A stretch of DNA of 64,000 bases from Kineococcus rubinsiae (GTDB lineage Bacteria > Actinomycetota > Actinomycetes > Actinomycetales > Kineococcaceae). Numbering within the stretch: position 1 is the first letter of the stretch; each line of letters begins with the position of its first letter. The notes under the pieces were generated by a model. The model saw only the letters and a program-made list of their open reading frames with translations. It ran no database searches and was not told where the DNA came from. The stretch covers positions 124,001-188,000 of the forward strand of contig NZ_VWPY01000002.1 in assembly GCF_011839805.1 (NCBI RefSeq). Reading direction: 5' to 3'. The translations under genes were made by a program, and so were the position numbers. Below are positions 1 through 64,000 of the stretch, piece after piece.

Positions 1-13
1 GGGCCCTGAGGGC

Positions 14-823
14 TCAGCCCGGCCGGCCCGCCCCGGCCCGGCCGTGGGGGCCCGGGGGACGCGCCGCGGCCGGGACGAGGTCGATGCCGACACCGGCCCG
101 CTCCAGCGCGGCCCGGGTCTCGGCGTCGGGGTCGGCGTCGGTGACGAGCCGGTGGTAGTTGTCCGCGTCCAGCACGGTCGCGGTGCCGCTGCCCGGGAAC
201 TTCGAGGCGTCGGCGAGCAGCACGACCTCGTCGGCCGCGGCCACCATGGCCCGCTTCACCGGGACCTCCTCGGTGACGGTGTCGACCGAGTGGCCGGTGC
301 GGCGGATCCCGCTGGTGCCCAGCAGGAGCACGTCGGCGCGCAGCTGGCGCAGGCTCTCCTCCGTCAGGTAGCCCACCAGCGAGCGGTGGGCCGGGCGCAC
401 CGAGCCGCCCAGCAGCACGAGGTCGACCACCGGGTCGTCGCCCAGCTCCGCGAACACCGCGAGGTTGCGGGTGATGACGGTCACCGGCCGGCCGTGCAGG
501 TGGCGCGCGACCCGCCCGACCGTGGTCCCGATGTCGAGCAGGACCGACTGGCCGTCCCGCACGCGGGCGGCCGCGGCGCGGGCGATGGCCTCCTTGGGCT
601 CGGCCTGGCGGTCCACCAGGTCGGCGTAGACGTCGTCGCGCACGTCCACCGGGCGCGCCCCGCCGTGCACGCGCTTGAGGAGACCGGCGTCGTCGAGCTT
701 GACCAGGTCCCGCCGGATGGTGGCCTCGGACAGCCCGAGGCGCTCCACGAGTTCGGCCACGCTGGCCGGACCCTGGGTCCGCACGACCGTGACGATGGCT
801 TCCCGCCGCTCCTCTGCCTGCAC
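14..823 (-). CDS. DeoR/GlpR-family transcriptional regulator
   Basis: A 269-residue repressor-type regulator. The N-terminus carries a DeoR winged helix-turn-helix (residues about 5-60, with SVAELVERLGLSEATIRRD and the family end motif RVHGGA). The rest is a DeoRC sugar-phosphate sensor domain with LLDIGTTVGRVARHL and LLLGTSGI. It is divergent from the sugar ABC importer starting at 948, so it very likely controls that operon and itself. The GTG at 823 is chosen over upstream starts because the hexamer TATTCT ends 7 nt before it, as in a leaderless transcript, and because this leaves a pair of repeats outside the coding region. The effector is unknown; a phosphorylated sugar is typical for the family. 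Confidence 0.88.
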   Translation of the reverse strand: MQAEERREAIVTVVRTQGPASVAELVERLGLSEATIRRDLVKLDDAGLLKRVHGGARPVDVRDDVYADLVDRQAEPKEAIARAAAARVRDGQSVLLDIGTTVGRVARHLHGRPVTVITRNLAVFAELGDDPVVDLVLLGGSVRPAHRSLVGYLTEESLRQLRADVLLLGTSGIRRTGHSVDTVTEEVPVKRAMVAAADEVVLLADASKFPGSGTATVLDADNYHRLVTDADPDAETRAALERAGVGIDLVPAAARPPGPHGRAGAGRPG

Positions 824-830
824 GGTCGAC

Positions 831-836
831 AGAATA
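831..836 (-). promoter_or_regulatory. -10 box of the DeoR gene (leaderless)
   Basis: On the minus strand this reads TATTCT, followed by 7 nt and the GTG start at 823. There is no Shine-Dalgarno between them, so transcription would begin at or next to the start codon. Confidence 0.55.
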
Positions 837-837
837 C

Positions 838-875
838 CTTGCGCGTTCGCGCATGCCACCCGTACTGTTCGCGCA
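838..875. promoter_or_regulatory. Candidate DeoR operator: palindrome plus repeated half site
   Basis: The divergent region holds the palindrome TGCGCGttCGCGCA, and the sequence GTTCGCGCA occurs twice in the same direction (845-853 and 867-875), 22 bp apart, about two helical turns. The first copy lies just upstream of the -10 of the regulator. DeoR proteins often bind repeated TTCG-containing sites, so autoregulation plus control of the importer is a reasonable inference. Confidence 0.5.
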
Positions 876-947
876 ATCTCGTCGAAGAGGTTGCCGCATC
901 CTGAGCGATCGATCACGACGTCTGGACATCGAGAAGGGTCCCCCCCA

Positions 948-2222
948 ATGAACCTGTCCCGTCGCCACCTCCTCCTGAGCTCGGGCCTCGCCGCCCTCGG
1001 GACCGGCGCCCTCGCCGCCTGCTCCACGAGCACCTCCGGGGGCGGCACGTCCGGCTCCACCGCCACCGCCCTCTGGTACTGGAACGGGGGGCTGAGCGAC
1101 AAGGTCGTCGCTGCCTCGAAGACCCGGTTCCCCGACGCCGGCATCACGCCCTCGGTCGTCGGCGGCGACTTCAAGCAGAAGCTGCAGACCACCCTGACCG
1201 GTGGCTCCTTCATCCCGCAGATCACCGGGGTCAAGGGCGAGGACATGCCCTTCTTCCGCTCGGTGGCCGACAAGTTCACCGACCTCAACACCCTCGGTGC
1301 CGCCGACATCGCCGCCGGCCAGCTGGCCTGGAAGTGGGCCGAGGCCCAGACCCCCGACGGCCGGCAGCTCGGCTTCCCCATCGACATCGGCCCGACGGCG
1401 ATGTTCTACCGCAGCGACATCCTGGCCCAGGCCGGCCTGCCGACCGACCCGACCGAGGTCGCCGCGGCCACCTCCACCTGGGACGACTTCTACGCCTTCG
1501 GGCAGGAGCTGCACGGCAAGGTCCCGGCCAGCTTCCCGGTCCCCAGCCTCTCGGCGGTCTTCCAGATCATCGTCGGCCAGATCTCGCAGCGCTTCGTCAG
1601 CGAGGACGACACCTTCGTCGGGGACAGCGACGAGATGAAGTCGGCCTGGGACACCACCGTCAAGGCGCAGGCGCTGGGCATCAACGCCAACGCCGCGCAG
1701 GGCCTGGACGCCGCCCTGGCCTCGGGGGTCACCGCGGTGGACCTGGGCGCCGCGTGGCACGCGCTGGACATCAAGCTCGCCGCCCCGGACACCAGCGGCA
1801 AGTGGATGGTGGCCAACAACCCCGTCAAGCCCACCAACTTCGGCGGCTCCTTCCTGACCATCCCGTCCGCGACGAAGGACAAGGCCGGCGCGTTCGAGAT
1901 CATCAAGTGGGTCCTGGGCACCGACAACCAGGGCGAGGCCTTCACCGACGCCAGCATCTTCCCCGCGGACCCGGCCGCGTGGGAGCTGCCCGCCCTCACC
2001 GGCGGTGACGCCTTCTTCGGCGGTCAGAAGACCATCGACATCTTCGGGCCCGCCGGCCGGGAGGTGCCCGAGCAGTACGTCGCGGCGTCCGACTCCGCCG
2101 TCTCGGCCGCCTTCTACAACGAGCTGACCAACGTCGAGGCCAACGGCAAGGACCCGGCCCAGGCGTGGACCGACGCCGTCGCCGCCGCCAGGGACATCGC
2201 CCAGCGGCAGGGCGTGAAGTGA
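948..2222 (+). CDS. Sugar ABC transporter substrate-binding lipoprotein
   Basis: A 424-residue extracellular solute-binding protein of the family that feeds MalF/MalG-type permeases. It begins with an SRR motif, a hydrophobic stretch and the lipobox LAAC with the lipidated cysteine at residue 25, so it should be anchored to the outer face of the membrane, possibly exported through Tat. The mature part carries the family's repeated aromatic and acidic pattern (for example ALWYWNGGLSDK near the start). It is the first gene of the importer operon, and its stop overlaps the start of the first permease by 4 bp. The substrate cannot be read from the sequence; the regulator and the two downstream enzymes suggest a sugar or cyclitol. 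Confidence 0.9.
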   Translation: MNLSRRHLLLSSGLAALGTGALAACSTSTSGGGTSGSTATALWYWNGGLSDKVVAASKTRFPDAGITPSVVGGDFKQKLQTTLTGGSFIPQITGVKGEDMPFFRSVADKFTDLNTLGAADIAAGQLAWKWAEAQTPDGRQLGFPIDIGPTAMFYRSDILAQAGLPTDPTEVAAATSTWDDFYAFGQELHGKVPASFPVPSLSAVFQIIVGQISQRFVSEDDTFVGDSDEMKSAWDTTVKAQALGINANAAQGLDAALASGVTAVDLGAAWHALDIKLAAPDTSGKWMVANNPVKPTNFGGSFLTIPSATKDKAGAFEIIKWVLGTDNQGEAFTDASIFPADPAAWELPALTGGDAFFGGQKTIDIFGPAGREVPEQYVAASDSAVSAAFYNELTNVEANGKDPAQAWTDAVAAARDIAQRQGVK

Positions 2223-3193
2223 GTTCAGCCAGCCTCGACCGGGGGTTCCGGCGGAGCCGGTCCCGGCCGCCCGCCGCGAAGCCGGCGGCGACGGGTCCCC
2301 GGCGGAACCCGCTGCGCTACTGGCCGCAGTACGTGGCCGTCAGCCCGTTCTTCCTGCTCTTCGCGGTGTTCGGGCTGTTCCCCCTGGGGTTCTCGGCGTG
2401 GCTGGCCTTCCACCGCTGGGACGGGATCAGCCCGGTGACCTTCGCCGGGTTCGACCAGTTCCGCTTCCTGGCGGCGGACGCGACGTTCCGCAAGGCCGTC
2501 GTCAACACCGTCATCATCTGGGTCATGGCGACGGTGCCCATGCTCGTCATGAGCCTGGGCATCGCGTCGATGCTCAACGCGGTCAGGCGGTTCAAGACCT
2601 TCTACCAGGTGGTGCTGTTCCTGCCCAGCGTCACCTCGGTCGTCGCGATCGCCATCTTCTTCAAGGCGATCTTCAACAACCAGGTCGGGATCGTGAACCA
2701 GGTCCTCACCGGCCTGGGGCTGCCGGCGGTGGAGTGGCTCAGCGGCTACTGGACGATCAAGATCGTCCTGGCCGTCCTCATGACCTGGCAGTGGGTCGGC
2801 TACAACGCGATCCTCTACTACGCCGGTCTGCAGGCCATCTCCAGCGAGGTCTACGAGGCGGCCAAGCTGGACGGCGCCGGGGCGCTGCGCACCTTCGTGT
2901 CGATCACCGTGCCGCTGCTGCGCCCGGTCATCCTCTTCACCGTCGTCATCTCGACGATCGGCGGTCTGCAGACCTTCGCGGAGCCGCAGGTCCTCTTCGG
3001 CTCCAACGCCTCGATCAACCCCAACAGCGGCGGACCGGGGCAGGCCGGGCTCACGATGGTCCTGTACTTCTACCAGCAGGCCTTCAACAACAACAACTTC
3101 GGCTACGGCGCCGCCATCGCGTACGCGGTGTTCGCCGTCGTGGCCGTCTTCGCCCTGATCAACTGGCGCCTCACCGCCCGATCGGAGAGGTGA
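2219..3193 (+). CDS. Sugar ABC transporter permease, MalF type
   Basis: A 324-residue inner-membrane permease. After a basic N-terminus of about 35 residues it has six hydrophobic segments. The cytoplasmic EAA loop that docks the ATPase is visible around residues 209-230 (EVYEAAKLDGAGALRTF, then PLLRP). The GTG start overlaps the upstream TGA (GTGA), indicating translational coupling. It pairs with the MalG-type permease immediately downstream. No ATP-binding subunit is encoded next to it, so a shared MsiK-like ATPase elsewhere is likely, as is usual in actinobacteria. Confidence 0.93.
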   Translation: MSSASLDRGFRRSRSRPPAAKPAATGPRRNPLRYWPQYVAVSPFFLLFAVFGLFPLGFSAWLAFHRWDGISPVTFAGFDQFRFLAADATFRKAVVNTVIIWVMATVPMLVMSLGIASMLNAVRRFKTFYQVVLFLPSVTSVVAIAIFFKAIFNNQVGIVNQVLTGLGLPAVEWLSGYWTIKIVLAVLMTWQWVGYNAILYYAGLQAISSEVYEAAKLDGAGALRTFVSITVPLLRPVILFTVVISTIGGLQTFAEPQVLFGSNASINPNSGGPGQAGLTMVLYFYQQAFNNNNFGYGAAIAYAVFAVVAVFALINWRLTARSER

Positions 3194-3198
3194 CCGAG

Positions 3199-4086
3199 AT
3201 GGCCGCGCAGAAGACGATCGAGACGCCGCGCGCGCAGACGAGCGGCGCGCCGGTGACGAGGAGCAAGGGAGTGCGCAACGCGGCGCGGTGGGCGCACCTG
3301 CCGCTGGTCCTCACCTCCCTGCTGCTGCTGTTCCCCTTCTACTGGACCGTGGTCATGGCCACGAACACCAACGCGGACTTCTACCTGACCCCGCCCAAGG
3401 TCGTCCCGGGGACCCACCTGCTGGAGAACATCTCGTCGGTGCTGACGAGCATCAACTTCTTCGGGTCCATGGCCAACACCTTCATCGTGGCCGCCTCGGT
3501 CACGGCGCTCGTGCTGTTCCTGGACTCGATGGCCGCCTTCGCCTTCGCCAAGTACGACTTCCCGGCCAAGAACCTCCTCTTCGGGCTGATGCTGGCCTTC
3601 TTCATGGTGCCGGCGCAGCTCTCCACGGTGCCCCAGTTCATCACCATGATCCAGATCGGCTGGGTCGGCACCCTGCAGGCCCTCATCGTGCCCGCCGCGG
3701 CCAACGCCTTCGGCATCTTCTGGATGCGGCAGTACATCTCCACCGCCGTGCCCGACGAGATCCTGGACGCCGCGGTCGTCGACGGGTGCGGGTTCTTCCG
3801 CCAGTACGTGCTCGTCGTCCTGCCGGTCATCCGGCCCGGTCTGGCCTTCCTGGGCATCTACACCTTCGTCGCCGCCTGGAACGACTACGTCTGGCCGCTC
3901 ATCGTGCTCATCAACCCGGACATGCTGACCCTCCAGGTCGCCCTGTCCCAGCTCAACGCGACCCGGACCACCGACTACGCCGTGGTCATGGCCGGGGCGC
4001 TGCTGGCCATCGTGCCGCTCGTCGTGGTGTTCCTGGTCTTCTCGAAGCAGTTCGTCTCCGACTCGGTCAAGGGTGCGGTCCGCTGA
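3199..4086 (+). CDS. Sugar ABC transporter permease, MalG type
   Basis: A 295-residue permease, partner of the preceding MalF-type subunit. It has a 30-residue polar N-terminus, six membrane segments and an EAA loop around residues 186-212 (DEILDAAVVDGCGFFRQY, then PVIRP). The ATG at 3199 is preferred because GGAGAGG lies 8 nt upstream; a GTG at 3190 overlapping the previous stop is the alternative. Its last codons overlap the next gene by 14 bp. Confidence 0.93.
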   Translation: MAAQKTIETPRAQTSGAPVTRSKGVRNAARWAHLPLVLTSLLLLFPFYWTVVMATNTNADFYLTPPKVVPGTHLLENISSVLTSINFFGSMANTFIVAASVTALVLFLDSMAAFAFAKYDFPAKNLLFGLMLAFFMVPAQLSTVPQFITMIQIGWVGTLQALIVPAAANAFGIFWMRQYISTAVPDEILDAAVVDGCGFFRQYVLVVLPVIRPGLAFLGIYTFVAAWNDYVWPLIVLINPDMLTLQVALSQLNATRTTDYAVVMAGALLAIVPLVVVFLVFSKQFVSDSVKGAVR

Positions 4087-5248
4087 CCCGGCGGGCGGTG
4101 CGGGGTTCGTCCTGCGCGCCGCCCGCGCGGGGGACGAGGACGCCGTCGCCGGGCTGGTGGCCCAGGCGTTCTCCGACGACTCCCACCGGCCCGGGCTGGC
4201 GCAGGCCTGGCCGGAGGACCCGGCCGTCCTGCGCCGGGTCGCCGAGCGCACCGGGGACGGCGCGCTGCTGGCCACCGCCACCCTGCGCCTGGCCGGGCAG
4301 GGGTGGGGCGGCCGGGTCGTCCCGGCCGCCGCCCTGGCCGGGGTGGCCGTCGACCTCACCGCCCGCGGGCGCGGGGTGGGGGCCGCGCTGCTGGCCGACG
4401 CCTTCGCCGCCGCCCGCGCCGCCGGCGCGCTGGTCGTCGCCCTGATCCCCTCCACGCACGCCTTCTACCGCCGCAGCGGGTGCGGCACCGCCGGCCGCCG
4501 CCCCGTCTACGCCATCGCCAGCCACCAGCTGCGGGCCCTGCCGCGCCCGGCCGTCCGCCTCGTCCACCGGGCCGCGACCCCCGCCGACGCGGCGGCCGTC
4601 GCCGCCCTCGTGGCCGCCCGCTCCGTCCGCGGCAACGGCGGCCTCGACCACGACGTCGAGACCGGGGGCGCGCAGTTCGTCTCCGAGCGCGCGGGCCGGG
4701 TCGTCGGCTGGTGCGCCCTGCGCCGCCGGCCGTCCACCCGCAGCCTCTACACCGTCGTCGTGCACGACCTCGTCGCCGCCGACGCCGAGGCCGAGCTCGC
4801 GATCTGGCGCGACCTCGTCGCCGATGAACCCAGCGCGTCGCAGGTCCACGCGCTGCTCCCGACCGGGAGTCTGCTCGAGCACCACCTCCCGCGCCAGACC
4901 GAGCCCGTGGAGGACTCGACCTGGATGCTCGGGCTGCTCGACGTCCCCGGTGCGCTGGCCGCGCGCGGCTACCCGGCCGGGGTGAGCGCGCGCGTGCGCT
5001 TCGACGTGGACGGGACCGCGACCACGCTGCACGTGGCCGACGGCAGCGGCCGCACCGCGCCCGGTGACCCGGACGCCGACGGCCCCGCCGTGCGGCTCTC
5101 CGGCGCCGACCTCGCGTCGGTGTACGCCGGGCACCTGGACCCCGTCGCCGCCGCCCACGCGGGGATCCTCACCACCGACCCGTCGACGGCCGGCCTGCTG
5201 CGCACGCTGTTCGCCGGGCCGCCCGCGGTCCTCGACCGGCCGTTCTGA
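4073..5248 (+). CDS. Eis-like GNAT N-acetyltransferase
   Basis: A 391-residue protein with the Eis layout: an N-terminal GNAT domain with an acetyl-CoA loop (ARGRGVGAALLADAF), a Tyr in HAFYRRSG at the place of the Eis general acid, a second degenerate GNAT region and an SCP2-like C-terminal part. It ends in Phe, as mycobacterial Eis does, where the terminal carboxylate serves as general base. The start is the GTG at 4073, which overlaps the permease gene by 14 bp; no later start keeps the domain intact. Its place inside a sugar operon is odd. The acceptor is unknown: Eis proteins acetylate amines, including aminoglycosides. Confidence 0.78.
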   Translation: MRSADPAGGAGFVLRAARAGDEDAVAGLVAQAFSDDSHRPGLAQAWPEDPAVLRRVAERTGDGALLATATLRLAGQGWGGRVVPAAALAGVAVDLTARGRGVGAALLADAFAAARAAGALVVALIPSTHAFYRRSGCGTAGRRPVYAIASHQLRALPRPAVRLVHRAATPADAAAVAALVAARSVRGNGGLDHDVETGGAQFVSERAGRVVGWCALRRRPSTRSLYTVVVHDLVAADAEAELAIWRDLVADEPSASQVHALLPTGSLLEHHLPRQTEPVEDSTWMLGLLDVPGALAARGYPAGVSARVRFDVDGTATTLHVADGSGRTAPGDPDADGPAVRLSGADLASVYAGHLDPVAAAHAGILTTDPSTAGLLRTLFAGPPAVLDRPF

Positions 5249-5295
5249 CCCCGGCCGCACCACCACCCGCACACGACCGCCGAGGAGGCGCACGC

Positions 5296-6369
5296 ATGAC
5301 CCTGCGTTGGGGAGTCCTGGGACTCGGCACGATCGCCCGCGCGGTCCACCTCCCGCTGATCGCCCGGATGCCCGGGCACGACCTCGTCGCGGTCGCCGAC
5401 CTCGACCCCGGCCGGTGCGCCGACCTGGCCGGCCGGTACGGGGCCCGCGCGTGCGACCCCGCCGCGCTGCTCGCGGCCGACGACGTCGACGCCGTCCTGG
5501 TGGCCACCCCCGGACGGCACGCCGCGCACGCCGTCGCCGCCCTGCGCAACGGCAAGCACGTGCTGGCCGAGAAGCCGCTCGCGCTGTCGGTCGAGGAGGC
5601 GAGCGCCGCCGCCGCCGTCGCGACCGAGCGCGGTCTGCTGCTGCAGGTCGGGTACATGAAGGTCCACGACCGGGCCACCGACGCCGCGGTCGCGGCCCTT
5701 CCCGGCATCGGCAGCCCCCGGCTGGTCCAGATCAGCGTCCGCCACCCCGTCGACGCTCCCCAGGTCGAGCACCTGCACCTGGCCCCGCCGCAGCCCCTCC
5801 CCGCCTCCGCGGCCGGTCCTGTCGCCGCCGACGAGGCCGCCGAGCAGCGCGCGCTGGACGCCTCGGTCGGGGCGGGGACGAGCCCGGAGCTGCGCCGGTT
5901 GTTCCGGTCGGTGCTGTGCGGGTCGGTCGTGCACGAGTTCTCGCTGCTGCGGGCCCTCGGGTTCGGCCTGCCCGTCTTCGACCACGCCGACCTGCTGGCC
6001 TGGGACGGCACCGCCCCGCCCACGCTCTTCGCCACCGGGCGCCTGGGGTCCGGCGCGCGGTTCGTCCTGGACTGGGCCTGGACCCCCGACCGCCCCGACT
6101 ACCGCGAGACCGTCCGGATGACCGGCACCGCGGGGGAGGTCGAGCTCGGCGTGGCCCCGCCCTACCGCCTGGACGCCAGCAGCACGCTGACCGTCGTCGA
6201 CCCGGCGGGCGAGCGCCGCGCCGTCCTGCCCGCGGACGGGGCGTTCCAGCGGCAGCTGGAGTCCTTCGCCGCCGCCGTCGGCGGTGCCGCCCCGCACCCG
6301 CACAGCGGGGTCGACGGTGCCGTCGCCGACCTGCAGAGCATGCGCCAGCTGCTCGGGCTGCTGTCGTGA
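5296..6369 (+). CDS. Gfo/Idh/MocA-family NAD(P)-dependent oxidoreductase
   Basis: A 357-residue dehydrogenase of sugars or cyclitols. The N-terminal Rossmann fold begins with GVLGLGTIA (residues 6-14), and the family EKP motif with its catalytic lysine is at residues 92-94 (AEKPLALS). The C-terminal half is the alpha/beta substrate domain. A strong ribosome binding site (GAGGAGG) precedes the ATG. The gene is followed with a 4-bp overlap by an IolE-like protein; this pairing is typical of inositol and related cyclitol catabolism. The exact substrate cannot be told. Confidence 0.9.
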   Translation: MTLRWGVLGLGTIARAVHLPLIARMPGHDLVAVADLDPGRCADLAGRYGARACDPAALLAADDVDAVLVATPGRHAAHAVAALRNGKHVLAEKPLALSVEEASAAAAVATERGLLLQVGYMKVHDRATDAAVAALPGIGSPRLVQISVRHPVDAPQVEHLHLAPPQPLPASAAGPVAADEAAEQRALDASVGAGTSPELRRLFRSVLCGSVVHEFSLLRALGFGLPVFDHADLLAWDGTAPPTLFATGRLGSGARFVLDWAWTPDRPDYRETVRMTGTAGEVELGVAPPYRLDASSTLTVVDPAGERRAVLPADGAFQRQLESFAAAVGGAAPHPHSGVDGAVADLQSMRQLLGLLS

Positions 6370-7346
6370 CCGGCCCCGCGATCGCGGGCGCCCCGGTCAG
6401 CTTCGGCGTCTGGGGGCCGCACACCGGACCCGCCGACGGGGACGGCCGCGCCGTCCTGGCCAAGCTGGCGGCCGCGGGGTACCGCGGCAGCGAGCTGGGC
6501 CCCACGGGCTACCTTGGCGACCCCGACCGCACCGCGGACGGGTTCGCGGCCGCCGGCCTGGTCCCGGCCGGGGTCTACGTGGGGCTGGAGCTCGCCGCCG
6601 GGCGCTGGACCCCGGAGGGCCGGGCGGCGCTGGACCTGGCCTGCCGCACCCTGCGGGCGGTGGCCGACCGCTGCGGGGTCCCCGGCGTCCCCGCCGCGCC
6701 GATCGTCCTGGCCGACGAGGGCGCCCCGGGCCTGGACGGCCCCCGCGATCCCCGGGACACCGCGTCCGGCCTGGACGCGGACGCCTGGGCCGGGGCCGCG
6801 CGGATGCTCACCGAGGCCCGTGCCGTCGTGGCCGGCCACGGCCTGCCCGCCACGTTCCACCCCCACCTGGGGACGTTCGTGGAGTCGGGGTGGGAGGTCG
6901 AGCGGCTGCTGGCCACGACCGCGTCCACGGTCGTCCTGGACACCGGGCACGCGCTGCTGGCCGGCACCGACCCGGTCGCGGCGGTCGCGGCGTGGGGTGC
7001 GCGCGTGGACCACGTGCACCTCAAGGACGTCGCGACGGCCGTGCCGGCGCAGGCCCGCCGCGGGGGCCCGGTGCCGCTGCGGGACTGGTGGTCGCAGGCC
7101 AACGTGACCTTCGGGCGGGGCGACGTCGACCTCGCCGGCGTGCTCCTCGCGCTGCAGCGCAGGGACTACGGCGGCTGGCTCGTCGTCGAGCAGGACGTCG
7201 CCCCGCACGGCGGACCGCAGCTGACGGAGTTCGCGCAGGACCAGCGGCACAACCTCCGCACGCTGAGGGACCTCCTCGGGCCGCCCGGGAGCCGCGCTCT
7301 CCCTCACCCCGCGGCGGGTTCGACCGACCGCGGCCCGCGGCAGTGA
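6366..7346 (+). CDS. Sugar phosphate isomerase/epimerase, IolE-like TIM barrel
   Basis: A 326-residue AP-endonuclease-2-type TIM barrel. The N-terminal VSFGVWG resembles myo-inosose dehydratase (IolE). Metal-ligand regions are visible: TFHPHLGTFVES, VLDTGHALL and DHVHLKDV, with VVEQD near the C-terminus. The GTG start overlaps the TGA of the preceding dehydrogenase, so the two are translationally coupled and probably act in sequence (oxidation followed by dehydration or isomerisation). An assignment as inosose dehydratase is plausible but not proven; hydroxypyruvate isomerase-like or epimerase activity is possible. It is the last gene of the operon and faces the thioesterase gene. Confidence 0.85.
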   Translation: MTGPAIAGAPVSFGVWGPHTGPADGDGRAVLAKLAAAGYRGSELGPTGYLGDPDRTADGFAAAGLVPAGVYVGLELAAGRWTPEGRAALDLACRTLRAVADRCGVPGVPAAPIVLADEGAPGLDGPRDPRDTASGLDADAWAGAARMLTEARAVVAGHGLPATFHPHLGTFVESGWEVERLLATTASTVVLDTGHALLAGTDPVAAVAAWGARVDHVHLKDVATAVPAQARRGGPVPLRDWWSQANVTFGRGDVDLAGVLLALQRRDYGGWLVVEQDVAPHGGPQLTEFAQDQRHNLRTLRDLLGPPGSRALPHPAAGSTDRGPRQ

Positions 7347-7416
7347 CGCCGTCGCGGTCGGCGGTCGGGCCGCACCCGCCGTGCGCGTCCGGCCGCCGGG
7401 GCACCCGCGCCGGTGG

Positions 7417-7848
7417 CTACTCCTCGCGCTCGACGACCAGCGTGTCCTCGACCCGCGCGCGCAGGTCGGCGGGCACGGGGACGGGTCGCAGCGTCGCCCG
7501 GTCGAGGAAGACGTGCACGAACCGGCCGCGGGCGACGAGCGCGTCGTCGCCGGCCCGGCGCATCCCGAACTCCCACGTCACGCTCGTGGTGCCGACGCGC
7601 CCGGCCCGCAGGCCGACGTCGAGGACGTCCGGGTAGCTGACGGAGGCCTCGTACTCGCAGGACGACGCCCGCACGACCGCGATCGTGTCGCCGTCCATCA
7701 TCCGCACGCCGGCCTCGGTGAGCAGCCACGACGTCACGGTCGTGTCCATGGCGGCGTAGTAGACGGTGTTGTTGACGTGGCCGAACACGTCGTTGTCGTT
7801 CCACCGCGTCGGGAACTCGCGGCGGTAGGGGTAGCGGTCGTCGGTCAC
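7417..7848 (-). CDS. Acyl-CoA thioesterase, 4HBT hotdog fold
   Basis: A 143-residue single hotdog-domain protein. The active-site region WNDNDVFGHVNN (residues 16-27) has the catalytic-type Asp20 and the HVNN turn typical of FadM/YbgC-like thioesterases that hydrolyse acyl-CoA. The GTG start overlaps the stop of the TetR gene by 4 bp, so the pair forms one transcription unit. An acyl-CoA dehydrogenase is divergent, suggesting a small fatty-acid or organic-acid degradation module. Confidence 0.88.
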   Translation of the reverse strand: MTDDRYPYRREFPTRWNDNDVFGHVNNTVYYAAMDTTVTSWLLTEAGVRMMDGDTIAVVRASSCEYEASVSYPDVLDVGLRAGRVGTTSVTWEFGMRRAGDDALVARGRFVHVFLDRATLRPVPVPADLRARVEDTLVVEREE

Positions 7849-8555
7849 GGGTGCTCCGTCGAGGTCGTCGGGAGGGGTGGGGCGAGGGCCGGCACGCGGG
7901 GCCGAGCCGGGACGTCGGTGCGCATGACGTGGGCGAGAGCCGCTGCGGCGCGGTCGATGTCGGGACGCTCCCCGGCGATGAGGTCGGCGAAGGTGAACGA
8001 CTCCGCGACGCGCACGAGCAGGTAGGCCAGGTCGTGGGCGGGCAGCGGCAGGTCCAGGCCCGCCGCCTCCTCCTCGGTGAGCACCGACTCGACGGTGGCG
8101 ACCAGGCGCCGCTGCACCTCGCTGGCCGCGGTCGTCAGCAGCTTCAGCGCGCGCACCGGCTCGGTGCGCAGGAACTGCCGGAAGTACAGCGCCTGGATGA
8201 GGGCCCCGGTGAACCGGGTGAGGACGGCGACGACGCGGTCGGGGCCGGTGCTGCGCTCGGTCGCGTCGATGCGGTCCAGGGTGGGTTCGGCCAGCGACCA
8301 GAGGACCTCGGACAGCAGCGCGTCGCGGTTGCCGACCCAGCGGAACAGCGACGTGCGGTCGACGCCCATCTGGGCCGCGAGCGCCGTCATGTCCAGGCGC
8401 TCACCGGCGATGAACGCGGCCCGCGCCCGGCGGAAGGCGTGCACGACCTCGGCCGACGTCCCGGCCGCCGCGAGCCGCTGCGACAGGGGAGTGGGCACCA
8501 GCACGACGCCGCGGCGGCCGATCGGCAGGGCCGCGACGGAGGGTGGGTGCAACAT
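7845..8555 (-). CDS. TetR-family regulator, QsdR-like
   Basis: A 236-residue regulator. The helix-turn-helix lies around residues 54-85 (TALAAQMGVDRTSLFRWVGNRDALL), and the remainder is a helical ligand-binding domain resembling the QsdR group. The ATG at 8555 is supported by the hexamer AACACT ending 7 nt upstream (leaderless pattern); a GTG at 8498 is a possible shorter start. A perfect 8-bp inverted repeat spans this start and the divergent promoter, so it probably represses itself, the downstream thioesterase and the divergent acyl-CoA dehydrogenase. Confidence 0.85.
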   Translation of the reverse strand: MLHPPSVAALPIGRRGVVLVPTPLSQRLAAAGTSAEVVHAFRRARAAFIAGERLDMTALAAQMGVDRTSLFRWVGNRDALLSEVLWSLAEPTLDRIDATERSTGPDRVVAVLTRFTGALIQALYFRQFLRTEPVRALKLLTTAASEVQRRLVATVESVLTEEEAAGLDLPLPAHDLAYLLVRVAESFTFADLIAGERPDIDRAAAALAHVMRTDVPARPRVPALAPPLPTTSTEHP

Positions 8556-8572
8556 CCGTCGAAGTGTTGCAC
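8547..8572. promoter_or_regulatory. Candidate TetR operator (8-bp inverted repeat, 10-bp spacer)
   Basis: GTGCAACA (8547-8554) and TGTTGCAC (8565-8572) form a perfect inverted repeat. It covers the start codon and -10 of the TetR gene on one side and abuts a CACACT hexamer (8570-8575) that could be the -10 of the acyl-CoA dehydrogenase on the other. Confidence 0.6.
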
Positions 8573-8628
8573 ACTGGGGCCCGGGAGGCGGGTGTCTCCC
8601 GGATCGTCGGACCAGCGATGGAGCTTTG

Positions 8629-9804
8629 ATGCCGAACCTGCTCGAGAGCGACTTCTACTTCTTCCAGGAGGCGCTGAGCGCCCCCGAGCAGGAGGCCGTG
8701 CTCGCCCTGCGCGAGTACATGGAGACCTCCGTGCGGCCCATCGCCGACGCCTGCTGGTCGCGGGCGGAGTTCCCGATGGAGGTCGTGAAGCCCCTCGCGG
8801 AGCTCGGCCTGCTCGGCGCCCCGTGGCCCGAGACGCGCCACTTCGAGAACACCGCCGTCTACCGCGGCTGGACGGCCATGGAGATGGGCCGCGTCGACGC
8901 GTCCATCGCCACGTTCGTCGGCGTGCAGAACGGCCTGGCCATGGGGTCCATCGCCGAGACCGGCTCGCCCGAGCAGCGCGCCGAGTGGCTGCCGCAGCTC
9001 TCGCGCGGCGAGGTCATCGGCGCGTTCGGGCTCACTGAGCCGTTCTCCGGGTCCGACTCGGCCCGCGGCCTGCGCACCACGGCCGAGCGGCGCGGGGACA
9101 CCTGGGTGCTCAACGGGGCCAAGCGCTGGATCGGCAACGCCACCTTCGCCGACGTCGTGGTGATCTGGGCCAAGGACACGGGCGACGGCCAGGTGAAGGG
9201 GTTCCTCGTCACCAAGGACACCCCCGGGTTCGTCGCGACGAAGATTGAGGACAAGGTCGCGCTGCGCACGGTGCAGAACGCCGACATCGTGCTCACCGAC
9301 GTCGAGGTCCCCGAGTCCCGTCGCCTGCAGAACGCGAACTCCTTCCGCGACACCGCGACCGTGCTGCGCCTGACCCGCGCCGAGGTCGCGTGGCAGGCCG
9401 TGGGCGTCGCGATCGGCGCCTACGAGGCCGCGCTGGCCTACGCCAAGACGCGCGAGCAGTTCGGCAAGCCGATCGCGAGCCGGCAGCTCGTCCAGGACCT
9501 CCTGGTGCGCAGCCTGGGCAACATCACCGCCAGCATCGCGATCTGCCTGCAGGTCTCCAAGCTGCTCGACCAGGGCCGCCAGCACGACGCGCACTCGGCG
9601 CTGGCCAAGGCGTACACCACGGCCCGCATGCGCGAGACCGTCGGCTGGTGCCGCGAGGTGCTGGGCGGCAACGGGATTGTCCTGGAGCACGGCGTCGCCC
9701 GGTTCTTCGCCGACGCCGAGGCCATCTACTCCTACGAGGGCACGCGGGAGATGAACACCCTCATCGTCGGCCGCGCCATCACGGGTTTCGCCGCCTTCGC
9801 CTGA
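8629..9804 (+). CDS. Acyl-CoA dehydrogenase, glutaryl-CoA dehydrogenase-like
   Basis: A 391-residue FAD-dependent dehydrogenase. It shows the acyl-CoA dehydrogenase signatures FGLTEPFSGSDSA (FAD and substrate binding) and KTREQFGKPIA. Near the C-terminus YSYEGTREMNTLIVGRAITG closely matches glutaryl-CoA dehydrogenase, with Glu370 as the likely catalytic base. A GGAG precedes the ATG at 8629. A 7-bp inverted repeat (CCGGGAG/CTCCCGG, 8581-8602) lies in its leader. It is divergent from the TetR/thioesterase pair, which probably regulates it. Glutaryl-CoA as substrate is an inference; a related short-chain acyl-CoA is possible. Confidence 0.9.
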   Translation: MPNLLESDFYFFQEALSAPEQEAVLALREYMETSVRPIADACWSRAEFPMEVVKPLAELGLLGAPWPETRHFENTAVYRGWTAMEMGRVDASIATFVGVQNGLAMGSIAETGSPEQRAEWLPQLSRGEVIGAFGLTEPFSGSDSARGLRTTAERRGDTWVLNGAKRWIGNATFADVVVIWAKDTGDGQVKGFLVTKDTPGFVATKIEDKVALRTVQNADIVLTDVEVPESRRLQNANSFRDTATVLRLTRAEVAWQAVGVAIGAYEAALAYAKTREQFGKPIASRQLVQDLLVRSLGNITASIAICLQVSKLLDQGRQHDAHSALAKAYTTARMRETVGWCREVLGGNGIVLEHGVARFFADAEAIYSYEGTREMNTLIVGRAITGFAAFA

Positions 9805-9823
9805 GGCCTCCCGGCTGCCTCAG
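9801..9823. terminator. Possible bidirectional stem-loop between convergent genes
   Basis: CTGAGGC and GCCTCAG form a 7-bp stem with a 9-nt loop, overlapping the stop codons of the acyl-CoA dehydrogenase and the convergent SDR gene. There is no T-run. Confidence 0.35.
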
Positions 9824-10605
9824 CCGAGCCGGGTCGCGGTGATGCCGCCGTCCACGGGGAGCGTGATCCCGTGGACGAGGCGGGCCGCGTCGGAGACCAG
9901 GTAGAGGACCGCCGCGGCGATGTCCTCCGGCTGCACGACGACGCCGGCCGGGGTCGTGGCGGTCATGGCGTCCAGCACCGCCCGGTGCGCGCCGTTGCCC
10001 GGCGTGAGGGTGACGCCGGGGGCGACGGTGGTGAACCGGACGCCGCGGGGGCCGTACTCGGCGGCCCAGCTGCGGGTCAGCTGCGCGTCGGCCGCCTTCG
10101 TCGCGGTGTACATCGCGCCGAACGGTGAGCCGACGCTCGCCATCCACGACCCGACGGTCACGACGGCCCCGCTGCCGCGGGCGGCCATGGCCGGCGCGAG
10201 GGCGCCCACGAGGACGTGCGGCGCCCGCACGTTCACCGCGAGCATGGCGTCGAGGTCGGCGTCGGGCAGGTCCTCGGTGGCCGAGACGGGGTAGAGGCCG
10301 GCGTTGTTGACCAGGACGTCGAGGGTTCCGCCCACGACGTCGGTGACCCGGGCGGCGAAGGCGCGGAGGTCGGCGTAGGAGCCGGCGAGGTCGACGACGA
10401 CGGCGTCGGCGCGACCGCCCGCCGCCTCGATCTCCTCGACGACCGCTGCGGCCCGGGCGGGGTCGCGGCCGCTGACGACGACGTGGGCGCCGGCCGCGCC
10501 GAGCGTGCGGGCGATCGCCGCACCGATGCCGCTGGTGGAGCCGGTGACGAGGGCGGTGCGACCGGCGAGCAGGCCGGCCGGGGTGGTGAGGGAGGTGGTG
10601 GTCAT
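9820..10605 (-). CDS. Short-chain dehydrogenase/reductase (SDR)
   Basis: A 261-residue classical SDR. The cofactor motif TGSTSGIG is at residues 21-28, NNAG at 100-103, and the catalytic Ser153, Tyr166 and Lys170 (YTATK) are present. The C-terminal PVDGGITA is typical. It is divergent from an MmyB-type regulator, an arrangement common in actinobacteria in which the regulator controls an adjacent SDR. The substrate is unknown. Confidence 0.9.
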   Translation of the reverse strand: MTTTSLTTPAGLLAGRTALVTGSTSGIGAAIARTLGAAGAHVVVSGRDPARAAAVVEEIEAAGGRADAVVVDLAGSYADLRAFAARVTDVVGGTLDVLVNNAGLYPVSATEDLPDADLDAMLAVNVRAPHVLVGALAPAMAARGSGAVVTVGSWMASVGSPFGAMYTATKAADAQLTRSWAAEYGPRGVRFTTVAPGVTLTPGNGAHRAVLDAMTATTPAGVVVQPEDIAAAVLYLVSDAARLVHGITLPVDGGITATRLG

Positions 10606-10669
10606 GACGACGGTTCTACGGTCGGCCGCGGAGGCGGCACCAGGTCGCGCCGGACCCCGTCCTGGCCGA

Positions 10670-10710
10670 CCTGGTCCCGGCAGGACCAGGCAGGCGGCGC
10701 CGGCGCCGCC
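10670..10710. promoter_or_regulatory. Two inverted repeats in the SDR/regulator divergent region
   Basis: CCTGGTCC (10670-10677) and GGACCAGG (10683-10690) form a perfect inverted repeat with a 5-bp spacer and are a likely operator for the regulator at 10723. Directly beside it, 10693-10710 is an 18-bp perfect palindrome made of GGCGGCGCC and GGCGCCGCC. Confidence 0.5.
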
Positions 10711-10716
10711 TAGCGT
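10711..10716 (+). promoter_or_regulatory. -10 box TAGCGT (leaderless regulator gene)
   Basis: TAGCGT ends 6 nt before the GTG at 10723, with no Shine-Dalgarno. Confidence 0.55.
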
Positions 10717-10722
10717 GGGGGC

Positions 10723-11598
10723 GTGCCCCGCGACCGCGCTGCCCTCGGAGCGTTCCTGCGTTCCCGCCGCGACCGGCTGACCCCGGCGCAGGCCGGCGTC
10801 CAGGCGTTCCCCGGGCCGCGCCGCGTCCCCGGTCTGCGGCGCGAGGAGCTGTCCCTGCTCGCGGGCGTCAGCCCCGACTACTACAGCCGCCTGGAGCAGG
10901 GCCGGCAGGCGAACGTCTCCCTCGAGGTGCTCGACGCGCTGTCCCGCGCGCTGCGCCTGGACGCCGTGGAGTCCGCCCACCTGCGCGACCTCGCCGCCCC
11001 CGCTCCGCGGCGCCGCTCGGTGCCGGACCGCGGGCAACGCCCCGACCCCGGCCTGCTGCGGCTGGTCGCGAACCTCGACCACCGCCCCGTCCTGCTCCTC
11101 GGGCGGCGCGGGGAGGTGCTGGCGCGCAACGCGTTGCTGCGCTCGGTGCTCGGCCGGCCGATGGAACCCGGCTCGTCGCTCGTGCGGTACCTCTTCTTCG
11201 ACCCGACGGCCCGCGAGCGCATCGTGAACTGGGCCGACTTCGCCGCCACCACCGTGGCGTCCCTGCGGCGGGAGGCCGCCCGCCGCCCGCACGACACGAC
11301 CCTGCGCGCCCTGATCGACGAGCTCCGCGCGGGCGACGAGGACGCCGCGCGCTGGTGGGACGACCAGACCGTGCGGGACTACACGTCGGTGGCCAAGCAG
11401 ATCCAGCACCCGACGGCCGGGCCGCTGTCCTTCGACATCGAGATCGTGGTCCCCCCGCACGACCCCGACCAGCACCTCATCGTCTACACGACCCCCACCG
11501 ACTCACCCACCGCCCGCGTCCTCGGCCTCCTGGCCAGCTGGGACGCGGACGTCCCAGTTCCTCTGCGCCACGGCGGCCGGCCGGAGACCCGCAAGTGA
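10723..11598 (+). CDS. XRE-family regulator with MmyB-like ligand-binding domain
   Basis: A 291-residue transcription factor. The N-terminal helix-turn-helix (residues about 5-85) contains the group's hallmark VPGLRREELSLLAGVSPDYYSRLEQGR. The C-terminal domain, with VLARNALLRSVLG, LFFDPTARERIVNWADF and DYTSVAKQIQHPTAG, is the MmyB-like PAS-type domain that binds fatty-acid-like ligands in known members. It is probably made from a leaderless transcript and is divergent from an SDR gene with inverted repeats between them, suggesting that it controls the SDR. Confidence 0.92.
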   Translation: MPRDRAALGAFLRSRRDRLTPAQAGVQAFPGPRRVPGLRREELSLLAGVSPDYYSRLEQGRQANVSLEVLDALSRALRLDAVESAHLRDLAAPAPRRRSVPDRGQRPDPGLLRLVANLDHRPVLLLGRRGEVLARNALLRSVLGRPMEPGSSLVRYLFFDPTARERIVNWADFAATTVASLRREAARRPHDTTLRALIDELRAGDEDAARWWDDQTVRDYTSVAKQIQHPTAGPLSFDIEIVVPPHDPDQHLIVYTTPTDSPTARVLGLLASWDADVPVPLRHGGRPETRK

Positions 11599-11626
11599 GG
11601 CCGGTCCAGAGCCGGTCGACGAGCGC

Positions 11627-11632
11627 TACGGT
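11627..11632 (+). promoter_or_regulatory. -10 box TACGGT (leaderless orphan gene)
   Basis: TACGGT ends 7 nt before the GTG at 11640. This decides the start of the orphan gene. Confidence 0.5.
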
Positions 11633-11639
11633 CGGCTCT

Positions 11640-12371
11640 GTGACGACTTGGCCGGTGTTCTACCCTCTCCCGGACGCTGAGCCGGTGACCTTGGCGGTCG
11701 AGCCACGCCTCGCCAGTTGGATGGAGCGGAGTCACCCTGACCAGGTTGAGCTGGAGAGGTTTCTTGATCATGCTCAGGCCCTCCTCGTGCCAAGGCGTCC
11801 GCCGTCCTCTGAACCCGTCGGGCTTCGCTTGGACGTGGGGTTGAAGGAGGACGTCGATCTGCTGGACCAACGGGACCTGGACAACTACGCGTTTCCCTTG
11901 TCGAGCCGTCTGTCGAGGGCGTGGGCGGAGCCGCCGGACAGCGTCTGGGTCGGCAAGAAGCACAGTCGCGTCTCCACTGCTGCGGTGGCGAGCGTGGTCG
12001 CCACCGACCGTCCGTCGGTGTCTGACGACTGGGTCGAGGTGCGAACGACGGCGTCGACGGAGACGTCGGCCTACAAGCAGCAGATCCGTGACCAGCTCAG
12101 CGGAGTCGAGCAACTGCCTGACGGGCCGGTCGCTGTGGAGATCAGCTTCCTGGTCGGTCCTCGCCGCAACTGGCTGAATCTCTGGAAGCCGTCAATCGAT
12201 GCCCTGGAGGCGCTGCTCGGGCGCACCACACCGACCAGTCAGTGGCATCCGCGCGACGGGAGGATCGTCGCACTCGGCCTGCACCGCCGAGTCGACGAGA
12301 CGCTCGGCAACGACGTCCGTCTGGCCATCGCTTCGGCACCACGACCCGATGCGCCACTGAGCTCTCGCTGA
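11640..12371 (+). CDS. Hypothetical protein, possibly two RusA-like half domains
   Basis: A 243-residue protein I do not recognise as a named family. Base composition sets it apart: sampled lines are about 63-70% GC against 75% or more around it, which suggests acquisition. Two segments look alike. PVGLRLDVGL at 59-68 followed by RDLDN (78-82) and a helix, and PVAVEISFLV at 163-172 followed by NWLNLWKP (177-184), IDAL and DGRIVAL. The pattern DxDN, K-P, D-A-L recalls RusA-type Holliday-junction nucleases, but the acidic pair survives only in the first half and the lysine only in the second. A nuclease role is therefore only a guess. The gene stands alone with its own promoter-like hexamer. 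Confidence 0.7.
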   Translation: MTTWPVFYPLPDAEPVTLAVEPRLASWMERSHPDQVELERFLDHAQALLVPRRPPSSEPVGLRLDVGLKEDVDLLDQRDLDNYAFPLSSRLSRAWAEPPDSVWVGKKHSRVSTAAVASVVATDRPSVSDDWVEVRTTASTETSAYKQQIRDQLSGVEQLPDGPVAVEISFLVGPRRNWLNLWKPSIDALEALLGRTTPTSQWHPRDGRIVALGLHRRVDETLGNDVRLAIASAPRPDAPLSSR

Positions 12372-12423
12372 GCTGACGAGACGACATCAACATCACCTGC
12401 TCGTGATAAGAACGGAACCCCTC

Positions 12424-13299
12424 ATGGACCTCGCCCTGCACGTCAGCGACTTCACCGGCGCGGGCGACCCCGCCCGCATCGCCCCCACGCTGGCCGCCAC
12501 CGCCCGCGCCGCCGACACCACCGGCTTCTCGACGCTGACGCTCATGGACCACTTCTTCCAGATGCAGGACATGGCGCCGGCCACCGACCCGATGCTCGAG
12601 GGCTACACGGCCCTGGGGTTCCTGGCCGGCCAGACCGAGCACCTGCAGCTGGGGCTGCTCGTCACGGGCGTCACCTACCGCCACCCCGGCCTGCTCGCCA
12701 AGACCGTCACGACGCTGGACGTGCTGTCCGGTGGCCGGGCGCTGCTGGGCATCGGCGCGGCCTGGTACGAGCGGGAGCACCTCGGCCTCGGCGTGCCGTT
12801 CCCGCCCGTCGCCGAGCGGTTCGAGCGCCTCGACGAGGCCCTGCGCGTGGTCAAGCAGATGTGGAGCGACGACGACGGCCCCTTCGCGGGGACGTTCTCC
12901 ACGCTGGCCGAGACGCTGAACTCCCCTCAGTCGCTGCGGCGCCCGCACCCCCCGATCCTCATCGGGGGCATGGGGGAGAAGAAGACGCTGCGCCTGGTCG
13001 CCCGCCACGCCGACGCCTGCAACCTGTTCGCCGCCGGGCCCGACGTCATCGCCCACAAGGTCGAGGTGCTGCGGGGGCACTGCGAGACCGAGGGCCGCGA
13101 CCCCGCCGAGATCGCCACCACTGTCATCGGTGGGCCGGACCCGCTGGACGCGACCGACGACTTCCTCGCCGCGGCGCGCGAGTACGCCGGCCTCGGCGTC
13201 AGCACGCTGTGGGTGGGGGCCCCGCTGGGCCACCCGGACCCCGCGGCCTGGGTCACCCGCGTCGGCACCGAGGTCCTGCCCCGCGTCCGCGACCTCTGA
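12424..13299 (+). CDS. LLM-class (luciferase-like) F420-dependent oxidoreductase
   Basis: A 291-residue luciferase-fold TIM barrel. Features of the F420-dependent group are visible: MDHFFQ near residue 40, LLVTGVTYRHPGLLAKTVTTLDVLSGGR around 79-106, GIGAAWYEREHLGLG, and the PILIGGMGEKKTL strand. Such proteins transfer hydride from F420H2 (some from FMNH2) to diverse small molecules; the substrate is unknown. The ATG at 12424 is chosen as the first residue of the core fold; no strong ribosome binding site is present. It is followed by two palindromic repeats. Confidence 0.88.
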   Translation: MDLALHVSDFTGAGDPARIAPTLAATARAADTTGFSTLTLMDHFFQMQDMAPATDPMLEGYTALGFLAGQTEHLQLGLLVTGVTYRHPGLLAKTVTTLDVLSGGRALLGIGAAWYEREHLGLGVPFPPVAERFERLDEALRVVKQMWSDDDGPFAGTFSTLAETLNSPQSLRRPHPPILIGGMGEKKTLRLVARHADACNLFAAGPDVIAHKVEVLRGHCETEGRDPAEIATTVIGGPDPLDATDDFLAAAREYAGLGVSTLWVGAPLGHPDPAAWVTRVGTEVLPRVRDL

Positions 13300-13311
13300 C
13301 CCCCACCCCCT

Positions 13312-13346
13312 CCGTGATCTTGCAGGTAAACCCTGCATGATCACGG
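13312..13346. repeat. Palindromic repeat, copy 1
   Basis: CCGTGATCTTGCAGG, the spacer TAAAC and CCTGCATGATCACGG form a 15-bp stem with one mismatch. It is the first of two near-identical elements between convergent genes and may act as a terminator hairpin or REP-like element. Confidence 0.75.
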
Positions 13347-13366
13347 GGGGAGGGGGCGCCCTTGCG

Positions 13367-13397
13367 GTGATCATGCAGGTAAACCCTGCATGATCAC
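13367..13397. repeat. Palindromic repeat, copy 2
   Basis: GTGATCATGCAGG, the spacer TAAAC and CCTGCATGATCAC form a perfect 13-bp stem. The element ends just before the TetR stop codon and has the same spacer as copy 1, from which it is separated by a G-rich stretch. Confidence 0.75.
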
Positions 13398-13402
13398 GGG
13401 GG

Positions 13403-14116
13403 TCAGGTGGCGGCGGTGACGGGGGAGAGGGCGGCCAGCAGGTCGTGGCCGTCGGCGACGGCCGCGTCGACGGCCGCCGGGGCCAGACCCACCACCCGCA
13501 GGCACGCCGCCGCCAGGTCGTCGGCCACGCCCGGCCCGGGCGTCCCGTCGCGGCGCAGCGGGATGACGAGCTCCACGACCTGCAGGCACAGCGCCCCCAG
13601 CAGGTCGGGGTCGGGGGACTGCGGCGCGCTCGCGGCCGCGAGCCGCGTGTAGGCGGCCAGCAGCTCCGCGCGGTGGCGGCGGAAGCTGTCGAAGCCGGGC
13701 TGCTGCACCTCGTGCGCGGCGTACAGGGTCCCGACGTTGTGGGGTGCCCGCAGCAGCGTCGCGACGTCCACGCTGACCAGGGCGTGCAACGCCACCTCGG
13801 CCCGGTCCGCGCGGGCCTCGATCGCTGCGACCAGGTCGAGCGTCGGGCGGACCGAGTTCTCCAGCAGCTCCAGCAGGAGCTCGTCCTTGCCGGCGAAGTG
13901 GTAGTACAGCGACGCCTGCCGGATGCCGACGCGCTCCGCGATCGCGCGCGTCGACGTCCCGGCGTAGCCGAGCTGGGTGAACAGCTCCGCGGCCGCGTCG
14001 AGGATCTCGGCGCGGGGTTCGCGGGCGCCCTGAGGCGGTCCGCCGGTGCGGGCCGCCCGGGGGCGGCCCACGCTGGGTCGACCTCCTCGGGGCGGGGCTG
14101 CGTCGTCGCTGCTCAC
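13403..14116 (-). CDS. TetR-family regulator of the guanidine/urea operon
   Basis: A 237-residue TetR protein. After a 30-residue Arg/Pro-rich N-terminus, the helix-turn-helix occupies about residues 35-80 (GTSTRAIAERVGIRQASLYYHFAGKDELL). The C-terminal helical domain is ligand-binding. It is the last gene of the six-gene operon, and its GTG overlaps the TGA of the allophanate hydrolase gene. A CAGGAT hexamer 7 nt upstream could give an additional leaderless transcript. The obvious target is the 26-bp palindrome upstream of the first gene (22693-22718), giving autoregulation; this is inference. Confidence 0.88.
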   Translation of the reverse strand: MSSDDAAPPRGGRPSVGRPRAARTGGPPQGAREPRAEILDAAAELFTQLGYAGTSTRAIAERVGIRQASLYYHFAGKDELLLELLENSVRPTLDLVAAIEARADRAEVALHALVSVDVATLLRAPHNVGTLYAAHEVQQPGFDSFRRHRAELLAAYTRLAAASAPQSPDPDLLGALCLQVVELVIPLRRDGTPGPGVADDLAAACLRVVGLAPAAVDAAVADGHDLLAALSPVTAAT

Positions 14117-15822
14117 GAGGCCGATCCTGCCAGCCCGGCACCCGCCGGCCGGAGGTCGCCACCCGCCAGCGCCGCCCGCCAGCCGCCCGTCGCCGTGATG
14201 TCGCGCGCCCCCGCCAGCGCCGCCGGTTCGCAGAGGAACCCGGGGACCGTCCGGCCGTCGTCGAGGTCGACCGCGCCGACCGCCATGGGGTGCGGCAGCG
14301 CGGCGACGAAGGTCGCGAACCCCGCCGCGGGCAGGCGCCAGAGCTCCCCGGCGATGGCGGCGCCGTCGCCCGGGGTGCGCACCAGCCCGGGCTTCGGCGG
14401 CGTGGTGTCCAGGGCGTGCAGGCGGTAGTGCGGCGCCGTGGTCACGGCCTCGCCGAACGTCGCGCCCGCGGCCACCAGCTGGTGGTTCAGGGGCTGGCCC
14501 GTGAGGTGCGCGCCGACGACCACGAGGTCGAGCGTCGGCGCCGCGAGCCGGGTCGCCAGGTCGGCCAGCAGCCGGTCGTCGAAGGCGGCGCCCGTGAGCA
14601 TCACCCCGAACGGCAGCCCGTCGACCGTCCCGGCCGGCACCGCCAGGGACGACAGGTCGAGGAGGTTCGCGAAGTTCGTGTACCGGCCGAGGCGGGCGTT
14701 GGCCCCCACCGGGTCGGCCGCGACCTCGGTGAGCGTCGGGTGCGACGTCGTCGTGGGGGTGAGCAGCGCCACCGTCCCGGCCAGGGCGGCGCGGCCGGCG
14801 ACCCCGAGCCGCTCCAGCCGCTCGGTGTCGCGCAGCAGGTCGACGGCGGTGAACCGGGCCCCGCCCAGCACGATGCGCGCGACCACCGGGTCCAGGTCGG
14901 TGCCCACGAGCTCGGGGTGCGCCGCGACGTGGTCGCCGACGGCCGCGGTGCGCTCGGCCACGAAGGCGCCGTCGTAGAGCAGGGTCGCGGCCTCCAGCAG
15001 CGGGCTGATGTCGACCTCCACGACCTCGACGCCGCTGCGGCGCAAGCGGTCCACGGCCGCGGCGAACGCCTCGGCCCACCCGGGCGCGAGGTCGCGCAGG
15101 TGCCCGGGCGCGGGGACCGCCACGCGGGCCAGCGCCGAGGCGGGGCGGCCGCCCGCGTCCGGCCGGGCCAGCGGATCGACCCCGTCGACGCCGGTGAGCA
15201 GCTCCACCGTCCGCCGGGCCAGGGCGAGGTCCCGCGCGAACACCGTGACGCAGTCCAGGCTGCGGCACGCGGGCACGACGCCGGTCGTCGGCAGCAGCCC
15301 GCGCGTGGGCTTCACGCCGACGATGCCGTTGAGCGCGGCCGGGACGCGGCCGGACCCCGCGGTGTCGGTGCCGAGGGCCACGTCGACGAGGCCGAGGGCC
15401 ACCGCCACGGCGGACCCGGAGCTGGACCCGCCCGAGATCCGGTCCGGGGCCCACGCGTTGCGGACCGCCCCGTGCGGGCTGCGGGTGCCGACGAGGCCCG
15501 TGGCGAACTGGTCGAGGTTCGTCTTGCCTAGCACCACCGCGCCCGCGGCCCGCAGCCGGGCGACGACGGTCGCGTCCGCCGCGGGGTCGTAGGCGTAGGA
15601 GGGAGCGCCCGCCGTGGTCGGCAGCCCCGCGACGTCGACGTTGTCCTTCACCGCGGCCACCAGCCCGGCCAGCGGCAGGTCCTCGCCGGCGGCGACCGCC
15701 GCGTCGACGGCCGCGGCCTCCGCGAGCGCGTCCTCGCGCTCGCGCAGCGCGATCCACACCTCGGGCCGGTCCGCCTCGGCGATCCGCGCGTAGGCGGCCC
15801 GCACGCGTTCGACGGCGTTCAC
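14113..15822 (-). CDS. atzF: Allophanate hydrolase
   Basis: A 569-residue amidase-signature enzyme that converts allophanate to ammonia and CO2. The Ser-cisSer-Lys triad is visible as Lys59 (AAVKDN), Ser133 (GGSSSGS) and Ser157 (DTAGSGR). The length matches two-domain AtzF: amidase domain to about residue 430, then the C-terminal decarboxylation domain (PLNHQL, FLCEPAALAGARDIT). Its GTG overlaps the stop of the carboxylase gene by 4 bp. It is the last catabolic step of both the urea and the guanidine carboxylase pathways. Confidence 0.93.
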   Translation of the reverse strand: MNAVERVRAAYARIAEADRPEVWIALREREDALAEAAAVDAAVAAGEDLPLAGLVAAVKDNVDVAGLPTTAGAPSYAYDPAADATVVARLRAAGAVVLGKTNLDQFATGLVGTRSPHGAVRNAWAPDRISGGSSSGSAVAVALGLVDVALGTDTAGSGRVPAALNGIVGVKPTRGLLPTTGVVPACRSLDCVTVFARDLALARRTVELLTGVDGVDPLARPDAGGRPASALARVAVPAPGHLRDLAPGWAEAFAAAVDRLRRSGVEVVEVDISPLLEAATLLYDGAFVAERTAAVGDHVAAHPELVGTDLDPVVARIVLGGARFTAVDLLRDTERLERLGVAGRAALAGTVALLTPTTTSHPTLTEVAADPVGANARLGRYTNFANLLDLSSLAVPAGTVDGLPFGVMLTGAAFDDRLLADLATRLAAPTLDLVVVGAHLTGQPLNHQLVAAGATFGEAVTTAPHYRLHALDTTPPKPGLVRTPGDGAAIAGELWRLPAAGFATFVAALPHPMAVGAVDLDDGRTVPGFLCEPAALAGARDITATGGWRAALAGGDLRPAGAGLAGSAS

Positions 15823-18800
15823 GCGGCCGCCCCGATCGCGAGCAGGACCTGGCCGGGGGACACGGGCTGGCCCGGGCGCACGTACACCTCGAGCACCTCC
15901 CCGGACACGGGTGCGGTCATGGCCGTCTCCATCTTCATCGCCTCCAGGGCCAGCACGCGGTCGCCGCTGGCCACCCGGTCGCCCGCCGCGGCGCTGACCT
16001 GCCACACGGTCGAGGAGAACGGGGCCCGCACGGCCGTCGCACCGGCGGGCAGCTCCACCTGCGCGGGGGCCGGCGGCGGCGGGGGTTCGGGCTTGACGTC
16101 GAACTCCCCGGACGCGCGCCACCGGTCCTTCTCCGCCGCGAACGCCGCGGCCTGGGTGGCGCGGAACGCGGCGATCGAGGAGGCGTTCTCCGCGAGGAAG
16201 GCCTCGTGCGCGGCGAGCGCGAACGTGCCGTCCTCCGTCTCGAACTCCCCGCGGCCCGCGTCGGTCTCGGCGCGCAGCTCCAGCAGCTCCTCCGCCGAGA
16301 CGGGGTACCACTCGATGCGGTCGAACGGGCGCAGCGCCCACGGGTCCCCCGTGAACAGCCCGCCGCGCCGGAACCGGTTCCACACCTGCACCGTGCGGCC
16401 GACGAACTGGTACCCGCCGGGGCCCTCCATGCCGTACACGCACAGGTAGGCGCCGCCGATGCCGACGGAGTTCTCCGCCGTCCACGTCCGGGCCGGGTTG
16501 TACTTCGTCGTCACCAGCCGGTGGCGCGGGTCCAGCGGCGTCGCCACGGGGGCCCCGAGGTAGACGTCGCCGAGGCCCAGGACGAGGTAGGAGGCGTCGA
16601 ACACGGTGCGGTGCACGTCGTCGACGGAGTCCAGGCCGTTGATGCGCCGGATGAACTCGATGTTCGACGGCGTCCACGGGGCGTCGTCGCGCACGCCGGC
16701 GACGTAGCGCTCGATGGCCAGGCGCGTCGCCGGGTCGTCCCACGACAGGGGGAGCCGGACGCGGCGCGAGGGCACGACGAGCTCGGAGGTGACCGGCAGG
16801 TCCTCCTCCAGCTCGCGCAGCAGCCCGACGAGGGAGCTGGCGCGCACGACCGCGGGGTCGGTGTGCACCTGCAGGGAGCGGATCCCCGGGGTGACGTCGA
16901 CGATCCCGGCCGGGGCGGCGGCCGCCAGCGCCTCCTGCAGGGCGTGCACCCGCATCCGGAGCCCGAGGTCGAGGACCTGCTCGCCGTACTCGACGAGGAG
17001 GTTGTCGTCGCCGTCGCGGCGGTAGGTCACCGCCGGGCGGCCCGGCGCGGGCGCGGTGCGGCCCAGCACGCCGTCGTCGCCGTCCCCGCCGGGTGCGGGG
17101 GGTGTCGGCGCGCCGCGGTGCGCGTCCAGGGCGGCGGCCGCGGCCTCGCGCACGGGGACGAAGCGCACCCGGTCTCCCGGGCGCAGCTGCCCGAGCTTCC
17201 ACAGGTCGCCGCTGGCGACCACCGCGGGGCAGACGAAGCCCCCGAGGCTCGGCCCGTCGGGGCCCAGCACGATCGGGGTGTCGCCCGTGAAGTCGAGCGA
17301 GCCCACGGCGTAGGGGGTGTCGTGGATGTTCGAGGGGTGCAGCCCGGCCTCGCCGCCGTCCTCGCGCGCCCAGGCCGGGCGCGGCCCGATCAGCCGGACC
17401 CCCGTGCGCGCCGAGTTCAGGTGGACCTCGTAGTCGGTGGCGTACAGGACGTCCACGTCCTCGCGGGTGAAGAACTCCGGGGCCGCGTGCGGACCCTCGG
17501 TGACCGCGATCCGCCACGTGTCCGTCAGGTGCGGGCGGCGGTGCGCGGGCGTCGGGCCGCCGAGGCGGCTCAGCTGCGTGCCCGCGGGGAACGCCGGGTG
17601 GTCGGCGGCGGAGTCGGGGGAGCCGGGGCGCAGGACGTCGCCGACCTGCAGGGCGCGACCGCCGTGACCGCCGAAGCCGCCGAGGGTGAACGTCGAGGCA
17701 CTGCCCAGGTAGGGCGGGACGTCGAACCCGCCGCGCACGGCGACCGCGAGGCGCAGCCCCGGGCCGGGCGCCGTGCCGATGGCCAGCACGCCGCCCGCGG
17801 GCACCTCGAGGGGTTCCCACATCGGCACGTCGGCGCCGTCGATGCTCACCGGCGCCGGGGCCCCGGTGACGCACACGACCGTCGCCGTGGAGAACCGCAG
17901 CGTCGGGCCGGTCGCCGTGACCTCCAGGCCCGGTGCGCCCTCGGGGTTGCCGACGGCCAGGTTCGCCTCGCGCAGCGACACCGGGTCCATGGGCCCCGAC
18001 GGCGGCACGCCCACCTGCCAGTACCCCGTGCGGCCCGGCAGGTCCTGCACCGTGGTCATGGCCCCCGGGTCGAGGACGTCGACGCGGGGGTCGGGGTCCG
18101 TCGTGACGTCGAGGGTGGACGTGGAGTGCGTGGCCGAGCGCAGCGGCAGGTCGCCGACCTGGGCGCGCAGCAGGCCGAGGTTCGTCACGATGCCGTCGAC
18201 GCGGCTCGCGGTGAGCGCCTCGTCGAGCAGGTCCAGCGCGCCCTCACGCGTCGGGGCGGTGGCGATCACCTTGGCCAGCAGCGGGTCGTAGGCCGCCGAC
18301 ACCTCGGTGCCCGTCTCCACCCAGCCGTCGACGCGCACCCCGGCGAGCTCGCCCGCGCCCTGGCCGGGGAACACCGCCCGCGTCACCAGCCCGGAGCTCG
18401 GGGTGCAGCCGCGGGCGGGGTCCTCGGCGTAGACGCGGGCCTCCACGGCGTGCCCGGTGGCGCGCCAGGTGCGGCCCAGCACGTCCTGCACCCCGGACGC
18501 CCCGTCGCGGGCCAGGCGCAGCATGGCCGCCACGAGGTCGACGCCGTAGGCGAGCTCGGTGACGGGGTGCTCGACCTGCAGGCGCGTGTTCACCTCGAGG
18601 AAGGCGGCCTCCTCGCGCACCGGGTCGTAGACGAACTCGACCGTGCCGGCCGAGCGGTAGCGCACCGAGGCCATGAGGTCGTGCGCGGTCGCGGCGATCT
18701 CCCGGCGCACGGCCGCCGGCAGCGCGGGGGCCGGGGCCTCCTCGACGACCTTCTGGTTGCGCCGCTGCAGCGAGCAGTCGCGGTCCCCGATCACGGCGAT

Positions 18801-19475
18801 GCCGCCGAGGCCGTCGCCGAACACCTGCACCTCGACGTGGCGGGCGGGGCGCACGAGGCGCTCGAGGAACACCCCGGTGGAGGAGAAGCTCGCGGCCGCC
18901 TGCCGCACCACGCGGTCGTAGGCCTCGCGGACCTCGTGCTCGCTCGCGCAGGCCTGCATGCCGATCCCGCCGCCGCCGCCCGTGGCCTTGAGCATGACGG
19001 GCAGCCCGATCCGCACGGCGGCCTCGACGGCCTCCTCGGCGGAGGCCAGCAGTCCCGTGCCCGCGAGCATGGGCACGCCTGCGCGGCCCGCGAGCTCGCG
19101 GGCCGTGTGCTTGCTGCCGAAGGCGGTGATCTGCTCCGGGGTGGGGCCGACGAACGCCAGCCCCGCGGCCTCGACCGCGGCCGCGAACTCCACGTTCTCC
19201 GACAGGAACCCGTAGCCGGGGTGCACGGCACCGGCGCCGGTGGCCAGGGCCGCCTCGAGGACGGCGTCGGCGCGCAGGTAGGACTCGCGCGCCGCGGCCG
19301 GGCCGAGGCGGACGGCGGTGTCGGCCTCGCGCACGTGGGGGGCGGCCCGGTCGGCGTCGGAGAACACCGCGACGGTGCGCAGGCCGAGCTCGCGCGCCGA
19401 GCGCAGGACGCGGCGGGCGATCTCCCCGCGGTTGGCGACGAGGAGCGCGTCGAAGGCGGGCGGGGTGCTGGTCAC
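15819..19475 (-). CDS. Biotin-dependent urea/guanidine carboxylase
   Basis: A 1218-residue single-chain carboxylase. Order: biotin carboxylase (residues 1-450, LLVANRGEIARRV, KATGGGGGIGMQ, EVNTRLQVEHPVTE), KipA-like and KipI-like carboxyltransferase halves (about 500-1100, with PGRTGYWQVGVPPSGPMDP and SNIHDTPYAVGSLDFTGD), and a C-terminal biotin carrier domain with EAMKMET (biotinyl Lys1181). It carboxylates urea to allophanate or guanidine to carboxyguanidine with ATP and bicarbonate. The two DUF1989 genes upstream favour guanidine. One Asn/Asp position in the carboxyltransferase separates the two activities in characterised enzymes, but I cannot place it without an alignment. GTG start overlaps the upstream TGA. 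Confidence 0.93.
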   Translation of the reverse strand: MTSTPPAFDALLVANRGEIARRVLRSARELGLRTVAVFSDADRAAPHVREADTAVRLGPAAARESYLRADAVLEAALATGAGAVHPGYGFLSENVEFAAAVEAAGLAFVGPTPEQITAFGSKHTARELAGRAGVPMLAGTGLLASAEEAVEAAVRIGLPVMLKATGGGGGIGMQACASEHEVREAYDRVVRQAAASFSSTGVFLERLVRPARHVEVQVFGDGLGGIAVIGDRDCSLQRRNQKVVEEAPAPALPAAVRREIAATAHDLMASVRYRSAGTVEFVYDPVREEAAFLEVNTRLQVEHPVTELAYGVDLVAAMLRLARDGASGVQDVLGRTWRATGHAVEARVYAEDPARGCTPSSGLVTRAVFPGQGAGELAGVRVDGWVETGTEVSAAYDPLLAKVIATAPTREGALDLLDEALTASRVDGIVTNLGLLRAQVGDLPLRSATHSTSTLDVTTDPDPRVDVLDPGAMTTVQDLPGRTGYWQVGVPPSGPMDPVSLREANLAVGNPEGAPGLEVTATGPTLRFSTATVVCVTGAPAPVSIDGADVPMWEPLEVPAGGVLAIGTAPGPGLRLAVAVRGGFDVPPYLGSASTFTLGGFGGHGGRALQVGDVLRPGSPDSAADHPAFPAGTQLSRLGGPTPAHRRPHLTDTWRIAVTEGPHAAPEFFTREDVDVLYATDYEVHLNSARTGVRLIGPRPAWAREDGGEAGLHPSNIHDTPYAVGSLDFTGDTPIVLGPDGPSLGGFVCPAVVASGDLWKLGQLRPGDRVRFVPVREAAAAALDAHRGAPTPPAPGGDGDDGVLGRTAPAPGRPAVTYRRDGDDNLLVEYGEQVLDLGLRMRVHALQEALAAAAPAGIVDVTPGIRSLQVHTDPAVVRASSLVGLLRELEEDLPVTSELVVPSRRVRLPLSWDDPATRLAIERYVAGVRDDAPWTPSNIEFIRRINGLDSVDDVHRTVFDASYLVLGLGDVYLGAPVATPLDPRHRLVTTKYNPARTWTAENSVGIGGAYLCVYGMEGPGGYQFVGRTVQVWNRFRRGGLFTGDPWALRPFDRIEWYPVSAEELLELRAETDAGRGEFETEDGTFALAAHEAFLAENASSIAAFRATQAAAFAAEKDRWRASGEFDVKPEPPPPPAPAQVELPAGATAVRAPFSSTVWQVSAAAGDRVASGDRVLALEAMKMETAMTAPVSGEVLEVYVRPGQPVSPGQVLLAIGAAA

Positions 19476-20179
19476 GAGGTGGGCTCCGGGGCGGTCGTCG
19501 ACGCGTCGGTCGTGGTGGTGCGGGGGCGGGTCACGAGCATCCGCAGCGGCGTCGGGTTGAACGCGTTGCAGGGGTTGTTGACCTGGGGGCAGTTCGACAC
19601 GACCACGAGGACGTCCATCTCGGCCCGCACCGCGACCCGCTTGCCGGGGCCGGAGATGCCGTCGACGATGCCGAGCGAGCCGTCGGCCTCGACGGGGACG
19701 TTCATGAACCAGTTGAGGTTCGAGACGAGGTCGCGCGCCCCGAGGCCGTGCTTCGCGGCCTCGGCGAGGAAGTTCTCCCGGCAGCCGTGCTGGAACGCCG
19801 TGTGGTGGCCGTAGCGCAGGGTGTTGGACTCCTTGCCGCACGCGCCGCCGATGGTGTCCTGGCGGGCGACCTCGTTGCCCACCACCGTCATCAGCGGGGT
19901 CCCGAGGCCGCTGCGCAGCACGGTGCCCTGGCGCACGTAGGCGTTGCCCTGCCACGTGAGGGTGTCGGGGACGCTGTAGCGCTCGGTGGTGTCGTGGGCG
20001 TTGAACACGAGGCAGTCGGCCGACTGGTTGCCGCCGACGTCGACGATGGTGAGGACGTCGCCGGCCGAGACGACGGCCGACCAGGGAGCGCGGGGTGCGA
20101 CGCGCTCGTCGAGGACGACGTCGCCGTCCACGAGGGGAGAACCCCAGTCGAGACGGCTGGTGCTGGTGGTGGTGGTCAT
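19472..20179 (-). CDS. DUF1989 protein, carboxyguanidine deiminase subunit (urea carboxylase-associated)
   Basis: A 235-residue protein of the family long labelled urea amidolyase-associated and later shown to form a heteromeric carboxyguanidine deiminase. Family motifs include GGNQSADCLVFNAHDTTERYS, GGACGKESN and NCPQVNNPCNAFNPTP, with several conserved Cys and His residues. The ATG overlaps the TGA of the sister gene (ATGA) and its own stop overlaps the carboxylase start. It would convert carboxyguanidine to allophanate together with the neighbouring DUF1989 protein. Which subunit is CgdA and which CgdB is not decided here. Confidence 0.82.
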   Translation of the reverse strand: MTTTTSTSRLDWGSPLVDGDVVLDERVAPRAPWSAVVSAGDVLTIVDVGGNQSADCLVFNAHDTTERYSVPDTLTWQGNAYVRQGTVLRSGLGTPLMTVVGNEVARQDTIGGACGKESNTLRYGHHTAFQHGCRENFLAEAAKHGLGARDLVSNLNWFMNVPVEADGSLGIVDGISGPGKRVAVRAEMDVLVVVSNCPQVNNPCNAFNPTPLRMLVTRPRTTTTDASTTAPEPTS

Positions 20180-21045
20180 GCGAGGCCCCGGGCTCCCAGG
20201 TGGTCGAGGGTGTTCAGGTAGGCCCGCCGGCGCTCCGGCGAGGCCGAGAACCGCGCGTCGGCGGGGGTGGTGGGCTGGGCGCGCCAGGCGTGCACGCGCA
20301 GCGGCCCGACGACGTAGTCCTCGCGCGGGTCCAGCGGGTGCGGGACGTTCGCGAGGAGCACCACGAGCGGCACCTCCGCGAGCAGGTCGACGCTCGCCCC
20401 GGGGCCCGCGGAACCCAGCCAGCGGAACCCACCGTCGGCCTCCACGCGCACGCCCTGGAAGAACGAGACGCTCGGCGGCAGGTCGCGCGGGCCGAGGCCG
20501 TGCTTGGCGGCCGCCAGCGTGAACAGCGCGCGCCCCGAGGGCGTCGGCCCCTCGGGGGCCGGGTCGCCGTGTCGGGCCCGGACCCACGCGTCCGACGACG
20601 TGCCGCAGAAGGCGTCGTGGTGGCCGGAGGTGTCGGCGACGACGGTGGCGAGGACTCGGCCCTCGCCGGACAGCAGCGGGTGCCCCTCGCCCAGGTAGGC
20701 CTGCCACGGGATCTTCTGGGTGTCGGCGACGTTCAGCCGCTCCCACGGCTCGAGCGCGGAGAACACCAGGACGTGCGCGCACGCGTCGCCCGTGACGTCC
20801 TCCAGCCGCAGCCGCGTCCCGCGGGCCAGGACCTTGTGGGTGTAACCGCCGGGGGCGACGGTCTCCGCCCACGTCAGCATCTCGGGGTCCACACCCGCGG
20901 GCGGGTGGGGGCTCGACGACGCCGGCACGTGGGGCATCCAGTCCGAGCGCAGGCCCTCCTGGGCGCGGGCGTCGGCGCGGGCCGCGAGGACGCTCGCGGT
21001 GTCGCGGGCCCCCGTCGCGGGGGAGGTGGGGGACGGGGCGGTCAC
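20176..21045 (-). CDS. DUF1989 protein, second carboxyguanidine deiminase subunit
   Basis: A 289-residue DUF1989 protein, longer than its neighbour because of an N-terminal extension of about 50 residues. Motifs: GDACAHVLVFSALEPWERLN, KIPWQAYLGEGHPLLS, GHHDAFCGTSS and PSVSFFQGVRVEADG. It lacks the NQSAD motif of the sister protein, consistent with two different subunits. It starts with a GTG that overlaps the permease stop. Together with the following gene it marks this operon as a guanidine degradation operon in current understanding. Confidence 0.8.
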   Translation of the reverse strand: MTAPSPTSPATGARDTASVLAARADARAQEGLRSDWMPHVPASSSPHPPAGVDPEMLTWAETVAPGGYTHKVLARGTRLRLEDVTGDACAHVLVFSALEPWERLNVADTQKIPWQAYLGEGHPLLSGEGRVLATVVADTSGHHDAFCGTSSDAWVRARHGDPAPEGPTPSGRALFTLAAAKHGLGPRDLPPSVSFFQGVRVEADGGFRWLGSAGPGASVDLLAEVPLVVLLANVPHPLDPREDYVVGPLRVHAWRAQPTTPADARFSASPERRRAYLNTLDHLGARGLA

Positions 21046-22664
21046 GGGGCGCTCACCTCGGCGGGCTGGGGGGCGGGGACGGCCACGGCGCCGAGCACGA
21101 TGGCCCCGCCGTGGCGGACGCGGTTGCGCCAGTGCACGAGGGCACCGACGACCAGCGAGGTCGCGATGAACAGCAGGGCGCTCCACTGCAGCCACCACGT
21201 GCCGCCGGTCAGGTCGTAGACGGCCGCCCGCGGCCACGCCAGGTTGACGACCATCACCGCCTGGAACAGCACGGCGACGGCGTTGACGGCGATCCCGGCG
21301 CGGCCCAGGGAGAACAGCGGCCGGCCGTCCTCGTCGGTGCGCCCGGCCGCGAAGCCGACGGCGTCCAGGCCGGCCTGCGGCGCGCGGGCCTGCCGGACGC
21401 GGGTGACGAGCAGGGGCAGCGTGACGCCCAGGTAGGCCAGGTAGAGCATCGCGATGCACAGGCTGGCCAGGGCGGTGAACACCGCGCTCTGGTTCCAGTT
21501 CACGGCCAGCGCGATCGCGGCGCCGACGCCGACGACGACGGACGTCGCGACGGGAGTGCCCGTGCGGGCGGACACCGCTCCGAGGACGCCCGAGAACGGC
21601 AGCGCGCGCTCGCGGGCCATCGAGAACATCATCCGCGAGCCCGACGTCTGCACCGCCAGGGTGCAGGCGAAGACCGCGACGGCGACCGCGACGAGGAGGA
21701 TCCGCCCGCCCACGTCGCCCAGCCGCGTGGTCAGGACGCCGGCCAGGCCGCCCGAGGCGAGGGTGCCGTCGGTGAGGCTCGGCGCCGCGATCAGACCCGC
21801 GACGATGAGCAGCAGACCGCCCAGGCCCGAGAGGGTCAGGGCCCGCAGGATCGTGCGGGGGGTGGTGCGGCGCGGGGCGTGGGTCTCCTCGGAGAGCTCG
21901 CCGGCGGAGTCGAAGCCGACCATGACGTAGGCCGCCATGAGCGAGGACGCGAGCCACAGCGGGAGGTAGGTGCCGGGTGACGCGCCCTCGGTGGTGACGA
22001 CGACGGCGGGGCTGCGCTCGGCGTGCGTGGCCAGCGCCACGACGAGGGCGACGACGCCGAGGATCTCGATGACCACCCCGACGCTGGTGAGCATGGCCAT
22101 CAGGCGCACGCCGATGATGCTGATGACCGTCGTGACGACCAGGAGCAGCACGCCCAGGACGACGGCGTTCTGCGCGCCGGTCGCGCTCGTGGGGGAGGAG
22201 TCGGCACCGGACCCGCCGACGAGCTGGAAGCCGGACCAGATGGCGGGCAGCACGGCCTGCAGCGCGATGGCGGCGGTCGCGACGGTGAGGACCTGCCCGA
22301 TCACCATGATCCAGCCGGTGAACCACCCGGTGTCCGTGCCCGCCAGGCGGGAGGACCACTGGAAGATGGCGCCGGAGATCGGGTAGCGGGCGGCGAGCTC
22401 GGCGAAGCACAGGGCGACGAGCAGCTGGCCGGCGAAGACCGCGGGCCAGGTCCAGAAGAACCCGGCGCCGCCGAAGCTGAACCCCAGGCCGAAGAGCTGG
22501 AACACGGTCGTGAGGATCGAGACGAACGAGAACCCCGCCGCGAACGACGCGAACGAGCCCACGCCGCGGTGCAGCCGCTGGTCGTAGCCGAACGTCGCGA
22601 GGTCGTGGTGGTCTCCCGGGCCGGTGGGGCTCGCGGGGGCGGGACGCGGTGCGGGAACGGTCAT
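21042..22664 (-). CDS. APC-superfamily permease (amino acid/amine type)
   Basis: A 540-residue membrane protein with about twelve hydrophobic segments. The N-terminal HRGVGSFASFAAGFSFVSI and GFDSAGELSEETHAPRRTTP are typical of the amino acid-polyamine-organocation superfamily. As first gene of the operon encoding a carboxylase and allophanate hydrolase it most likely imports the nitrogen source (guanidine or urea). The ATG at 22664 is the first start ahead of the conserved region. Upstream lie a 26-bp palindrome and a GlnR-like box. Confidence 0.87.
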   Translation of the reverse strand: MTVPAPRPAPASPTGPGDHHDLATFGYDQRLHRGVGSFASFAAGFSFVSILTTVFQLFGLGFSFGGAGFFWTWPAVFAGQLLVALCFAELAARYPISGAIFQWSSRLAGTDTGWFTGWIMVIGQVLTVATAAIALQAVLPAIWSGFQLVGGSGADSSPTSATGAQNAVVLGVLLLVVTTVISIIGVRLMAMLTSVGVVIEILGVVALVVALATHAERSPAVVVTTEGASPGTYLPLWLASSLMAAYVMVGFDSAGELSEETHAPRRTTPRTILRALTLSGLGGLLLIVAGLIAAPSLTDGTLASGGLAGVLTTRLGDVGGRILLVAVAVAVFACTLAVQTSGSRMMFSMARERALPFSGVLGAVSARTGTPVATSVVVGVGAAIALAVNWNQSAVFTALASLCIAMLYLAYLGVTLPLLVTRVRQARAPQAGLDAVGFAAGRTDEDGRPLFSLGRAGIAVNAVAVLFQAVMVVNLAWPRAAVYDLTGGTWWLQWSALLFIATSLVVGALVHWRNRVRHGGAIVLGAVAVPAPQPAEVSAP

Positions 22665-22692
22665 GGGGGGTGCCCTCGGTTCGGCCGGCGCT

Positions 22693-22718
22693 CCATACCT
22701 GTCGGGCGACAGGTATGG
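22693..22718. promoter_or_regulatory. 26-bp perfect palindrome, candidate TetR operator
   Basis: CCATACCTGTC, then GGGC, then GACAGGTATGG: 11-bp perfect arms with a 4-bp centre, 29 bp upstream of the permease start. Likely operator of the operon's own TetR protein; it could also fold as an RNA hairpin in the leader. Confidence 0.65.
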
Positions 22719-22740
22719 ACCCAAGTCTCGCCAGGGGGGT

Positions 22741-22767
22741 GTTGCGTCCGTGTTTCCCGGTGGTGAA
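22741..22767 (-). promoter_or_regulatory. GlnR-box-like sequence
   Basis: On the minus strand the order is TTCAC, 6 nt, GAAAC, 6 nt, GCAAC. The actinobacterial GlnR consensus alternates GTnAC and GAAAC at 6-nt spacing, so one subsite matches fully and two with one mismatch. Nitrogen control of this operon would make biological sense. Confidence 0.4.
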
Positions 22768-22918
22768 ACCTGCGTTGCCGCGCCGGGGGCGACCACCGCG
22801 GTCCGCGTGCGCCCGAGCGGGCCGGACGGCGGCACTCTGCCCACTCCCGCGGGCCCCGGCTGGGCGCATGTGCCACCCGGTGGTCCCGATCGTGACCGGC
22901 CCGCGCGGCGCGGCGGTG

Positions 22919-22947
22919 TTGGAGCGCACCCGCGCATCCCCTAACGT
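22919..22947 (+). promoter_or_regulatory. Promoter of the peptide importer operon
   Basis: TTGGAG (22919-22924), 17 bp, TAACGT (22942-22947): a good housekeeping-type promoter, with transcription expected near 22954. The rest of the 347-bp divergent region 22665-23011 holds the palindrome and the GlnR-like box; nothing else was seen. Confidence 0.6.
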
Positions 22948-23011
22948 CCTCCTCGCTGTGCGCGCCTCGCGCAGCGCAGGACCTCCGCTGGAGAAGAGAA
23001 CGAGGACGCCG

Positions 23012-24730
23012 ATGCCCGAGTCGCTGAAGCCCGAGACGACGCAGCCGACCCGACCCACCCGACGCGCATTCACCCTCGCGTCCCTGTCGGTGGCCGCCCT
23101 GGCCACCGCGAGCGCGTGCGCCGAGAGCGAGCGCGAGAGCGGGAGCGGGGAGAGCAGCAGCAGCGGCGGCGGCAGCGAGGTCGACACCTTCGTCTTCGGC
23201 GGCTCGGCCGACCCGGACTCCCTGGACCCGACGTTCGCCTCCGACGGCGAGACCTTCCGCGTCAGCCGGCAGATCTTCGAGGGCCTGATCTCGACCAAGC
23301 CCGGCACCACCGAGCTCGCCCCCGGGCTGGCCACGAAGTGGGACGCCTCCGAGGACGGCCTGAGCTACACGTTCACGCTGCAGGAGGGCGTCACCTTCTC
23401 CAACGGCAAGCCGTTCGACGCCGCGGCCGTCGTCGCGAACTTCGAGCGCTGGTACAACCTGCGCGGCCTCGCCCAAGGCGAGGACCTCGCGTACTACTAC
23501 CGCTCCATCTTCCGCGGCTTCAAGATCAACGACGACCCCGCGCTGACCACCAGCCTCTACGCGGGCTCGACCGCCAACCCCGACGGCACCGTGACGGTCA
23601 ACCTCACGAGCCCCTTCGCCGGGTTCCTCGCCTCGCTGACCCTGCCCGCGTTCGGCATGCAGGAGACGGGCGCCGTCGAGGCCGGTGGCGGCAACGGCAC
23701 CGACGGCAGCGACCCCCGCCAGAGCGCGTACGCCACGACCGGCCCGGTCGGCACCGGCCCGTTCGTGTTCAGCGCGTGGGAGCGCGGCCAGCAGCTCACG
23801 CTGAAGCGCAACGACACCTACTGGGGCGAGAAGGCGAAGGTCGCCACGGCCATCGTCCGCTTCATCTCCGACGGCACCGCCCGCCGCCAGGCCCTGCAGA
23901 ACGGCGACATCGACGGCTACGACCTCGTCGCCCCCGCCGACGTCGAGACGCTCAAGAGCGGCGACTTCCAGGTCCAGAACCGCCCGGCGTTCAACATCCT
24001 CTACCTGGGCATCAACCAGGCGGCCCCGGGCCTGGGCGACCTCAAGGTCCGCCAGGCGATCGCCCACGCGATCGACAAGGACGCCGTCGTGAAGAACTCC
24101 CTGCCCGAGGGCACGAAGGCCGCCACGCAGTTCGTGCCGGACAACGTCATCGGCTACAACAAGGACGTCACGACCTACGCGTACGACCCGGACGCGGCCA
24201 AGAAGCTGCTCGCCGAGGCGGGTCAGGCGAGCCTCGCCCTGAAGTTCAACTACCCGACCGGCGTCTCGCGGCCCTACATGCCGAACCCGGAGACGATCTA
24301 CAAGGCGATCTCCAGCCAGCTCACGGCCGTCGGGATCCAGATCACCCCCGTCGCGGAGCAGTGGAACCCCAACTACCTGGGCACCGTGCAGGGCGGGGCG
24401 GACCACGGCGTCCACCTGCTCGGCTGGACCGGCGACTACAACGACCCCGACAACTTCGTCGGCGTGTTCTTCGGCGCGCAGACGAACGAGTGGGGCTTCA
24501 ACGACCAGGGCCTGTTCGATGCCCTGGCCAAGGCGCGCACGGCGACCAGCGAGGACGCCCAGGTCAGCGCCTACGAGGACATCAACGAGCAGATCATGAC
24601 GCTGCTGCCGGGCATCCCGATCGCCAGCCCGGTGCCGTCGCTGGCCTTCGCGCCCGGGGTCGACGGCTACACCGCCAGCCCCGTCCAGGACGAGGTCTGG
24701 AACCTCGTCTCGGTGAGCAAGGACAGCTGA
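23012..24730 (+). CDS. Peptide-type ABC transporter substrate-binding lipoprotein
   Basis: A 572-residue SBP_bac_5 (DppA/OppA) protein. The signal contains a twin arginine (R17-R18) and a cysteine at residue 36 after TASA, followed by a Ser/Gly-rich linker, so it is a lipoprotein. Mature-part motifs are typical: DSLDPTF, GLATKWDASEDGLSYTF, VGTGPFVFSAWERGQQLTLKRND and NILYLGINQ. GAGGA precedes the ATG. It heads a complete importer operon. Ligand (peptide, nickel chelate or other) is not predictable; proximity to the guanidine operon suggests a nitrogen-related role only weakly. Confidence 0.92.
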   Translation: MPESLKPETTQPTRPTRRAFTLASLSVAALATASACAESERESGSGESSSSGGGSEVDTFVFGGSADPDSLDPTFASDGETFRVSRQIFEGLISTKPGTTELAPGLATKWDASEDGLSYTFTLQEGVTFSNGKPFDAAAVVANFERWYNLRGLAQGEDLAYYYRSIFRGFKINDDPALTTSLYAGSTANPDGTVTVNLTSPFAGFLASLTLPAFGMQETGAVEAGGGNGTDGSDPRQSAYATTGPVGTGPFVFSAWERGQQLTLKRNDTYWGEKAKVATAIVRFISDGTARRQALQNGDIDGYDLVAPADVETLKSGDFQVQNRPAFNILYLGINQAAPGLGDLKVRQAIAHAIDKDAVVKNSLPEGTKAATQFVPDNVIGYNKDVTTYAYDPDAAKKLLAEAGQASLALKFNYPTGVSRPYMPNPETIYKAISSQLTAVGIQITPVAEQWNPNYLGTVQGGADHGVHLLGWTGDYNDPDNFVGVFFGAQTNEWGFNDQGLFDALAKARTATSEDAQVSAYEDINEQIMTLLPGIPIASPVPSLAFAPGVDGYTASPVQDEVWNLVSVSKDS

Positions 24731-24791
24731 TGACGGGTGCCGGACGACGGCGCGTGCCGTCGCGTGGACCCGCCGGGAACGGGGCGCGAGG

Positions 24792-25796
24792 GTGCTGACG
24801 CTGATCGTCCGGCGCCTCGGGCTGCTCGTGCTCGTCCTGTTCGGGTTGTCCCTGCTGCTGTTCGCGTGGGTCCGGGCCCTGCCCGGCGACCCGGCGCGGG
24901 CCCTGCTGGGGGAGAAGGCGACCCCCGCGGGGATCGCCGAGATCACCGCCCGGTACGGCTTCGACCGGCCCGTGTGGCAGCAGTACCTGACCTACCTCGG
25001 CCGGCTGCTGCGCGGGGACTTCGGGGCCTCGATCAACACCGGGGAACCGGTGCTGTCGACGTTCGCGCAGCGCTTCCCCGCGACCATCGAGCTGGCGGTC
25101 GCGGCCCTCCTGCTCGCCGTCGTCGTCGGGGTGCCCCTGGGCTACCTCGCGGCGCGGCGGCGCGGGGGGCTGCTCGACAACCTCGCCGTCGGCGGCTCGC
25201 TGCTCGGCGTCGTCGTGCCCGTGTTCTTCCTCGCGGTGCTGCTGAAGTACGTGCTGTCGATCTGGCTGGGCTGGTTCCCGACGTCGGGCCGTCAGGACGC
25301 CCGCATCGACGCGACCCACATCACGGGGTTCTACGTCCTGGACGGCCTGCTGACGCGGGAGTGGGACGCGTCCTGGGACGCGCTGAAGCACCTGGTGCTG
25401 CCCGCGCTGGCCCTGGGGTCCATCCCGCTCGCGATCATCGTGCGGATCACGCGGGCGTCCGTGCTCGAGGTGCTGTCGGAGGACCACGTCCGCACGGCCC
25501 GCGCCAAGGGCCTCGCCCGCGGCGTCATCAGCCGGCGCCACATCCTGCGCAACGCCCTGCTGCCCGTGTCGACGACGCTGGGCCTGCAGGCCGGGGCGCT
25601 GCTGTCCGGGGCGGTCCTCACCGAGACGGTGTTCTCCATCAACGGCATCGGCAGCTACCTGTTCGACGCCGTCAACCAGCTCGACTACCCGGTCCTCCAG
25701 GGGTTCATCCTGTTCATCGCCCTCGTCTACGCCCTCGTCAACCTCGTGGTCGACGTCAGCTACGGCGTCATCGACCCCCGGGTGCGCGTCTCGTGA
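24792..25796 (+). CDS. Peptide-type ABC transporter permease, DppB type
   Basis: A 334-residue permease with six membrane segments. It begins with the family pattern (RRLGLLVLVLFGLSLLLF, then LPGDPARALLG) and has the EAA-like loop EDHVRTARAKGLARGVI and the C-terminal ETVFSINGIGSYLFDAV. The GTG lies 61 bp after the binding-protein stop. It forms the transmembrane channel with the DppC-type protein that follows with a 4-bp overlap. Confidence 0.94.
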   Translation: MLTLIVRRLGLLVLVLFGLSLLLFAWVRALPGDPARALLGEKATPAGIAEITARYGFDRPVWQQYLTYLGRLLRGDFGASINTGEPVLSTFAQRFPATIELAVAALLLAVVVGVPLGYLAARRRGGLLDNLAVGGSLLGVVVPVFFLAVLLKYVLSIWLGWFPTSGRQDARIDATHITGFYVLDGLLTREWDASWDALKHLVLPALALGSIPLAIIVRITRASVLEVLSEDHVRTARAKGLARGVISRRHILRNALLPVSTTLGLQAGALLSGAVLTETVFSINGIGSYLFDAVNQLDYPVLQGFILFIALVYALVNLVVDVSYGVIDPRVRVS

Positions 25797-26712
25797 GCGC
25801 TCTCGACGCGATCGCGCCCCCGCCCTCGCCCACGGCCGAACCCACGGGCGAGGCCGGGCTCGGGCCCTGGGCCGCGGCCTGGCGGCGGCTGCGCCGCAAC
25901 CCCTCCGGCATCGTCGGGGCGGTCGTCGTGGGGCTGTTCGTCCTCGTGGCGGTGCTCGCGCCGCTGCTCGCGCCCTACCAGCCGGCCACCGGTGAGTGGT
26001 TCGGCGAGGTCACGCCCACCGCGGTGCCCGGGCCGAGCGCCGACCACGTCCTCGGGCTGGACTCCTTCGGCTCCGACCTGCTGACGCAGCTGCTCTACGG
26101 CGCCCGCTCGTCCCTGGTCATCGGCGTGGTCTCCACGGCCGTGGGGCTCGCGGTCGGGGCGGTGCTCGGCATCCTCGCCGGCGGCCTCGGCGGCTGGGTC
26201 GACACCCTCGTCATGCGGATCGTCGACATCCTGCTGTCCATCCCGTCGCTGCTGCTCGCCGTCAGCGTCGCCGCCGTCCTCGGGCGCGGCCAGTGGTCGA
26301 TCATGCTGGCCATCTCCGCGGCGCAGGTGCCGATCTTCGCGCGGCTGCTGCGGGCCTCGCTGCTCGCGCAGCGCGGCCAGGACTACGTCGTCGCGCTGCG
26401 CTCCCTCGGCCTGCGCCAGCGGCGCATCGTCGTCGGGCACATGCTGCCCAACTCCCTGGGCCCCGTCCTGGTCCAGGCCACCCTGGTGCTGGCCACGGCC
26501 GTCATCGAGGTCGCGGCCCTGTCCTTCCTGGGCCTCGGCGCGGCCGACCCGGCCGTCGCGGAGTGGGGACGCATGCTCGTCACCGCGCAGGACCGCCTCG
26601 AGCAGGCGCCCCAGCTCGCCCTCTACCCCGGTCTCGCGATCGCCGTCACCGCGCTGGGGTTCACCCTGCTCGGCGAGGCGCTGCGCGAGGCCCTCGACCC
26701 CCGGAGCGACCG

Positions 26713-26716
<4 letters not shown>
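25793..26716 (+). CDS. Peptide-type ABC transporter permease, DppC type
   Basis: A 307-residue permease. The N-terminal LRRNPSGIVGAVVVGLFVLVAVLAP and LGLDSFGSDLLTQLLYGAR are DppC hallmarks; the ATPase-docking loop is QDYVVALRSLGLRQRRI. GTG start within a GTGA overlap with the DppB-type gene, and GTGA again with the next ATPase gene. Confidence 0.94.
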
Positions 26717-27719
<1,003 letters not shown>

Positions 27720-27723
<4 letters not shown>

Positions 27724-28772
27724 CCGCACGACCGCGCGACGCCGCGGACGGCCCCCTCCTGCAGGTGCGCGGCCTGGAGGTCCACTACCCGATCCGCTCG
27801 GGCCTGCTCAAGCGCACCGTCGGGGCCGTGCAGGCCGTCGACGGCGTCGACCTCGACGTCGAGCGCGGCACCACCTACGGCCTGGTGGGGGAGTCCGGCT
27901 GCGGGAAGTCCACGCTCGGGCGCGCCGTCCTGCGCCTGACGGAGCCCACGGGGGGCTCCGTCCGCATCGCGGGCGAAGACGTGCGCGCCATGGGCCCCGA
28001 GGCGCTGCGCCGCGCCCGCCGGCAGATGCAGATGGTCTTCCAGGACCCGCTGGCGAGCCTGGACCCCCGCCAGAGCGTCGAGAGCGCCCTGGTGGAGCCG
28101 CTGCGCGTGCACGGCATCGAGGGCGGGCCGTCGGCGTGGCGCACCCGCGTGCGCGGCCTGCTCGACCGCGTCGGGCTGCCCGCGGGCGCGGGCGCCAAGT
28201 ACCCCCACGAGTTCTCCGGGGGCCAGCGCCAGCGCGTCGGCATCGCCCGCGCGCTCGTCCTGGACCCCGACCTGCTCGTGGCCGACGAGCCCGTCTCGGC
28301 GCTCGACGTGTCGGTGCAGGCGCAGGTCCTCGTGCTGCTGCAGGAGCTGCAGGCCGACCTGGGCCTGACCTACCTCGTCATCGCCCACGACCTCGCCGTC
28401 GTCAAGCACATGAGCACGACCGTCGGCGTCATGTACCTGGGCGGGATCGTCGAGGAGGGCCCCTCCGCGCAGCTGTACGCGCGGCCGCTGCACCCCTACA
28501 CGCGGGCCCTGCTCTCCGCGGCCCCCGTGCCCGACCCCGAGGCCGAGGCCACCCGCGAGCGGATCCTGCTGCGCGGCGACCTGCCCAGCCCCGCGGACCC
28601 CCCGTCGGGCTGCCGCTTCCGCACCCGCTGCCCGTGGGTGCAGCCGACGCGCTGCGCCGACGAGCGTCCCGCGCTGCGGGTCGTCGCCGGTCACTCGACG
28701 GCGCAGCGGGTCGCGTGCCACTGGGCCGAGGAGATCGAGGCCGGGACCGTCTCCCGCGCCGACGCGGCGTGA
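27720..28772 (+). CDS. Peptide-type ABC transporter ATP-binding protein, DppF type
   Basis: A 350-residue ATPase, second of the pair. It has the DppF opening VHYPIRSGLLKRTVGAVQAVDGV, Walker A GESGCGKST, signature FSGGQRQR, Walker B LLVADEPVSALD, and the C-terminal cysteine region CRFRTRCPW. It forms the heterodimeric motor with the preceding protein and closes the five-gene operon. Confidence 0.94.
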
Positions 28773-28810
28773 GGCACCGCGCGGCGCGGGCCGGCGGCCC
28801 GACCCCGCCG

Positions 28811-28840
28811 TTGCCCGCGCCGTCGCCCTGTCGCTAGGTT
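28811..28840 (+). promoter_or_regulatory. Promoter of mihF
   Basis: TTGCCC (28811-28816), 18 bp, TAGGTT (28835-28840), about 70 bp before the mihF start. Confidence 0.55.
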
Positions 28841-28909
28841 GCCGCCACACCCTCTCCACCCCTGCGCGCCCGTTCCGCTGCCCGTGAAGGACCACCCCGA
28901 GGTGACACC

Positions 28910-29260
28910 GTGGCTCTGCCTCCCCTGACCGCCGAACAGCGCGCCGCCGCACTGGAGAAGGCGGCCGCCGCCCGGCGGGAGCGTGCCGAGGTCAAGAACC
29001 GCCTCAAGTACGCGGGCGGCAGCCTCGAGGAGGTCATCCGCGACGGCCAGGAGAACGAGGTCCTCGGCAAGATGAAGGTCTCGGCGCTGCTGGAGTCGCT
29101 GCCCAACGTCGGCAAGGTCCGCGCGAAGCAGATCATGACGGAGATCGGCATCTCCGAGTCGCGCCGCGTGCGCGGCCTCGGCGCCCACCAGATCGCGGCC
29201 CTCGTGGACCGGTTCGGGTCCGCGCGCACGGCCGCCACGGCGAACGGGAGCGCGTCCTGA
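28910..29260 (+). CDS. mihF: Integration host factor, actinobacterial type
   Basis: A 116-residue nucleoid-associated DNA-binding protein found only in actinobacteria. The conserved core runs from [15 protein letters not shown] to the helix-hairpin-helix-like [18 protein letters not shown] and RRVRGLG. It bends DNA and is usually essential. GTG start with GAGGTGA about 5 nt upstream. It precedes gmk, as is usual in the phylum. Confidence 0.95.
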
Positions 29261-29289
29261 GCCCCGCCACCCCGCCCCCGACGACGCCC

Positions 29290-29856
29290 GTGACGATGCC
29301 GTCCCGGCTGACCGTCCTCGCCGGCCCCACCGCCGTCGGCAAGGGCACCGTGTCCGCGGACCTGCGGGCCCGCTACCCCGACGTGTGGATCTCCGTCTCC
29401 GTCACCACCCGGGCGCAGCGGCCCGGCGAGGTCGACGGGGTGCACTACCACTTCCTCAGCGAGGAGGCCTTCGACGAGCTCGTCGAGCGCGGCGAGCTGC
29501 TGGAGTGGGCCCGCGTGCACGGCCGGCACCGCTACGGCACGCCCCGCGGGCCCGTCGAGGCCGTCGTGGCCGAGGGGCGCGCGGCGCTGCTGGAGATCGA
29601 CCTGGCCGGGGCGCGGCAGGTCCGCGAGGCCATGCCGAACGCGGGCTTCGTCTTCCTGGCCCCGCCCAGCTGGGACGAGCTGGTCCGCCGGCTCGTCGGC
29701 CGGGGCACCGAGACGCCCGAGGAGCGCGAGCGCCGCCTCGCCACGGCCCGCGAGGAGCTGGCCGCGGAGGACGAGTTCGACGTGAGCATCGTCAACGACG
29801 ACGTCCGGCGCGCGACCGACGAGCTCGTCGGCTGGATGGGCCTGCCCGTCGCCTGA
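29290..29856 (+). CDS. gmk: Guanylate kinase
   Basis: A 188-residue enzyme phosphorylating GMP to GDP. The P-loop reads GPTAVGKGT at residues 12-20 (the usual GPSGVGKGT with two substitutions), followed by the GMP-binding [19 protein letters not shown] and the LID region [18 protein letters not shown]. Start is the GTG at 29290, or the ATG two codons later. It lies between mihF and rpoZ. Confidence 0.95.
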
Positions 29857-29879
29857 GCGCCGCGCGCCCGGCGGGCTCG

Positions 29880-29885
29880 TACTAT
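29880..29885 (+). promoter_or_regulatory. -10 box TACTAT upstream of rpoZ
   Basis: TACTAT lies about 80 bp before the rpoZ start in the gap after gmk; no clear -35 is seen. Confidence 0.45.
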
Positions 29886-29966
29886 GGAGCCGTCTGCCCG
29901 CCGCCCGAGAGGTCGCGGCGGGCTCGCGCACCACCCCCGATCCACCCCCTACACCGAGGAGCCACC

Positions 29967-30233
29967 GTGGCTGGAACAGTCGCAGCGCCCGAGGGCATCA
30001 CCAACCCGCCCATCGACGAGCTGCTGGCCAACGCCAGCGACTCCAAGTACGCCCTGGTCATCTACGCGGCCAAGCGCGCGCGCCAGATCAACGCCTACTA
30101 CTCCCAGCTGGGCGAGGGCCTGCTCGAGTACGTCGGCCCGCTCGTGGAGACCCACGTGCAGGAGAAGGCCCTGTCCGTCTCCCTGCGCGAGATCAACTCC
30201 GGGCTGCTGACGTCGGAGCCCCTCGAGCAGTGA
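29967..30233 (+). CDS. rpoZ: RNA polymerase omega subunit
   Basis: An 88-residue omega subunit that helps assemble the beta-prime subunit. The conserved segment [29 protein letters not shown] is complete, with the longer actinobacterial C-terminus. A GAGGAG lies 5 nt before the GTG. Followed at 13 bp by coaBC, the standard order. Confidence 0.95.
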
Positions 30234-30246
30234 GCAGCCGTCACCT

Positions 30247-31536
30247 GTGAACACCGTCGGGGACGCCGCTGACCGTCCGCGGGTCGTCCTCGGCGTCGCC
30301 GGTGGCATCGCCGCCTACAAGGCGGCGCTGCTGCTGCGCGAGCTCGCAGAGACCGGGCACGACGTCACCGTCGTGCCCACCGCGGCGTCGGAGCACTTCG
30401 TCGGGCGCGCGACGTGGGAGGCCCTCTCGGGCCACCCCGTCGCCACCGACGTCTGGTCCGGCGCCGTCGACGTCCCGCACGTGCGGCTCGGCCGCCACGC
30501 CGACCTCGTCGTCGTCGCGCCCGCCACGGCCGACCTCCTGGCCCGCGCCGCCCACGGCCTGGCCGACGACCTCCTGACCAACGTCCTGCTGACGGCCACC
30601 TGCCCCGTGCTGCTGGTGCCCGCCATGCACACCGAGATGTGGCTGCACGCCGCGACGCAGGCCAACGTCGCCCTGCTGCGCTCGCGCGGCGTGACCGTGC
30701 TGGAGCCGGCCTCGGGCCGCCTGACGGGCGCCGACTCCGGCCCCGGGCGCCTGCCCGAGCCCGCCGACATCGCCGCGGCCTGCCGCCGCCTGCTCGTCGG
30801 CGGGTCCCGCGGCCGCGACCTCGAGGGCCGCACCGTCGTGGTCTCCGCGGGCGGCACCCGCGAGCCGCTGGACCCCGTGCGCTTCCTCGGCAACCGCTCC
30901 TCGGGCCGCCAGGGCGTGGCGCTGGCCGCCGCGGCCGCCGCCCGCGGGGCGCGCGTGACGCTGGTCGCCGCGCACGTCGAGGTCCCCGCGCCCGCGGCCG
31001 TGGACGTCGTCCACGTCGGCACGGCGCGGGAGCTGCGCGACGCCGTGCGCGCGCACGCCGCGGGCGCCGACGTCGTGGTCATGGCCGCCGCGGTCGCCGA
31101 CTTCCGGCCCGCCACCCGCGCCGACGCCAAGATCAAGAAGACCGACGACCCCGGCCAGGACCCCGTGGTCGTGCTGCAGCGCAACCCCGACGTGCTCGCC
31201 GAGCTCGTCGCCGAGCGCACCGGTGCGGCCCCGCTGCTCGTCGGCTTCGCCGCCGAGACGGGCGACGCGAGCGGCAGCGTCCTGGAGCACGGGCGCGCCA
31301 AGCTGGCCCGCAAGGGCTGCGACCTGCTGGTGCTGAACGAGGTGGGGGAGACCAAGGGCTTCGCCACCCCCACCAACGCCGTGACGATCCTCGGCGCCGA
31401 CGGCGGCGAGCAGGTCGTGCCCGAGGCCGCCAAGGACGTGGTCGCCGACGTGGTGTGGGACGCCGTCGTGCCTATGCTGACTCCCGCTCGCCCCGCGCCG
31501 ACCCCGGCGCCTCCCCCCGAGACTGGAGCCCCGTGA
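30247..31536 (+). CDS. coaBC: Phosphopantothenoylcysteine decarboxylase/synthetase
   Basis: A 429-residue bifunctional coenzyme A biosynthesis enzyme. The N-terminal CoaC flavoprotein has [11 protein letters not shown] and PAMHTEMW; the C-terminal CoaB part has [21 protein letters not shown] and the lysine motif KIKK. Its Pro-rich tail overlaps the metK start by 4 bp. Two consecutive steps of CoA synthesis: CTP-dependent ligation of cysteine and decarboxylation. Confidence 0.95.
31473..31478 (+). promoter_or_regulatory. -10 box TATGCT inside the end of coaBC
   Basis: TATGCT lies 54 bp before the metK start, within the coaBC reading frame, and may give metK its own transcript. Confidence 0.4.
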
Positions 31537-32735
31537 CCTCCCCGCTGCGCCTGTTCACGTCCGAGTCGGTCACGGAAGGACACCCGGACAAGATCTGCGA
31601 CCAGATCTCCGACGGCGTCCTCGACGCGCTGCTGCGCCAGGACCCGAGGAGCCGGGTCGCGGTCGAGACGATGGTGACGACGGGTCTCGTGCACGTCGCG
31701 GGCGAGGTGACCACCGAGGCCTACGCCGACATCCCCACCATCGTGCGCGAGACCCTGCTCGGCATCGGCTACGACTCCTCCGCCAAGGGCTTCGACGGCA
31801 CGACGTGCGGCGTCGAGGTGTCGATCGGCTCGCAATCGCCGGACATCGCGCAGGGCGTGGACTCCGCGTGGGAGAACCGCCAGGCCGGCCACGCCGCGGA
31901 TCCGCTGGACCTGCAGGGCGCGGGCGACCAGGGCCTGATGTTCGGCTACGCCTGCACCGACACCCCCGAGCTCATGCCGCTGCCGATCCACCTGGCGCAC
32001 CGGCTCTCGCAGCGGCTGTCGGAGGCCCGCAAGAAGGGCGAGGTGCCCTACCTGCGTCCCGACGGGAAGACCCAGGTCACCATCGGCTACGACGGCGACC
32101 GCCCCGTGCGGCTGGACACGGTCGTGCTCTCCACGCAGCACGAGCCCGACGTCGACCTGGTCCGGACGCTGACGCCGGACGTGCGCCGCCACGTCATCGA
32201 GCCGGTGCTCGAGGGCCTCGACCTCGACACCTCCGACATCCGGCTGCTCGTGAACCCCACGGGCCGCTTCGAGATCGGTGGCCCGATGGGCGACGCGGGC
32301 CTGACGGGCCGCAAGATCATCGTCGACACCTACGGCGGCATGGCCCGCCACGGCGGCGGTGCCTTCTCGGGCAAGGACCCGTCGAAGGTCGACCGCTCCG
32401 CCGCCTACGCCATGCGCTGGGTCGCCAAGAACGTCGTCGCCGCGGGCCTCGCGAGCCGCTGCGAGGTGCAGGTCGCCTACGCCATCGGCAAGGCGCAGCC
32501 CGTCGGCCTCTACGTCGAGACCTTCGGCACCGAGACGGTCGACCGGGTCCGCATCGAGGCCGCGATCCGCGAGGTCTTCGACCTGCGCCCGGCCGCGATC
32601 GTGCGCGACCTCGACCTGCTGCGCCCGATCTACGCGCAGACCTCCGCCTACGGCCACTTCGGCCGCGAGCTGCCCGACTTCACGTGGGAGCGGACCGACC
32701 GCGTCGAGGGCCTGCGGTCCGTCGCGGGCTCCTGA
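31533..32735 (+). CDS. metK: S-adenosylmethionine synthetase
   Basis: A 400-residue enzyme making S-adenosylmethionine from ATP and methionine. Motifs: SVTEGHPDK (ATP), [12 protein letters not shown], and [19 protein letters not shown] (P-loop-like). Length is standard. The GTG start lies in a GTGA overlap with coaBC and has GGAG 4 nt upstream. No SAM riboswitch is apparent in front of it. Confidence 0.96.
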
Positions 32736-34807
32736 GCGAGGCGCCCCCCACGCTGGACGGCCTGCCCGCGCCCGTCCCCGGCGAGAAGGCGGTCAAGCGG
32801 GCGGGCCGGCGGACCCCGGCGAAGAAGGCCCGCGGGCCCGTCGAGGGTGTCGCCGAGCAGGACCCGGTGGCGCGCGTGCTGGTCACGGTGCCGCTGCCGC
32901 ACCTGGACCGCGCCTTCGACTACCTCGTCCCGGCGTCCATGGCGGCCGCCGCGCAGCCCGGGACCCTGGTCCGGGTGCCGTTCGCCGGCAGCGACGTCGA
33001 GGGCTTCGTCCTGGAGCGCCTCGCCGAGAGCGAGCACCCGGGCCGCCTCGCGCGGCTGCGCCGGGTCGTCTCCGACGTCCCCGTGCTCACCCCGCAGGTC
33101 CTGGAGCTCGCCCGCCGGGTCGCCGCGCGCTACGCGGGGACGCTCGCCGACGTCGTGCGCCTGGCCGTGCCCGGCCGGCATGCGGGCGCCGAGACCGCCG
33201 TCCTCGCCGAGGACCCCGCGCCCGAGCGCCCCGCTGCGACGCTCGGCGACGACCTCGCGGGCTGGGAGCTGCACTCGGCGGGCCGCGCGTTCCTGCAGCA
33301 CACCGCGGCCGGGTCCTCCCCGCGCGCGGTGGCGACGTCCGCGCCCGGGACCGACCCCGTCGAGCTGCTCGCCGTCGCGGCGCTGGCGTGCCTGGCCTCA
33401 GGCCGCAGCGCACTGCTCGTCGTGCCCGACCACCGCGACCTCGACCGCCTCGACGCGGCGCTGACCCGGCGGCTGCCGCCCGGGACCCACGTGCGCCTGG
33501 AGGCCGACGCCGGCCCCGCGGCCCGCTGGTCCGCGTTCCTGCGGGCCCTCACCGGCCGGGCCCGCGTCGTCGCCGGGACCCGCGCCGCGGCGCTCGCCCC
33601 CGTGCCGGGCCTCGGGCTCGTCGCGGTGCTCGACGACGGCGACGACTCCCACGCCGAGCAGCGCGCGCCCTACCCGCACGCCCGCGAGGTGGCCGTGCTG
33701 CGCGCCGAGCAGGACGGCGCCGCGGCGCTCCTGCTCGGCACCACCCGGACCGCCGAGGGGCAGCTGCTGCTGGAGAGCGGCTGGGCCCGCGCCGTCGTGG
33801 CCTCGCGCGACGCGGTCCGCGCCCGGATGCCCCGCGTCACCGTCGCGGGCACGTCCGGCCCGAACGCCCAGGACCCGCTGGCGGCCGCGGCCCGGCTGCC
33901 CAGCGACGGCTGGCGCGTGGTGCGCGAGGCGCTGCAGCACGGCCCCGTCCTCGTCCAGGTCCCGCGCACCGGCTACGTGCCCGTGCTGGCCTGCCAGCGC
34001 TGCCGCGAACCCGCGCGGTGCACGGCGTGCGCGGGGCCGCTGTCGGTGGCCGGGCGCTCCGAGACCGCGAGCTGCCGCTGGTGCGGGCGGCTCGCGACGG
34101 GCTGGACGTGCCCGGTGTGCGGCGACGACCGCTTCCGCGCGATGGTCACGGGCGCGCACCGCACGGCCGAGGAGCTCGGCCGGGCCTTCCCGGGCGTCGG
34201 CGTGCGCACCTCCGGCGGGTCCCGCGTGCTGGACACCGTGGCCGCCGAGCCGGCGCTGGTCGTCTGCACACCCGGCGCCGAGCCGGTCGCCGCGGGCGGC
34301 TACGCGGCCGCGCTGCTCCTGGACGGCTGGGCCCTGCTCGGGCGCCCCGACCTGCGCGCGCAGGAGGAGGCGCTGCGCCGCTGGATCACCGCCGCCTCGC
34401 TCGTGCGCAGCGCCCGCGAGGGCGGCACCGTCGTCGTGGTCGCCGACCCGCAGGCCGCGGCCGTGCAGGCCCTCGTGCGCTGGGACCCGCCGACCTTCGC
34501 CGAGCGCGAGCTCGCCGCCCGCGCCGAACTCGGGCTGCCGCCGTCGTCGCGGATGGCCGGCTTCATCGGCACCGACGCCGACGTCCGCGCCGCCGTCGCC
34601 GACCTGCGCTCGCCCGCGTCGGCGCGCGTGCTCGGCCCCGTGCCCGTCACGGCCCGCGGCGGCGAGGAGCTCGTGCGGACGCTCGTCGCCGTGCCGCTGG
34701 CCGAGGGGCCCGCGCTGACCACGGCCGTGCGCGAGCTCGTCGCCGGCCGCAGCGTCCGCAAGCTGCCGCCCGTGCGGGTGCGGGTCGACCCGCCCGACAT
34801 CGGCTGA
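32732..34807 (+). CDS. priA: Primosomal protein N' homologue (helicase-dead PriA)
   Basis: A 691-residue PriA homologue. The N-terminal 3'-DNA-binding domain starts at [24 protein letters not shown], and all eight zinc cysteines are present ([25 protein letters not shown]). The helicase core is degenerate: no GKT Walker A, and the DEEH box reads DDGDDSH, as in other actinobacterial PriA proteins, so unwinding activity is not expected. The frame opens after the metK stop. The only start near that point is a CTG in a CTGA overlap; the GTG of PVARVLV at residue 47 or so is the fallback. Confidence 0.85.
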
Positions 34808-34809
34808 GC

Positions 34810-35040
34810 TCAGAGGTCGCGGGTCGTGCGCTCCACGACGGTCGGCTGCGCGGCGCGCACGGTCGTGCTGGTGCGGCGGCGCGGGGCGAAGAACGCGAAC
34901 TCGAGGATGATCCCGAGGACGCCGACGGCGAGCAGGATGTAGCCGACCACCTTGAGGTCGATGCCGCTGATGCTGACGTTCACGGCGAAGGCGAGGATCG
35001 CCCCGAGGGCGATGAGGAAGATGCTGGATCCGAGGCGCAT
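34810..35040 (-). CDS. DUF6458 small membrane protein
   Basis: A 76-residue protein with two membrane helices: MRLGSSIFLIALGAILAFAV and a second around residues 31-51, then an Arg-rich cytoplasmic tail. This matches the actinobacterial DUF6458 family of unknown function. The ATG has no Shine-Dalgarno; CACGCT ends 6 nt upstream (leaderless pattern). It converges on priA with only 2 bp between the stops. Confidence 0.85.
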   Translation of the reverse strand: MRLGSSIFLIALGAILAFAVNVSISGIDLKVVGYILLAVGVLGIILEFAFFAPRRRTSTTVRAAQPTVVERTTRDL

Positions 35041-35046
35041 GGACCC

Positions 35047-35052
35047 AGCGTG
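35047..35052 (-). promoter_or_regulatory. -10-like box CACGCT of the DUF6458 gene
   Basis: Reads CACGCT on the minus strand, ending 6 nt before the ATG at 35040. Confidence 0.4.
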
Positions 35053-35178
35053 GGCCCCGGCGTGGGCGCGGGGGTGCTCCCCGTGATCTCGTCACCCGTT
35101 CGCCGCGGTACGCGACCCGGCTGCCGCACCGGGTGGGGCCGCGGGAGACCGCGGGGGCGGGTGCGCTTCGATGACCGC

Positions 35179-36402
35179 GTGGACCCTCGAGGAGCAAGCG
35201 CACCCGGACGACGGATCGCCTGGATCGACGCCACCGCGGGCGTCGCCGGCGACATGCTGCTGGGCGCCCTCCTGGACGCCGGGGCGGACCTGGACCGGGT
35301 CCGCGCAGCCGTGGACGCCGTCGTCCCCCGGGCCGTCGCGCTGCGCACCGCGCCCGTCACCCGGGCGGGGCTGCGCGCCCTCAAGCTCGACGTCGACGTC
35401 CTGGAGGCCGACTCCCCGCACCGGCACTGGTCGGGCATCCGGGAGCGGCTCGTCGCGGCGGACCTCGACGCGGGCGTGCGCGAGCGGGCGCTCGCGGTGT
35501 TCACCCGGCTCGCCGAGGCCGAGGGCCGCGTGCACGGCATCCCCGCCGAGGACGTGCACTTCCACGAGGTCGGCTCGCTCGACTCCATCGCGGACGTCGT
35601 GGGGGTGTGCGCGGCGCTGGTCGACCTCGGCGTCGAGGACTTGCGGGCCTCGGCGGTCGCGGTCGGCTCGGGCACCGTGCGGGCCGCGCACGGCACCCTG
35701 CCCGTCCCGCCGCCGGCCGTGGTCGAGCTGTCGCGCGGCTGGGAGGTCTTCGCGGGCGGGACGGGGGAGCTGGCCACCCCGACGGGCATCGCGCTCGTCA
35801 CGACCCTCGCGGAGGGGCCGGTGCCGCTGCCGCGCCTCGTGGTCGAGGCCGCCGGGTCCGGCGCCGGGACGCGCGACCCCGCCGAGCGGGCCAACGTCGT
35901 GCGGGTCGTCCTGGGCCGGGCTGCTGACGCGGCGCCCGTCCAGGACGCCGTCCTGCTCGCCGCCACCGTCGACGACCTGGACCCCCGCGTGTGGCCGGAG
36001 GTCCTGCGCGAGCTGCTGGCCGCGGGCGCGCTCGACGCGTGGCTGACCCCCGTCCTCATGAAGAAGGGCCGCCCGGGCCACACGCTGGAGGTCCTCGCGG
36101 CCCCCGACCGCGCCGACGCCCTCTCCGACGCCGTGCTCCGCCACACCAGCACGCTCGGGGTCCGGCGCAGCCCCGTCACGCGCGACGTCCTGGACCGCGA
36201 CCACCACGCGGTCGACGTCGACGGGCACACCGTCCGCATCAAGGTCGGCCACCGCGGCGGGCTCGTCGTGCAGGCCATGCCCGAGTTCGAGGACGTCGTC
36301 GCGCTCGCCCGCGCCCGGGGGACGGCGGTGCAGGACGCCCTGCTCGCCGCCCACGCGGCCGCGGTCTCGGCGGGTCTCGTGCCCGGGGCCACCTGGGCCT
36401 GA
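35179..36402 (+). CDS. larC: Nickel-pincer cofactor cyclometallase LarC
   Basis: A 407-residue protein that inserts nickel into the pyridinium dithiocarboxylate nucleotide to make the nickel-pincer cofactor. Family motifs: IAWIDATAGVAGDMLLGALLDAGAD at the N-terminus, VHFHEVGSLDSIADVVG, and LMKKGRPGHTLEVLA in the C-terminal half. It is one uninterrupted frame, unlike the frameshifted larC1/larC2 of lactobacilli. The GTG at 35179 is chosen as nearest to the conserved start; the in-frame GTG at 35161 is equally possible and neither has a clear ribosome binding site. Converges on larB/larE. Confidence 0.9.
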   Translation: MDPRGASAPGRRIAWIDATAGVAGDMLLGALLDAGADLDRVRAAVDAVVPRAVALRTAPVTRAGLRALKLDVDVLEADSPHRHWSGIRERLVAADLDAGVRERALAVFTRLAEAEGRVHGIPAEDVHFHEVGSLDSIADVVGVCAALVDLGVEDLRASAVAVGSGTVRAAHGTLPVPPPAVVELSRGWEVFAGGTGELATPTGIALVTTLAEGPVPLPRLVVEAAGSGAGTRDPAERANVVRVVLGRAADAAPVQDAVLLAATVDDLDPRVWPEVLRELLAAGALDAWLTPVLMKKGRPGHTLEVLAAPDRADALSDAVLRHTSTLGVRRSPVTRDVLDRDHHAVDVDGHTVRIKVGHRGGLVVQAMPEFEDVVALARARGTAVQDALLAAHAAAVSAGLVPGATWA

Positions 36403-36435
36403 GCGTCCGCCCGCCGCGGCGCCGGCAGCGGGTCG

Positions 36436-37140
36436 TCAGCCGGGGGAGTACCGCGCGATCTGGGCGGCCAGGTGGCCTGCGCCGTAGCCGTTGTCGATGT
36501 TCACGACGGCGACCCCGGGGCTGCAGGACGACAGCATCGTCAGCAGCGGGGCGACCCCGCCGAACGCGGCGCCGTAGCCGACCGACGTCGGGACCGCGAC
36601 GACGGGCGCCTCGACGAGACCCGCGACGACGCTGGGCAGCGCGCCGTCCATGCCCGCCGCGACGACGACGACCTGCGCCGAGCGCAGCAGGTCCAGGTGA
36701 CCCAGGACGCGGTGCAGCCCGGCGACGCCCACGTCCACGACCTCGACGACCTCGCGGCCCAGGTGGCGGGCCGTGAGCGCGGCCTCGCGGGCCACGGGCA
36801 GGTCAGAGGTCCCCGCGCAGGCGACCACGACCAGGCCGCCCGTCGCGGGCGGGGGTTCCGCGGGCCAGGCCACGAGCCGCGCGAGGCGGTCGGAGGCCGC
36901 GTCCGGCAGCACCTCGGCCAGGGCGTCGGCCTGCTCGGGCGACACCCGGGTGAACAGCGTGCGCGCGCCGCGCTCGCGCAGGTCGAGGGCGATGGCCCGC
37001 ACCTGCTCGACGGTCTTGGGTTCGCACAGGACGGCCTCGGCCAGGCCGCCGCGCCGGGCGGCGCGGTCGTGGTCGAGGTCGGCGAACGCCGCCAGGGGTT
37101 CCGCCGGGCTCCACGACCCGGCGCGGGGCTCAGGCGCCAC
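36436..37140 (-). CDS. larB: Nickel-pincer cofactor biosynthesis carboxylase LarB
   Basis: A 234-residue PurE-like protein that carboxylates nicotinic acid adenine dinucleotide and hydrolyses the product. The N-terminal region DLDHDRAARRGGLAEAVLCEPKT and the C-terminal PTSVGYGAAFGGVAPLLTMLSSCSPGVAVVNIDNGYGAG are diagnostic. The GTG overlaps the end of larE (GTGGCGCCTGA), so larE and larB are one transcription unit. Confidence 0.93.
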   Translation of the reverse strand: MAPEPRAGSWSPAEPLAAFADLDHDRAARRGGLAEAVLCEPKTVEQVRAIALDLRERGARTLFTRVSPEQADALAEVLPDAASDRLARLVAWPAEPPPATGGLVVVACAGTSDLPVAREAALTARHLGREVVEVVDVGVAGLHRVLGHLDLLRSAQVVVVAAGMDGALPSVVAGLVEAPVVAVPTSVGYGAAFGGVAPLLTMLSSCSPGVAVVNIDNGYGAGHLAAQIARYSPG

Positions 37141-37975
37141 GCACGCCCACCAGCGGGAGGGTGAACGCGCCGGACTGGATGCCCGCGAGGTCGAGCGCGA
37201 CGAACCGGAAACCCGCGGAGCGCACGGCCCGCAGGGCGTCCTCGCGCAGCTCCTCGCCCACCACGCGGGCGATGTCCGCGACGGGGACCTCCAGGCGGGC
37301 GATGTCGCCGTGGTGGCGGACCCGGACGTCGCCCAGGCCCAGGGCCCGCAACCCCGACTCGGCCGCGTCGACCTGCGCGAGCTTCTCGGGCGTCACCTCG
37401 CTGAAGTGCGGGATGCGCGAGGCGAGGCAGGGCGCCGCGGGCTTCTCCGCGTTGGGCAGGCCGAGCTCGCGCGCGAACCGCCGCACCTGCGCCTTGTCCA
37501 CGCCCGCGTCGGCGAGCGGGCGCAGGACGGCGTGCTCGGTGGCCGCGCGCGACCCCGGGCGGTCGGGGCGGCGGGCGTCGTCCGCGTTCTCCCCGTAGGC
37601 GACCGCGCTCAGCCCGTGCGCCGCGACGACGTCGCGGTCGATGGTCGCGAACAGCTCGTCCTTGCAGAAGAAGCAGCGGTCCGGGCCGTTGCGGCGGTAG
37701 TCCGGGTTCTCGCCCTCGCGGGTCACGAGCTCCACCAGCGGCGCCCCCGCGACGCGCGCGACGTCGTGCGCCGCAGCGCGTTCGTCGACGGCGAGGCTGG
37801 GGGAGACCCCGAGCAGCGCGACCACCCGCGCGGGCCCGAGGGCCCGCACGGCGACGGCGAGCAGGACGGAGGAGTCCACGCCGCCCGAGAACGCGACCCC
37901 GAGCCGGCCGGTGGGCACGGCGGAGCGCACCCTCGCGACGAGGTCGTCGAGGACCGCGGTGTCGGCAGCCTCCAT
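37130..37975 (-). CDS. larE: Nickel-pincer cofactor sulfur transferase LarE
   Basis: A 281-residue PP-loop ATPase that adenylates the carboxylated intermediate and inserts sulfur. The PP-loop SGGVDSSVL is at residues 30-38. Cysteines at 101, 104 (RCFFCK) and 183 (PCLASR) form the three-cysteine pattern of LarE proteins thought to hold an iron-sulfur cluster rather than sacrificing one cysteine; that reading is inference. The ATG at 37975 overlaps the TGA of the aldo/keto reductase gene by 1 bp, and its own end overlaps larB. Confidence 0.92.
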
Positions 37976-38841
37976 CAGATGGAGTTGATGAACGGCGAGG
38001 AGTACTCCGGGTCGGCGAGCAGCGCCGTCTCGGCCTCGTCCGCGGGGATCCGGTCGCCCTCGCCCGCGAGGATCATCCCGAGCAGCCGCACGTCGCCCGC
38101 GGTGGCGAGCCCGGTGACCTCGGGGTGGGAGAGCACCCACGAGACGGCCGCGCGGATGCGCTCGGCGTCGTCGTACGGCTCGTACCAGGTCGTGTAGTGG
38201 CCCTCGGTCGTGCCGTTGGTCCAGTTGCGCCGCGACACCGTCTTGATGGTCATGAGGGCGGCGTCCTGGCGCTGCACCTCGGCGACCAGCGCCGTGTAGG
38301 CGTCGCGGAACGTGTCCTCGCGCCACAGCACGGGGTTCAGCGGGGTCAGCACCGAGGCGAACGGGAAGCGGCGCAGGCCCTCCAGGTGGGTCTGCGCGGC
38401 GCTCGTGCCGTGGCCGGTGATCCCGACGGCGCGGACGAGGCCCTGCTCCTGCGCCTGCAGCGCGGCCTCCAGGGCGCCCCCCGGGCCGGTGACCTTGTCG
38501 AGCTCGCCCAGGTCGCCGACGCCGTGCAGCTGGATGAGGTCGACGTGGTCGGTCTGCAGCCGCTCCAGGGAGCGGTTGATCGACGCCCACGCGCCCTCGC
38601 GGTCGCGGTCGCCCGTCTTGGTGGCGAGGAAGATGTCGTCGCGGATGCGCGGCATCCACGGCCCCAGGCGCAGCTCGGCGTCGCCGTAGCTGGCCGCGAC
38701 GTCGAAGTGGTTGATCCCCCCGTCCAGCGCCTCCTGCACGGAGACGTCGGCGGTGTCCTGGTCGACCCCGCCGAGGGCGGCGGCCCCGTAGATGAGGACC
38801 GAGCTCTCGTGTCCCAGCCGGCCCAGCCTGCGTCGCTCCAT
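37975..38841 (-). CDS. Aldo/keto reductase
   Basis: A 288-residue AKR TIM barrel. The catalytic tetrad is visible: Asp and Tyr in [13 protein letters not shown], Lys in FLATKTGDR and His in [10 protein letters not shown]. It starts with [24 protein letters not shown]. It heads the larE-larB transcription unit with a 1-bp overlap, but no link to cofactor synthesis is known. Substrate unknown. Confidence 0.9.
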
Positions 38842-38975
38842 CGCGTTGCGTCCCGTCGTCTCGTCGTCCGGGGTCTCGACCGGGGCCCCGGCGGATCCTC
38901 CCAGCCGCCGCGCCGCCGGGCGACCGGGGCCCCGGGCCACCGCTGCGCGCGGGCGGGCGGCCGCCGCCGGGCCCG

Positions 38976-38981
38976 TAGACT
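38976..38981 (+). promoter_or_regulatory. -10 box TAGACT upstream of def
   Basis: TAGACT lies 38 bp before the def GTG. Confidence 0.5.
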
Positions 38982-39019
38982 CGGGGCCGCACGTCAGCAC
39001 GCCGAACACAGGGAGAACC

Positions 39020-39565
39020 GTGGCGATCCAGCCGATCCGACTCTTCGGGGACCCGGTCCTCCGGCAGCGCGCGGAGGAGGTCACCACCTTCGACAAGGAG
39101 CTCCGCCAGCTCGTCAAGGACCTCGAGGAGACCATGCTCGCGGCCCCCGGCGGCGGCCTCGCGGCCCCCCAGCTCGGTGTCTCGCTGCGCGTGTTCACCT
39201 ACCACGCCGACGACGAGATCGGTCACCTCGTCAACCCCGTCCTGGACCTCTCCGACGAGTGCCAGGAGGGCGACGAGGGGTGCCTGTCGTTCCCCGGGAT
39301 CGTCGCGGACACCCGCCGGTCGCTGCACGTCGTCGCGCGCGGGTTCGACATGCACGGCGAGCCGATCACCATCTCGGGCTCGGAGTACAAGGCCCGCGCG
39401 ATCCAGCACGAGACCGACCACCTCGACGGCGTCCTGTTCATCGACCGCCTCGACAAGGCGCAGCGCAAGCTCGCGCTGAAGGCGGTCCGCGAGGCCGAGT
39501 GGCTCGGCCAGGGCGTGCCGCAGGTCAAGGTCAGCCCGCACGCCACCTTCGGTCAGGCGAGGTAG
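39020..39565 (+). CDS. def: Peptide deformylase
   Basis: A 181-residue metalloenzyme removing the N-terminal formyl group from new proteins. The three signature motifs are present: [18 protein letters not shown] with the metal cysteine, and HETDHLDG with the two metal histidines and catalytic glutamate. GTG start with GGGAGAA 3-4 nt upstream. The stop TAG overlaps the fmt GTG by one base, so the formylation/deformylation pair is coupled. Confidence 0.96.
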
Positions 39566-40494
39566 TGCGGCTCGTCCTCGCCGGGACCCCCGACGTCGCG
39601 GTCGCCAGCCTCGACGCCCTGCTCGACTCCCGCCACGAGGTCGTGGCCGTCCTCACACGCCCCGACGCCGCCGCGGGCCGGGGCCGGCGCACCGCCGCCT
39701 CGCCCGTGGCCGAGCGCGCCCGCGCCGCCGGGCTGCCGGTGCTGCAGCCGCGCCGCCCGTCCGAGCCCGGGTTCCTCGCCGCGCTGGCCGACCTCGCGCC
39801 CGACGTGTGCCCCGTCGTCGCCTACGGCGCGCTCGTGCCGCGCGCGGCCCTCGACGTGCCGCGCCTCGGCTGGGTCAACCTGCACTTCTCGCTCCTGCCG
39901 GCCTGGCGCGGCGCCGCCCCCGTGCAGCGCGCGGTCATGGCCGGCGACGACGTCACGGGCGCCTGCGTCTTCCAGCTCGAGGAGGGCCTGGACACCGGCC
40001 CCGTCTACGGCCGCCTGAGCGAGCCGGTCGGGCCGCGCGACACCTCCGGGGAGCTGCTCGCCCGCCTCGCCGTCAGCGGGGCGCAGCTGCTCGTGCGGAC
40101 CCTCGACGCACTGGAGGCCGGGACGGCCGTGGCCGTGCCGCAGCCCGCCGAGGGCGTCACCCTCGCCCCGAAGATCACCGTGGACGAGGCGCGCGTGGAC
40201 CTCACCGCGAGCGCCGTCGAGGTCGACCGGCGCGTGCGCGGCTGCACCCCGGACCCGGGCGCGTGGACGACGTTCCGCGACCAGCGGCTGAAGGTGACGG
40301 GCGTGCTGCCCGTGGCGGACGGGGGTGACCCCCTGGCGCCGGGACGGCTGCGCGTCGAGCGCCGCCGCGTCCTGGTGGGCACGGGCGACGGGCTGCTGGA
40401 GCTGACCGGCGTGCAGCCCGCGGGCAAGCGGGCCATGGCCGGGATCGACTGGGCGCGCGGTGTGCGGCCCGAGGAGCAGGAGGAACTGCGGTGA
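39565..40494 (+). CDS. fmt: Methionyl-tRNA formyltransferase
   Basis: A 309-residue enzyme formylating initiator Met-tRNA with 10-formyltetrahydrofolate. Motifs: [42 protein letters not shown] with the catalytic Asn-His-Asp set, and the C-terminal domain [36 protein letters not shown] start shares a base with the def stop; its TGA overlaps the rsmB start. Confidence 0.96.
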
Positions 40495-42107
40495 GCGAGT
40501 CCAGTGCAGCGGGCGACAGGCCCCCGGCGCGCGGGGGACGACCCGGGCGGGCCGGCGGGAGCGACCGCGGGGGACGGCCCGAGCGCGGCGGTGACGGGCC
40601 CCGGGGTGACGCCCGCACGCGCGGCGGCCGGCCCGACCGCCCGGGCGCGGGCAAGCGCGACGCCGCGGGCGAGCGCACCGGCGTCAAGCGCGACCGCTTC
40701 ACGAACGTCGACGCCGCCCGCCAGGTCGCCTTCGACGTCCTGAAGGCCGTCGCGCAGGAGGACGCCTACGCCAACCTGGCGCTGCCCAAGGCGCTGCGCG
40801 AGCGCCGGGTCTCCGGCCGCGACGCGGGCTTCGCGACCGAGCTCACCTACGGCGTGCTGCGCGGTCGGGGCAGCTACGACGCCCTCATCGCCACGGTCAT
40901 CGACCGGCCGCTGGAGGACCTCGACCCGGGTGTCCTGGACACCCTGCGCATGGGCGCGCACCAGCTGCTGGCCATGCGCGTGCCCGACCACGCGGCCGTC
41001 GCCACCTCGGTGGCCATCGCCCGCAGCGAGCTCGGCACCGGCCCCTCCGGCCTGGTCAACGCCGTCCTGCGCCGCGTCGCGGGCCACGAGCTCGGCTCCT
41101 GGCTGGACGAGGTCGCCCCGCCCGAGGAGACCGACGCCGACGGCCACTTCAGCGTGCGCTACTCCCACCCGGAGTGGGTCGTGCGCAGCCTGCGCGAGGC
41201 GCTGCGCGCGCACGGGCACGACCCGGCCGAGCTGCGCGAGCTGCTGGCCGCGGACAACGAGCCCGCCGCGGTGGCGCTGTCCGCGCTGCCGGGCCTCACG
41301 AGCGTCGAGGAGCTCACCGCCCCGCACTCCGCCGTCGACGTCCGGGCGGGGCGCTGGTCGCCCACCGGCGCGGTGCTGCGCCACGGCGACCCGGGCAAGG
41401 TGCCCGCGGTGCGCGACGGCAAGGCCCGCGTGCAGGACGAGGGCAGCCAGCTCGTCGCCCACCTGCTGGCCCGCGCCGAGGTCGAGGGCCGCGACGAGCG
41501 GTGGCTGGACCTGTGCGCCGGCCCCGGCGGCAAGGCGGCGCTGCTGGCGGCGCTCGCCGTCCAGCGCGGTGCGCACCTGACGGCCGTGGAGATCGCGGGG
41601 CACCGCGCCGAGCTCGTCCGCGACTCGCTGCGCGCCGTGCCCGAGGGCGCGGGCGGGCCCGTGGAGGTCCGCGTCACCGACGGCCGGCAGGTCGGCGACG
41701 ACGAGCCCGGCCACTACGACCGCGTCCTCGTCGACGCGCCCTGCACGGGCCTCGGCGCCCTGCGCCGGCGTCCCGAGGCGCGCTGGCGGCGGCGGCCCTC
41801 GGACCTCGGCGGGCTCGGGCCGCTGCAGCGCTCGCTGCTGGCCTCGGCGCTGGACGCCGTGCGCCCCGGCGGGGTCGTGGCCTACGCGACGTGCTCGCCG
41901 GTCCTGGCCGAGACCCGGCTGGTCGTCGACGACGTCCTGAAGGCCGCGGCGAGGAAGGGCCAGGGCGTCGAGCGCCTCGACACCCCCGCGGTCCTCGCGC
42001 AGGTCGCCGACGTCCCCGGTGCGGCCGCCGGCACGTCGGTGCAGCTGTGGCCGCACACCCACGGCACCGACGCCATGCACGTGGCCCTCCTGCGCCGCAC
42101 GTCCTGA
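40491..42107 (+). CDS. rsmB: 16S rRNA (cytosine-C5) methyltransferase, RsmB/Fmu type
   Basis: A 538-residue methyltransferase. A Gly/Arg/Pro-rich low-complexity N-terminus of about 65 residues is followed by a NusB-like domain ([23 protein letters not shown]) and the SAM-dependent domain with [18 protein letters not shown], the catalytic cysteine region [20 protein letters not shown], and [10 protein letters not shown] (usually ATCSP). GTG start in a GTGA overlap with fmt. It methylates one cytosine of 16S rRNA. Confidence 0.94.
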
Positions 42108-42139
42108 CCCCCACCCGGCGAGAGGGCAGGATGGTCGGC

Positions 42140-43186
42140 GTGACCTGGGTCGACGAGATCTCCGCGCGCGCCGACGCGCTCCTGCCGGACTACGTGGCCG
42201 CCTACTTCCGCGGCTCCGCGGGAGGCGGTGAGTGCCTGCGCGAGGGCCTCGCCGCCTGGGAGGACCTCCGGCTGCGGCCGAGCGTCCTGCACGACACCAG
42301 CACGCTGCGCACCGAGGTCGAGGTGCTCGGCACCCGCGTGCGCACGCCCGTCCTGGTCGCCCCCATGGCCCAGCAGGTCGCCGCGCAGCCCGAGGGGGAG
42401 GTCCTCACGGGCCGGGCGGTGGCCGAGCACGGCTCGCTGCTGGGCCTCTCGACCAACACCGGCGTGCACTTCGAGGACGTCGCCGCGACCGGGGCGCCCT
42501 GGTGGTACCAGGTCTACGTCATGCAGGACCGCTCCCTCACGCAGCGCCTGGTCGAGCGGGCCACGGCCGCCGGGGCGCGCGCCCTGACCCTCACCGTCGA
42601 CACGACGGCGCTCGCGCCCGCCCTGCCCGGCATCGAGCCCACCGAGTGGCCCGACACCTACCGCAAGGCCCGCGTCGTCAACCTCACGCCCGAGGAGGTC
42701 GAGGCCAGCGGTCCGCACGGCCTGCGCTCCGCCGAGGACCTCACCCCCGACGTGATCGGCTGGCTGCGCGAGCTCAGCGGCCTGCCCGTCGCCGTGAAGG
42801 GCGTGCTCACGGCCCGCGACGCCCGGCGCTGCGTCGACGCGGGCGCCGACGCGGTCATCGTCTCCACCCACGGCGGCCGCCGCCTCGGCACGTCGGTGAC
42901 CTCGGCCGCGGCGCTGCCCGAGGTCGTCGCCGAGGTCGGGACGGAGGTCGAGGTCCACGTCGACTCCGGCATCCGCGCCGGCCACCACGTCGTCGCGGCG
43001 CTCGCGCTCGGTGCGCGCGCCGTGCACGTCGGCCGCCCGGTCATGTGGGGCCTCGCGAGCGGCGGCGCCGAGGGCGTGTCCGCCGTGCTGGGCCGCCTGA
43101 ACGAGGAGCTCGTCACGACGCTGCGGCAGATGGGCCTCGGCGACGTCGCGGACCTGCGCCCGGGCGACGTGACGCGCAGGCCGTGA
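42140..43186 (+). CDS. FMN-dependent alpha-hydroxy-acid oxidase/dehydrogenase homologue
   Basis: A 348-residue TIM barrel of the lactate 2-monooxygenase/glycolate oxidase family. FMN-binding regions such as VLVAPMAQQVAAQPEGE and PVAVKGVLTARDARRCVDAGADAVIVS are conserved. The active-site signature reads STHGGRRLG (His244, Arg247) where the family has SNHGGRQLD, so the Asn, Gln and Asp are replaced. The GTG at 42140 has CAGGAT ending 7 nt upstream; an ATG at 42131 is the alternative. Oxidation of a 2-hydroxy acid is the likely reaction, substrate unknown. Confidence 0.86.
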   Translation: MTWVDEISARADALLPDYVAAYFRGSAGGGECLREGLAAWEDLRLRPSVLHDTSTLRTEVEVLGTRVRTPVLVAPMAQQVAAQPEGEVLTGRAVAEHGSLLGLSTNTGVHFEDVAATGAPWWYQVYVMQDRSLTQRLVERATAAGARALTLTVDTTALAPALPGIEPTEWPDTYRKARVVNLTPEEVEASGPHGLRSAEDLTPDVIGWLRELSGLPVAVKGVLTARDARRCVDAGADAVIVSTHGGRRLGTSVTSAAALPEVVAEVGTEVEVHVDSGIRAGHHVVAALALGARAVHVGRPVMWGLASGGAEGVSAVLGRLNEELVTTLRQMGLGDVADLRPGDVTRRP

Positions 43187-43197
43187 GGGCCAGGCCC

Positions 43198-43203
43198 TAG
43201 GGT
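43198..43203 (+). promoter_or_regulatory. -10 box TAGGGT of rpe (leaderless)
   Basis: TAGGGT ends 6 nt before the GTG at 43210; no Shine-Dalgarno. Confidence 0.6.
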
Positions 43204-43209
43204 TCCCGG

Positions 43210-43875
43210 GTGACGATCCAGGTCAGCCCCAGCATCCTGTCCGCGGACTTCGCCAACCTCGAGGCGGAGCTGCAGCGGATCTCCACCGCCGACTGGGCGC
43301 ACGTCGACGTGATGGACGGGCACTTCGTCCCGAACCTCACGCTCGGGCTGCCCGTCGTGGAGGCGCTGCGCCGGGTCTCACCCGTCCCGCTGGACTGCCA
43401 CCTCATGATCGAGGATCCGGACCGCTGGGCGCCCGCCTACGCCGAGGCCGGCGCGCAGGGCGTCACCTTCCACGCCGAGGCCGCCGCCGCCCCCGTCCGC
43501 CTGGCCCGCGAGCTGCGCCGCCACGGCGCCCGGGCCGGGATGGCGCTGAAGCCCGCGACGCCCGTCGAGGCGTTCACCGACCTGCTGCCCGAGCTGGACA
43601 TGCTGCTCGTCATGACCGTCGAGCCCGGCTTCGGCGGGCAGAGCTTCCTCGACGTGACGCTGCCGAAGATCCGCCGGGCCCGCGAGGCCATCAGCGCCGC
43701 GGGGCTCGAGGTCTGGCTGCAGGTCGACGGCGGCGTCTCGACGCAGACCGTCGAGCGCGCGGCCGAGGCCGGCGCGGACGTGTTCGTGGCCGGCTCCGCG
43801 GTCTACGGGGCCGAGGACGCGGCCGCGGCGATCACCGAGCTGCGCGAGCTCGCGCGGGCGGCCTGCGCGCACTGA
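43210..43875 (+). CDS. rpe: Ribulose-phosphate 3-epimerase
   Basis: A 221-residue TIM barrel interconverting ribulose 5-phosphate and xylulose 5-phosphate. Motifs: [32 protein letters not shown] with metal ligands, [23 protein letters not shown], and [11 protein letters not shown]. Length is normal. Probably leaderless. It precedes the riboflavin operon, whose pathway uses ribulose 5-phosphate, although the two are separate transcription units. Confidence 0.96.
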
Positions 43876-43954
43876 GCCGGCCCGCGCGGGGGCGGTGGAC
43901 GGCCTCCGGACGGCGCGGACCCGCGTGGCACACTGACGGCGACAGACCACGACA

Positions 43955-44080
43955 CGCGTGCTCCGGGGTCGGTGAAAACCCGAACCGGCGGTGACAGTCC
44001 GCGAGCCCTCGCCTCGGCGGGGGCTGACCCGGTGGAACTCCGGGACCGACGGTGACAGTCCGGATGAGAGGCAGCGCGCG
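43955..44080 (+). ncRNA. FMN riboswitch (RFN element)
   Basis: All conserved RFN blocks are present in order: CTCCGGGGTCGGTG, CCGAACCGGCGGTGACAGTCC, ACCCGGTGGAACTCCGGGACC, GACGGTGACAGTCCGGATGAGAGG. The closing helix P1 pairs GCGTGCT (43956-43962) with AGCGCGC (44073-44079). It lies in the leader of ribD and would shut the riboflavin operon when FMN is high. A possible expression platform is the hairpin GGTGCG/CGCACC at 44130-44147, flanked by GGAG and CTCC, about 50 nt after the aptamer. A hexamer CACACT (43930-43935) could be the promoter -10. The rest of the 330-bp gap 43876-44205 shows nothing else. Confidence 0.97.
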
Positions 44081-44205
44081 GTGTCGGCCTCGCGCGCCCT
44101 GCTGCCCGCGGCCGCCGGCACCCGTCGGAGGTGCGCTCCCGCGCACCCCCGCGCCTCCCGCCCCGGAGTCCGCACCCGGACCCGTCGACGCGCAGGGGGC
44201 ACGAG

Positions 44206-45300
44206 CTGTTCAGCGAAGCGGAGACCGCGGCGATGCGCCGCGCGCTCGAGCTGGCCGCGCGCGGGCGCGCCACCGGGCCGAACCCGCGCGTGGGCTGCGT
44301 CCTGCTGGACGCCGACGGCACCGTGAGCGCCGAGGGCTTCCACGCCGGTGCCGGGACCCCGCACGCCGAGGTGGCGGCGCTCACCGCGCTGGCGGGTCCC
44401 GAGACCGGCCTGACCGCCGTCGTCACCCTCGAGCCCTGCTCCCACACCGGCCGCACGCCCCCGTGCACGCAGGCGCTGCTCGCGGCCGGGGTCGCGCGCG
44501 TCGTCGTCGCCGCCGACGACCCCAACCCGCAGGCCGCCGGGGGAGCCGCCGTCCTGCGCGCGGCGGGCGTCGACGTCGAGACGGGTCTGCTCGCCGCGGA
44601 GTCGGGGGCCCTCAACGAGCGCTGGACGGCCGCCGTCCGCCGCGGCCGGCCCTGGGTCACCTGGAAGTGGGCCTCCACGCTGGACGGCCGCTCCGCCGCC
44701 GCCGACGGCTCCAGCCGCTGGATCACCTCCGCCGCCGCGCGTGCCGACGTGCACCGGCTGCGCGCCGCGCACGACGCCGTCCTCGTCGGCACCGGCACCG
44801 CCCTGGCCGACGACCCCGCCCTCACGGTGCGCGCCGACGGCACCGAGGTCGCGGGCGAGCAGCCCCTGCGCGTCGTCCTCGGCCACCGCGAGCTGCCGCC
44901 GCACGCGCGGCTGCGCGACGCGCGGGCCCCGCTGCGGCAGCTGCGCACCCACGACCCGCACGAGGCGCTCGCCGCGCTCGCGGCCGAGGAGGTGCGCACC
45001 GTCCTGCTGGAGGGCGGACCCACCGTTGCGGCGGCGTTCTGGCGGGCCGGCCTCGTCGACGAGGTCGTCTGCTACCTCGCCCCCGCGCTGCTCGGCGCCG
45101 GCCCCCTCGCCGTCGGCGATCTCGGCGTCACCGGCATGCCGGACATCGCGCGGCTCGCGCTGCGCGACGTCGTGCGCGTCGGCGACGACGTCCGCCTCAC
45201 CGCCCGCCCGCTCCCGCCCGTCGCGCCGGGCGCCGGCGACCCCACCACCACCCACCCCGCCGTCCATCAGGAGGCCAGCAGTGTTCACCGGGATCGTTGA
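44206..45300 (+). CDS. ribD: Riboflavin biosynthesis deaminase/reductase RibD
   Basis: A 364-residue bifunctional enzyme. The N-terminal deaminase has the zinc motifs HAEVAAL and PCSHTGRTPPC; the C-terminal reductase has STLDGRSAAADGSSRWIT and LLEGGPTVAAAFW. The start is uncertain. A CTG at 44206 has the best ribosome binding site (AGGGGG, 6 nt upstream) and gives a normal N-terminus (FSEAETAAMRRALELAARG). The in-frame GTG at 44131 would add 25 Pro/Arg-rich residues and sits in a hairpin; the ATG at 44233 would trim the fold. First gene after the FMN riboswitch. Confidence 0.92.
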   Translation: MFSEAETAAMRRALELAARGRATGPNPRVGCVLLDADGTVSAEGFHAGAGTPHAEVAALTALAGPETGLTAVVTLEPCSHTGRTPPCTQALLAAGVARVVVAADDPNPQAAGGAAVLRAAGVDVETGLLAAESGALNERWTAAVRRGRPWVTWKWASTLDGRSAAADGSSRWITSAAARADVHRLRAAHDAVLVGTGTALADDPALTVRADGTEVAGEQPLRVVLGHRELPPHARLRDARAPLRQLRTHDPHEALAALAAEEVRTVLLEGGPTVAAAFWRAGLVDEVVCYLAPALLGAGPLAVGDLGVTGMPDIARLALRDVVRVGDDVRLTARPLPPVAPGAGDPTTTHPAVHQEASSVHRDR

Positions 45301-45922
45301 GGAGGTCGGCGAGGTCGTCGCCGTCGAGCGCGGGGAGGACTCCGCCCGGCTGACCGTGCGCGGTCCGCTGGTCACCAGCGACGCCGTGCACGGCGCGTCG
45401 ATCTGCGTCGACGGCGTCTGCCTCACCGTCGTCGACCAGCCCGACCCGGCCAGCTTCACGGTCGACGTCATGGCCGAGACGCTGTCCCGCAGCTCGCTGC
45501 GCGACGTCGCCCCCGGCCGCCGCGTCAACCTCGAGCGGGCGCTCGCCGCCAGCGCGCGCCTCGGCGGGCACATCGTCCAGGGCCACGTCGACGGCACCGG
45601 CCGCGTCGTCTCCCGCACCCCGGGCGACGCGTGGGAGGTCGTCCGGGTCGCCATCCCGACCGACCTCGCGCGCTACGTCGTGGAGAAGGGCTCCATCACC
45701 GTCGACGGCACGTCGCTGACGCTCTCGGCCGTCAGCGCGGTCGACGACCCCGAGCCGTGGCTGGAGGTCTCGCTCATCCCGACGACGCTGGAGCTGACGA
45801 CGCTGGGGCAGCGGCAGCCCGGCTCGGTCGTGAACCTCGAGGTCGACGTGCTCGCGAAGTACGTCGAGCGCCTCGCCGCCGCCGGCCCGCGGACAGCCAC
45901 TCCCGCGACGGTGGCCCCGTGA
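45281..45922 (+). CDS. ribE: Riboflavin synthase alpha subunit
   Basis: A 213-residue enzyme of two homologous lumazine-binding barrels: [14 protein letters not shown] with [13 protein letters not shown] in the first half, and [17 protein letters not shown] with [14 protein letters not shown] in the second. It dismutates two 6,7-dimethyl-8-ribityllumazine molecules to riboflavin. GTG start with CAGGAGG 6-7 nt upstream, just inside the ribD end; its stop overlaps ribB by 4 bp. Confidence 0.95.
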
Positions 45923-46569
45923 CCGCCGCCACCGACGTCTCGGGGTCCGTCGCGGCCGCGCTGGAGTCGCTGCGCGCCGGCCGCCCGGTGCTCGTGACCG
46001 ACGACGCCGACCGCGAGGACGAGGGCGACGTCGTCCTGGCCGCGGAGCTCGTCACGCCCGAGTGGCTGGGCTGGACGGTCCGGCACACGTCGGGGCTGCT
46101 GTGCGTGCCGATGTCGCTCGAGCGCGCCGCCGCGCTGGCGCTGCCGCCCATGGTCGAGCGCAACGAGGACTCCCGGCGCACCGACTACACCGTGAGCGTC
46201 GACGCGGCCGTGGGCGTCACCACCGGCATCTCGGCCGCCGACCGGGCCCGCACCGCCCGCGTCCTCGCCGACCCCGCGGCCACGCCGGGCGACCTCGTGC
46301 GCCCCGGGCACGTCTTCCCGCTGCGGGCCCGCCCCGGCGGGGTGCTGGAGCGCCCCGGGCACACCGAGGCGGCCGTCGACCTGTGCACCCTGGCCGGGCT
46401 CGCCCCGGTCGGGGTCATCGCCGAGCTCGTCGAGGACGACGGCACGATGTCGCGGTGGCCCCAGGTCACCGAGCTCGGGCGGCGCCACCAGCTGCCCGTC
46501 CTCACCATCCACGACCTGCGCGCGCACCTCGCCGCCGCAGCAGCCACCCCCGGAGGGAACGCACGATGA
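45919..46569 (+). CDS. ribB: 3,4-Dihydroxy-2-butanone 4-phosphate synthase (stand-alone)
   Basis: A 216-residue enzyme making the four-carbon unit of riboflavin from ribulose 5-phosphate. Active-site motifs: [34 protein letters not shown], and [28 protein letters not shown]. The chain ends at about residue 216, so the GTP cyclohydrolase II domain that most actinobacteria fuse here (RibBA) is absent. Overlaps ribE and ribH by 4 bp at both ends. Confidence 0.94.
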
Positions 46570-47042
46570 GCGGCGACGGAAGCCCCGAGATCGACGTCGA
46601 CGGCACGGGCCTGCGGGTCGCGGTGATCGCGGCGCGCTGGCACCAGGAGGTCATGGACGGGCTGCTCGCGGGCGCCCGCCGCGGCCTGGCCGAGGCGCAC
46701 GTCACCGACGTCACCGAGGTCCGCGTCCCCGGTGCCTTCGAGCTGCCCGTGGCGGCCGCGCGCCTGGCCACGCAGGGCTTCGACGCCCTCGTCGCCCTCG
46801 GCGTCGTCATGCGCGGCGGGACCCCGCACTTCGAGTACGTCTGCAGCGCAGCGACGACGGGCCTGACCCAGGTCGCCGTGACCACCGGCGTCCCGGTCGG
46901 CTTCGGCGTGCTGACGGTCGACAACGAGTCGCAGGCGCTGCACCGCGCGGGCCTGCAGGGCTCGCGGGAGGACAAGGGCCGCGAGGCCGTGCTGGCCGCC
47001 CTGGAGACGGTCGTGGCGCTGCGCGAGGTCGCCCCGCTCTAA
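46566..47042 (+). CDS. ribH: 6,7-Dimethyl-8-ribityllumazine synthase
   Basis: A 158-residue lumazine synthase. Motifs: [49 protein letters not shown] with the catalytic His, and [16 protein letters not shown]. It condenses the ribB product with the ribityl-pyrimidine and assembles into capsids or pentamers. ATG in an ATGA overlap with ribB. Its TAA stop is part of the -10 hexamer of hisE. Confidence 0.96.
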
Positions 47043-47045
47043 GCT
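47040..47045 (+). promoter_or_regulatory. -10 box TAAGCT of hisE (leaderless)
   Basis: TAAGCT, which includes the ribH stop codon, ends 8 nt before the GTG at 47054. Confidence 0.5.
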
Positions 47046-47053
47046 CCTGTCAC

Positions 47054-47317
47054 GTGAAGACCTTCGACGACCTGTTCGCGGAGCTGACCGACAAGGCCCG
47101 CACCCGCCCCGCGGGGTCCGGCACGGTCGTGGAGCTCGACGCCGGCGTGCACGCCATCGGCAAGAAGGTGGTCGAGGAGGCCGCCGAGGTGTGGATGGCG
47201 GCCGAGCACGAGTCGGCCGAGCGCACCGCCGAGGAGGTCTCCCAGCTCCTGTACCACCTGCAGGTGCTGCTGATCGCGCGCGGGCTGACCCTCGACGACG
47301 TGTACGCGCACCTCTGA
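47054..47317 (+). CDS. hisE: Phosphoribosyl-ATP pyrophosphatase
   Basis: An 87-residue all-helical enzyme, second step of histidine synthesis. It carries [33 protein letters not shown] with the metal-binding glutamates, and [17 protein letters not shown] start without Shine-Dalgarno. hisG follows after 73 bp, the usual actinobacterial pairing. Confidence 0.95.
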
Positions 47318-47390
47318 GCGACACCCTCCCGCGACACCCGCACCCCGCGACACCCGCACCACCCACGACCCGAACCGAGGAGCCCCCGCA

Positions 47391-48236
47391 GTGCTGCGCA
47401 TCGCCGTCCCCAACAAGGGGTCGCTGTCCGAGGCGGCCAGCGCGATGCTGCGCGAGGCCGGCTACAGCCAGCGCCGGGAGTCGCGGGAGCTGATCCTCGA
47501 CGACCCGGCCAACGACGCGCAGTTCGTGTTCCTGCGGCCCCGCGACATCGCCCTCTACGTCGGCTCCGGCACGCTCGACTGCGGCATCACGGGCCGCGAC
47601 CTGCTGCTGGACTCCCGCGCCCCGGCCGACGAGGTGCTGCCGCTCGGCTTCGCCCGCAGCACCTTCCGCTTCGCGGGCCGGCCCGGCACGGCGTCCTCGG
47701 TCGCCGACCTGGCCGGGCGCCGGATCGCCACGAGCTACTCGGGCCTGCTGGGCGAGCACCTGGCCGAGCACGGCGTCGAGGCCTCCGTCGTCCACCTCGA
47801 CGGGGCCGTGGAGACGGCCGTCGCCCTCGGCATCGCCGACGTGATCGCCGACGTCGTGGAGACCGGCTCGACCATGCGCGCCGCGGGCCTGGAGGTCTTC
47901 GGCGAGCCCGTCATGCGCTCCGAGGCCGTCCTGGTCCGCCAGACCGGGGCCGGGCCGTCGCCCGCCGTGGACGTCCTGGTCCGACGCCTGCAGGGTGTCC
48001 TGGTGGCGCGGCAGTACGTGATGGTCGACTACGACTGCCCGCGCGAGCTCGTGGAGCGCGCCTGCGCCATCACCCCGGGCCTGGAGTCGCCGACGGTCTC
48101 GCCGCTGGCCGACCCCGAGTGGGTGGCCGTGCGGGCCATGGTCGAGGCGCGCTCCACCAACCAGGTCATGGACGACCTCTACGACCTGGGCGCGCGGGCC
48201 ATCCTCGCCACGAGCATCCACGCGGCCCGCCTGTGA
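47391..48236 (+). CDS. hisG: ATP phosphoribosyltransferase, long form
   Basis: A 281-residue first enzyme of histidine synthesis. [40 protein letters not shown] and the PRPP loop [14 protein letters not shown] are present. The C-terminal part (from about residue 210, [32 protein letters not shown]) is the regulatory domain of the long form, which is feedback-inhibited by histidine. GTG start with GAGGAG 8 nt upstream. Confidence 0.96.
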
Positions 48237-48745
48237 GCGGCGCCGCCCCTGCCGGTGCCGGGGGGGTCCACCCGGACGACCGACCCGCCGACGCGCCGTT
48301 CAGGCCGCGGCGGGCCCGGTGGGTCGGCTACCCGCTCGCCGCGCTGTGCGTCCTCGCCGTCGTGGCCCTCTCGATCGCCCTGGCCAACGCCCCCGCCTCG
48401 GGCTGGACGCCGCTCGACAGCGCCTCCGCCGTCGTGTTCGGGCTGCTCGTCGCGGCGGGCCTCGTGCGCCTGGTCGGCGTGCGGGCCGTGCCCACCGAGG
48501 ACGCGCTCGTCGTCCGCAACGTCGTCTACACCCGCCGCGTGGAGTGGGACGCGATCCTCGGGGTCCGCTTCAGCGGCGAGAGCCCGTGGCTGACGCTGGA
48601 CACCGACGACGGCGAGAACCTCGCCGTGATGGCCGTGCAGAAGGCCGACGGCGCCTACGCCGACGCCGAGGGGCTGCGCCTGGCGCGCCTCGTGGAGCGC
48701 CACGCCCCGCAGGTGCGGCGCGACCGGGGGAGCTCGGGGCTCTAG
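48233..48745 (+). CDS. PH-domain membrane protein (hypothetical)
   Basis: A 170-residue protein with a polar, Pro-rich N-terminus, two membrane helices (about 33-52 and 60-80) and a small PH-like domain ([43 protein letters not shown]). This arrangement follows hisG in many actinobacteria; its function is unknown. GTG start in a 4-bp overlap with hisG. Confidence 0.82.
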
Positions 48746-49389
48746 CGCCCGGCCTCCCGCCACCGCGGTCCGCCGTCCGCTGCGGCGTCGGGGGTCCCGT
48801 CGCTGCGGAGCAGCACGTCCGCCCGCGCGGGCGTGCCCTCGGCCGCGAAGAGCACGTCCTCCTGCGCGGCCCACCGCAGCCAGTGCGGCCGGTAGGTCTC
48901 GCCGTCGCGGGCCATGCCCCGCGCGAAGCGGACCGCGGGCGCCGCGTCGAGCCAGACCAGGACGTCCACGTGCGCCGCGGGCGCGCGCGACCCGCAGCCG
49001 ACGCCCTCGACGACCACGACGTCCGCCGCCGGGACGTCGACCGCCTCGCCGCGCCGCCCGGCGGCCCAGTCCCAGCGCCGGTAGCGGGCCGGGCGCCCCG
49101 CCGCGAGCGGGGCCAGCACCTCGTCGGTGACCAGCGGCACGGCGGCCGCGAGGCCGTCCCAGCCGGGGTAGAGGTCGTCCATGTGGACGACGGGCGCCCC
49201 GCCCAGCGCGCGGGCGAGGGCGGCGGCGAAGTCCGTCTTGCCCGCCCCGGACGGGCCGTCGACGGCGACGACCGCCGGCGCCGCGCGCGGGGGGCGCCGG
49301 CGGGCCAGCGCCGCCAGCACCACCTCCACGGCGTCCGCCGTCGTGAGGAGTCCCGGAGGCGGGGTCACGTCCACGAGGGGCGGGAGCAC
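48742..49389 (-). CDS. Uridine kinase-like P-loop kinase
   Basis: A 215-residue P-loop protein. Walker A is [13 protein letters not shown] near residue 44-56, followed by [17 protein letters not shown], the nucleoside-binding region seen in actinobacterial uridine kinase-like proteins, and [12 protein letters not shown]. The GTG at 49389 is the first start after the preceding gene; GTGs at the VDV near residue 7 are alternatives. It converges on the PH-domain gene with a 4-bp overlap of the stops. Substrate not certain. Confidence 0.82.
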
Positions 49390-49396
49390 GACCGGC

Positions 49397-50671
49397 TCAG
49401 AACCAGGTCTGGCACCACGGGGACTCGGGCGTCGCGAACAGCGCGCCGAGGCGCACGGCGCGGTCGGGCCCGGCGACGTGCAGGCGGCCGGCGCGCGCCA
49501 GCGGGACGGCGGAGGCGTCTCCGAGCAGCAGGGTCGCGAGGTCGCCGACACCCAGGACGACGTCCGGCTCGTCCGTGCTGGCCGTGACCTCGGCGCACGC
49601 GAACCCGTCCTCGCCGCGGTTCTCACCGCTGACGTGCAGCCGGACGGTGCCGCCGGTGATGCCGCGGGGGTCCTCCACGCGCAGCACGAGGCTGTCCTGC
49701 CCGAGGTAGCGGCGGGCGCACAGGGCCCCGGCCACGTCGAGCACCCGCAGCCACAGGAAGTCGTCGACCGCGCCGTGGCGCGCGGCCCGCGGGTCCACCA
49801 GCAGCTGCGGCAGCAGCTCGTCGGCGGGGCGGTCGGGGATCGTCAGGGTGCGCACGAGGTCGATGGACGCGACGAACTCCCACAGGTCGCGGTAGGCGGC
49901 CGTCGTCGTCGCCGTGAGGTCGAGGACCCGTCCGGTGGAGGTGGAGACGCGGGCGTCCCAGCTCTCCGTGAGCTCGTAGACGACGTAGCCGTCCGCGGTG
50001 CCGGCCGCGTCGCGGTGCACCGCGACGTGGGCGCCGCGCCCGAGCCGGCGCGGGCCGGGCGTCGTGAACCACTCGTCCCAGTCGACGGCGGGACGCTGCA
50101 GGCCCCCGGGCCGCCCGCGCCGCATCGTGTCGTGCAGCCCCGCGAGCAGGTCCCGCTCGGCGGCGGGGTCGACCAGCTCGAGGCTGCCCCCGTCGGCGCC
50201 GGGCGCGTCGGGCCGGAAGGCGGTCCGGTCGCAGTCCAGCGTCCACTGCGTCGAGCGGGTGGCCGGGCCGAAGCCGAAGCGCCCGTAGATGGGCGCCTCC
50301 ATGGCGATGAGCGCCGCGAGGGCGTGACCGCTCTCGCGGGCCTCGGCGAGGTCGGTGCCCATCAGGGTGCTGAGGATGCGGCGCCGGCGGTGGGTGGGCA
50401 GCACCGCGACGGAGGAGATCGCGTCGACCGTGACGGGGCCCGCACCCGGCATCGTGACCTCGAGGTCGTAGGAGCGGAACGTCCCGACGGGGCGGTCGCC
50501 GTCGTAGGCCGCGCGCAGCCGGTGCCCCGCGACCTGGCGGCGGCGCGCGGCCAGGTCGGCCTCGTCGGCGGCCTTCTCCAGGAAGGCGGCCCGCGGCACG
50601 CGGGACCAGGCGTCGACGGCGGCGGCGTCGGCGGTGTCGACGGTCGTGAAGGTCAGGTCGGGGCTCGGCAC
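49397..50671 (-). CDS. Eis-like GNAT N-acetyltransferase (second copy in window)
   Basis: A 424-residue Eis-family enzyme. The acetyl-CoA loop reads [18 protein letters not shown], the general-acid Tyr lies in [12 protein letters not shown], and the SCP2-like C-terminal domain ends ESPWCQTWF, with the terminal Phe carboxylate that acts as base in mycobacterial Eis. It is closer to canonical Eis than the copy at 4073. The GTG at 50671 has TACCGT ending 7 nt upstream (leaderless). Divergent from hisF. Such enzymes acetylate amines and can modify aminoglycosides; the natural acceptor is unknown. Confidence 0.9.
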
Positions 50672-50678
50672 GCCGCCG

Positions 50679-50684
50679 ACGGTA
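50679..50684 (-). promoter_or_regulatory. -10 box TACCGT of the Eis-like gene (leaderless)
   Basis: Reads TACCGT on the minus strand, 7 nt before the GTG at 50671. Confidence 0.55.
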
Positions 50685-50728
50685 TCCGGGACCGCGGCGG
50701 TCCGCGCCCGTCGGGGAGGGCGCTGCAC

Positions 50729-50756
50729 GGGCCAGCGTGGCTCACTACGCTGGCCC
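50729..50756. promoter_or_regulatory. Inverted repeat over the hisF -10 box
   Basis: GGGCCAGCG (50729-50737) and CGCTGGCCC (50748-50756), perfect 9-bp arms with a 10-bp spacer; the second arm overlaps the -10 box. A repressor bound here would block hisF. Confidence 0.5.
50746..50751 (+). promoter_or_regulatory. -10 box TACGCT of hisF (leaderless)
   Basis: TACGCT ends 7 nt before the GTG at 50759. Confidence 0.6.
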
Positions 50757-50758
50757 GC

Positions 50759-51532
50759 GTGAGCGTCGCCGTGCGAGTCATCCCCTGCCTGGACGTGGAC
50801 GCGGGACGCGTGGTCAAGGGCGTCAACTTCGCCGACCTGCGCGACGCGGGCGACCCGGTCGAGCTGGCCCGGCGCTACGACGCCGAGGGGGCCGACGAGC
50901 TGACCTTCCTCGACGTGACGGCCTCCTCCGGCAGCCGCGAGACCACCTACGAGGTCGTCTCCCGCACCGCCGAGCAGGTGTTCATCCCCCTCACGGTCGG
51001 GGGCGGGATCCGCGCCGTGGCCGACGTCGAGCGGCTGCTGCGCGCCGGCGCCGACAAGGTCGGCGTCAACACCGCGGCCATCGCCCGCCCCGAGCTCATC
51101 GCCGAGATCGCCGACCGCTTCGGCTCCCAGGTCCTCGTCCTGTCCGTCGACGCGCGCCGGACGCGGCCGGGCGAACCGGTCACGGAGTCCGGCTACGAGG
51201 TCACCACCCACGGTGGCCGCCGCGGCACGGGGCTCGACGCCGTCGAGTGGGCGGCCCGCGCCGCGGACCTGGGAGCGGGGGAGATCCTGCTGAACTCGAT
51301 GGACGCCGACGGCACCAAGGCCGGCTTCGACCTCGAGATGCTCACGGCCGTGCGCGCCCGCGTGCGGGTGCCCCTCGTGGCCAGCGGCGGCGCCGGGGCG
51401 GTCGAGCACTTCCCCCCGGCCGTGGCCGCGGGCGCCGACGCCGTGCTGGCCGCGAGCGTCTTCCACTTCCAGCAGCTGACCGTCGGCCAGGTGAAGGACG
51501 CCCTGCGGGCGGCGGGGAGCCCCGTGCGCTGA
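50759..51532 (+). CDS. hisF: Imidazole glycerol phosphate synthase cyclase subunit
   Basis: A 257-residue TIM barrel closing the imidazole ring in histidine synthesis with ammonia from HisH. Catalytic Asp12 ([18 protein letters not shown]) and the second Asp in VLSVDARR are present, as are [21 protein letters not shown] and [12 protein letters not shown]. Start GTG at 50759 fits the leaderless pattern. hisH and hisA are not in this window. The end of the gene leads into a 15-bp tandem repeat. Confidence 0.96.
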
Positions 51533-51593
51533 GGACCCGAGCGGTGAGACGGAGTGCGCTGAGAACGAGTGCGCTGAGAACGAGTGCGCTGAG
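51524..51593. repeat. 15-bp tandem repeat starting at the hisF stop codon
   Basis: GTGCGCTGAG occurs at 51524 (containing the hisF TGA), 51554, 51569 and 51584; the copy expected at 51539 is degenerate. The last three full units read AGTGCGCTGAGAACG. Confidence 0.8.
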
Positions 51594-51602
51594 CCGTCCG
51601 CG

Positions 51603-52235
51603 TCAGGCGGGGTAGGCGTCCAGGAAGCGCGCGACCGCGTCGGGGGAGCCGTCCACGGCGACCTGCGCGACGGGCCGGCGGCCGAAGGCGTGCAGCAGCA
51701 GCTCCTGCGGCTGACCGGTCAGGCTCACCGCGGCCGGCCCGCGCCGCACCACGACGCGCGGCCCGCCGGGGACGACGAGCACGACACCCGTGCCGCTGCG
51801 GCGGTAGGCGACCCGGCCGATCGTGCGCACCAGCTTCCACAGCGCGGCGGACTCCCCGCGGGGCAGCTCGCGCGGCGCGGCGCCCTCGCCCGCCCGTCGC
51901 ACGTCCTCGTGGTGGACGTAGAACTCGGCGCGGTTGACCAGCTCGTCGAGGACGGGCAGCCGCGTGGGGTTGAACCCGGGCGGCCCCGAGCGGACCCGGT
52001 CGACCAGCTGCTCGAACGGCAGGGCCGCCAGCTCGTCCTGCACCCGCTGCGCGCGCTCGCGCAGCGGCGGCAGCGCGGCGCCCAGCTGGACGTCGGGGCG
52101 GCCGTCGCGCAGCACCAGGTGGACCATCAGGTCCCGCACCTGCCAGCCCTCGCAGAGCGTGGGCGCGTCCGGACCGACGCGCAGCGCCTCGTCGCAGAGG
52201 GCGGCGCGTTCACGGGCGGCGTCGGTGACGGGCAT
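51603..52235 (-). CDS. TIGR03085 family, mycothiol-dependent maleylpyruvate isomerase-like protein
   Basis: A 210-residue protein with the DinB/MDMPI-type N-terminal helical bundle: TDAARERAALCDEALRVGPDAPTLCEGWQVRDLMVHLVLRDGRPD, then a C-terminal SCP2-like part with GRRPVAQVAVDGSPDAVARFLDAYPA. This matches the actinobacterial TIGR03085 group; the enzymatic role is unknown. ATG at 52235 with CACGAT ending 6 nt upstream. It sits between hisF and hisI on the opposite strand. Confidence 0.85.
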   Translation of the reverse strand: MPVTDAARERAALCDEALRVGPDAPTLCEGWQVRDLMVHLVLRDGRPDVQLGAALPPLRERAQRVQDELAALPFEQLVDRVRSGPPGFNPTRLPVLDELVNRAEFYVHHEDVRRAGEGAAPRELPRGESAALWKLVRTIGRVAYRRSGTGVVLVVPGGPRVVVRRGPAAVSLTGQPQELLLHAFGRRPVAQVAVDGSPDAVARFLDAYPA

Positions 52236-52241
52236 GCGCGG

Positions 52242-52247
52242 ATCGTG
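52242..52247 (-). promoter_or_regulatory. -10-like box CACGAT (leaderless TIGR03085 gene)
   Basis: Reads CACGAT on the minus strand, 6 nt before the ATG at 52235. Confidence 0.4.
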
Positions 52248-52304
52248 GCACGCCGCCCCGGGGCGCGGTGCGGCGACCCGCAGGAGGTGCGCCGCGGCCG
52301 GTGA

Positions 52305-52310
52305 CATCAT
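52305..52310 (+). promoter_or_regulatory. -10-like box CATCAT of hisI
   Basis: CATCAT ends 6 nt before the GTG at 52317. Confidence 0.4.
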
Positions 52311-52316
52311 GAGGCG

Positions 52317-52697
52317 GTGCCTGCGACTCCCGTCCCGACCCTCGACCCCTCCCTCGCCGGCCGGCTCAAGCGCGACGCCGCGGGCCTCGTCTGCGCCGTC
52401 GTGCAGCAGCACGACACCCGCGAGGTCCTCATGGTCGCGTGGATGGACGACGAGGCCCTCGCCGCCACCCTGAGCACGGGCCGCGCCACCTACTTCAGCC
52501 GCAGCCGGCAGCAGCTGTGGCGCAAGGGCGACACCTCCGGGCACGTGCAGTGGGTCAAGCGCGTCTCGCTCGACTGCGACGGCGACGCCCTGCTCGTCGA
52601 GGTCGACCAGGTCGGCGCGGCCTGCCACACGGGCGACGCGACGTGCTTCGACGCCTCGCCGCTGCCCGTCGTGGTCGGGTCCCGGGACGAGGCGTGA
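52317..52697 (+). CDS. hisI: Phosphoribosyl-AMP cyclohydrolase
   Basis: A 126-residue enzyme, third step of histidine synthesis. Motifs: [42 protein letters not shown], and the zinc region [26 protein letters not shown]. Stand-alone form, consistent with the separate hisE. GTG start without Shine-Dalgarno; its TGA overlaps the next gene. Confidence 0.96.
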
Positions 52698-53320
52698 GCG
52701 ACCCCGCCCCGCCGCCCGCCGCCGAGGACGCCCCCGCCGACGAGGCCCGTCGCCGCACCGGCCGCGAGCGGGGCCTCCTGCTCCTGCTGGGTCTCGCGGG
52801 GGCCGTCGTGGCGCTCGCGGCGGGCGCGCCGACGTGGGTCTCGGGGCGCGTGGCCGCCACCGCGGGCGAGACCGCGGTGCTGGCCGACGGCCGCACGGCC
52901 GCCCCGCTGGCCACGGCCCTGGGGCTGGTGGCGCTGGCCGCCGTGGTCGCCTGCACGATCGGGCGCCGCGTGGCCCGGGTGCTCGCCGCGGCCGCGCTGC
53001 TGCTCGCGGGGGTCGGCGTCGTCGTGGCCTCCCTCACCGCCGCGACGTCGCCCGAGGACGCGCTCGGCGCCGAGGCCCGCGCCGCGAGCGGCCGCTCGAC
53101 CGCGACCGTCTCGGCGGCCGAGGTCGCGCCCTGGCCCGTCGTCTCGGCGGTCGGCGGCGTCCTGATCGGCCTCGCGGGCCTCGGGGTGCTCGTGCGCGGC
53201 GGGACGTGGCTGAGCTCGCGCCGCTACGAGCGCGACGCCGCGGCCGTGCCCGCGAGCCCCGCCGAGGACCCCGCGGCCGCGTGGGACTCCCTGACCCACG
53301 GCGAGGACCCCACCCGCTGA
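52694..53320 (+). CDS. Trp biosynthesis-associated membrane protein (TIGR02234)
   Basis: A 208-residue protein with four membrane helices and a PTWVSG motif after the first ([11 protein letters not shown]), typical of the membrane protein found in actinobacterial trp operons. Its role is unknown. In related genomes trpE usually lies between hisI and this gene; here it follows hisI with a 4-bp overlap, so trpE is missing from the block. Confidence 0.86.
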
Positions 53321-53435
53321 CCGCCTGACCCGCCGACCCGCCCACCCGCGCGCCGCGGCGGGTCCCGGTACCGTGGGGCCCAGCACCGGCCGGGACCACC
53401 GCGGCCGCCCCGCACCAGACGTCGAGGAGCACCCC

Positions 53436-53774
53436 GTGAGCAGCCAGTCCTCCGCCCGCGACGGCCAGGGCGGCCCGACCGCGCAGCCGGCCCGCAACGG
53501 CCAGACCGAGCGCACCGGCAACGAGACGCACGCCGACATCGTCGACGAGCACGGGCACGGCCACACCGTCGCCGCCTGGGCCGGCGTCGCCGTGGGCCTG
53601 CTCGGCTTCCTCGTGCTGGGCCTCGCGGTCGTCTTCCCCAGCCTGACGTGGGGGATCATCGGCGGCGTCATCATCCTGCTCGCCCTCGTCGTCGCCTCCG
53701 TCCTGTCCCGCATGGGCTACGGCGTCAAGCGCAGCTCGGGCAAGCCCGCCGGCGTGAGCCGCCCCCAGCACTGA
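53436..53774 (+). CDS. HGxxPAAW-type small membrane protein
   Basis: A 112-residue protein: polar N-terminus, the motif [13 protein letters not shown] (residues 39-51), then two membrane helices and a basic tail. It matches the small HGxxPAAW family found next to trpC in actinobacteria, function unknown; here the Pro of the motif is replaced by Val. GTG start with GAGGAG 6-7 nt upstream. A TACCGT hexamer at 53368-53373 may be its promoter. Confidence 0.8.
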
Positions 53775-53823
53775 CGAGCCCAGCACCGACGGACGCAGCA
53801 CCGGCGCGCTCCACGCGTCCGGC

Positions 53824-53857
53824 ACGGCGCCGCACTCCCTCGGGGGTGCGGCGCCGT
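53824..53857 (+). terminator. 12-bp stem-loop before trpC
   Basis: ACGGCGCCGCAC and GTGCGGCGCCGT pair perfectly around a 10-nt loop, 50 bp after the previous stop. No T-run follows, as is common for actinobacterial terminators. Confidence 0.65.
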
Positions 53858-53951
53858 CCTGCGTCCCGGGCCCGTGGGCGGGAGGTGCCGCAGCGCCCGG
53901 GCGGGGGAGTGACCCTGTGCACGTCGGCGCAACCGGCCGGGACGGCGGGAC

Positions 53952-53957
53952 TAGCAT
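53952..53957 (+). promoter_or_regulatory. -10 box TAGCAT of trpC (leaderless)
   Basis: TAGCAT ends 7 nt before the GTG at 53965; it is the promoter of trpCBA and places the transcript start at the start codon, leaving no room for a leader-peptide attenuator. Confidence 0.6.
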
Positions 53958-53964
53958 GCGCAGC

Positions 53965-54789
53965 GTGACGGTCCTCGACGACATCCTCGACGGCGTCCGC
54001 GAGGACCTCGCGGCCCGGCGTGAGCACACCTCCCTCGACGAGCTGAAGGAGCGCGCCCACCGGCAGGTCCCGGCCAAGGACGCGCACGGCCTCCTGCGCC
54101 CGCGCGACAGCGAGCAGAGCGGCGTGAAGGTCATCGCGGAGGTCAAGCGCAAGAGCCCCTCCAAGGGCGCCCTGGCCGACATCCCCGACCCGGCCGCGCT
54201 GGCCACGGCCTACGAGCTCGGCGGCGCCAGCGTCATCAGCGTCCTGACCGAGCAGCGCCGCTTCGGCGGCAGCCTGGACGACCTGCGCGCCGTGCGCTGC
54301 GCGGTCGACGTCCCGGTGCTGCGCAAGGACTTCGTCGTCGGGTCCTACCAGCTGTGGGAGGCCCGCGCGTGGGGCGCGGACGTCGTGCTCCTCATCGTCG
54401 CGGCGCTGGAGCAGGACGCGCTCGTGTCGCTGGTCGAGCGCACCCACTCCCTCGGCATGACGGCGCTCGTGGAGGTCCACGACGCCGAGGAGGTCGCCCG
54501 CGCGGTCGACGCCGACGCCCGCGTCATCGGGGTCAACGCCCGCAACCTCAAGACGCTCGAGGTGCACCCGCGCGTCTTCCACGAGCTGGCCCCCCTCATC
54601 CCCGACCGCATCGTCAAGGTCGCGGAGTCGGGCGTGCAGGGCCCGCGCGACGTCGTGGAGTACGCCCGCGCCGGGGCCGACGCGGTGCTGGTGGGGGAGA
54701 CGCTCGTCAAGGGCGACGACCCGCGGCGGGCGGTGGCCGACCTGGTCGCCGCCGGCGCCCACCCGGCGGTGCAGGCGGTGCGCCCGTGA
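53965..54789 (+). CDS. trpC: Indole-3-glycerol phosphate synthase
   Basis: A 274-residue TIM barrel, fourth step of tryptophan synthesis. [15 protein letters not shown] at the N-terminus, [16 protein letters not shown] with the catalytic Lys, [27 protein letters not shown], and [20 protein letters not shown] are all present. The GTG at 53965 is preferred over the ATG three codons upstream because of the -10 spacing. Overlaps trpB by 4 bp. Confidence 0.96.
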
Positions 54790-56117
54790 CCGCCTACGAC
54801 GAGCCCACGGTCGACGTGCCCGCCGGCGAGGTCCCCGTGTCCTTCGGCCCGACGCCCCTGGCGGGTGAGCGGGGTCCGTACTTCGGCGCCTTCGGCGGCC
54901 GGTTCGTGCCCGAGGCCCTCGTGGCCGCGCTCGACGAGATCGACGCGGCGCACCGCTCGGCGATGTCCGATCCGGCGTTCGTCGAGGAGCTGGCCGAGCT
55001 GCACCGCACCTACTCGGGGCGGCCCAGCATCATCACCGAGGTGCCGCGCTTCGCGGCGCACGCCGGTGGGGCCCGGATCCTCCTCAAGCGCGAGGACCTC
55101 AACCACACCGGCTCGCACAAGATCAACAACGTGCTGGGCCAGGCGCTGCTGACCAAGCGCATGGGCAAGAAGCGGGTCATCGCGGAGACGGGGGCGGGCC
55201 AGCACGGCGTCGCCACCGCGACGGCGGCCGCCCTCATGGGCCTGGAGTGCGTCGTCTACATGGGCGAGGAGGACACCCGGCGGCAGGCGCTGAACGTGGC
55301 GCGCATGCGGCTGCTCGGGGCCACCGTCGTCCCGGTCACCGCGGGCAGCCGGACGCTCAAGGACGCCGTCAACGAGGCGTTCCGCGACTGGGTCGCCTCG
55401 GTCGACACCACGCACTACGTCTTCGGCACGGTGGCCGGGCCGCACCCGTTCCCCGTCCTGGTCCGCGACTACCAGCGGATCATCGGCGTCGAGGCGCGCG
55501 AGCAGGTCCAGCAGCTCATCGGCCGGCTGCCCGACGCGGTGTGCGCGTGCGTCGGCGGCGGCTCCAACGCGATCGGCATCTTCCACGCGTTCCTCGAGGA
55601 CGCGGACGTGCGCCTGTTCGGCTTCGAGGCCGGCGGCGACGGCGTCGAGACCGGCCGCCACGCCTCCTCCATCACGGGCGGGTCCCCGGGCGTCTTCCAG
55701 GGCGCACGCTCCTTCGTGCTGCAGGACGAGGACGGCCAGACGGTGGAGTCCCACTCGATCTCGGCGGGCCTCGACTACCCCGGCGTCGGGCCGGAGCACT
55801 CGTGGCTCGGGGACAGCGGGCGGGCCACCTACCGCCCCGTCACCGACAGCGAGGCCATGGACGCCTTCAAGCTGCTGTGCCGCACCGAGGGGATCATCCC
55901 GGCCATCGAGAGCGCGCACGCCCTGCACGGCGCGCTCGGCGTGGCCCGCGAGCTGGGCCCCGACGCGGTCGTCCTCGTGAACCTCTCGGGGCGCGGGGAC
56001 AAGGACGTCGACACCGCCGCCCGGTGGTTCGACCTGGTCAGCGACGAGGACCTCGTCGCCTCCGAGGTCGAGCGCGTCTCCGACGCGCCCGAGGACACCG
56101 AAGGGTCGGGATGGTGA
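54786..56117 (+). CDS. trpB: Tryptophan synthase beta chain
   Basis: A 443-residue PLP enzyme joining indole and serine. The PLP lysine is Lys112 in [33 protein letters not shown], the phosphate loop [15 protein letters not shown] and [15 protein letters not shown] are conserved. The N-terminal extension of about 25 residues is usual in actinobacteria. GTGA overlap with trpC; its end overlaps trpA. Confidence 0.97.
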
Positions 56118-56956
56118 GCACCACGCACGAGGACTCGACGACGGGCCCCGCGACGGGGACCGCGACGGCGGCGGCGGCGGTGGACCGCGCGAAGGCCGAG
56201 GGCCGCGCCGCGCTGGTCGCCTACCTCCCGGTCGGCTACCCCGACGTGCGCACGAGCATCGAGGCGGCGAAGGCCGCCGTCGACGGCGGCGCGGACGTCG
56301 TCGAGCTGGGGCTGCCCTACTCCGACCCGACCATGGACGGCGTCACCATCCAGCGGGCCGTCGACGCCGCCCTGGCGGGCGGCACGCGCCCCGCCGACGT
56401 CCTGCGGGCCGTCGAGGGGGTCGCCGCCACGGGCGCCGCCGTGCTCGTCATGACCTACTGGCCGCCCGTGGACCGCTACGGCGTCGACCGCTTCGCGCGC
56501 GACCTGGCCTCGGCGGGCGGGGCCGGGCTCATCACGCCCGACCTCATCCCGGACGAGGCCGGCGCCTGGATCGGCGCGAGCGACGCGCAGGACCTCGAGC
56601 GCGTCTTCCTCGTCGCGCCGAGCTCCACCGACGCGCGCCTGGCGCTGACCGCCGAGCGCAGCCGCGGGTTCGTCTACGCGGCCTCCCTCATGGGCATCAC
56701 GGGGGCCCGCGCGACCGTGGGCGCCGGCGCCCGGCAGCTCGTCGAGCGCACCCGCGCCGCCGGCGCCGAGCGCGTCTGCGTCGGCCTGGGTGTCTCGACG
56801 CCCGAGCAGGCGACCGAGGTCGCCGGGTACGCCGACGGCGTCATCGTGGGCTCCGCCTTCGTCAGCCGGCTCCTCGACACCGACGACACCGCCTCCGGCG
56901 TCCGGGCCGTGGGGCGCCTCGCCGCCGAGCTGTCGGCGGGCATCCGCAGCGCCTGA
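56111..56956 (+). CDS. trpA: Tryptophan synthase alpha chain
   Basis: A 281-residue TIM barrel that cleaves indole glycerol phosphate. Catalytic Glu and Asp are in [27 protein letters not shown] and the phosphate-binding GVGVSTPEQ-like [13 protein letters not shown] are present. Start is the ATG at 56111 or the GTG at 56114 (GTGA overlap with trpB), both served by AAGGG. A strong stem-loop follows. Confidence 0.95.
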
Positions 56957-56987
56957 CCACCCCCGCGCGCCCCCGCGGCGCGCCCCC

Positions 56988-57013
56988 GACCGGGGAGCCG
57001 GTGCTCCCCGGTC
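56988..57013 (+). terminator. 11-bp stem-loop after trpA
   Basis: GACCGGGGAGC and GCTCCCCGGTC pair perfectly around CGGT, 32 bp after the trpA stop and 34 bp before the next start. Terminator of trpCBA or a structure in the next leader; no T-run. Confidence 0.6.
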
Positions 57014-57046
57014 CGTCCGACGTGCCCGAACGCCCGAGGAGAGTCC

Positions 57047-57871
57047 GTGAGCAGCAGGAAGCGGCCCAGCGGCCACCCCGCCCGTGCGGGGGAGGCCCAG
57101 GACGCGCGCGCCGCGCGGCAGGCCAAGGCGGCCGCGCTGCGCCAGCGCGAGCAGGCCCGCGAGCGCAGCCGGCGCGTCCTGCTCATCACCGCCGCCGTCG
57201 TCGTGGTCCTGGCGATCGTCGCCACGGTCGTCGTCCTGGTCCAGCGCCAGGGCGGTGACTCCGACACCGAGGGCGTCCCGGCGCCGCACGCCGTCTCCGC
57301 CGACGGCGGGATCCAGCTGCCGGGCACGCCCGCCGCGGGCGCTCCGACCATGGACATCTGGCTCGACTACCAGTGCCCCGTCTGCCAGCGGTTCGAGGGC
57401 TTCGGCGGCCAGGCCTACGTCGACCTCGCCGCGCAGGGCAAGGCCAAGGTGGTCGTGCACACGCTCACGTTCCTCGACGGCACCCTCGGCACGGCCCCGT
57501 CCTCGCAGCTGGCCGCCGAGGGGGCCGCCGCGGCCGACGCGCAGGGGAAGTTCGTGCAGTACACGCAGGCGCTCTACGCGGACCAGCCGGAGGAGGGGAC
57601 CGGCTACACGGCCGACTCGCTGCAGGCCTACGCCGAGAAGGTCGACGGGCTGGACGTCACGGCCTGGCGCAAGGCCCTGGACGACCACGTCTACGCGGGC
57701 TACGTGAAGCGGGTGCAGGCGCAGATGGAGCCGCAGGGGGTCGGGGGGACCCCGACCGTGCGCGTCACGTCCGCCGCCGGTGCGGTGACCGACGTCCCCG
57801 CCGACCAGCTGCTCACCGCGGACGCGCCGCAGAACCTCGCGGCGGCCGTGCAGAAGGCGACCGCCGCGTGA
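57047..57871 (+). CDS. DsbA-like thioredoxin-fold membrane-anchored protein
   Basis: A 274-residue protein. A highly charged cytoplasmic N-terminus (about 42 residues) precedes one membrane helix (about 43-66), then an extracytoplasmic thioredoxin fold with the redox pair C110-P-V-C113 in WLDYQCPVCQRFE and the cis-proline loop GVGGTPTV. It probably acts in thiol-disulfide exchange on exported proteins. It overlaps lgt by 4 bp, the usual neighbour in this group. Confidence 0.9.
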   Translation: MSSRKRPSGHPARAGEAQDARAARQAKAAALRQREQARERSRRVLLITAAVVVVLAIVATVVVLVQRQGGDSDTEGVPAPHAVSADGGIQLPGTPAAGAPTMDIWLDYQCPVCQRFEGFGGQAYVDLAAQGKAKVVVHTLTFLDGTLGTAPSSQLAAEGAAAADAQGKFVQYTQALYADQPEEGTGYTADSLQAYAEKVDGLDVTAWRKALDDHVYAGYVKRVQAQMEPQGVGGTPTVRVTSAAGAVTDVPADQLLTADAPQNLAAAVQKATAA

Positions 57872-58899
57872 TCGCGGCCCTGCCCGCGCTCCTGCCCACC
57901 GAGCTGCCCGCGGCGCTGCCCAGCCCCACCGTCGCGGTGTGGCACCTCGGCCCGCTGCCGGTGCGCGCCTACGCGCTGTGCATCATCGCGGGCATCGTCG
58001 TGGCGGTCTGGATCGCCGAGCGGCGCTTCCAGGCCCGCGGCGGGCGCGCCGACTTCATCCTCGACATGGCCGTGTGGGCCGTGCCGTTCGGCATCGTGGG
58101 CGCCCGGATCTACCACGTCGTCACCTCGCCGCAGGCGTACTTCGGCGAGGGCGGCGACCCCGTGCGGGCGCTGAAGATCTGGGACGGCGGGCTCGGCATC
58201 TGGGGCGCGATCGCGGCCGGGGTGCTCGGCGCGTGGATCGCGGCGCGGCGGGCGGGCTACCGCTTCGCCCCCGTGGCCGACGCGGCCGCCCCCGCCCTGC
58301 TCGTGGCGCAGGCCCTGGGCCGCTGGGGCAACTGGTTCAACAACGAGCTCTACGGCCGGGCCACCGACCTGCCCTGGGCCCTGACGATCCACCGCTGGGA
58401 CGCCGCCGAGGGCCGGGCCGTGCTCGGCGCCGACGGGGCCCCCGAGGTGCTCGGCACGTTCCACCCGACGTTCCTGTACGAGTCGCTGTGGTGCCTCGCG
58501 GCCGCCGTGGTCCTCGTCCTGCTCGACCGGCGGTACCGGCTGCGCCACGGCCAGGTCTTCCTGCTCTACGTCGTCCTGTACTGCGCGGGCCGCTCCTGGT
58601 TCGAGGCGCTGCGCATCGACGACGCCAACCACATCCTCGGGCTGCGCGTGAACACGTGGGTGGCGGCGATCGTCCTGCTCGCCGCGCTGGCCGCCTTCGC
58701 GGTGTCCCGACGCCGCCACCGCGGGGAGGACCCGGGCGTCGCCGAGCGCGTCGAGAGGGAGTCCGCGGAACAGGTACCCTCCACCTCGTCAGTGGAGGGC
58801 GCATCCCCGTCCGGTGACGATGCGAGCGTGGCTGACGAACAGACCGTCACTCAGCCCCAGGAGCAACCCCGCCAGGGACACGACCGCCCGTCCTCGTGA
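57868..58899 (+). CDS. lgt: Prolipoprotein diacylglyceryl transferase
   Basis: A 343-residue seven-helix membrane enzyme that attaches diacylglycerol to the lipobox cysteine; it would act on the lipoproteins encoded at 948 and 23012. The signature GRWGNWFNNELYG and GARIYHVV, HPTFLYESLW are conserved. A hydrophilic C-terminal tail of about 60 residues, rich in Glu, Ser and Gln, is typical of actinobacterial Lgt. GTG in a GTGA overlap. Confidence 0.95.
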   Translation: MIAALPALLPTELPAALPSPTVAVWHLGPLPVRAYALCIIAGIVVAVWIAERRFQARGGRADFILDMAVWAVPFGIVGARIYHVVTSPQAYFGEGGDPVRALKIWDGGLGIWGAIAAGVLGAWIAARRAGYRFAPVADAAAPALLVAQALGRWGNWFNNELYGRATDLPWALTIHRWDAAEGRAVLGADGAPEVLGTFHPTFLYESLWCLAAAVVLVLLDRRYRLRHGQVFLLYVVLYCAGRSWFEALRIDDANHILGLRVNTWVAAIVLLAALAAFAVSRRRHRGEDPGVAERVERESAEQVPSTSSVEGASPSGDDASVADEQTVTQPQEQPRQGHDRPSS

Positions 58900-58924
58900 C
58901 GGTGTCGTGACGTCGAGTGCGCGT

Positions 58925-58984
58925 TCGACGCACGTCCCCTGGCGTTACGATGAGGTGAACGCAGGCCAGCGCCGCCCTGCGTTC
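58925..58984 (+). promoter_or_regulatory. gltB promoter and 5' leader hairpin
   Basis: TACGAT (58946-58951) is the likely -10, with a start near 58958. The transcript would open with GAACGCAGG (58957-58965) pairing with CCTGCGTTC (58976-58984), a 9-bp stem at the very 5' end. CGTCGA/TCGACG (58911-58930) flanks the -35 region. The rest of the 208-bp gap before gltB shows no further structure that I recognise. Confidence 0.45.
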
Positions 58985-59107
58985 GGGGACGCACGCCGCC
59001 CAGGCGCCGCGTCTCGGCTCGAAGAGACTCCACCGGTCGAACGAGACCCTTGACAGACCCCTGTCCATCGAGGTCCTCCACGACCTCTCTCCGAGGACGG
59101 TGCACCC

Positions 59108-62100
59108 ATGTCGCAGCTCCCCGCGACGCCCGACGCCCTCTGCGCACCCACGGCCGGCGAGCCGTCGGTGCGCACCACCACGCGACCCTTCTCCACGGTC
59201 CCCGCGGCCCAGGGGATGTACGACCCGGCGAACGAGCACGACGCCTGCGGCGTCGCGTTCGTGGCCACCATGCGCGGCGAGCCCGGTCACGACATCGTCG
59301 ACCACGCCCTCACCGCGCTGCGCAACCTCGACCACCGGGGTGCGGTGGGCGCCGAGACCAACACCGGCGACGGGGCGGGCATCCTGACCCAGGTCCCCGA
59401 CGCCTTCCTGCGCGCCGTGCTGCGCGAGGAGCTGGGCGTCGACCTGCCGGCCAAGGGCGCCTACGCCGTGGGCAACGCCTTCCTGCCCGTCGACCCGGCC
59501 GAGCGGGCCGCGGCCGTGGCCCGCATCACCGAGATCGCGGCGTCGGAGTTCGTCGACGTCCTCGCGTGGCGCGACGTGCCCGTCACCCCCGACCTCGTCG
59601 GCCAGCAGGCCCGCGCCTGCATGCCCTTCTTCGCGCAGCTGTTCCTGCGGGGCCAGGCGGGGGAGCAGGGCCTCGACCTCGACCGCCGCGTCTACGCCGT
59701 CCGCAAGCGGGCCGAGCGCGAGCTGAGCGTCTACTTCCCGTCGCTGTCGGCGCGGACGCTGGTCTACAAGGGGATGCTGACCACGGGTCAGCTGGAGCCC
59801 TTCTTCCCGGACCTGTCCGACCGCCGCTACACGACCGAGCTGGCGCTCGTGCACTCCCGCTTCTCCACCAACACGTTCCCGTCGTGGCCGCTGGCGCACC
59901 CGTTCCGCACCATCGCCCACAACGGCGAGATCAACACGGTCAAGGGCAACCGCAACTGGGCGTCGGCGCGCGAGTCGCTCATGAGCACGCCGCTGATCCC
60001 GGGCGACGTCCAGCGCCTCGGCCCCGTCTGCGCGACCGAGGGCTCCGACTCGGCGTCCTTCGACGAGGTGCTCGAGCTGCTGCACCTCGCGGGCCGCTCG
60101 CTGCCGCACGCGGTGCTGATGATGATCCCGGAGGCCTGGGAGAACAACACCGAGATGGACCCGGCGCGACGCGCCTTCTACCAGTTCCACTCGATGTTCT
60201 CCGAGCCGTGGGACGGCCCCGCGAGCGTCACGTTCACCGACGGCACCCTCATCGGCGCGGTCCTGGACCGCAACGGCCTGCGCCCCTCGCGCTACTGGGT
60301 CACCGACGACGGCCTGGTCGTGCTGGCCAGCGAGGTCGGCGTCCTCGACCTCGACCCCGCCTCGGTCGTCACCCGCGGGCGCGTGCAGCCCGGGAAGATG
60401 TTCCTCGTCGACACGGCCGCGGGCCGCATCGTCGACGACGAGGAGATCAAGGGCGAGCTCGCGAACGCCAAGCCCTACGCGCAGTGGCTCGAGAACGTCG
60501 TGCACCTGGGCGACCTGCCCCCGCGCGAGCACATCGTGCACACCCACGCCTCGGTGGCCCGCCGCCAGCAGACCTTCGGCTACACCGAGGAGGAGCTGCG
60601 GCTCATCCTCGCGCCGATGGCGCGCGCCTCGGCGGAGCCCATCGGCTCCATGGGCTCCGACACGCCCCTCGCGGTGCTCTCCGAGCGCCCGCGGCTGCTG
60701 TTCGACTACTTCACGCAGCTCTTCGCGCAGGTGACGAACCCGCCGCTGGACGCGATCCGCGAGGAGCTCGTCACCTCGCTCATCACGACGGCGGGGCCGC
60801 AGCAGAACTTCCTGGCCGACTCGGCGGCGCACTGCCACCAGCTCGTCCTGCCGTTCCCGGTCATCGACAACGACGAGCTCGCCAAGATCGTCCACATCGA
60901 CAAGGACCGCCGGAACCCGGGCCGTACGACGCACATCGTCAAGGGCCTCTACCGCGTGGCCGGCGGCGGCGCGGAGCTCGCGCGCCGCATCGAGGAGATC
61001 CGCGCGGAGGTGAGCCGGGCCATCGCCGAGGGCGCCGTCTTCGTCGTGCTCTCCGACCGCGACTCCACCGCGGAGCTCGCGCCGATCCCGTCCCTGCTGC
61101 TCACCTCGGCCGTGCACCACCACCTGGTGCGGGAGAAGCTGCGCACCCAGGTCGGGCTCGTCGTCGAGGCCGGCGACGTGCGCGAGGTGCACCACGTCGC
61201 GCTGCTCATCGGCTACGGCGCCGCGGCGATCAACCCGTACCTGGCGATGGAGACGGTCGAGGACCTCGTCCGCACGGGCGTCATCACGACCGTCGACGCG
61301 CCGGCCGCGGTGAAGAACCTCATCAAGGCGCTCGGCAAGGGCGTCCTGAAGGTCATGTCCAAGATGGGCATCTCCACCGTCGCCTCCTACCGCGGCGCGC
61401 AGGTCTTCGAGGCCCTCGGGCTCTCCCAGACCCTCGTCGACGAGTACTTCACGGCCACGACCTCCCGCCTGGGCGGCGTCGGCCTGGACGTCCTCGCCGA
61501 GGAGGTCGCGCGCCGGCACCGGATCGCCTACCCCGTCGAGGGGCAGGAGCGCGCGCACCGCAGCCTGGAGACGGGCGGGGAGTACCAGTGGCGCCGCGAC
61601 GGCGAGCCGCACCTGTTCGACCCCGAGACCGTCTTCCGCCTGCAGCACTCCACGCGCCAGCGCAACGAGAAGGTCTTCCGCCAGTACACCCAGCGCGTCG
61701 ACGAGCAGGCCGAGCGGCTCATGACGCTGCGCGGGCTGCTGACGCTGAAGAAGGGCGTGCGCGAGCCCGTGCCGGTGGAGGAGGTCGAGCCGGTCAGCGA
61801 GATCGTCAAGCGGTTCTCCACGGGCGCGATGAGCTACGGCTCCATCAGCCAGGAGTCCCACGAGGTGCTCGCCGTCGCGATGAACCGCCTCGGCGGGAAG
61901 TCGAACACCGGTGAGGGCGGCGAGGACTACGACCGCCTGCTGGACCCGGTGCGCAACTCCGCGACCAAGCAGATCGCCTCGGGCCGCTTCGGCGTCACGA
62001 GCAGCTACCTGGCCCACGCCACCGACCTGCAGATCAAGGTCGCGCAGGGCGCCAAGCCCGGCGAGGGCGGTCAGCTGCCGGGGCACAAGGTGTACCCGAA

Positions 62101-63721
62101 CATCGCCAAGACCCGGCACTCCACGCCGGGCGTCGGCCTCATCTCGCCGCCGCCGCACCACGACATCTACTCCATCGAGGACCTCGCCCAGCTGATCCAC
62201 GACCTGAAGAACGCCAACCACAAGGCCCGGGTGCACGTGAAGCTCGTGTCCGAGGTCGGCGTCGGCACGGTCGCGACGGGCGTGTCCAAGGCCAAGGCCG
62301 ACGTGGTCCTGATCTCCGGGCACGACGGCGGCACGGGCGCGGCGCCGCTGACGAGCCTCAAGCACGCCGGCGGCCCCTGGGAGCTCGGCCTGGCCGAGAC
62401 CCAGCAGACGCTGGTCCTCAACGGCCTGCGCGACCGCATCTCGGTGCAGGTCGACGGGCAGCTGAAGACGGGCCGCGACGTGGTCATCGCCGCGCTGCTG
62501 GGCGCCGAGGAGTTCGGCTTCGCCACGGCCCCGCTGGTCGTGTCGGGCTGCATCATGATGCGCGTCTGCCAGCTGGACACCTGTCCCGTCGGGGTGGCGA
62601 CCCAGAACCCGGAGCTGCGCGCGCGGTTCACGGGCAAGGCCGAGTACGTGGTGACGTTCTTCGAGTACCTGGCGCAGGAGGTCCGCGAGTACCTCGCGAG
62701 CCTCGGGTTCCGCTCGCTCGAGGAGGCCGTCGGCCACGTCGAGCTGCTGGACTCCCGCCGCGCCGTGGCGCACTGGAAGGCGTCGGGCCTGGACCTGGCC
62801 CCGATCCTGCACGCGCCCACGCCGCCCGAGGGCACGTCCCTGCACCGCACGACGACGCAGGACCACGGCCTGGAGAAGGCCCTGGACCACGTGCTCATCG
62901 AGCGCAGCGCCGACGCGCTGCGCGACCGCACCCCGGTGAAGATCGAGCTGCCGGTGCGCAACGTCAACCGGACCATCGGGGCGCTGCTGGGCTACGAGGT
63001 CACGACGCGCTTCGGCGAGGAGGGCCTGCCCGACGGCACGATCGACGTCAAGCTCACGGGCTCCGGCGGGCAGTCGCTCGGCGCGTTCCTGCCGCGCGGC
63101 GTGACGATCCGGCTCTTCGGCGACACCAACGACTACGTCGCCAAGGGCCTGTCCGGCGGCATCGTCGTGGTGCGCCCCGACACCTCGTCGGGTTCGCGCG
63201 AGCGCGACATCGTCGCCGGCAACGTCATCGGCTACGGCGCGACGTCCGGGCAGGTCTTCCTGCGCGGCGAGGTCGGCGAGCGCTTCTGCGTGCGCAACTC
63301 CGGCATGACCGCGGTCGTCGAGGGCGTGGGCGACCACGCGCTGGAGTACATGACCGGTGGCGAGGTCGTCATCCTCGGCCGGGTCGGGCGCAACGTGGCC
63401 GCGGGCATGTCCGGCGGCTACGCGCACGTCCTGGACCTCAAGGAGGGCCGCGTCAACCGCGACATGGTCGACCTGCGCCCGATGGACGACGAGTCCGCCG
63501 CGCGCGTGCACGACCTGCTGGTGGCGCACAAGGGCCACACCGATTCCACCGTCGCCGGGAAGCTGCTGTCCGACTGGGGTGCAGCGCGTTCCCGGTTCAC
63601 CACGATCGTCCCCCGGGACTACCAGCGCGTGCTGGACGTGCAGGCGCAGGCCGTCTCCGAAGGCCTGGCGCCCGACTCCGACGACGTGCTGGCCCGCATC
63701 ATGGAGGCTTCCCATGGTTGA
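59108..63721 (+). CDS. gltB: Glutamate synthase large subunit
   Basis: A 1537-residue subunit of NADPH-glutamate synthase, which makes two glutamates from glutamine and 2-oxoglutarate. Order: 46-residue propeptide, amidotransferase domain starting at Cys47 ([13 protein letters not shown]), central domain, FMN domain (about 880-1280; [41 protein letters not shown]), iron-sulfur cysteines in [15 protein letters not shown], and the beta-helix domain. ATG with GAGGA about 10 nt upstream. It would assimilate ammonia released by the guanidine/urea pathway. Overlaps gltD by 8 bp. Confidence 0.97.
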
Positions 63722-64000
63722 TCCCCGCGGCTTCCTGCAGGTCCGCGAGCGTGAGCTCCCGAAGCGCCGTCCCGTGCAGCTGCGGCTCATGGACTGGCGC
63801 GAGGTCTACGAGAAGCAGGACCTGGCGCAGACCGAGCGCCAGGCCGGGCGCTGCATGGACTGCGGCATCCCGTTCTGCCACAGCGCGTGCCCGCTGGGGA
63901 ACCTCATCCCCGAGTGGAACGACCTCGTCAACCGCGGGGACTTCCGCGCGGCCGCCGAGCGCCTGCACCTGACCAACAACTTCCCCGAGTTCACGGGGAA
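63714..64000 (+). CDS. gltD: Glutamate synthase small subunit (partial)
   Basis: The first 95 codons of the small subunit; the gene runs off the right edge. The N-terminal iron-sulfur region is clear: [28 protein letters not shown]. The ATG has GGAGG 6 nt upstream and overlaps the gltB end by 8 bp. It carries electrons from NADPH to the large subunit. Confidence 0.95.

Follow-up and report, generated by a model that had tools for sequence, protein, structure and literature searches.

A predicted guanidine-utilization operon in Kineococcus rubinsiae with an AmtR-family repressor and a candidate pathway effector

A six-gene cluster in Kineococcus rubinsiae is very probably a guanidine-utilization operon, judging from the families and signature residues of its predicted proteins. 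Taking the explanation as a whole, we consider it likely that this operon is repressed by its own AmtR-family protein through a palindromic operator and is relieved, most plausibly, by a compound of the pathway. The cluster lies in a stretch of 64,000 nucleotides, analyzed at its full length and referred to here as the window.

Organization of the operon

The six genes occupy the minus strand from 22664 to 13403, and neighboring genes overlap by 4 nt at all five junctions, from which we strongly infer that they are co-transcribed. The genes and the predicted elements around them are as follows.

21042..22664, minus strand: gene 1, APC-superfamily permease, predicted guanidine importer (540 aa; AA_permease_2)
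20176..21045, minus strand: DUF1989 protein UAAP1, predicted carboxyguanidine deiminase subunit (289 aa; TIGR03425)
19472..20179, minus strand: DUF1989 protein UAAP2, predicted carboxyguanidine deiminase subunit (235 aa; TIGR03424)
15819..19475, minus strand: biotin-dependent carboxylase carrying D728 and D970, the residue signature of guanidine carboxylases (1218 aa; TIGR02712)
14113..15822, minus strand: allophanate hydrolase (569 aa; NF006043 and TIGR02713 over cut-off; AH_C domain)
13403..14116, minus strand: AmtR-family TetR repressor, final gene (237 aa; TetR_N from Pfam)
22692..22719, no strand assigned: predicted AmtR operator, a perfect palindrome with 13-nt arms and a 2-nt center, 27 nt before the permease ATG
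22741..22767, minus strand: candidate GlnR box TTCAC-n6-GAAAC (1 mismatch), then a weaker second a-site
13367..13397, minus strand: 13-bp hairpin after tetR, possible terminator common to the convergent gene (fold z-score, -5.5)

The first-pass annotation had placed the permease, the two DUF1989 proteins, the carboxylase, and the allophanate hydrolase in one operon with a TetR gene of its own. All of these genes were recovered, and the TetR protein, whose GTG start codon overlaps the stop of the allophanate hydrolase gene, proved to be related to AmtR, and a site that matches the AmtR operator is present. The carboxylase scores 1734.5 bits against TIGR02712 (cut-off, 1303.85), UAAP1 scores 291.7 bits against TIGR03425 (cut-off, 205.95), and UAAP2 scores 314.3 bits against TIGR03424 (cut-off, 284.7); the permease reaches 636 bits against TIGR03428, under the curated cut-off of 740. 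The hairpin at 13367-13397 was not called by a terminator scan, and a promoter consensus scan of 22600-23050, which is uninformative for this genome, returned no match. A divergent oligopeptide-type ABC transporter (23012 onward) was rejected as a member of the system because relatives of its binding protein are rarely present and do not adjoin carboxylase or amtR genes elsewhere. Such a relative (E <= 1e-40) occurs in 7 of the 38 searched genomes, K. rubinsiae counted, and across these 38 none was found beside a carboxylase or amtR locus outside the window.

By the description in PMC4222082, Krad_0901-0906 of Kineococcus radiotolerans and msmeg_2184-2189 of M. smegmatis comprise the same gene set. 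The Krad cluster, like ours, has amtR last and reading frames that all overlap by GTGA or ATGA (PMC4222082). That paper treats them as a putative urea operon that includes urf1 and urf2; we read the cluster as one for guanidine catabolism and add a specificity residue and a possible effector.

Guanidine or urea as the substrate

The first-pass annotation had proposed that the carboxylase acts on guanidine and had pointed to Asn at the specificity position as the sign against it. An Asp/Asn criterion separates guanidine from urea carboxylases in PMC11410670, and the window's carboxylase carries Asp: D728 aligns with N737 of 3va7, equivalent to N1330 of K. lactis urea amidolyase (5i8i), where a urea carboxylase in the strict sense has Asn. 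The second signature residue, D970, aligns with D991 of 3va7, equivalent to K. lactis D1584. We infer a preference for guanidine over urea from this alignment. In our genus sample, which excludes M. smegmatis itself and has a best AmtR identity of 90%, Asp was read by eye in 30 of 30 loci, the best of 115 carboxylase loci. The Asp and Asn types are not cleanly separated in the carboxylase tree, where they need two changes; 8 of its 23 inner branches are open and the K. lactis branch is long.

The DUF1989 pair is predicted to form a carboxyguanidine deiminase, as the first-pass annotation had also held, and both the UAAP1/UAAP2 cut-offs and the tree placement agree with this. The operon encodes one DUF1989 protein from each UAAP family, the subunit composition of CgdAB. 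Both proteins side with the UAAP1 and UAAP2 counterparts of a guanidine-riboswitch operon (L160) with split support of 100/100, in a tree that left out other DUF1989 outgroups and carries a long-branch warning for the L160 UAAP1 row. Cys114, Cys133, Cys197, and Cys204 of UAAP2 are invariant in 109 of 109 aligned sequences, and UAAP2 likely bears the metal site. The operon resembles the guanidine carboxylase-CgdAB-allophanate hydrolase pathway of Pseudomonas syringae and nitrifiers described in PMC11410670, with the same enzymes and the Asp signature, and its APC permease matches that of the nitrifiers.

The initial observation that no urease is visible holds for the window's contig (C2), where no urease match was found, but not for the genome, which has urease alpha genes elsewhere, two of them above the curated cut-off (C31:9462-11156 and C46:26274-27965). 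Absence of urease was therefore rejected as an argument for guanidine; redundancy with the genome's urease itself favors guanidine as the substrate. Among the matches listed, urease above cut-off is present in 29 of 36 Asp-type genomes versus 1 of 9 Asn-only genomes (p 2e-4).

Co-occurrence across genomes

A survey of the class covered 394 genomes, and we read 49 carboxylase loci: the 48 listed matches that cover the carboxyltransferase part, plus the window. Among these matches, 36 of 49 loci have Asp and both DUF1989 genes without a guanidine riboswitch, 11 have Asn with neither DUF1989 genes nor AmtR nearby, and 2, directly under guanidine-I riboswitches, have Met rather than Asp at the specificity position. 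An AmtR-like protein (E <= 1e-25) occurs in 42 of the 394 genomes, including all 36 of the Asp type. It lies in the same fetched stretch at 33/36 Asp, 0/11 Asn, and 0/2 Met loci among the matches listed. Among these matches, 25 of the 36 Asp loci and none of the 11 Asn loci contain the exact core CTGTC-N4-GACAG; the best of 29 permuted-arm controls reaches 4 of 36 Asp loci. Asp carboxylase, DUF1989 pair, AmtR, and operator co-occur. Because the genomes are related, the counts are not independent.

The association also appears when the search begins from the regulator: among the 80 best AmtR homologues from named records, picked by likeness to the window's AmtR, 72 are flanked by a carboxylase, and the residue is Asp in 72 of 72. 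The association has exceptions. Among the matches listed, 11 of 36 Asp loci lack the exact operator core, and 6 of 42 AmtR-bearing genomes have no carboxylase. Contig ends truncate several loci, including L026, L041, L050, L091, L116, and L136, and alignment A2 leaves out L129 and L149. In the genus sample, 50 of 115 carboxylase genomes lack AmtR at a stricter cut-off. In one genus, the neighbor of some AmtR-like genes is not a carboxylase but an ABC transporter of the oligopeptide type, accompanied by an operator pair.

Guanidine riboswitches

Four RNA classes sense guanidine, the guanidine-III riboswitch among them. A whole-window Rfam scan returned an FMN riboswitch only, and a permissive scan of 22600-23120 gave two unrelated sub-threshold matches and no guanidine riboswitch, so a sub-threshold guanidine riboswitch before the operon was rejected. 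The initial statement that no ykkC-type riboswitch is apparent withstands both this upstream covariance-model search and the whole-window scan, and the operon lacks the upstream guanidine aptamer that defines guanidine-riboswitch operons. Rfam scans likewise found no guanidine riboswitch at the 35 fetched Asp loci; 4 of the 11 Asn loci were scanned with Rfam.

Guanidine-I and guanidine-III riboswitches were also searched in 53 chosen genomes under stricter filters. Guanidine-III riboswitches occur elsewhere in 23 of 36 Asp-type genomes among the matches listed. The K. rubinsiae genome itself has one before a SugE-like SMR exporter gene, away from the catabolic operon. In the guanidine-III/SMR exporter system, the RNA sensor stands at the exporter gene; none was found at the catabolic operon here. 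The arrangements described in PMC11410670 stand under guanidine-I riboswitches, whereas here an AmtR operator is in place and no riboswitch was detected. A 2025 review predicts, in its passage on this point, that carboxylases not tied to riboswitches are urea specific (PMC12186494). Among the matches listed, the 36 Asp-type loci that are associated with AmtR and lack a riboswitch are an exception to that rule as worded there.

The AmtR-type repressor and its predicted operator

In both sequence and fold, the TetR protein is nearer to AmtR than to other TetR proteins. Its top six matches to PDB sequences have E values of 8e-33 to 3e-27, the next being 1e-10, and its closest solved relatives are 5e57 (M. 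smegmatis AmtR) and C. glutamicum AmtR. An AlphaFold2 model (pLDDT 92) retrieved 14 top Foldseek chains that are all titled AmtR. The protein shares fold and family with C. glutamicum AmtR (5dxz, 5dy0, and 5mqq), and the site spacing is equal (CTAT-N6-ATAG and CTGT-N6-ACAG).

Within the predicted ligand domain, D117, N127, Y132, Y156, and E182 do not vary among the 103 readable operon-linked AmtRs, and position 136 is E in 99 and D in 4 of the same 103 (105 sequences, two gapped at the counted positions). Of 20 AmtRs for which no neighboring carboxylase was found, 19 also keep D117 and E182, so these residues are not diagnostic of operon-linked proteins. Several of D117, E136, E182, Y132, and Y156 differ in C. 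glutamicum AmtR, which has E117, I136, F156, and M182 at the corresponding positions.

The palindrome at 22692-22719, which the first-pass annotation did not mention, agrees with the AmtR consensus TAtCTGTCa-n2-cGACAGATAT quoted in PMC8864220 at 16 of 19 fixed positions, and both CTGTC/GACAG half-sites are exact. It is a predicted AmtR-family operator by sequence, and repression of the operon by AmtR through it is highly probable. The 18-bp core has one mismatch-free match genome-wide, this very site, which suggests a local regulon. With up to 2 mismatches, the core occurs at 4 places in the genome versus 7 for a reversed control; within the window, a looser core allowing up to 2 mismatches shows no enrichment (5 found, 6.1 expected), and in one chance test the pattern was drawn from the operator site itself. 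The GlnR motif is not enriched across the window either (46 matches, 73 expected). Beside the AmtR operators of relatives it is enriched, with GlnR half-boxes flanking 47 of 82.

Proposed mechanism and alternatives

We propose that the permease would import guanidinium, the biotin carboxylase would turn guanidine into carboxyguanidine, the DUF1989 pair would deiminate this to allophanate, and allophanate hydrolase would split allophanate into ammonia and CO2. The AmtR-family protein would bind the palindrome at the predicted promoter and repress the operon and itself, and GlnR, acting at the adjacent box, probably adds a response to nitrogen status. Once the cluster is read as a guanidine operon, guanidinium is the obvious candidate effector of AmtR. 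Guanidinium would be the most likely relief signal, with carboxyguanidine second, and the conserved ligand-domain residues D117, E136, E182, Y132, and Y156, which are acidic or aromatic, may hold it. That a pathway compound is the effector is a prediction to which we give about an even chance, and guanidine sensing in these bacteria may be protein based.

The AmtR of a guanidine operon could, as an unlikely alternative, read nitrogen status through the PII protein GlnK and bind no small molecule. C. glutamicum AmtR, a global nitrogen regulator, has no known small effector, and relief by adenylylated GlnK has been proposed for Corynebacterium (PMC8864220); once glnK is deleted, genes under AmtR control are no longer upregulated there (PMC7919409). 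In M. smegmatis, AmtR binds DNA upstream of msmeg_2184 and is a repressor of that operon; in the account of PMC4222082, neither urea nor amino acids affect this binding. However, even in C. glutamicum the GlnK-AmtR complex could not be reconstituted in vitro (PMC7919409), and PII reportedly has no role in regulating the nitrogen response of mycobacteria (PMC4617892). Nitrogen control in M. smegmatis persisted without AmtR and needed GlnR (PMC4222082). Residues altered in C. glutamicum AmtR, where I136 and M182 replace acidic residues, are kept in the operon-linked AmtRs, and the single mismatch-free operator at the 18-bp level suggests a local regulon.

Somewhat less likely still is that AmtR responds to another inducer, for instance methylguanidine or a compound that resembles creatine or derives from peptides. 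Creatine and creatinine genes are under AmtR control in C. glutamicum (PMC8864220), and the AmtR-like genes beside the oligopeptide-type ABC transporter and operator pair would fit this idea. Yet the strongest association of AmtR is with the guanidine pathway (the 72 of 80 homologues above), and the divergent ABC transporter in the window is not a conserved neighbor of the operon. That the annotation is simply correct, with urea carboxylase, allophanate hydrolase, and accessory DUF1989 proteins, is very improbable despite the name urea carboxylase in NCBIfam and earlier papers (PMC4222082), given Asp at the discriminating position, a urease already in the genome, and Asn carboxylases in the same class that lack DUF1989 genes and mostly lack urease.

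Returning to a pathway compound as effector, titles and abstract openings in the literature gave no description of a protein guanidine sensor. A search of partial coverage found no AmtR-guanidine link, and the co-mentions examined concern the arginine guanidino group or other guanidino compounds. We tentatively suggest, at somewhat below even confidence, that AmtR began in Actinomycetes as a guanidinium-responsive repressor devoted to guanidine catabolism, a protein equivalent of the guanidine riboswitches. In many of the same cells, guanidine-III RNA would govern export, AmtR catabolism, and GlnR nitrogen status; Corynebacterium would later have altered the guanidinium pocket and made AmtR a master regulator under GlnK control.

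A 2013 paper reported that AmtR controls this cluster and interpreted it as urea metabolism (PMC4222082). If our proposal is true, it would correct that reading of the M. smegmatis AmtR regulon and identify the AmtR signal outside Corynebacterium, where urea showed no effect in 2013. AmtR would also be a useful guanidine biosensor, and a TetR-type sensor would explain how the operon could be induced in Actinomycetes without a riboswitch at the catabolic operon.

Carboxylase residues fall on the guanidine side

The first-pass annotation had described an operon with its own TetR gene, and we recovered its six minus-strand genes at exactly matching positions, with NCBIfam and Pfam identifying their families. 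The genes are ordered permease, UAAP1, UAAP2, carboxylase, allophanate hydrolase, and TetR, with 4-nt overlaps joining neighbors at every junction; UAAP1 and UAAP2 are two DUF1989 families, the predicted carboxyguanidine deiminase subunits. The window features discussed here are as follows:

13367-13397, minus strand: 13-bp hairpin (fold z-score -5.5) flanked by two convergent genes, tetR and one for a luciferase-like monooxygenase (12403-13299)
22692-22719: perfect palindrome TCCATACCTGTCG-GG-CGACAGGTATGGA, separated from the permease ATG by 27 nt
22752-22767: candidate GlnR half-box, a motif without enrichment across the window as a whole
43954-44079, plus strand: FMN riboswitch (Rfam, 87.4 bits), the sole Rfam match in the window

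We read the carboxylase specificity residue, as had been proposed. According to the available text of PMC11410670, Asp at K. lactis position 1330 plus Asp at 1584 distinguishes guanidine from urea carboxylases; these positions align with D728 and D970 of the window carboxylase, on the guanidine side. Across 394 genomes from the class Actinomycetes, at least 35 score over the cut-off, and the window together with 48 loci (49 in total) comprises every match listed that covers the carboxyltransferase part. Among these matches, 36 of the 49 combine Asp with UAAP1 and UAAP2, while 11 carry Asn and no DUF1989 genes, with the hydrolase present in ten and the eleventh ending at a contig end. The remaining two of the 49 listed (L051 in G085 and L052 in G015) encode Met-type carboxyltransferase proteins beside DUF1989 genes, and Rfam places both under guanidine-I riboswitches. 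The Asp rule therefore misses some guanidine-linked enzymes, and the Met type may represent a third substrate class. A tree of the carboxylases does not sort the residue types cleanly; it requires two changes between Asp and Asn, leaves 8 of 23 inner branches open, and has a long branch for K. lactis. In one family of loci (L039 to L050), the match lacks the biotin carboxylase part and the carboxylase seems to be split; several of these loci have no allophanate hydrolase within the fetched stretch.

The first-pass annotation had also argued from the absence of a urease, which does not hold: the window's genome has one, and a urea carboxylase there would therefore be redundant. Urease alpha scores above the cut-off in 29 of 36 Asp-type genomes versus 1 of 9 Asn-only genomes (p 2e-4), as expected if the Asn type alone replaces urease. 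Also in the window's genome, about 5.6 kb separates a second urease alpha gene from a gene paralogous to that of the window's ABC binding protein (C46:26274-35180), and a like pair lies about 8.6 kb apart on contig C1 of G266.

DUF1989 proteins group with those of a riboswitch-bearing operon

We compared the DUF1989 proteins with those of an Agrobacterium plasmid operon carrying guanidine-I and guanidine-II riboswitches. The tree of 14 UAAP1 and 14 UAAP2 rows separates the two families with 100/100 support and places the Agrobacterium proteins on the matching sides, although it has no other DUF1989 outgroup and the Agrobacterium UAAP1 row is a long branch. Within these bounds, the proposed membership in the deiminase clades is supported. 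The Agrobacterium carboxylase likewise has Asp at the specificity position. Four cysteines are invariant in all 109 UAAP2 sequences, and three of them have cysteine counterparts in an alignment with trimethylamine N-oxide demethylase, which suggests a putative metal site.

A guanidine riboswitch lies elsewhere in the genome

The claim that no ykkC-type riboswitch is present was confirmed: Rfam finds no guanidine riboswitch in the window, and scanning under permissive settings revealed nothing relevant in the intergenic region before the operon. Nor did Rfam scans detect one in the 35 fetched Asp loci. Among 53 chosen genomes, 35 score above the cut-off for guanidine-III, including 23 of the 36 Asp-type genomes. 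The window's genome carries it at C32:123352-123418, where it overlaps the beginning of an SMR gene. SugE is that gene's top NCBIfam match, at 95 bits and short of the 126-bit cut-off, and in the two loci checked (L067 and L070) a SugE-like gene is placed likewise. Two alphaproteobacterial Asp-type operons (L158 and L159) have no Rfam riboswitch in the stretch; they adjoin CopG-type and LysR-type genes, respectively, possibly other protein regulators of guanidine catabolism.

An AmtR-family regulator accompanies the Asp type

By sequence and model fold (pLDDT 92), the nearest solved relatives of the TetR protein are the AmtR proteins of M. smegmatis (5e57) and C. glutamicum. AmtR-like proteins (E ≤ 1e-25) occur in 42 of the 394 genomes, namely all 36 of the Asp type and six with no carboxylase among the matches listed (Fisher p 4e-45, with related genomes but Asp types spanning 14 genera). 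AmtR is encoded inside the fetched stretch, about 10-18 kb long, at 33 of 36 Asp, 0 of 11 Asn, and 0 of 2 Met loci, and elsewhere in the genome in the remaining three Asp genomes. A scan of named records, restricted to the best 80 of 451 AmtR homologues, found a carboxylase in the fetched flank of 72, always with Asp; 71 of these have both DUF1989 genes and the last ends at a contig end. The other eight comprise two at contig ends and six from Nocardioides, none of which has a carboxylase close by. In a one-genus sample of 297 genomes, 65 of the 70 that encode a close AmtR also carry the carboxylase, but 50 of 115 carboxylase genomes lack AmtR at the strict cut-off; in one of those 50 (G337), a more distant AmtR adjoins the operon.

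The palindrome, which the first-pass annotation did not mention, agrees with 16 of 19 fixed positions of the AmtR consensus of several Actinomycetes, TAtCTGTCa-n2-cGACAGATAT, quoted in the available text of PMC8864220; the predicted site is thus of an operator type already known. The same text gives CTAT-N6-ATAG for C. glutamicum. The 26-bp core, a pattern derived from the site itself, occurs once in the window at ≤3 mismatches and in none of 100 shuffles. For the 18-bp core, the 4.88-Mb genome contains a single mismatch-free match and four at ≤2 mismatches, versus seven for the reversed control; CTGTC-N4-GACAG has three genome sites versus one. Exact copies of this short core number 35 across 25 of the 36 Asp loci; none occurs at the 11 Asn loci, and 47 of the 80 named loci (best 80 of 451 homologues) contain one. 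None of the 29 other orders of these arm letters is present at more than 4 of 36 loci, and none of four other spacings at more than 1.

Of 82 operator sites with distinct flanks, 47 have a GlnR half-box (GTnAC-n6-GAAAC, ≤1 mismatch, following the consensus in the available text of PMC10704036) no more than 150 bp away, whereas 50 dinucleotide-model sequence sets gave 2.6 on average and never more than 5. This pattern fits M. smegmatis, in which nitrogen control required GlnR, with AmtR acting as a secondary repressor (PMC4222082, in part). AmtR-like genes also stand beside operator pairs 75-95 bp apart at L056, L057, L061, L062, and L064; the divergent gene is an oligopeptide-type ABC ATPase at L056, L057, and L061 and a similarly placed long frame at L064. 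Some of these genes, next to an oligopeptide-type ABC transporter, come from the genus sampled above. AmtR-type proteins therefore reach beyond the guanidine pathway.

Guanidinium is a candidate AmtR effector

The K. radiotolerans cluster, with its amtR and gene overlaps, was described in 2013 (PMC4222082, in part); descriptions of the guanidine carboxylase pathway followed in 2020-2021, as cited in the available text of PMC11410670. Our literature search, partial in coverage, returned no match for joining the two, for an Asp/Asn split tracking DUF1989 genes, AmtR, and urease, for a partition in which riboswitches serve export and AmtR serves catabolism, or for guanidinium as an AmtR ligand; we claim no priority.

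In M. smegmatis, AmtR represses the msmeg_2184 operon from an upstream site, and its binding was insensitive to urea and amino acids (PMC4222082, in part). The GlnK model of C. glutamicum AmtR has a genetic basis, and in vitro reconstitution of the complex failed (PMC7919409, in part). D117, N127, Y132, Y156, and E182 are identical in all 103 readable operon-linked AmtRs, with E (99) or D (4) at position 136. In contrast, C. glutamicum AmtR has E117, I136, F156, and M182; the relative at L063 has E117, T136, F156, and L182. Because D117 and E182 are likewise retained in 19 of 20 AmtRs for which no neighboring carboxylase was found, these two alone fail to mark the operon-linked proteins. The conserved acidic and aromatic residues would probably suit the guanidinium cation better than neutral urea. 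If the operon serves guanidine, guanidinium would be the natural candidate for the AmtR effector.
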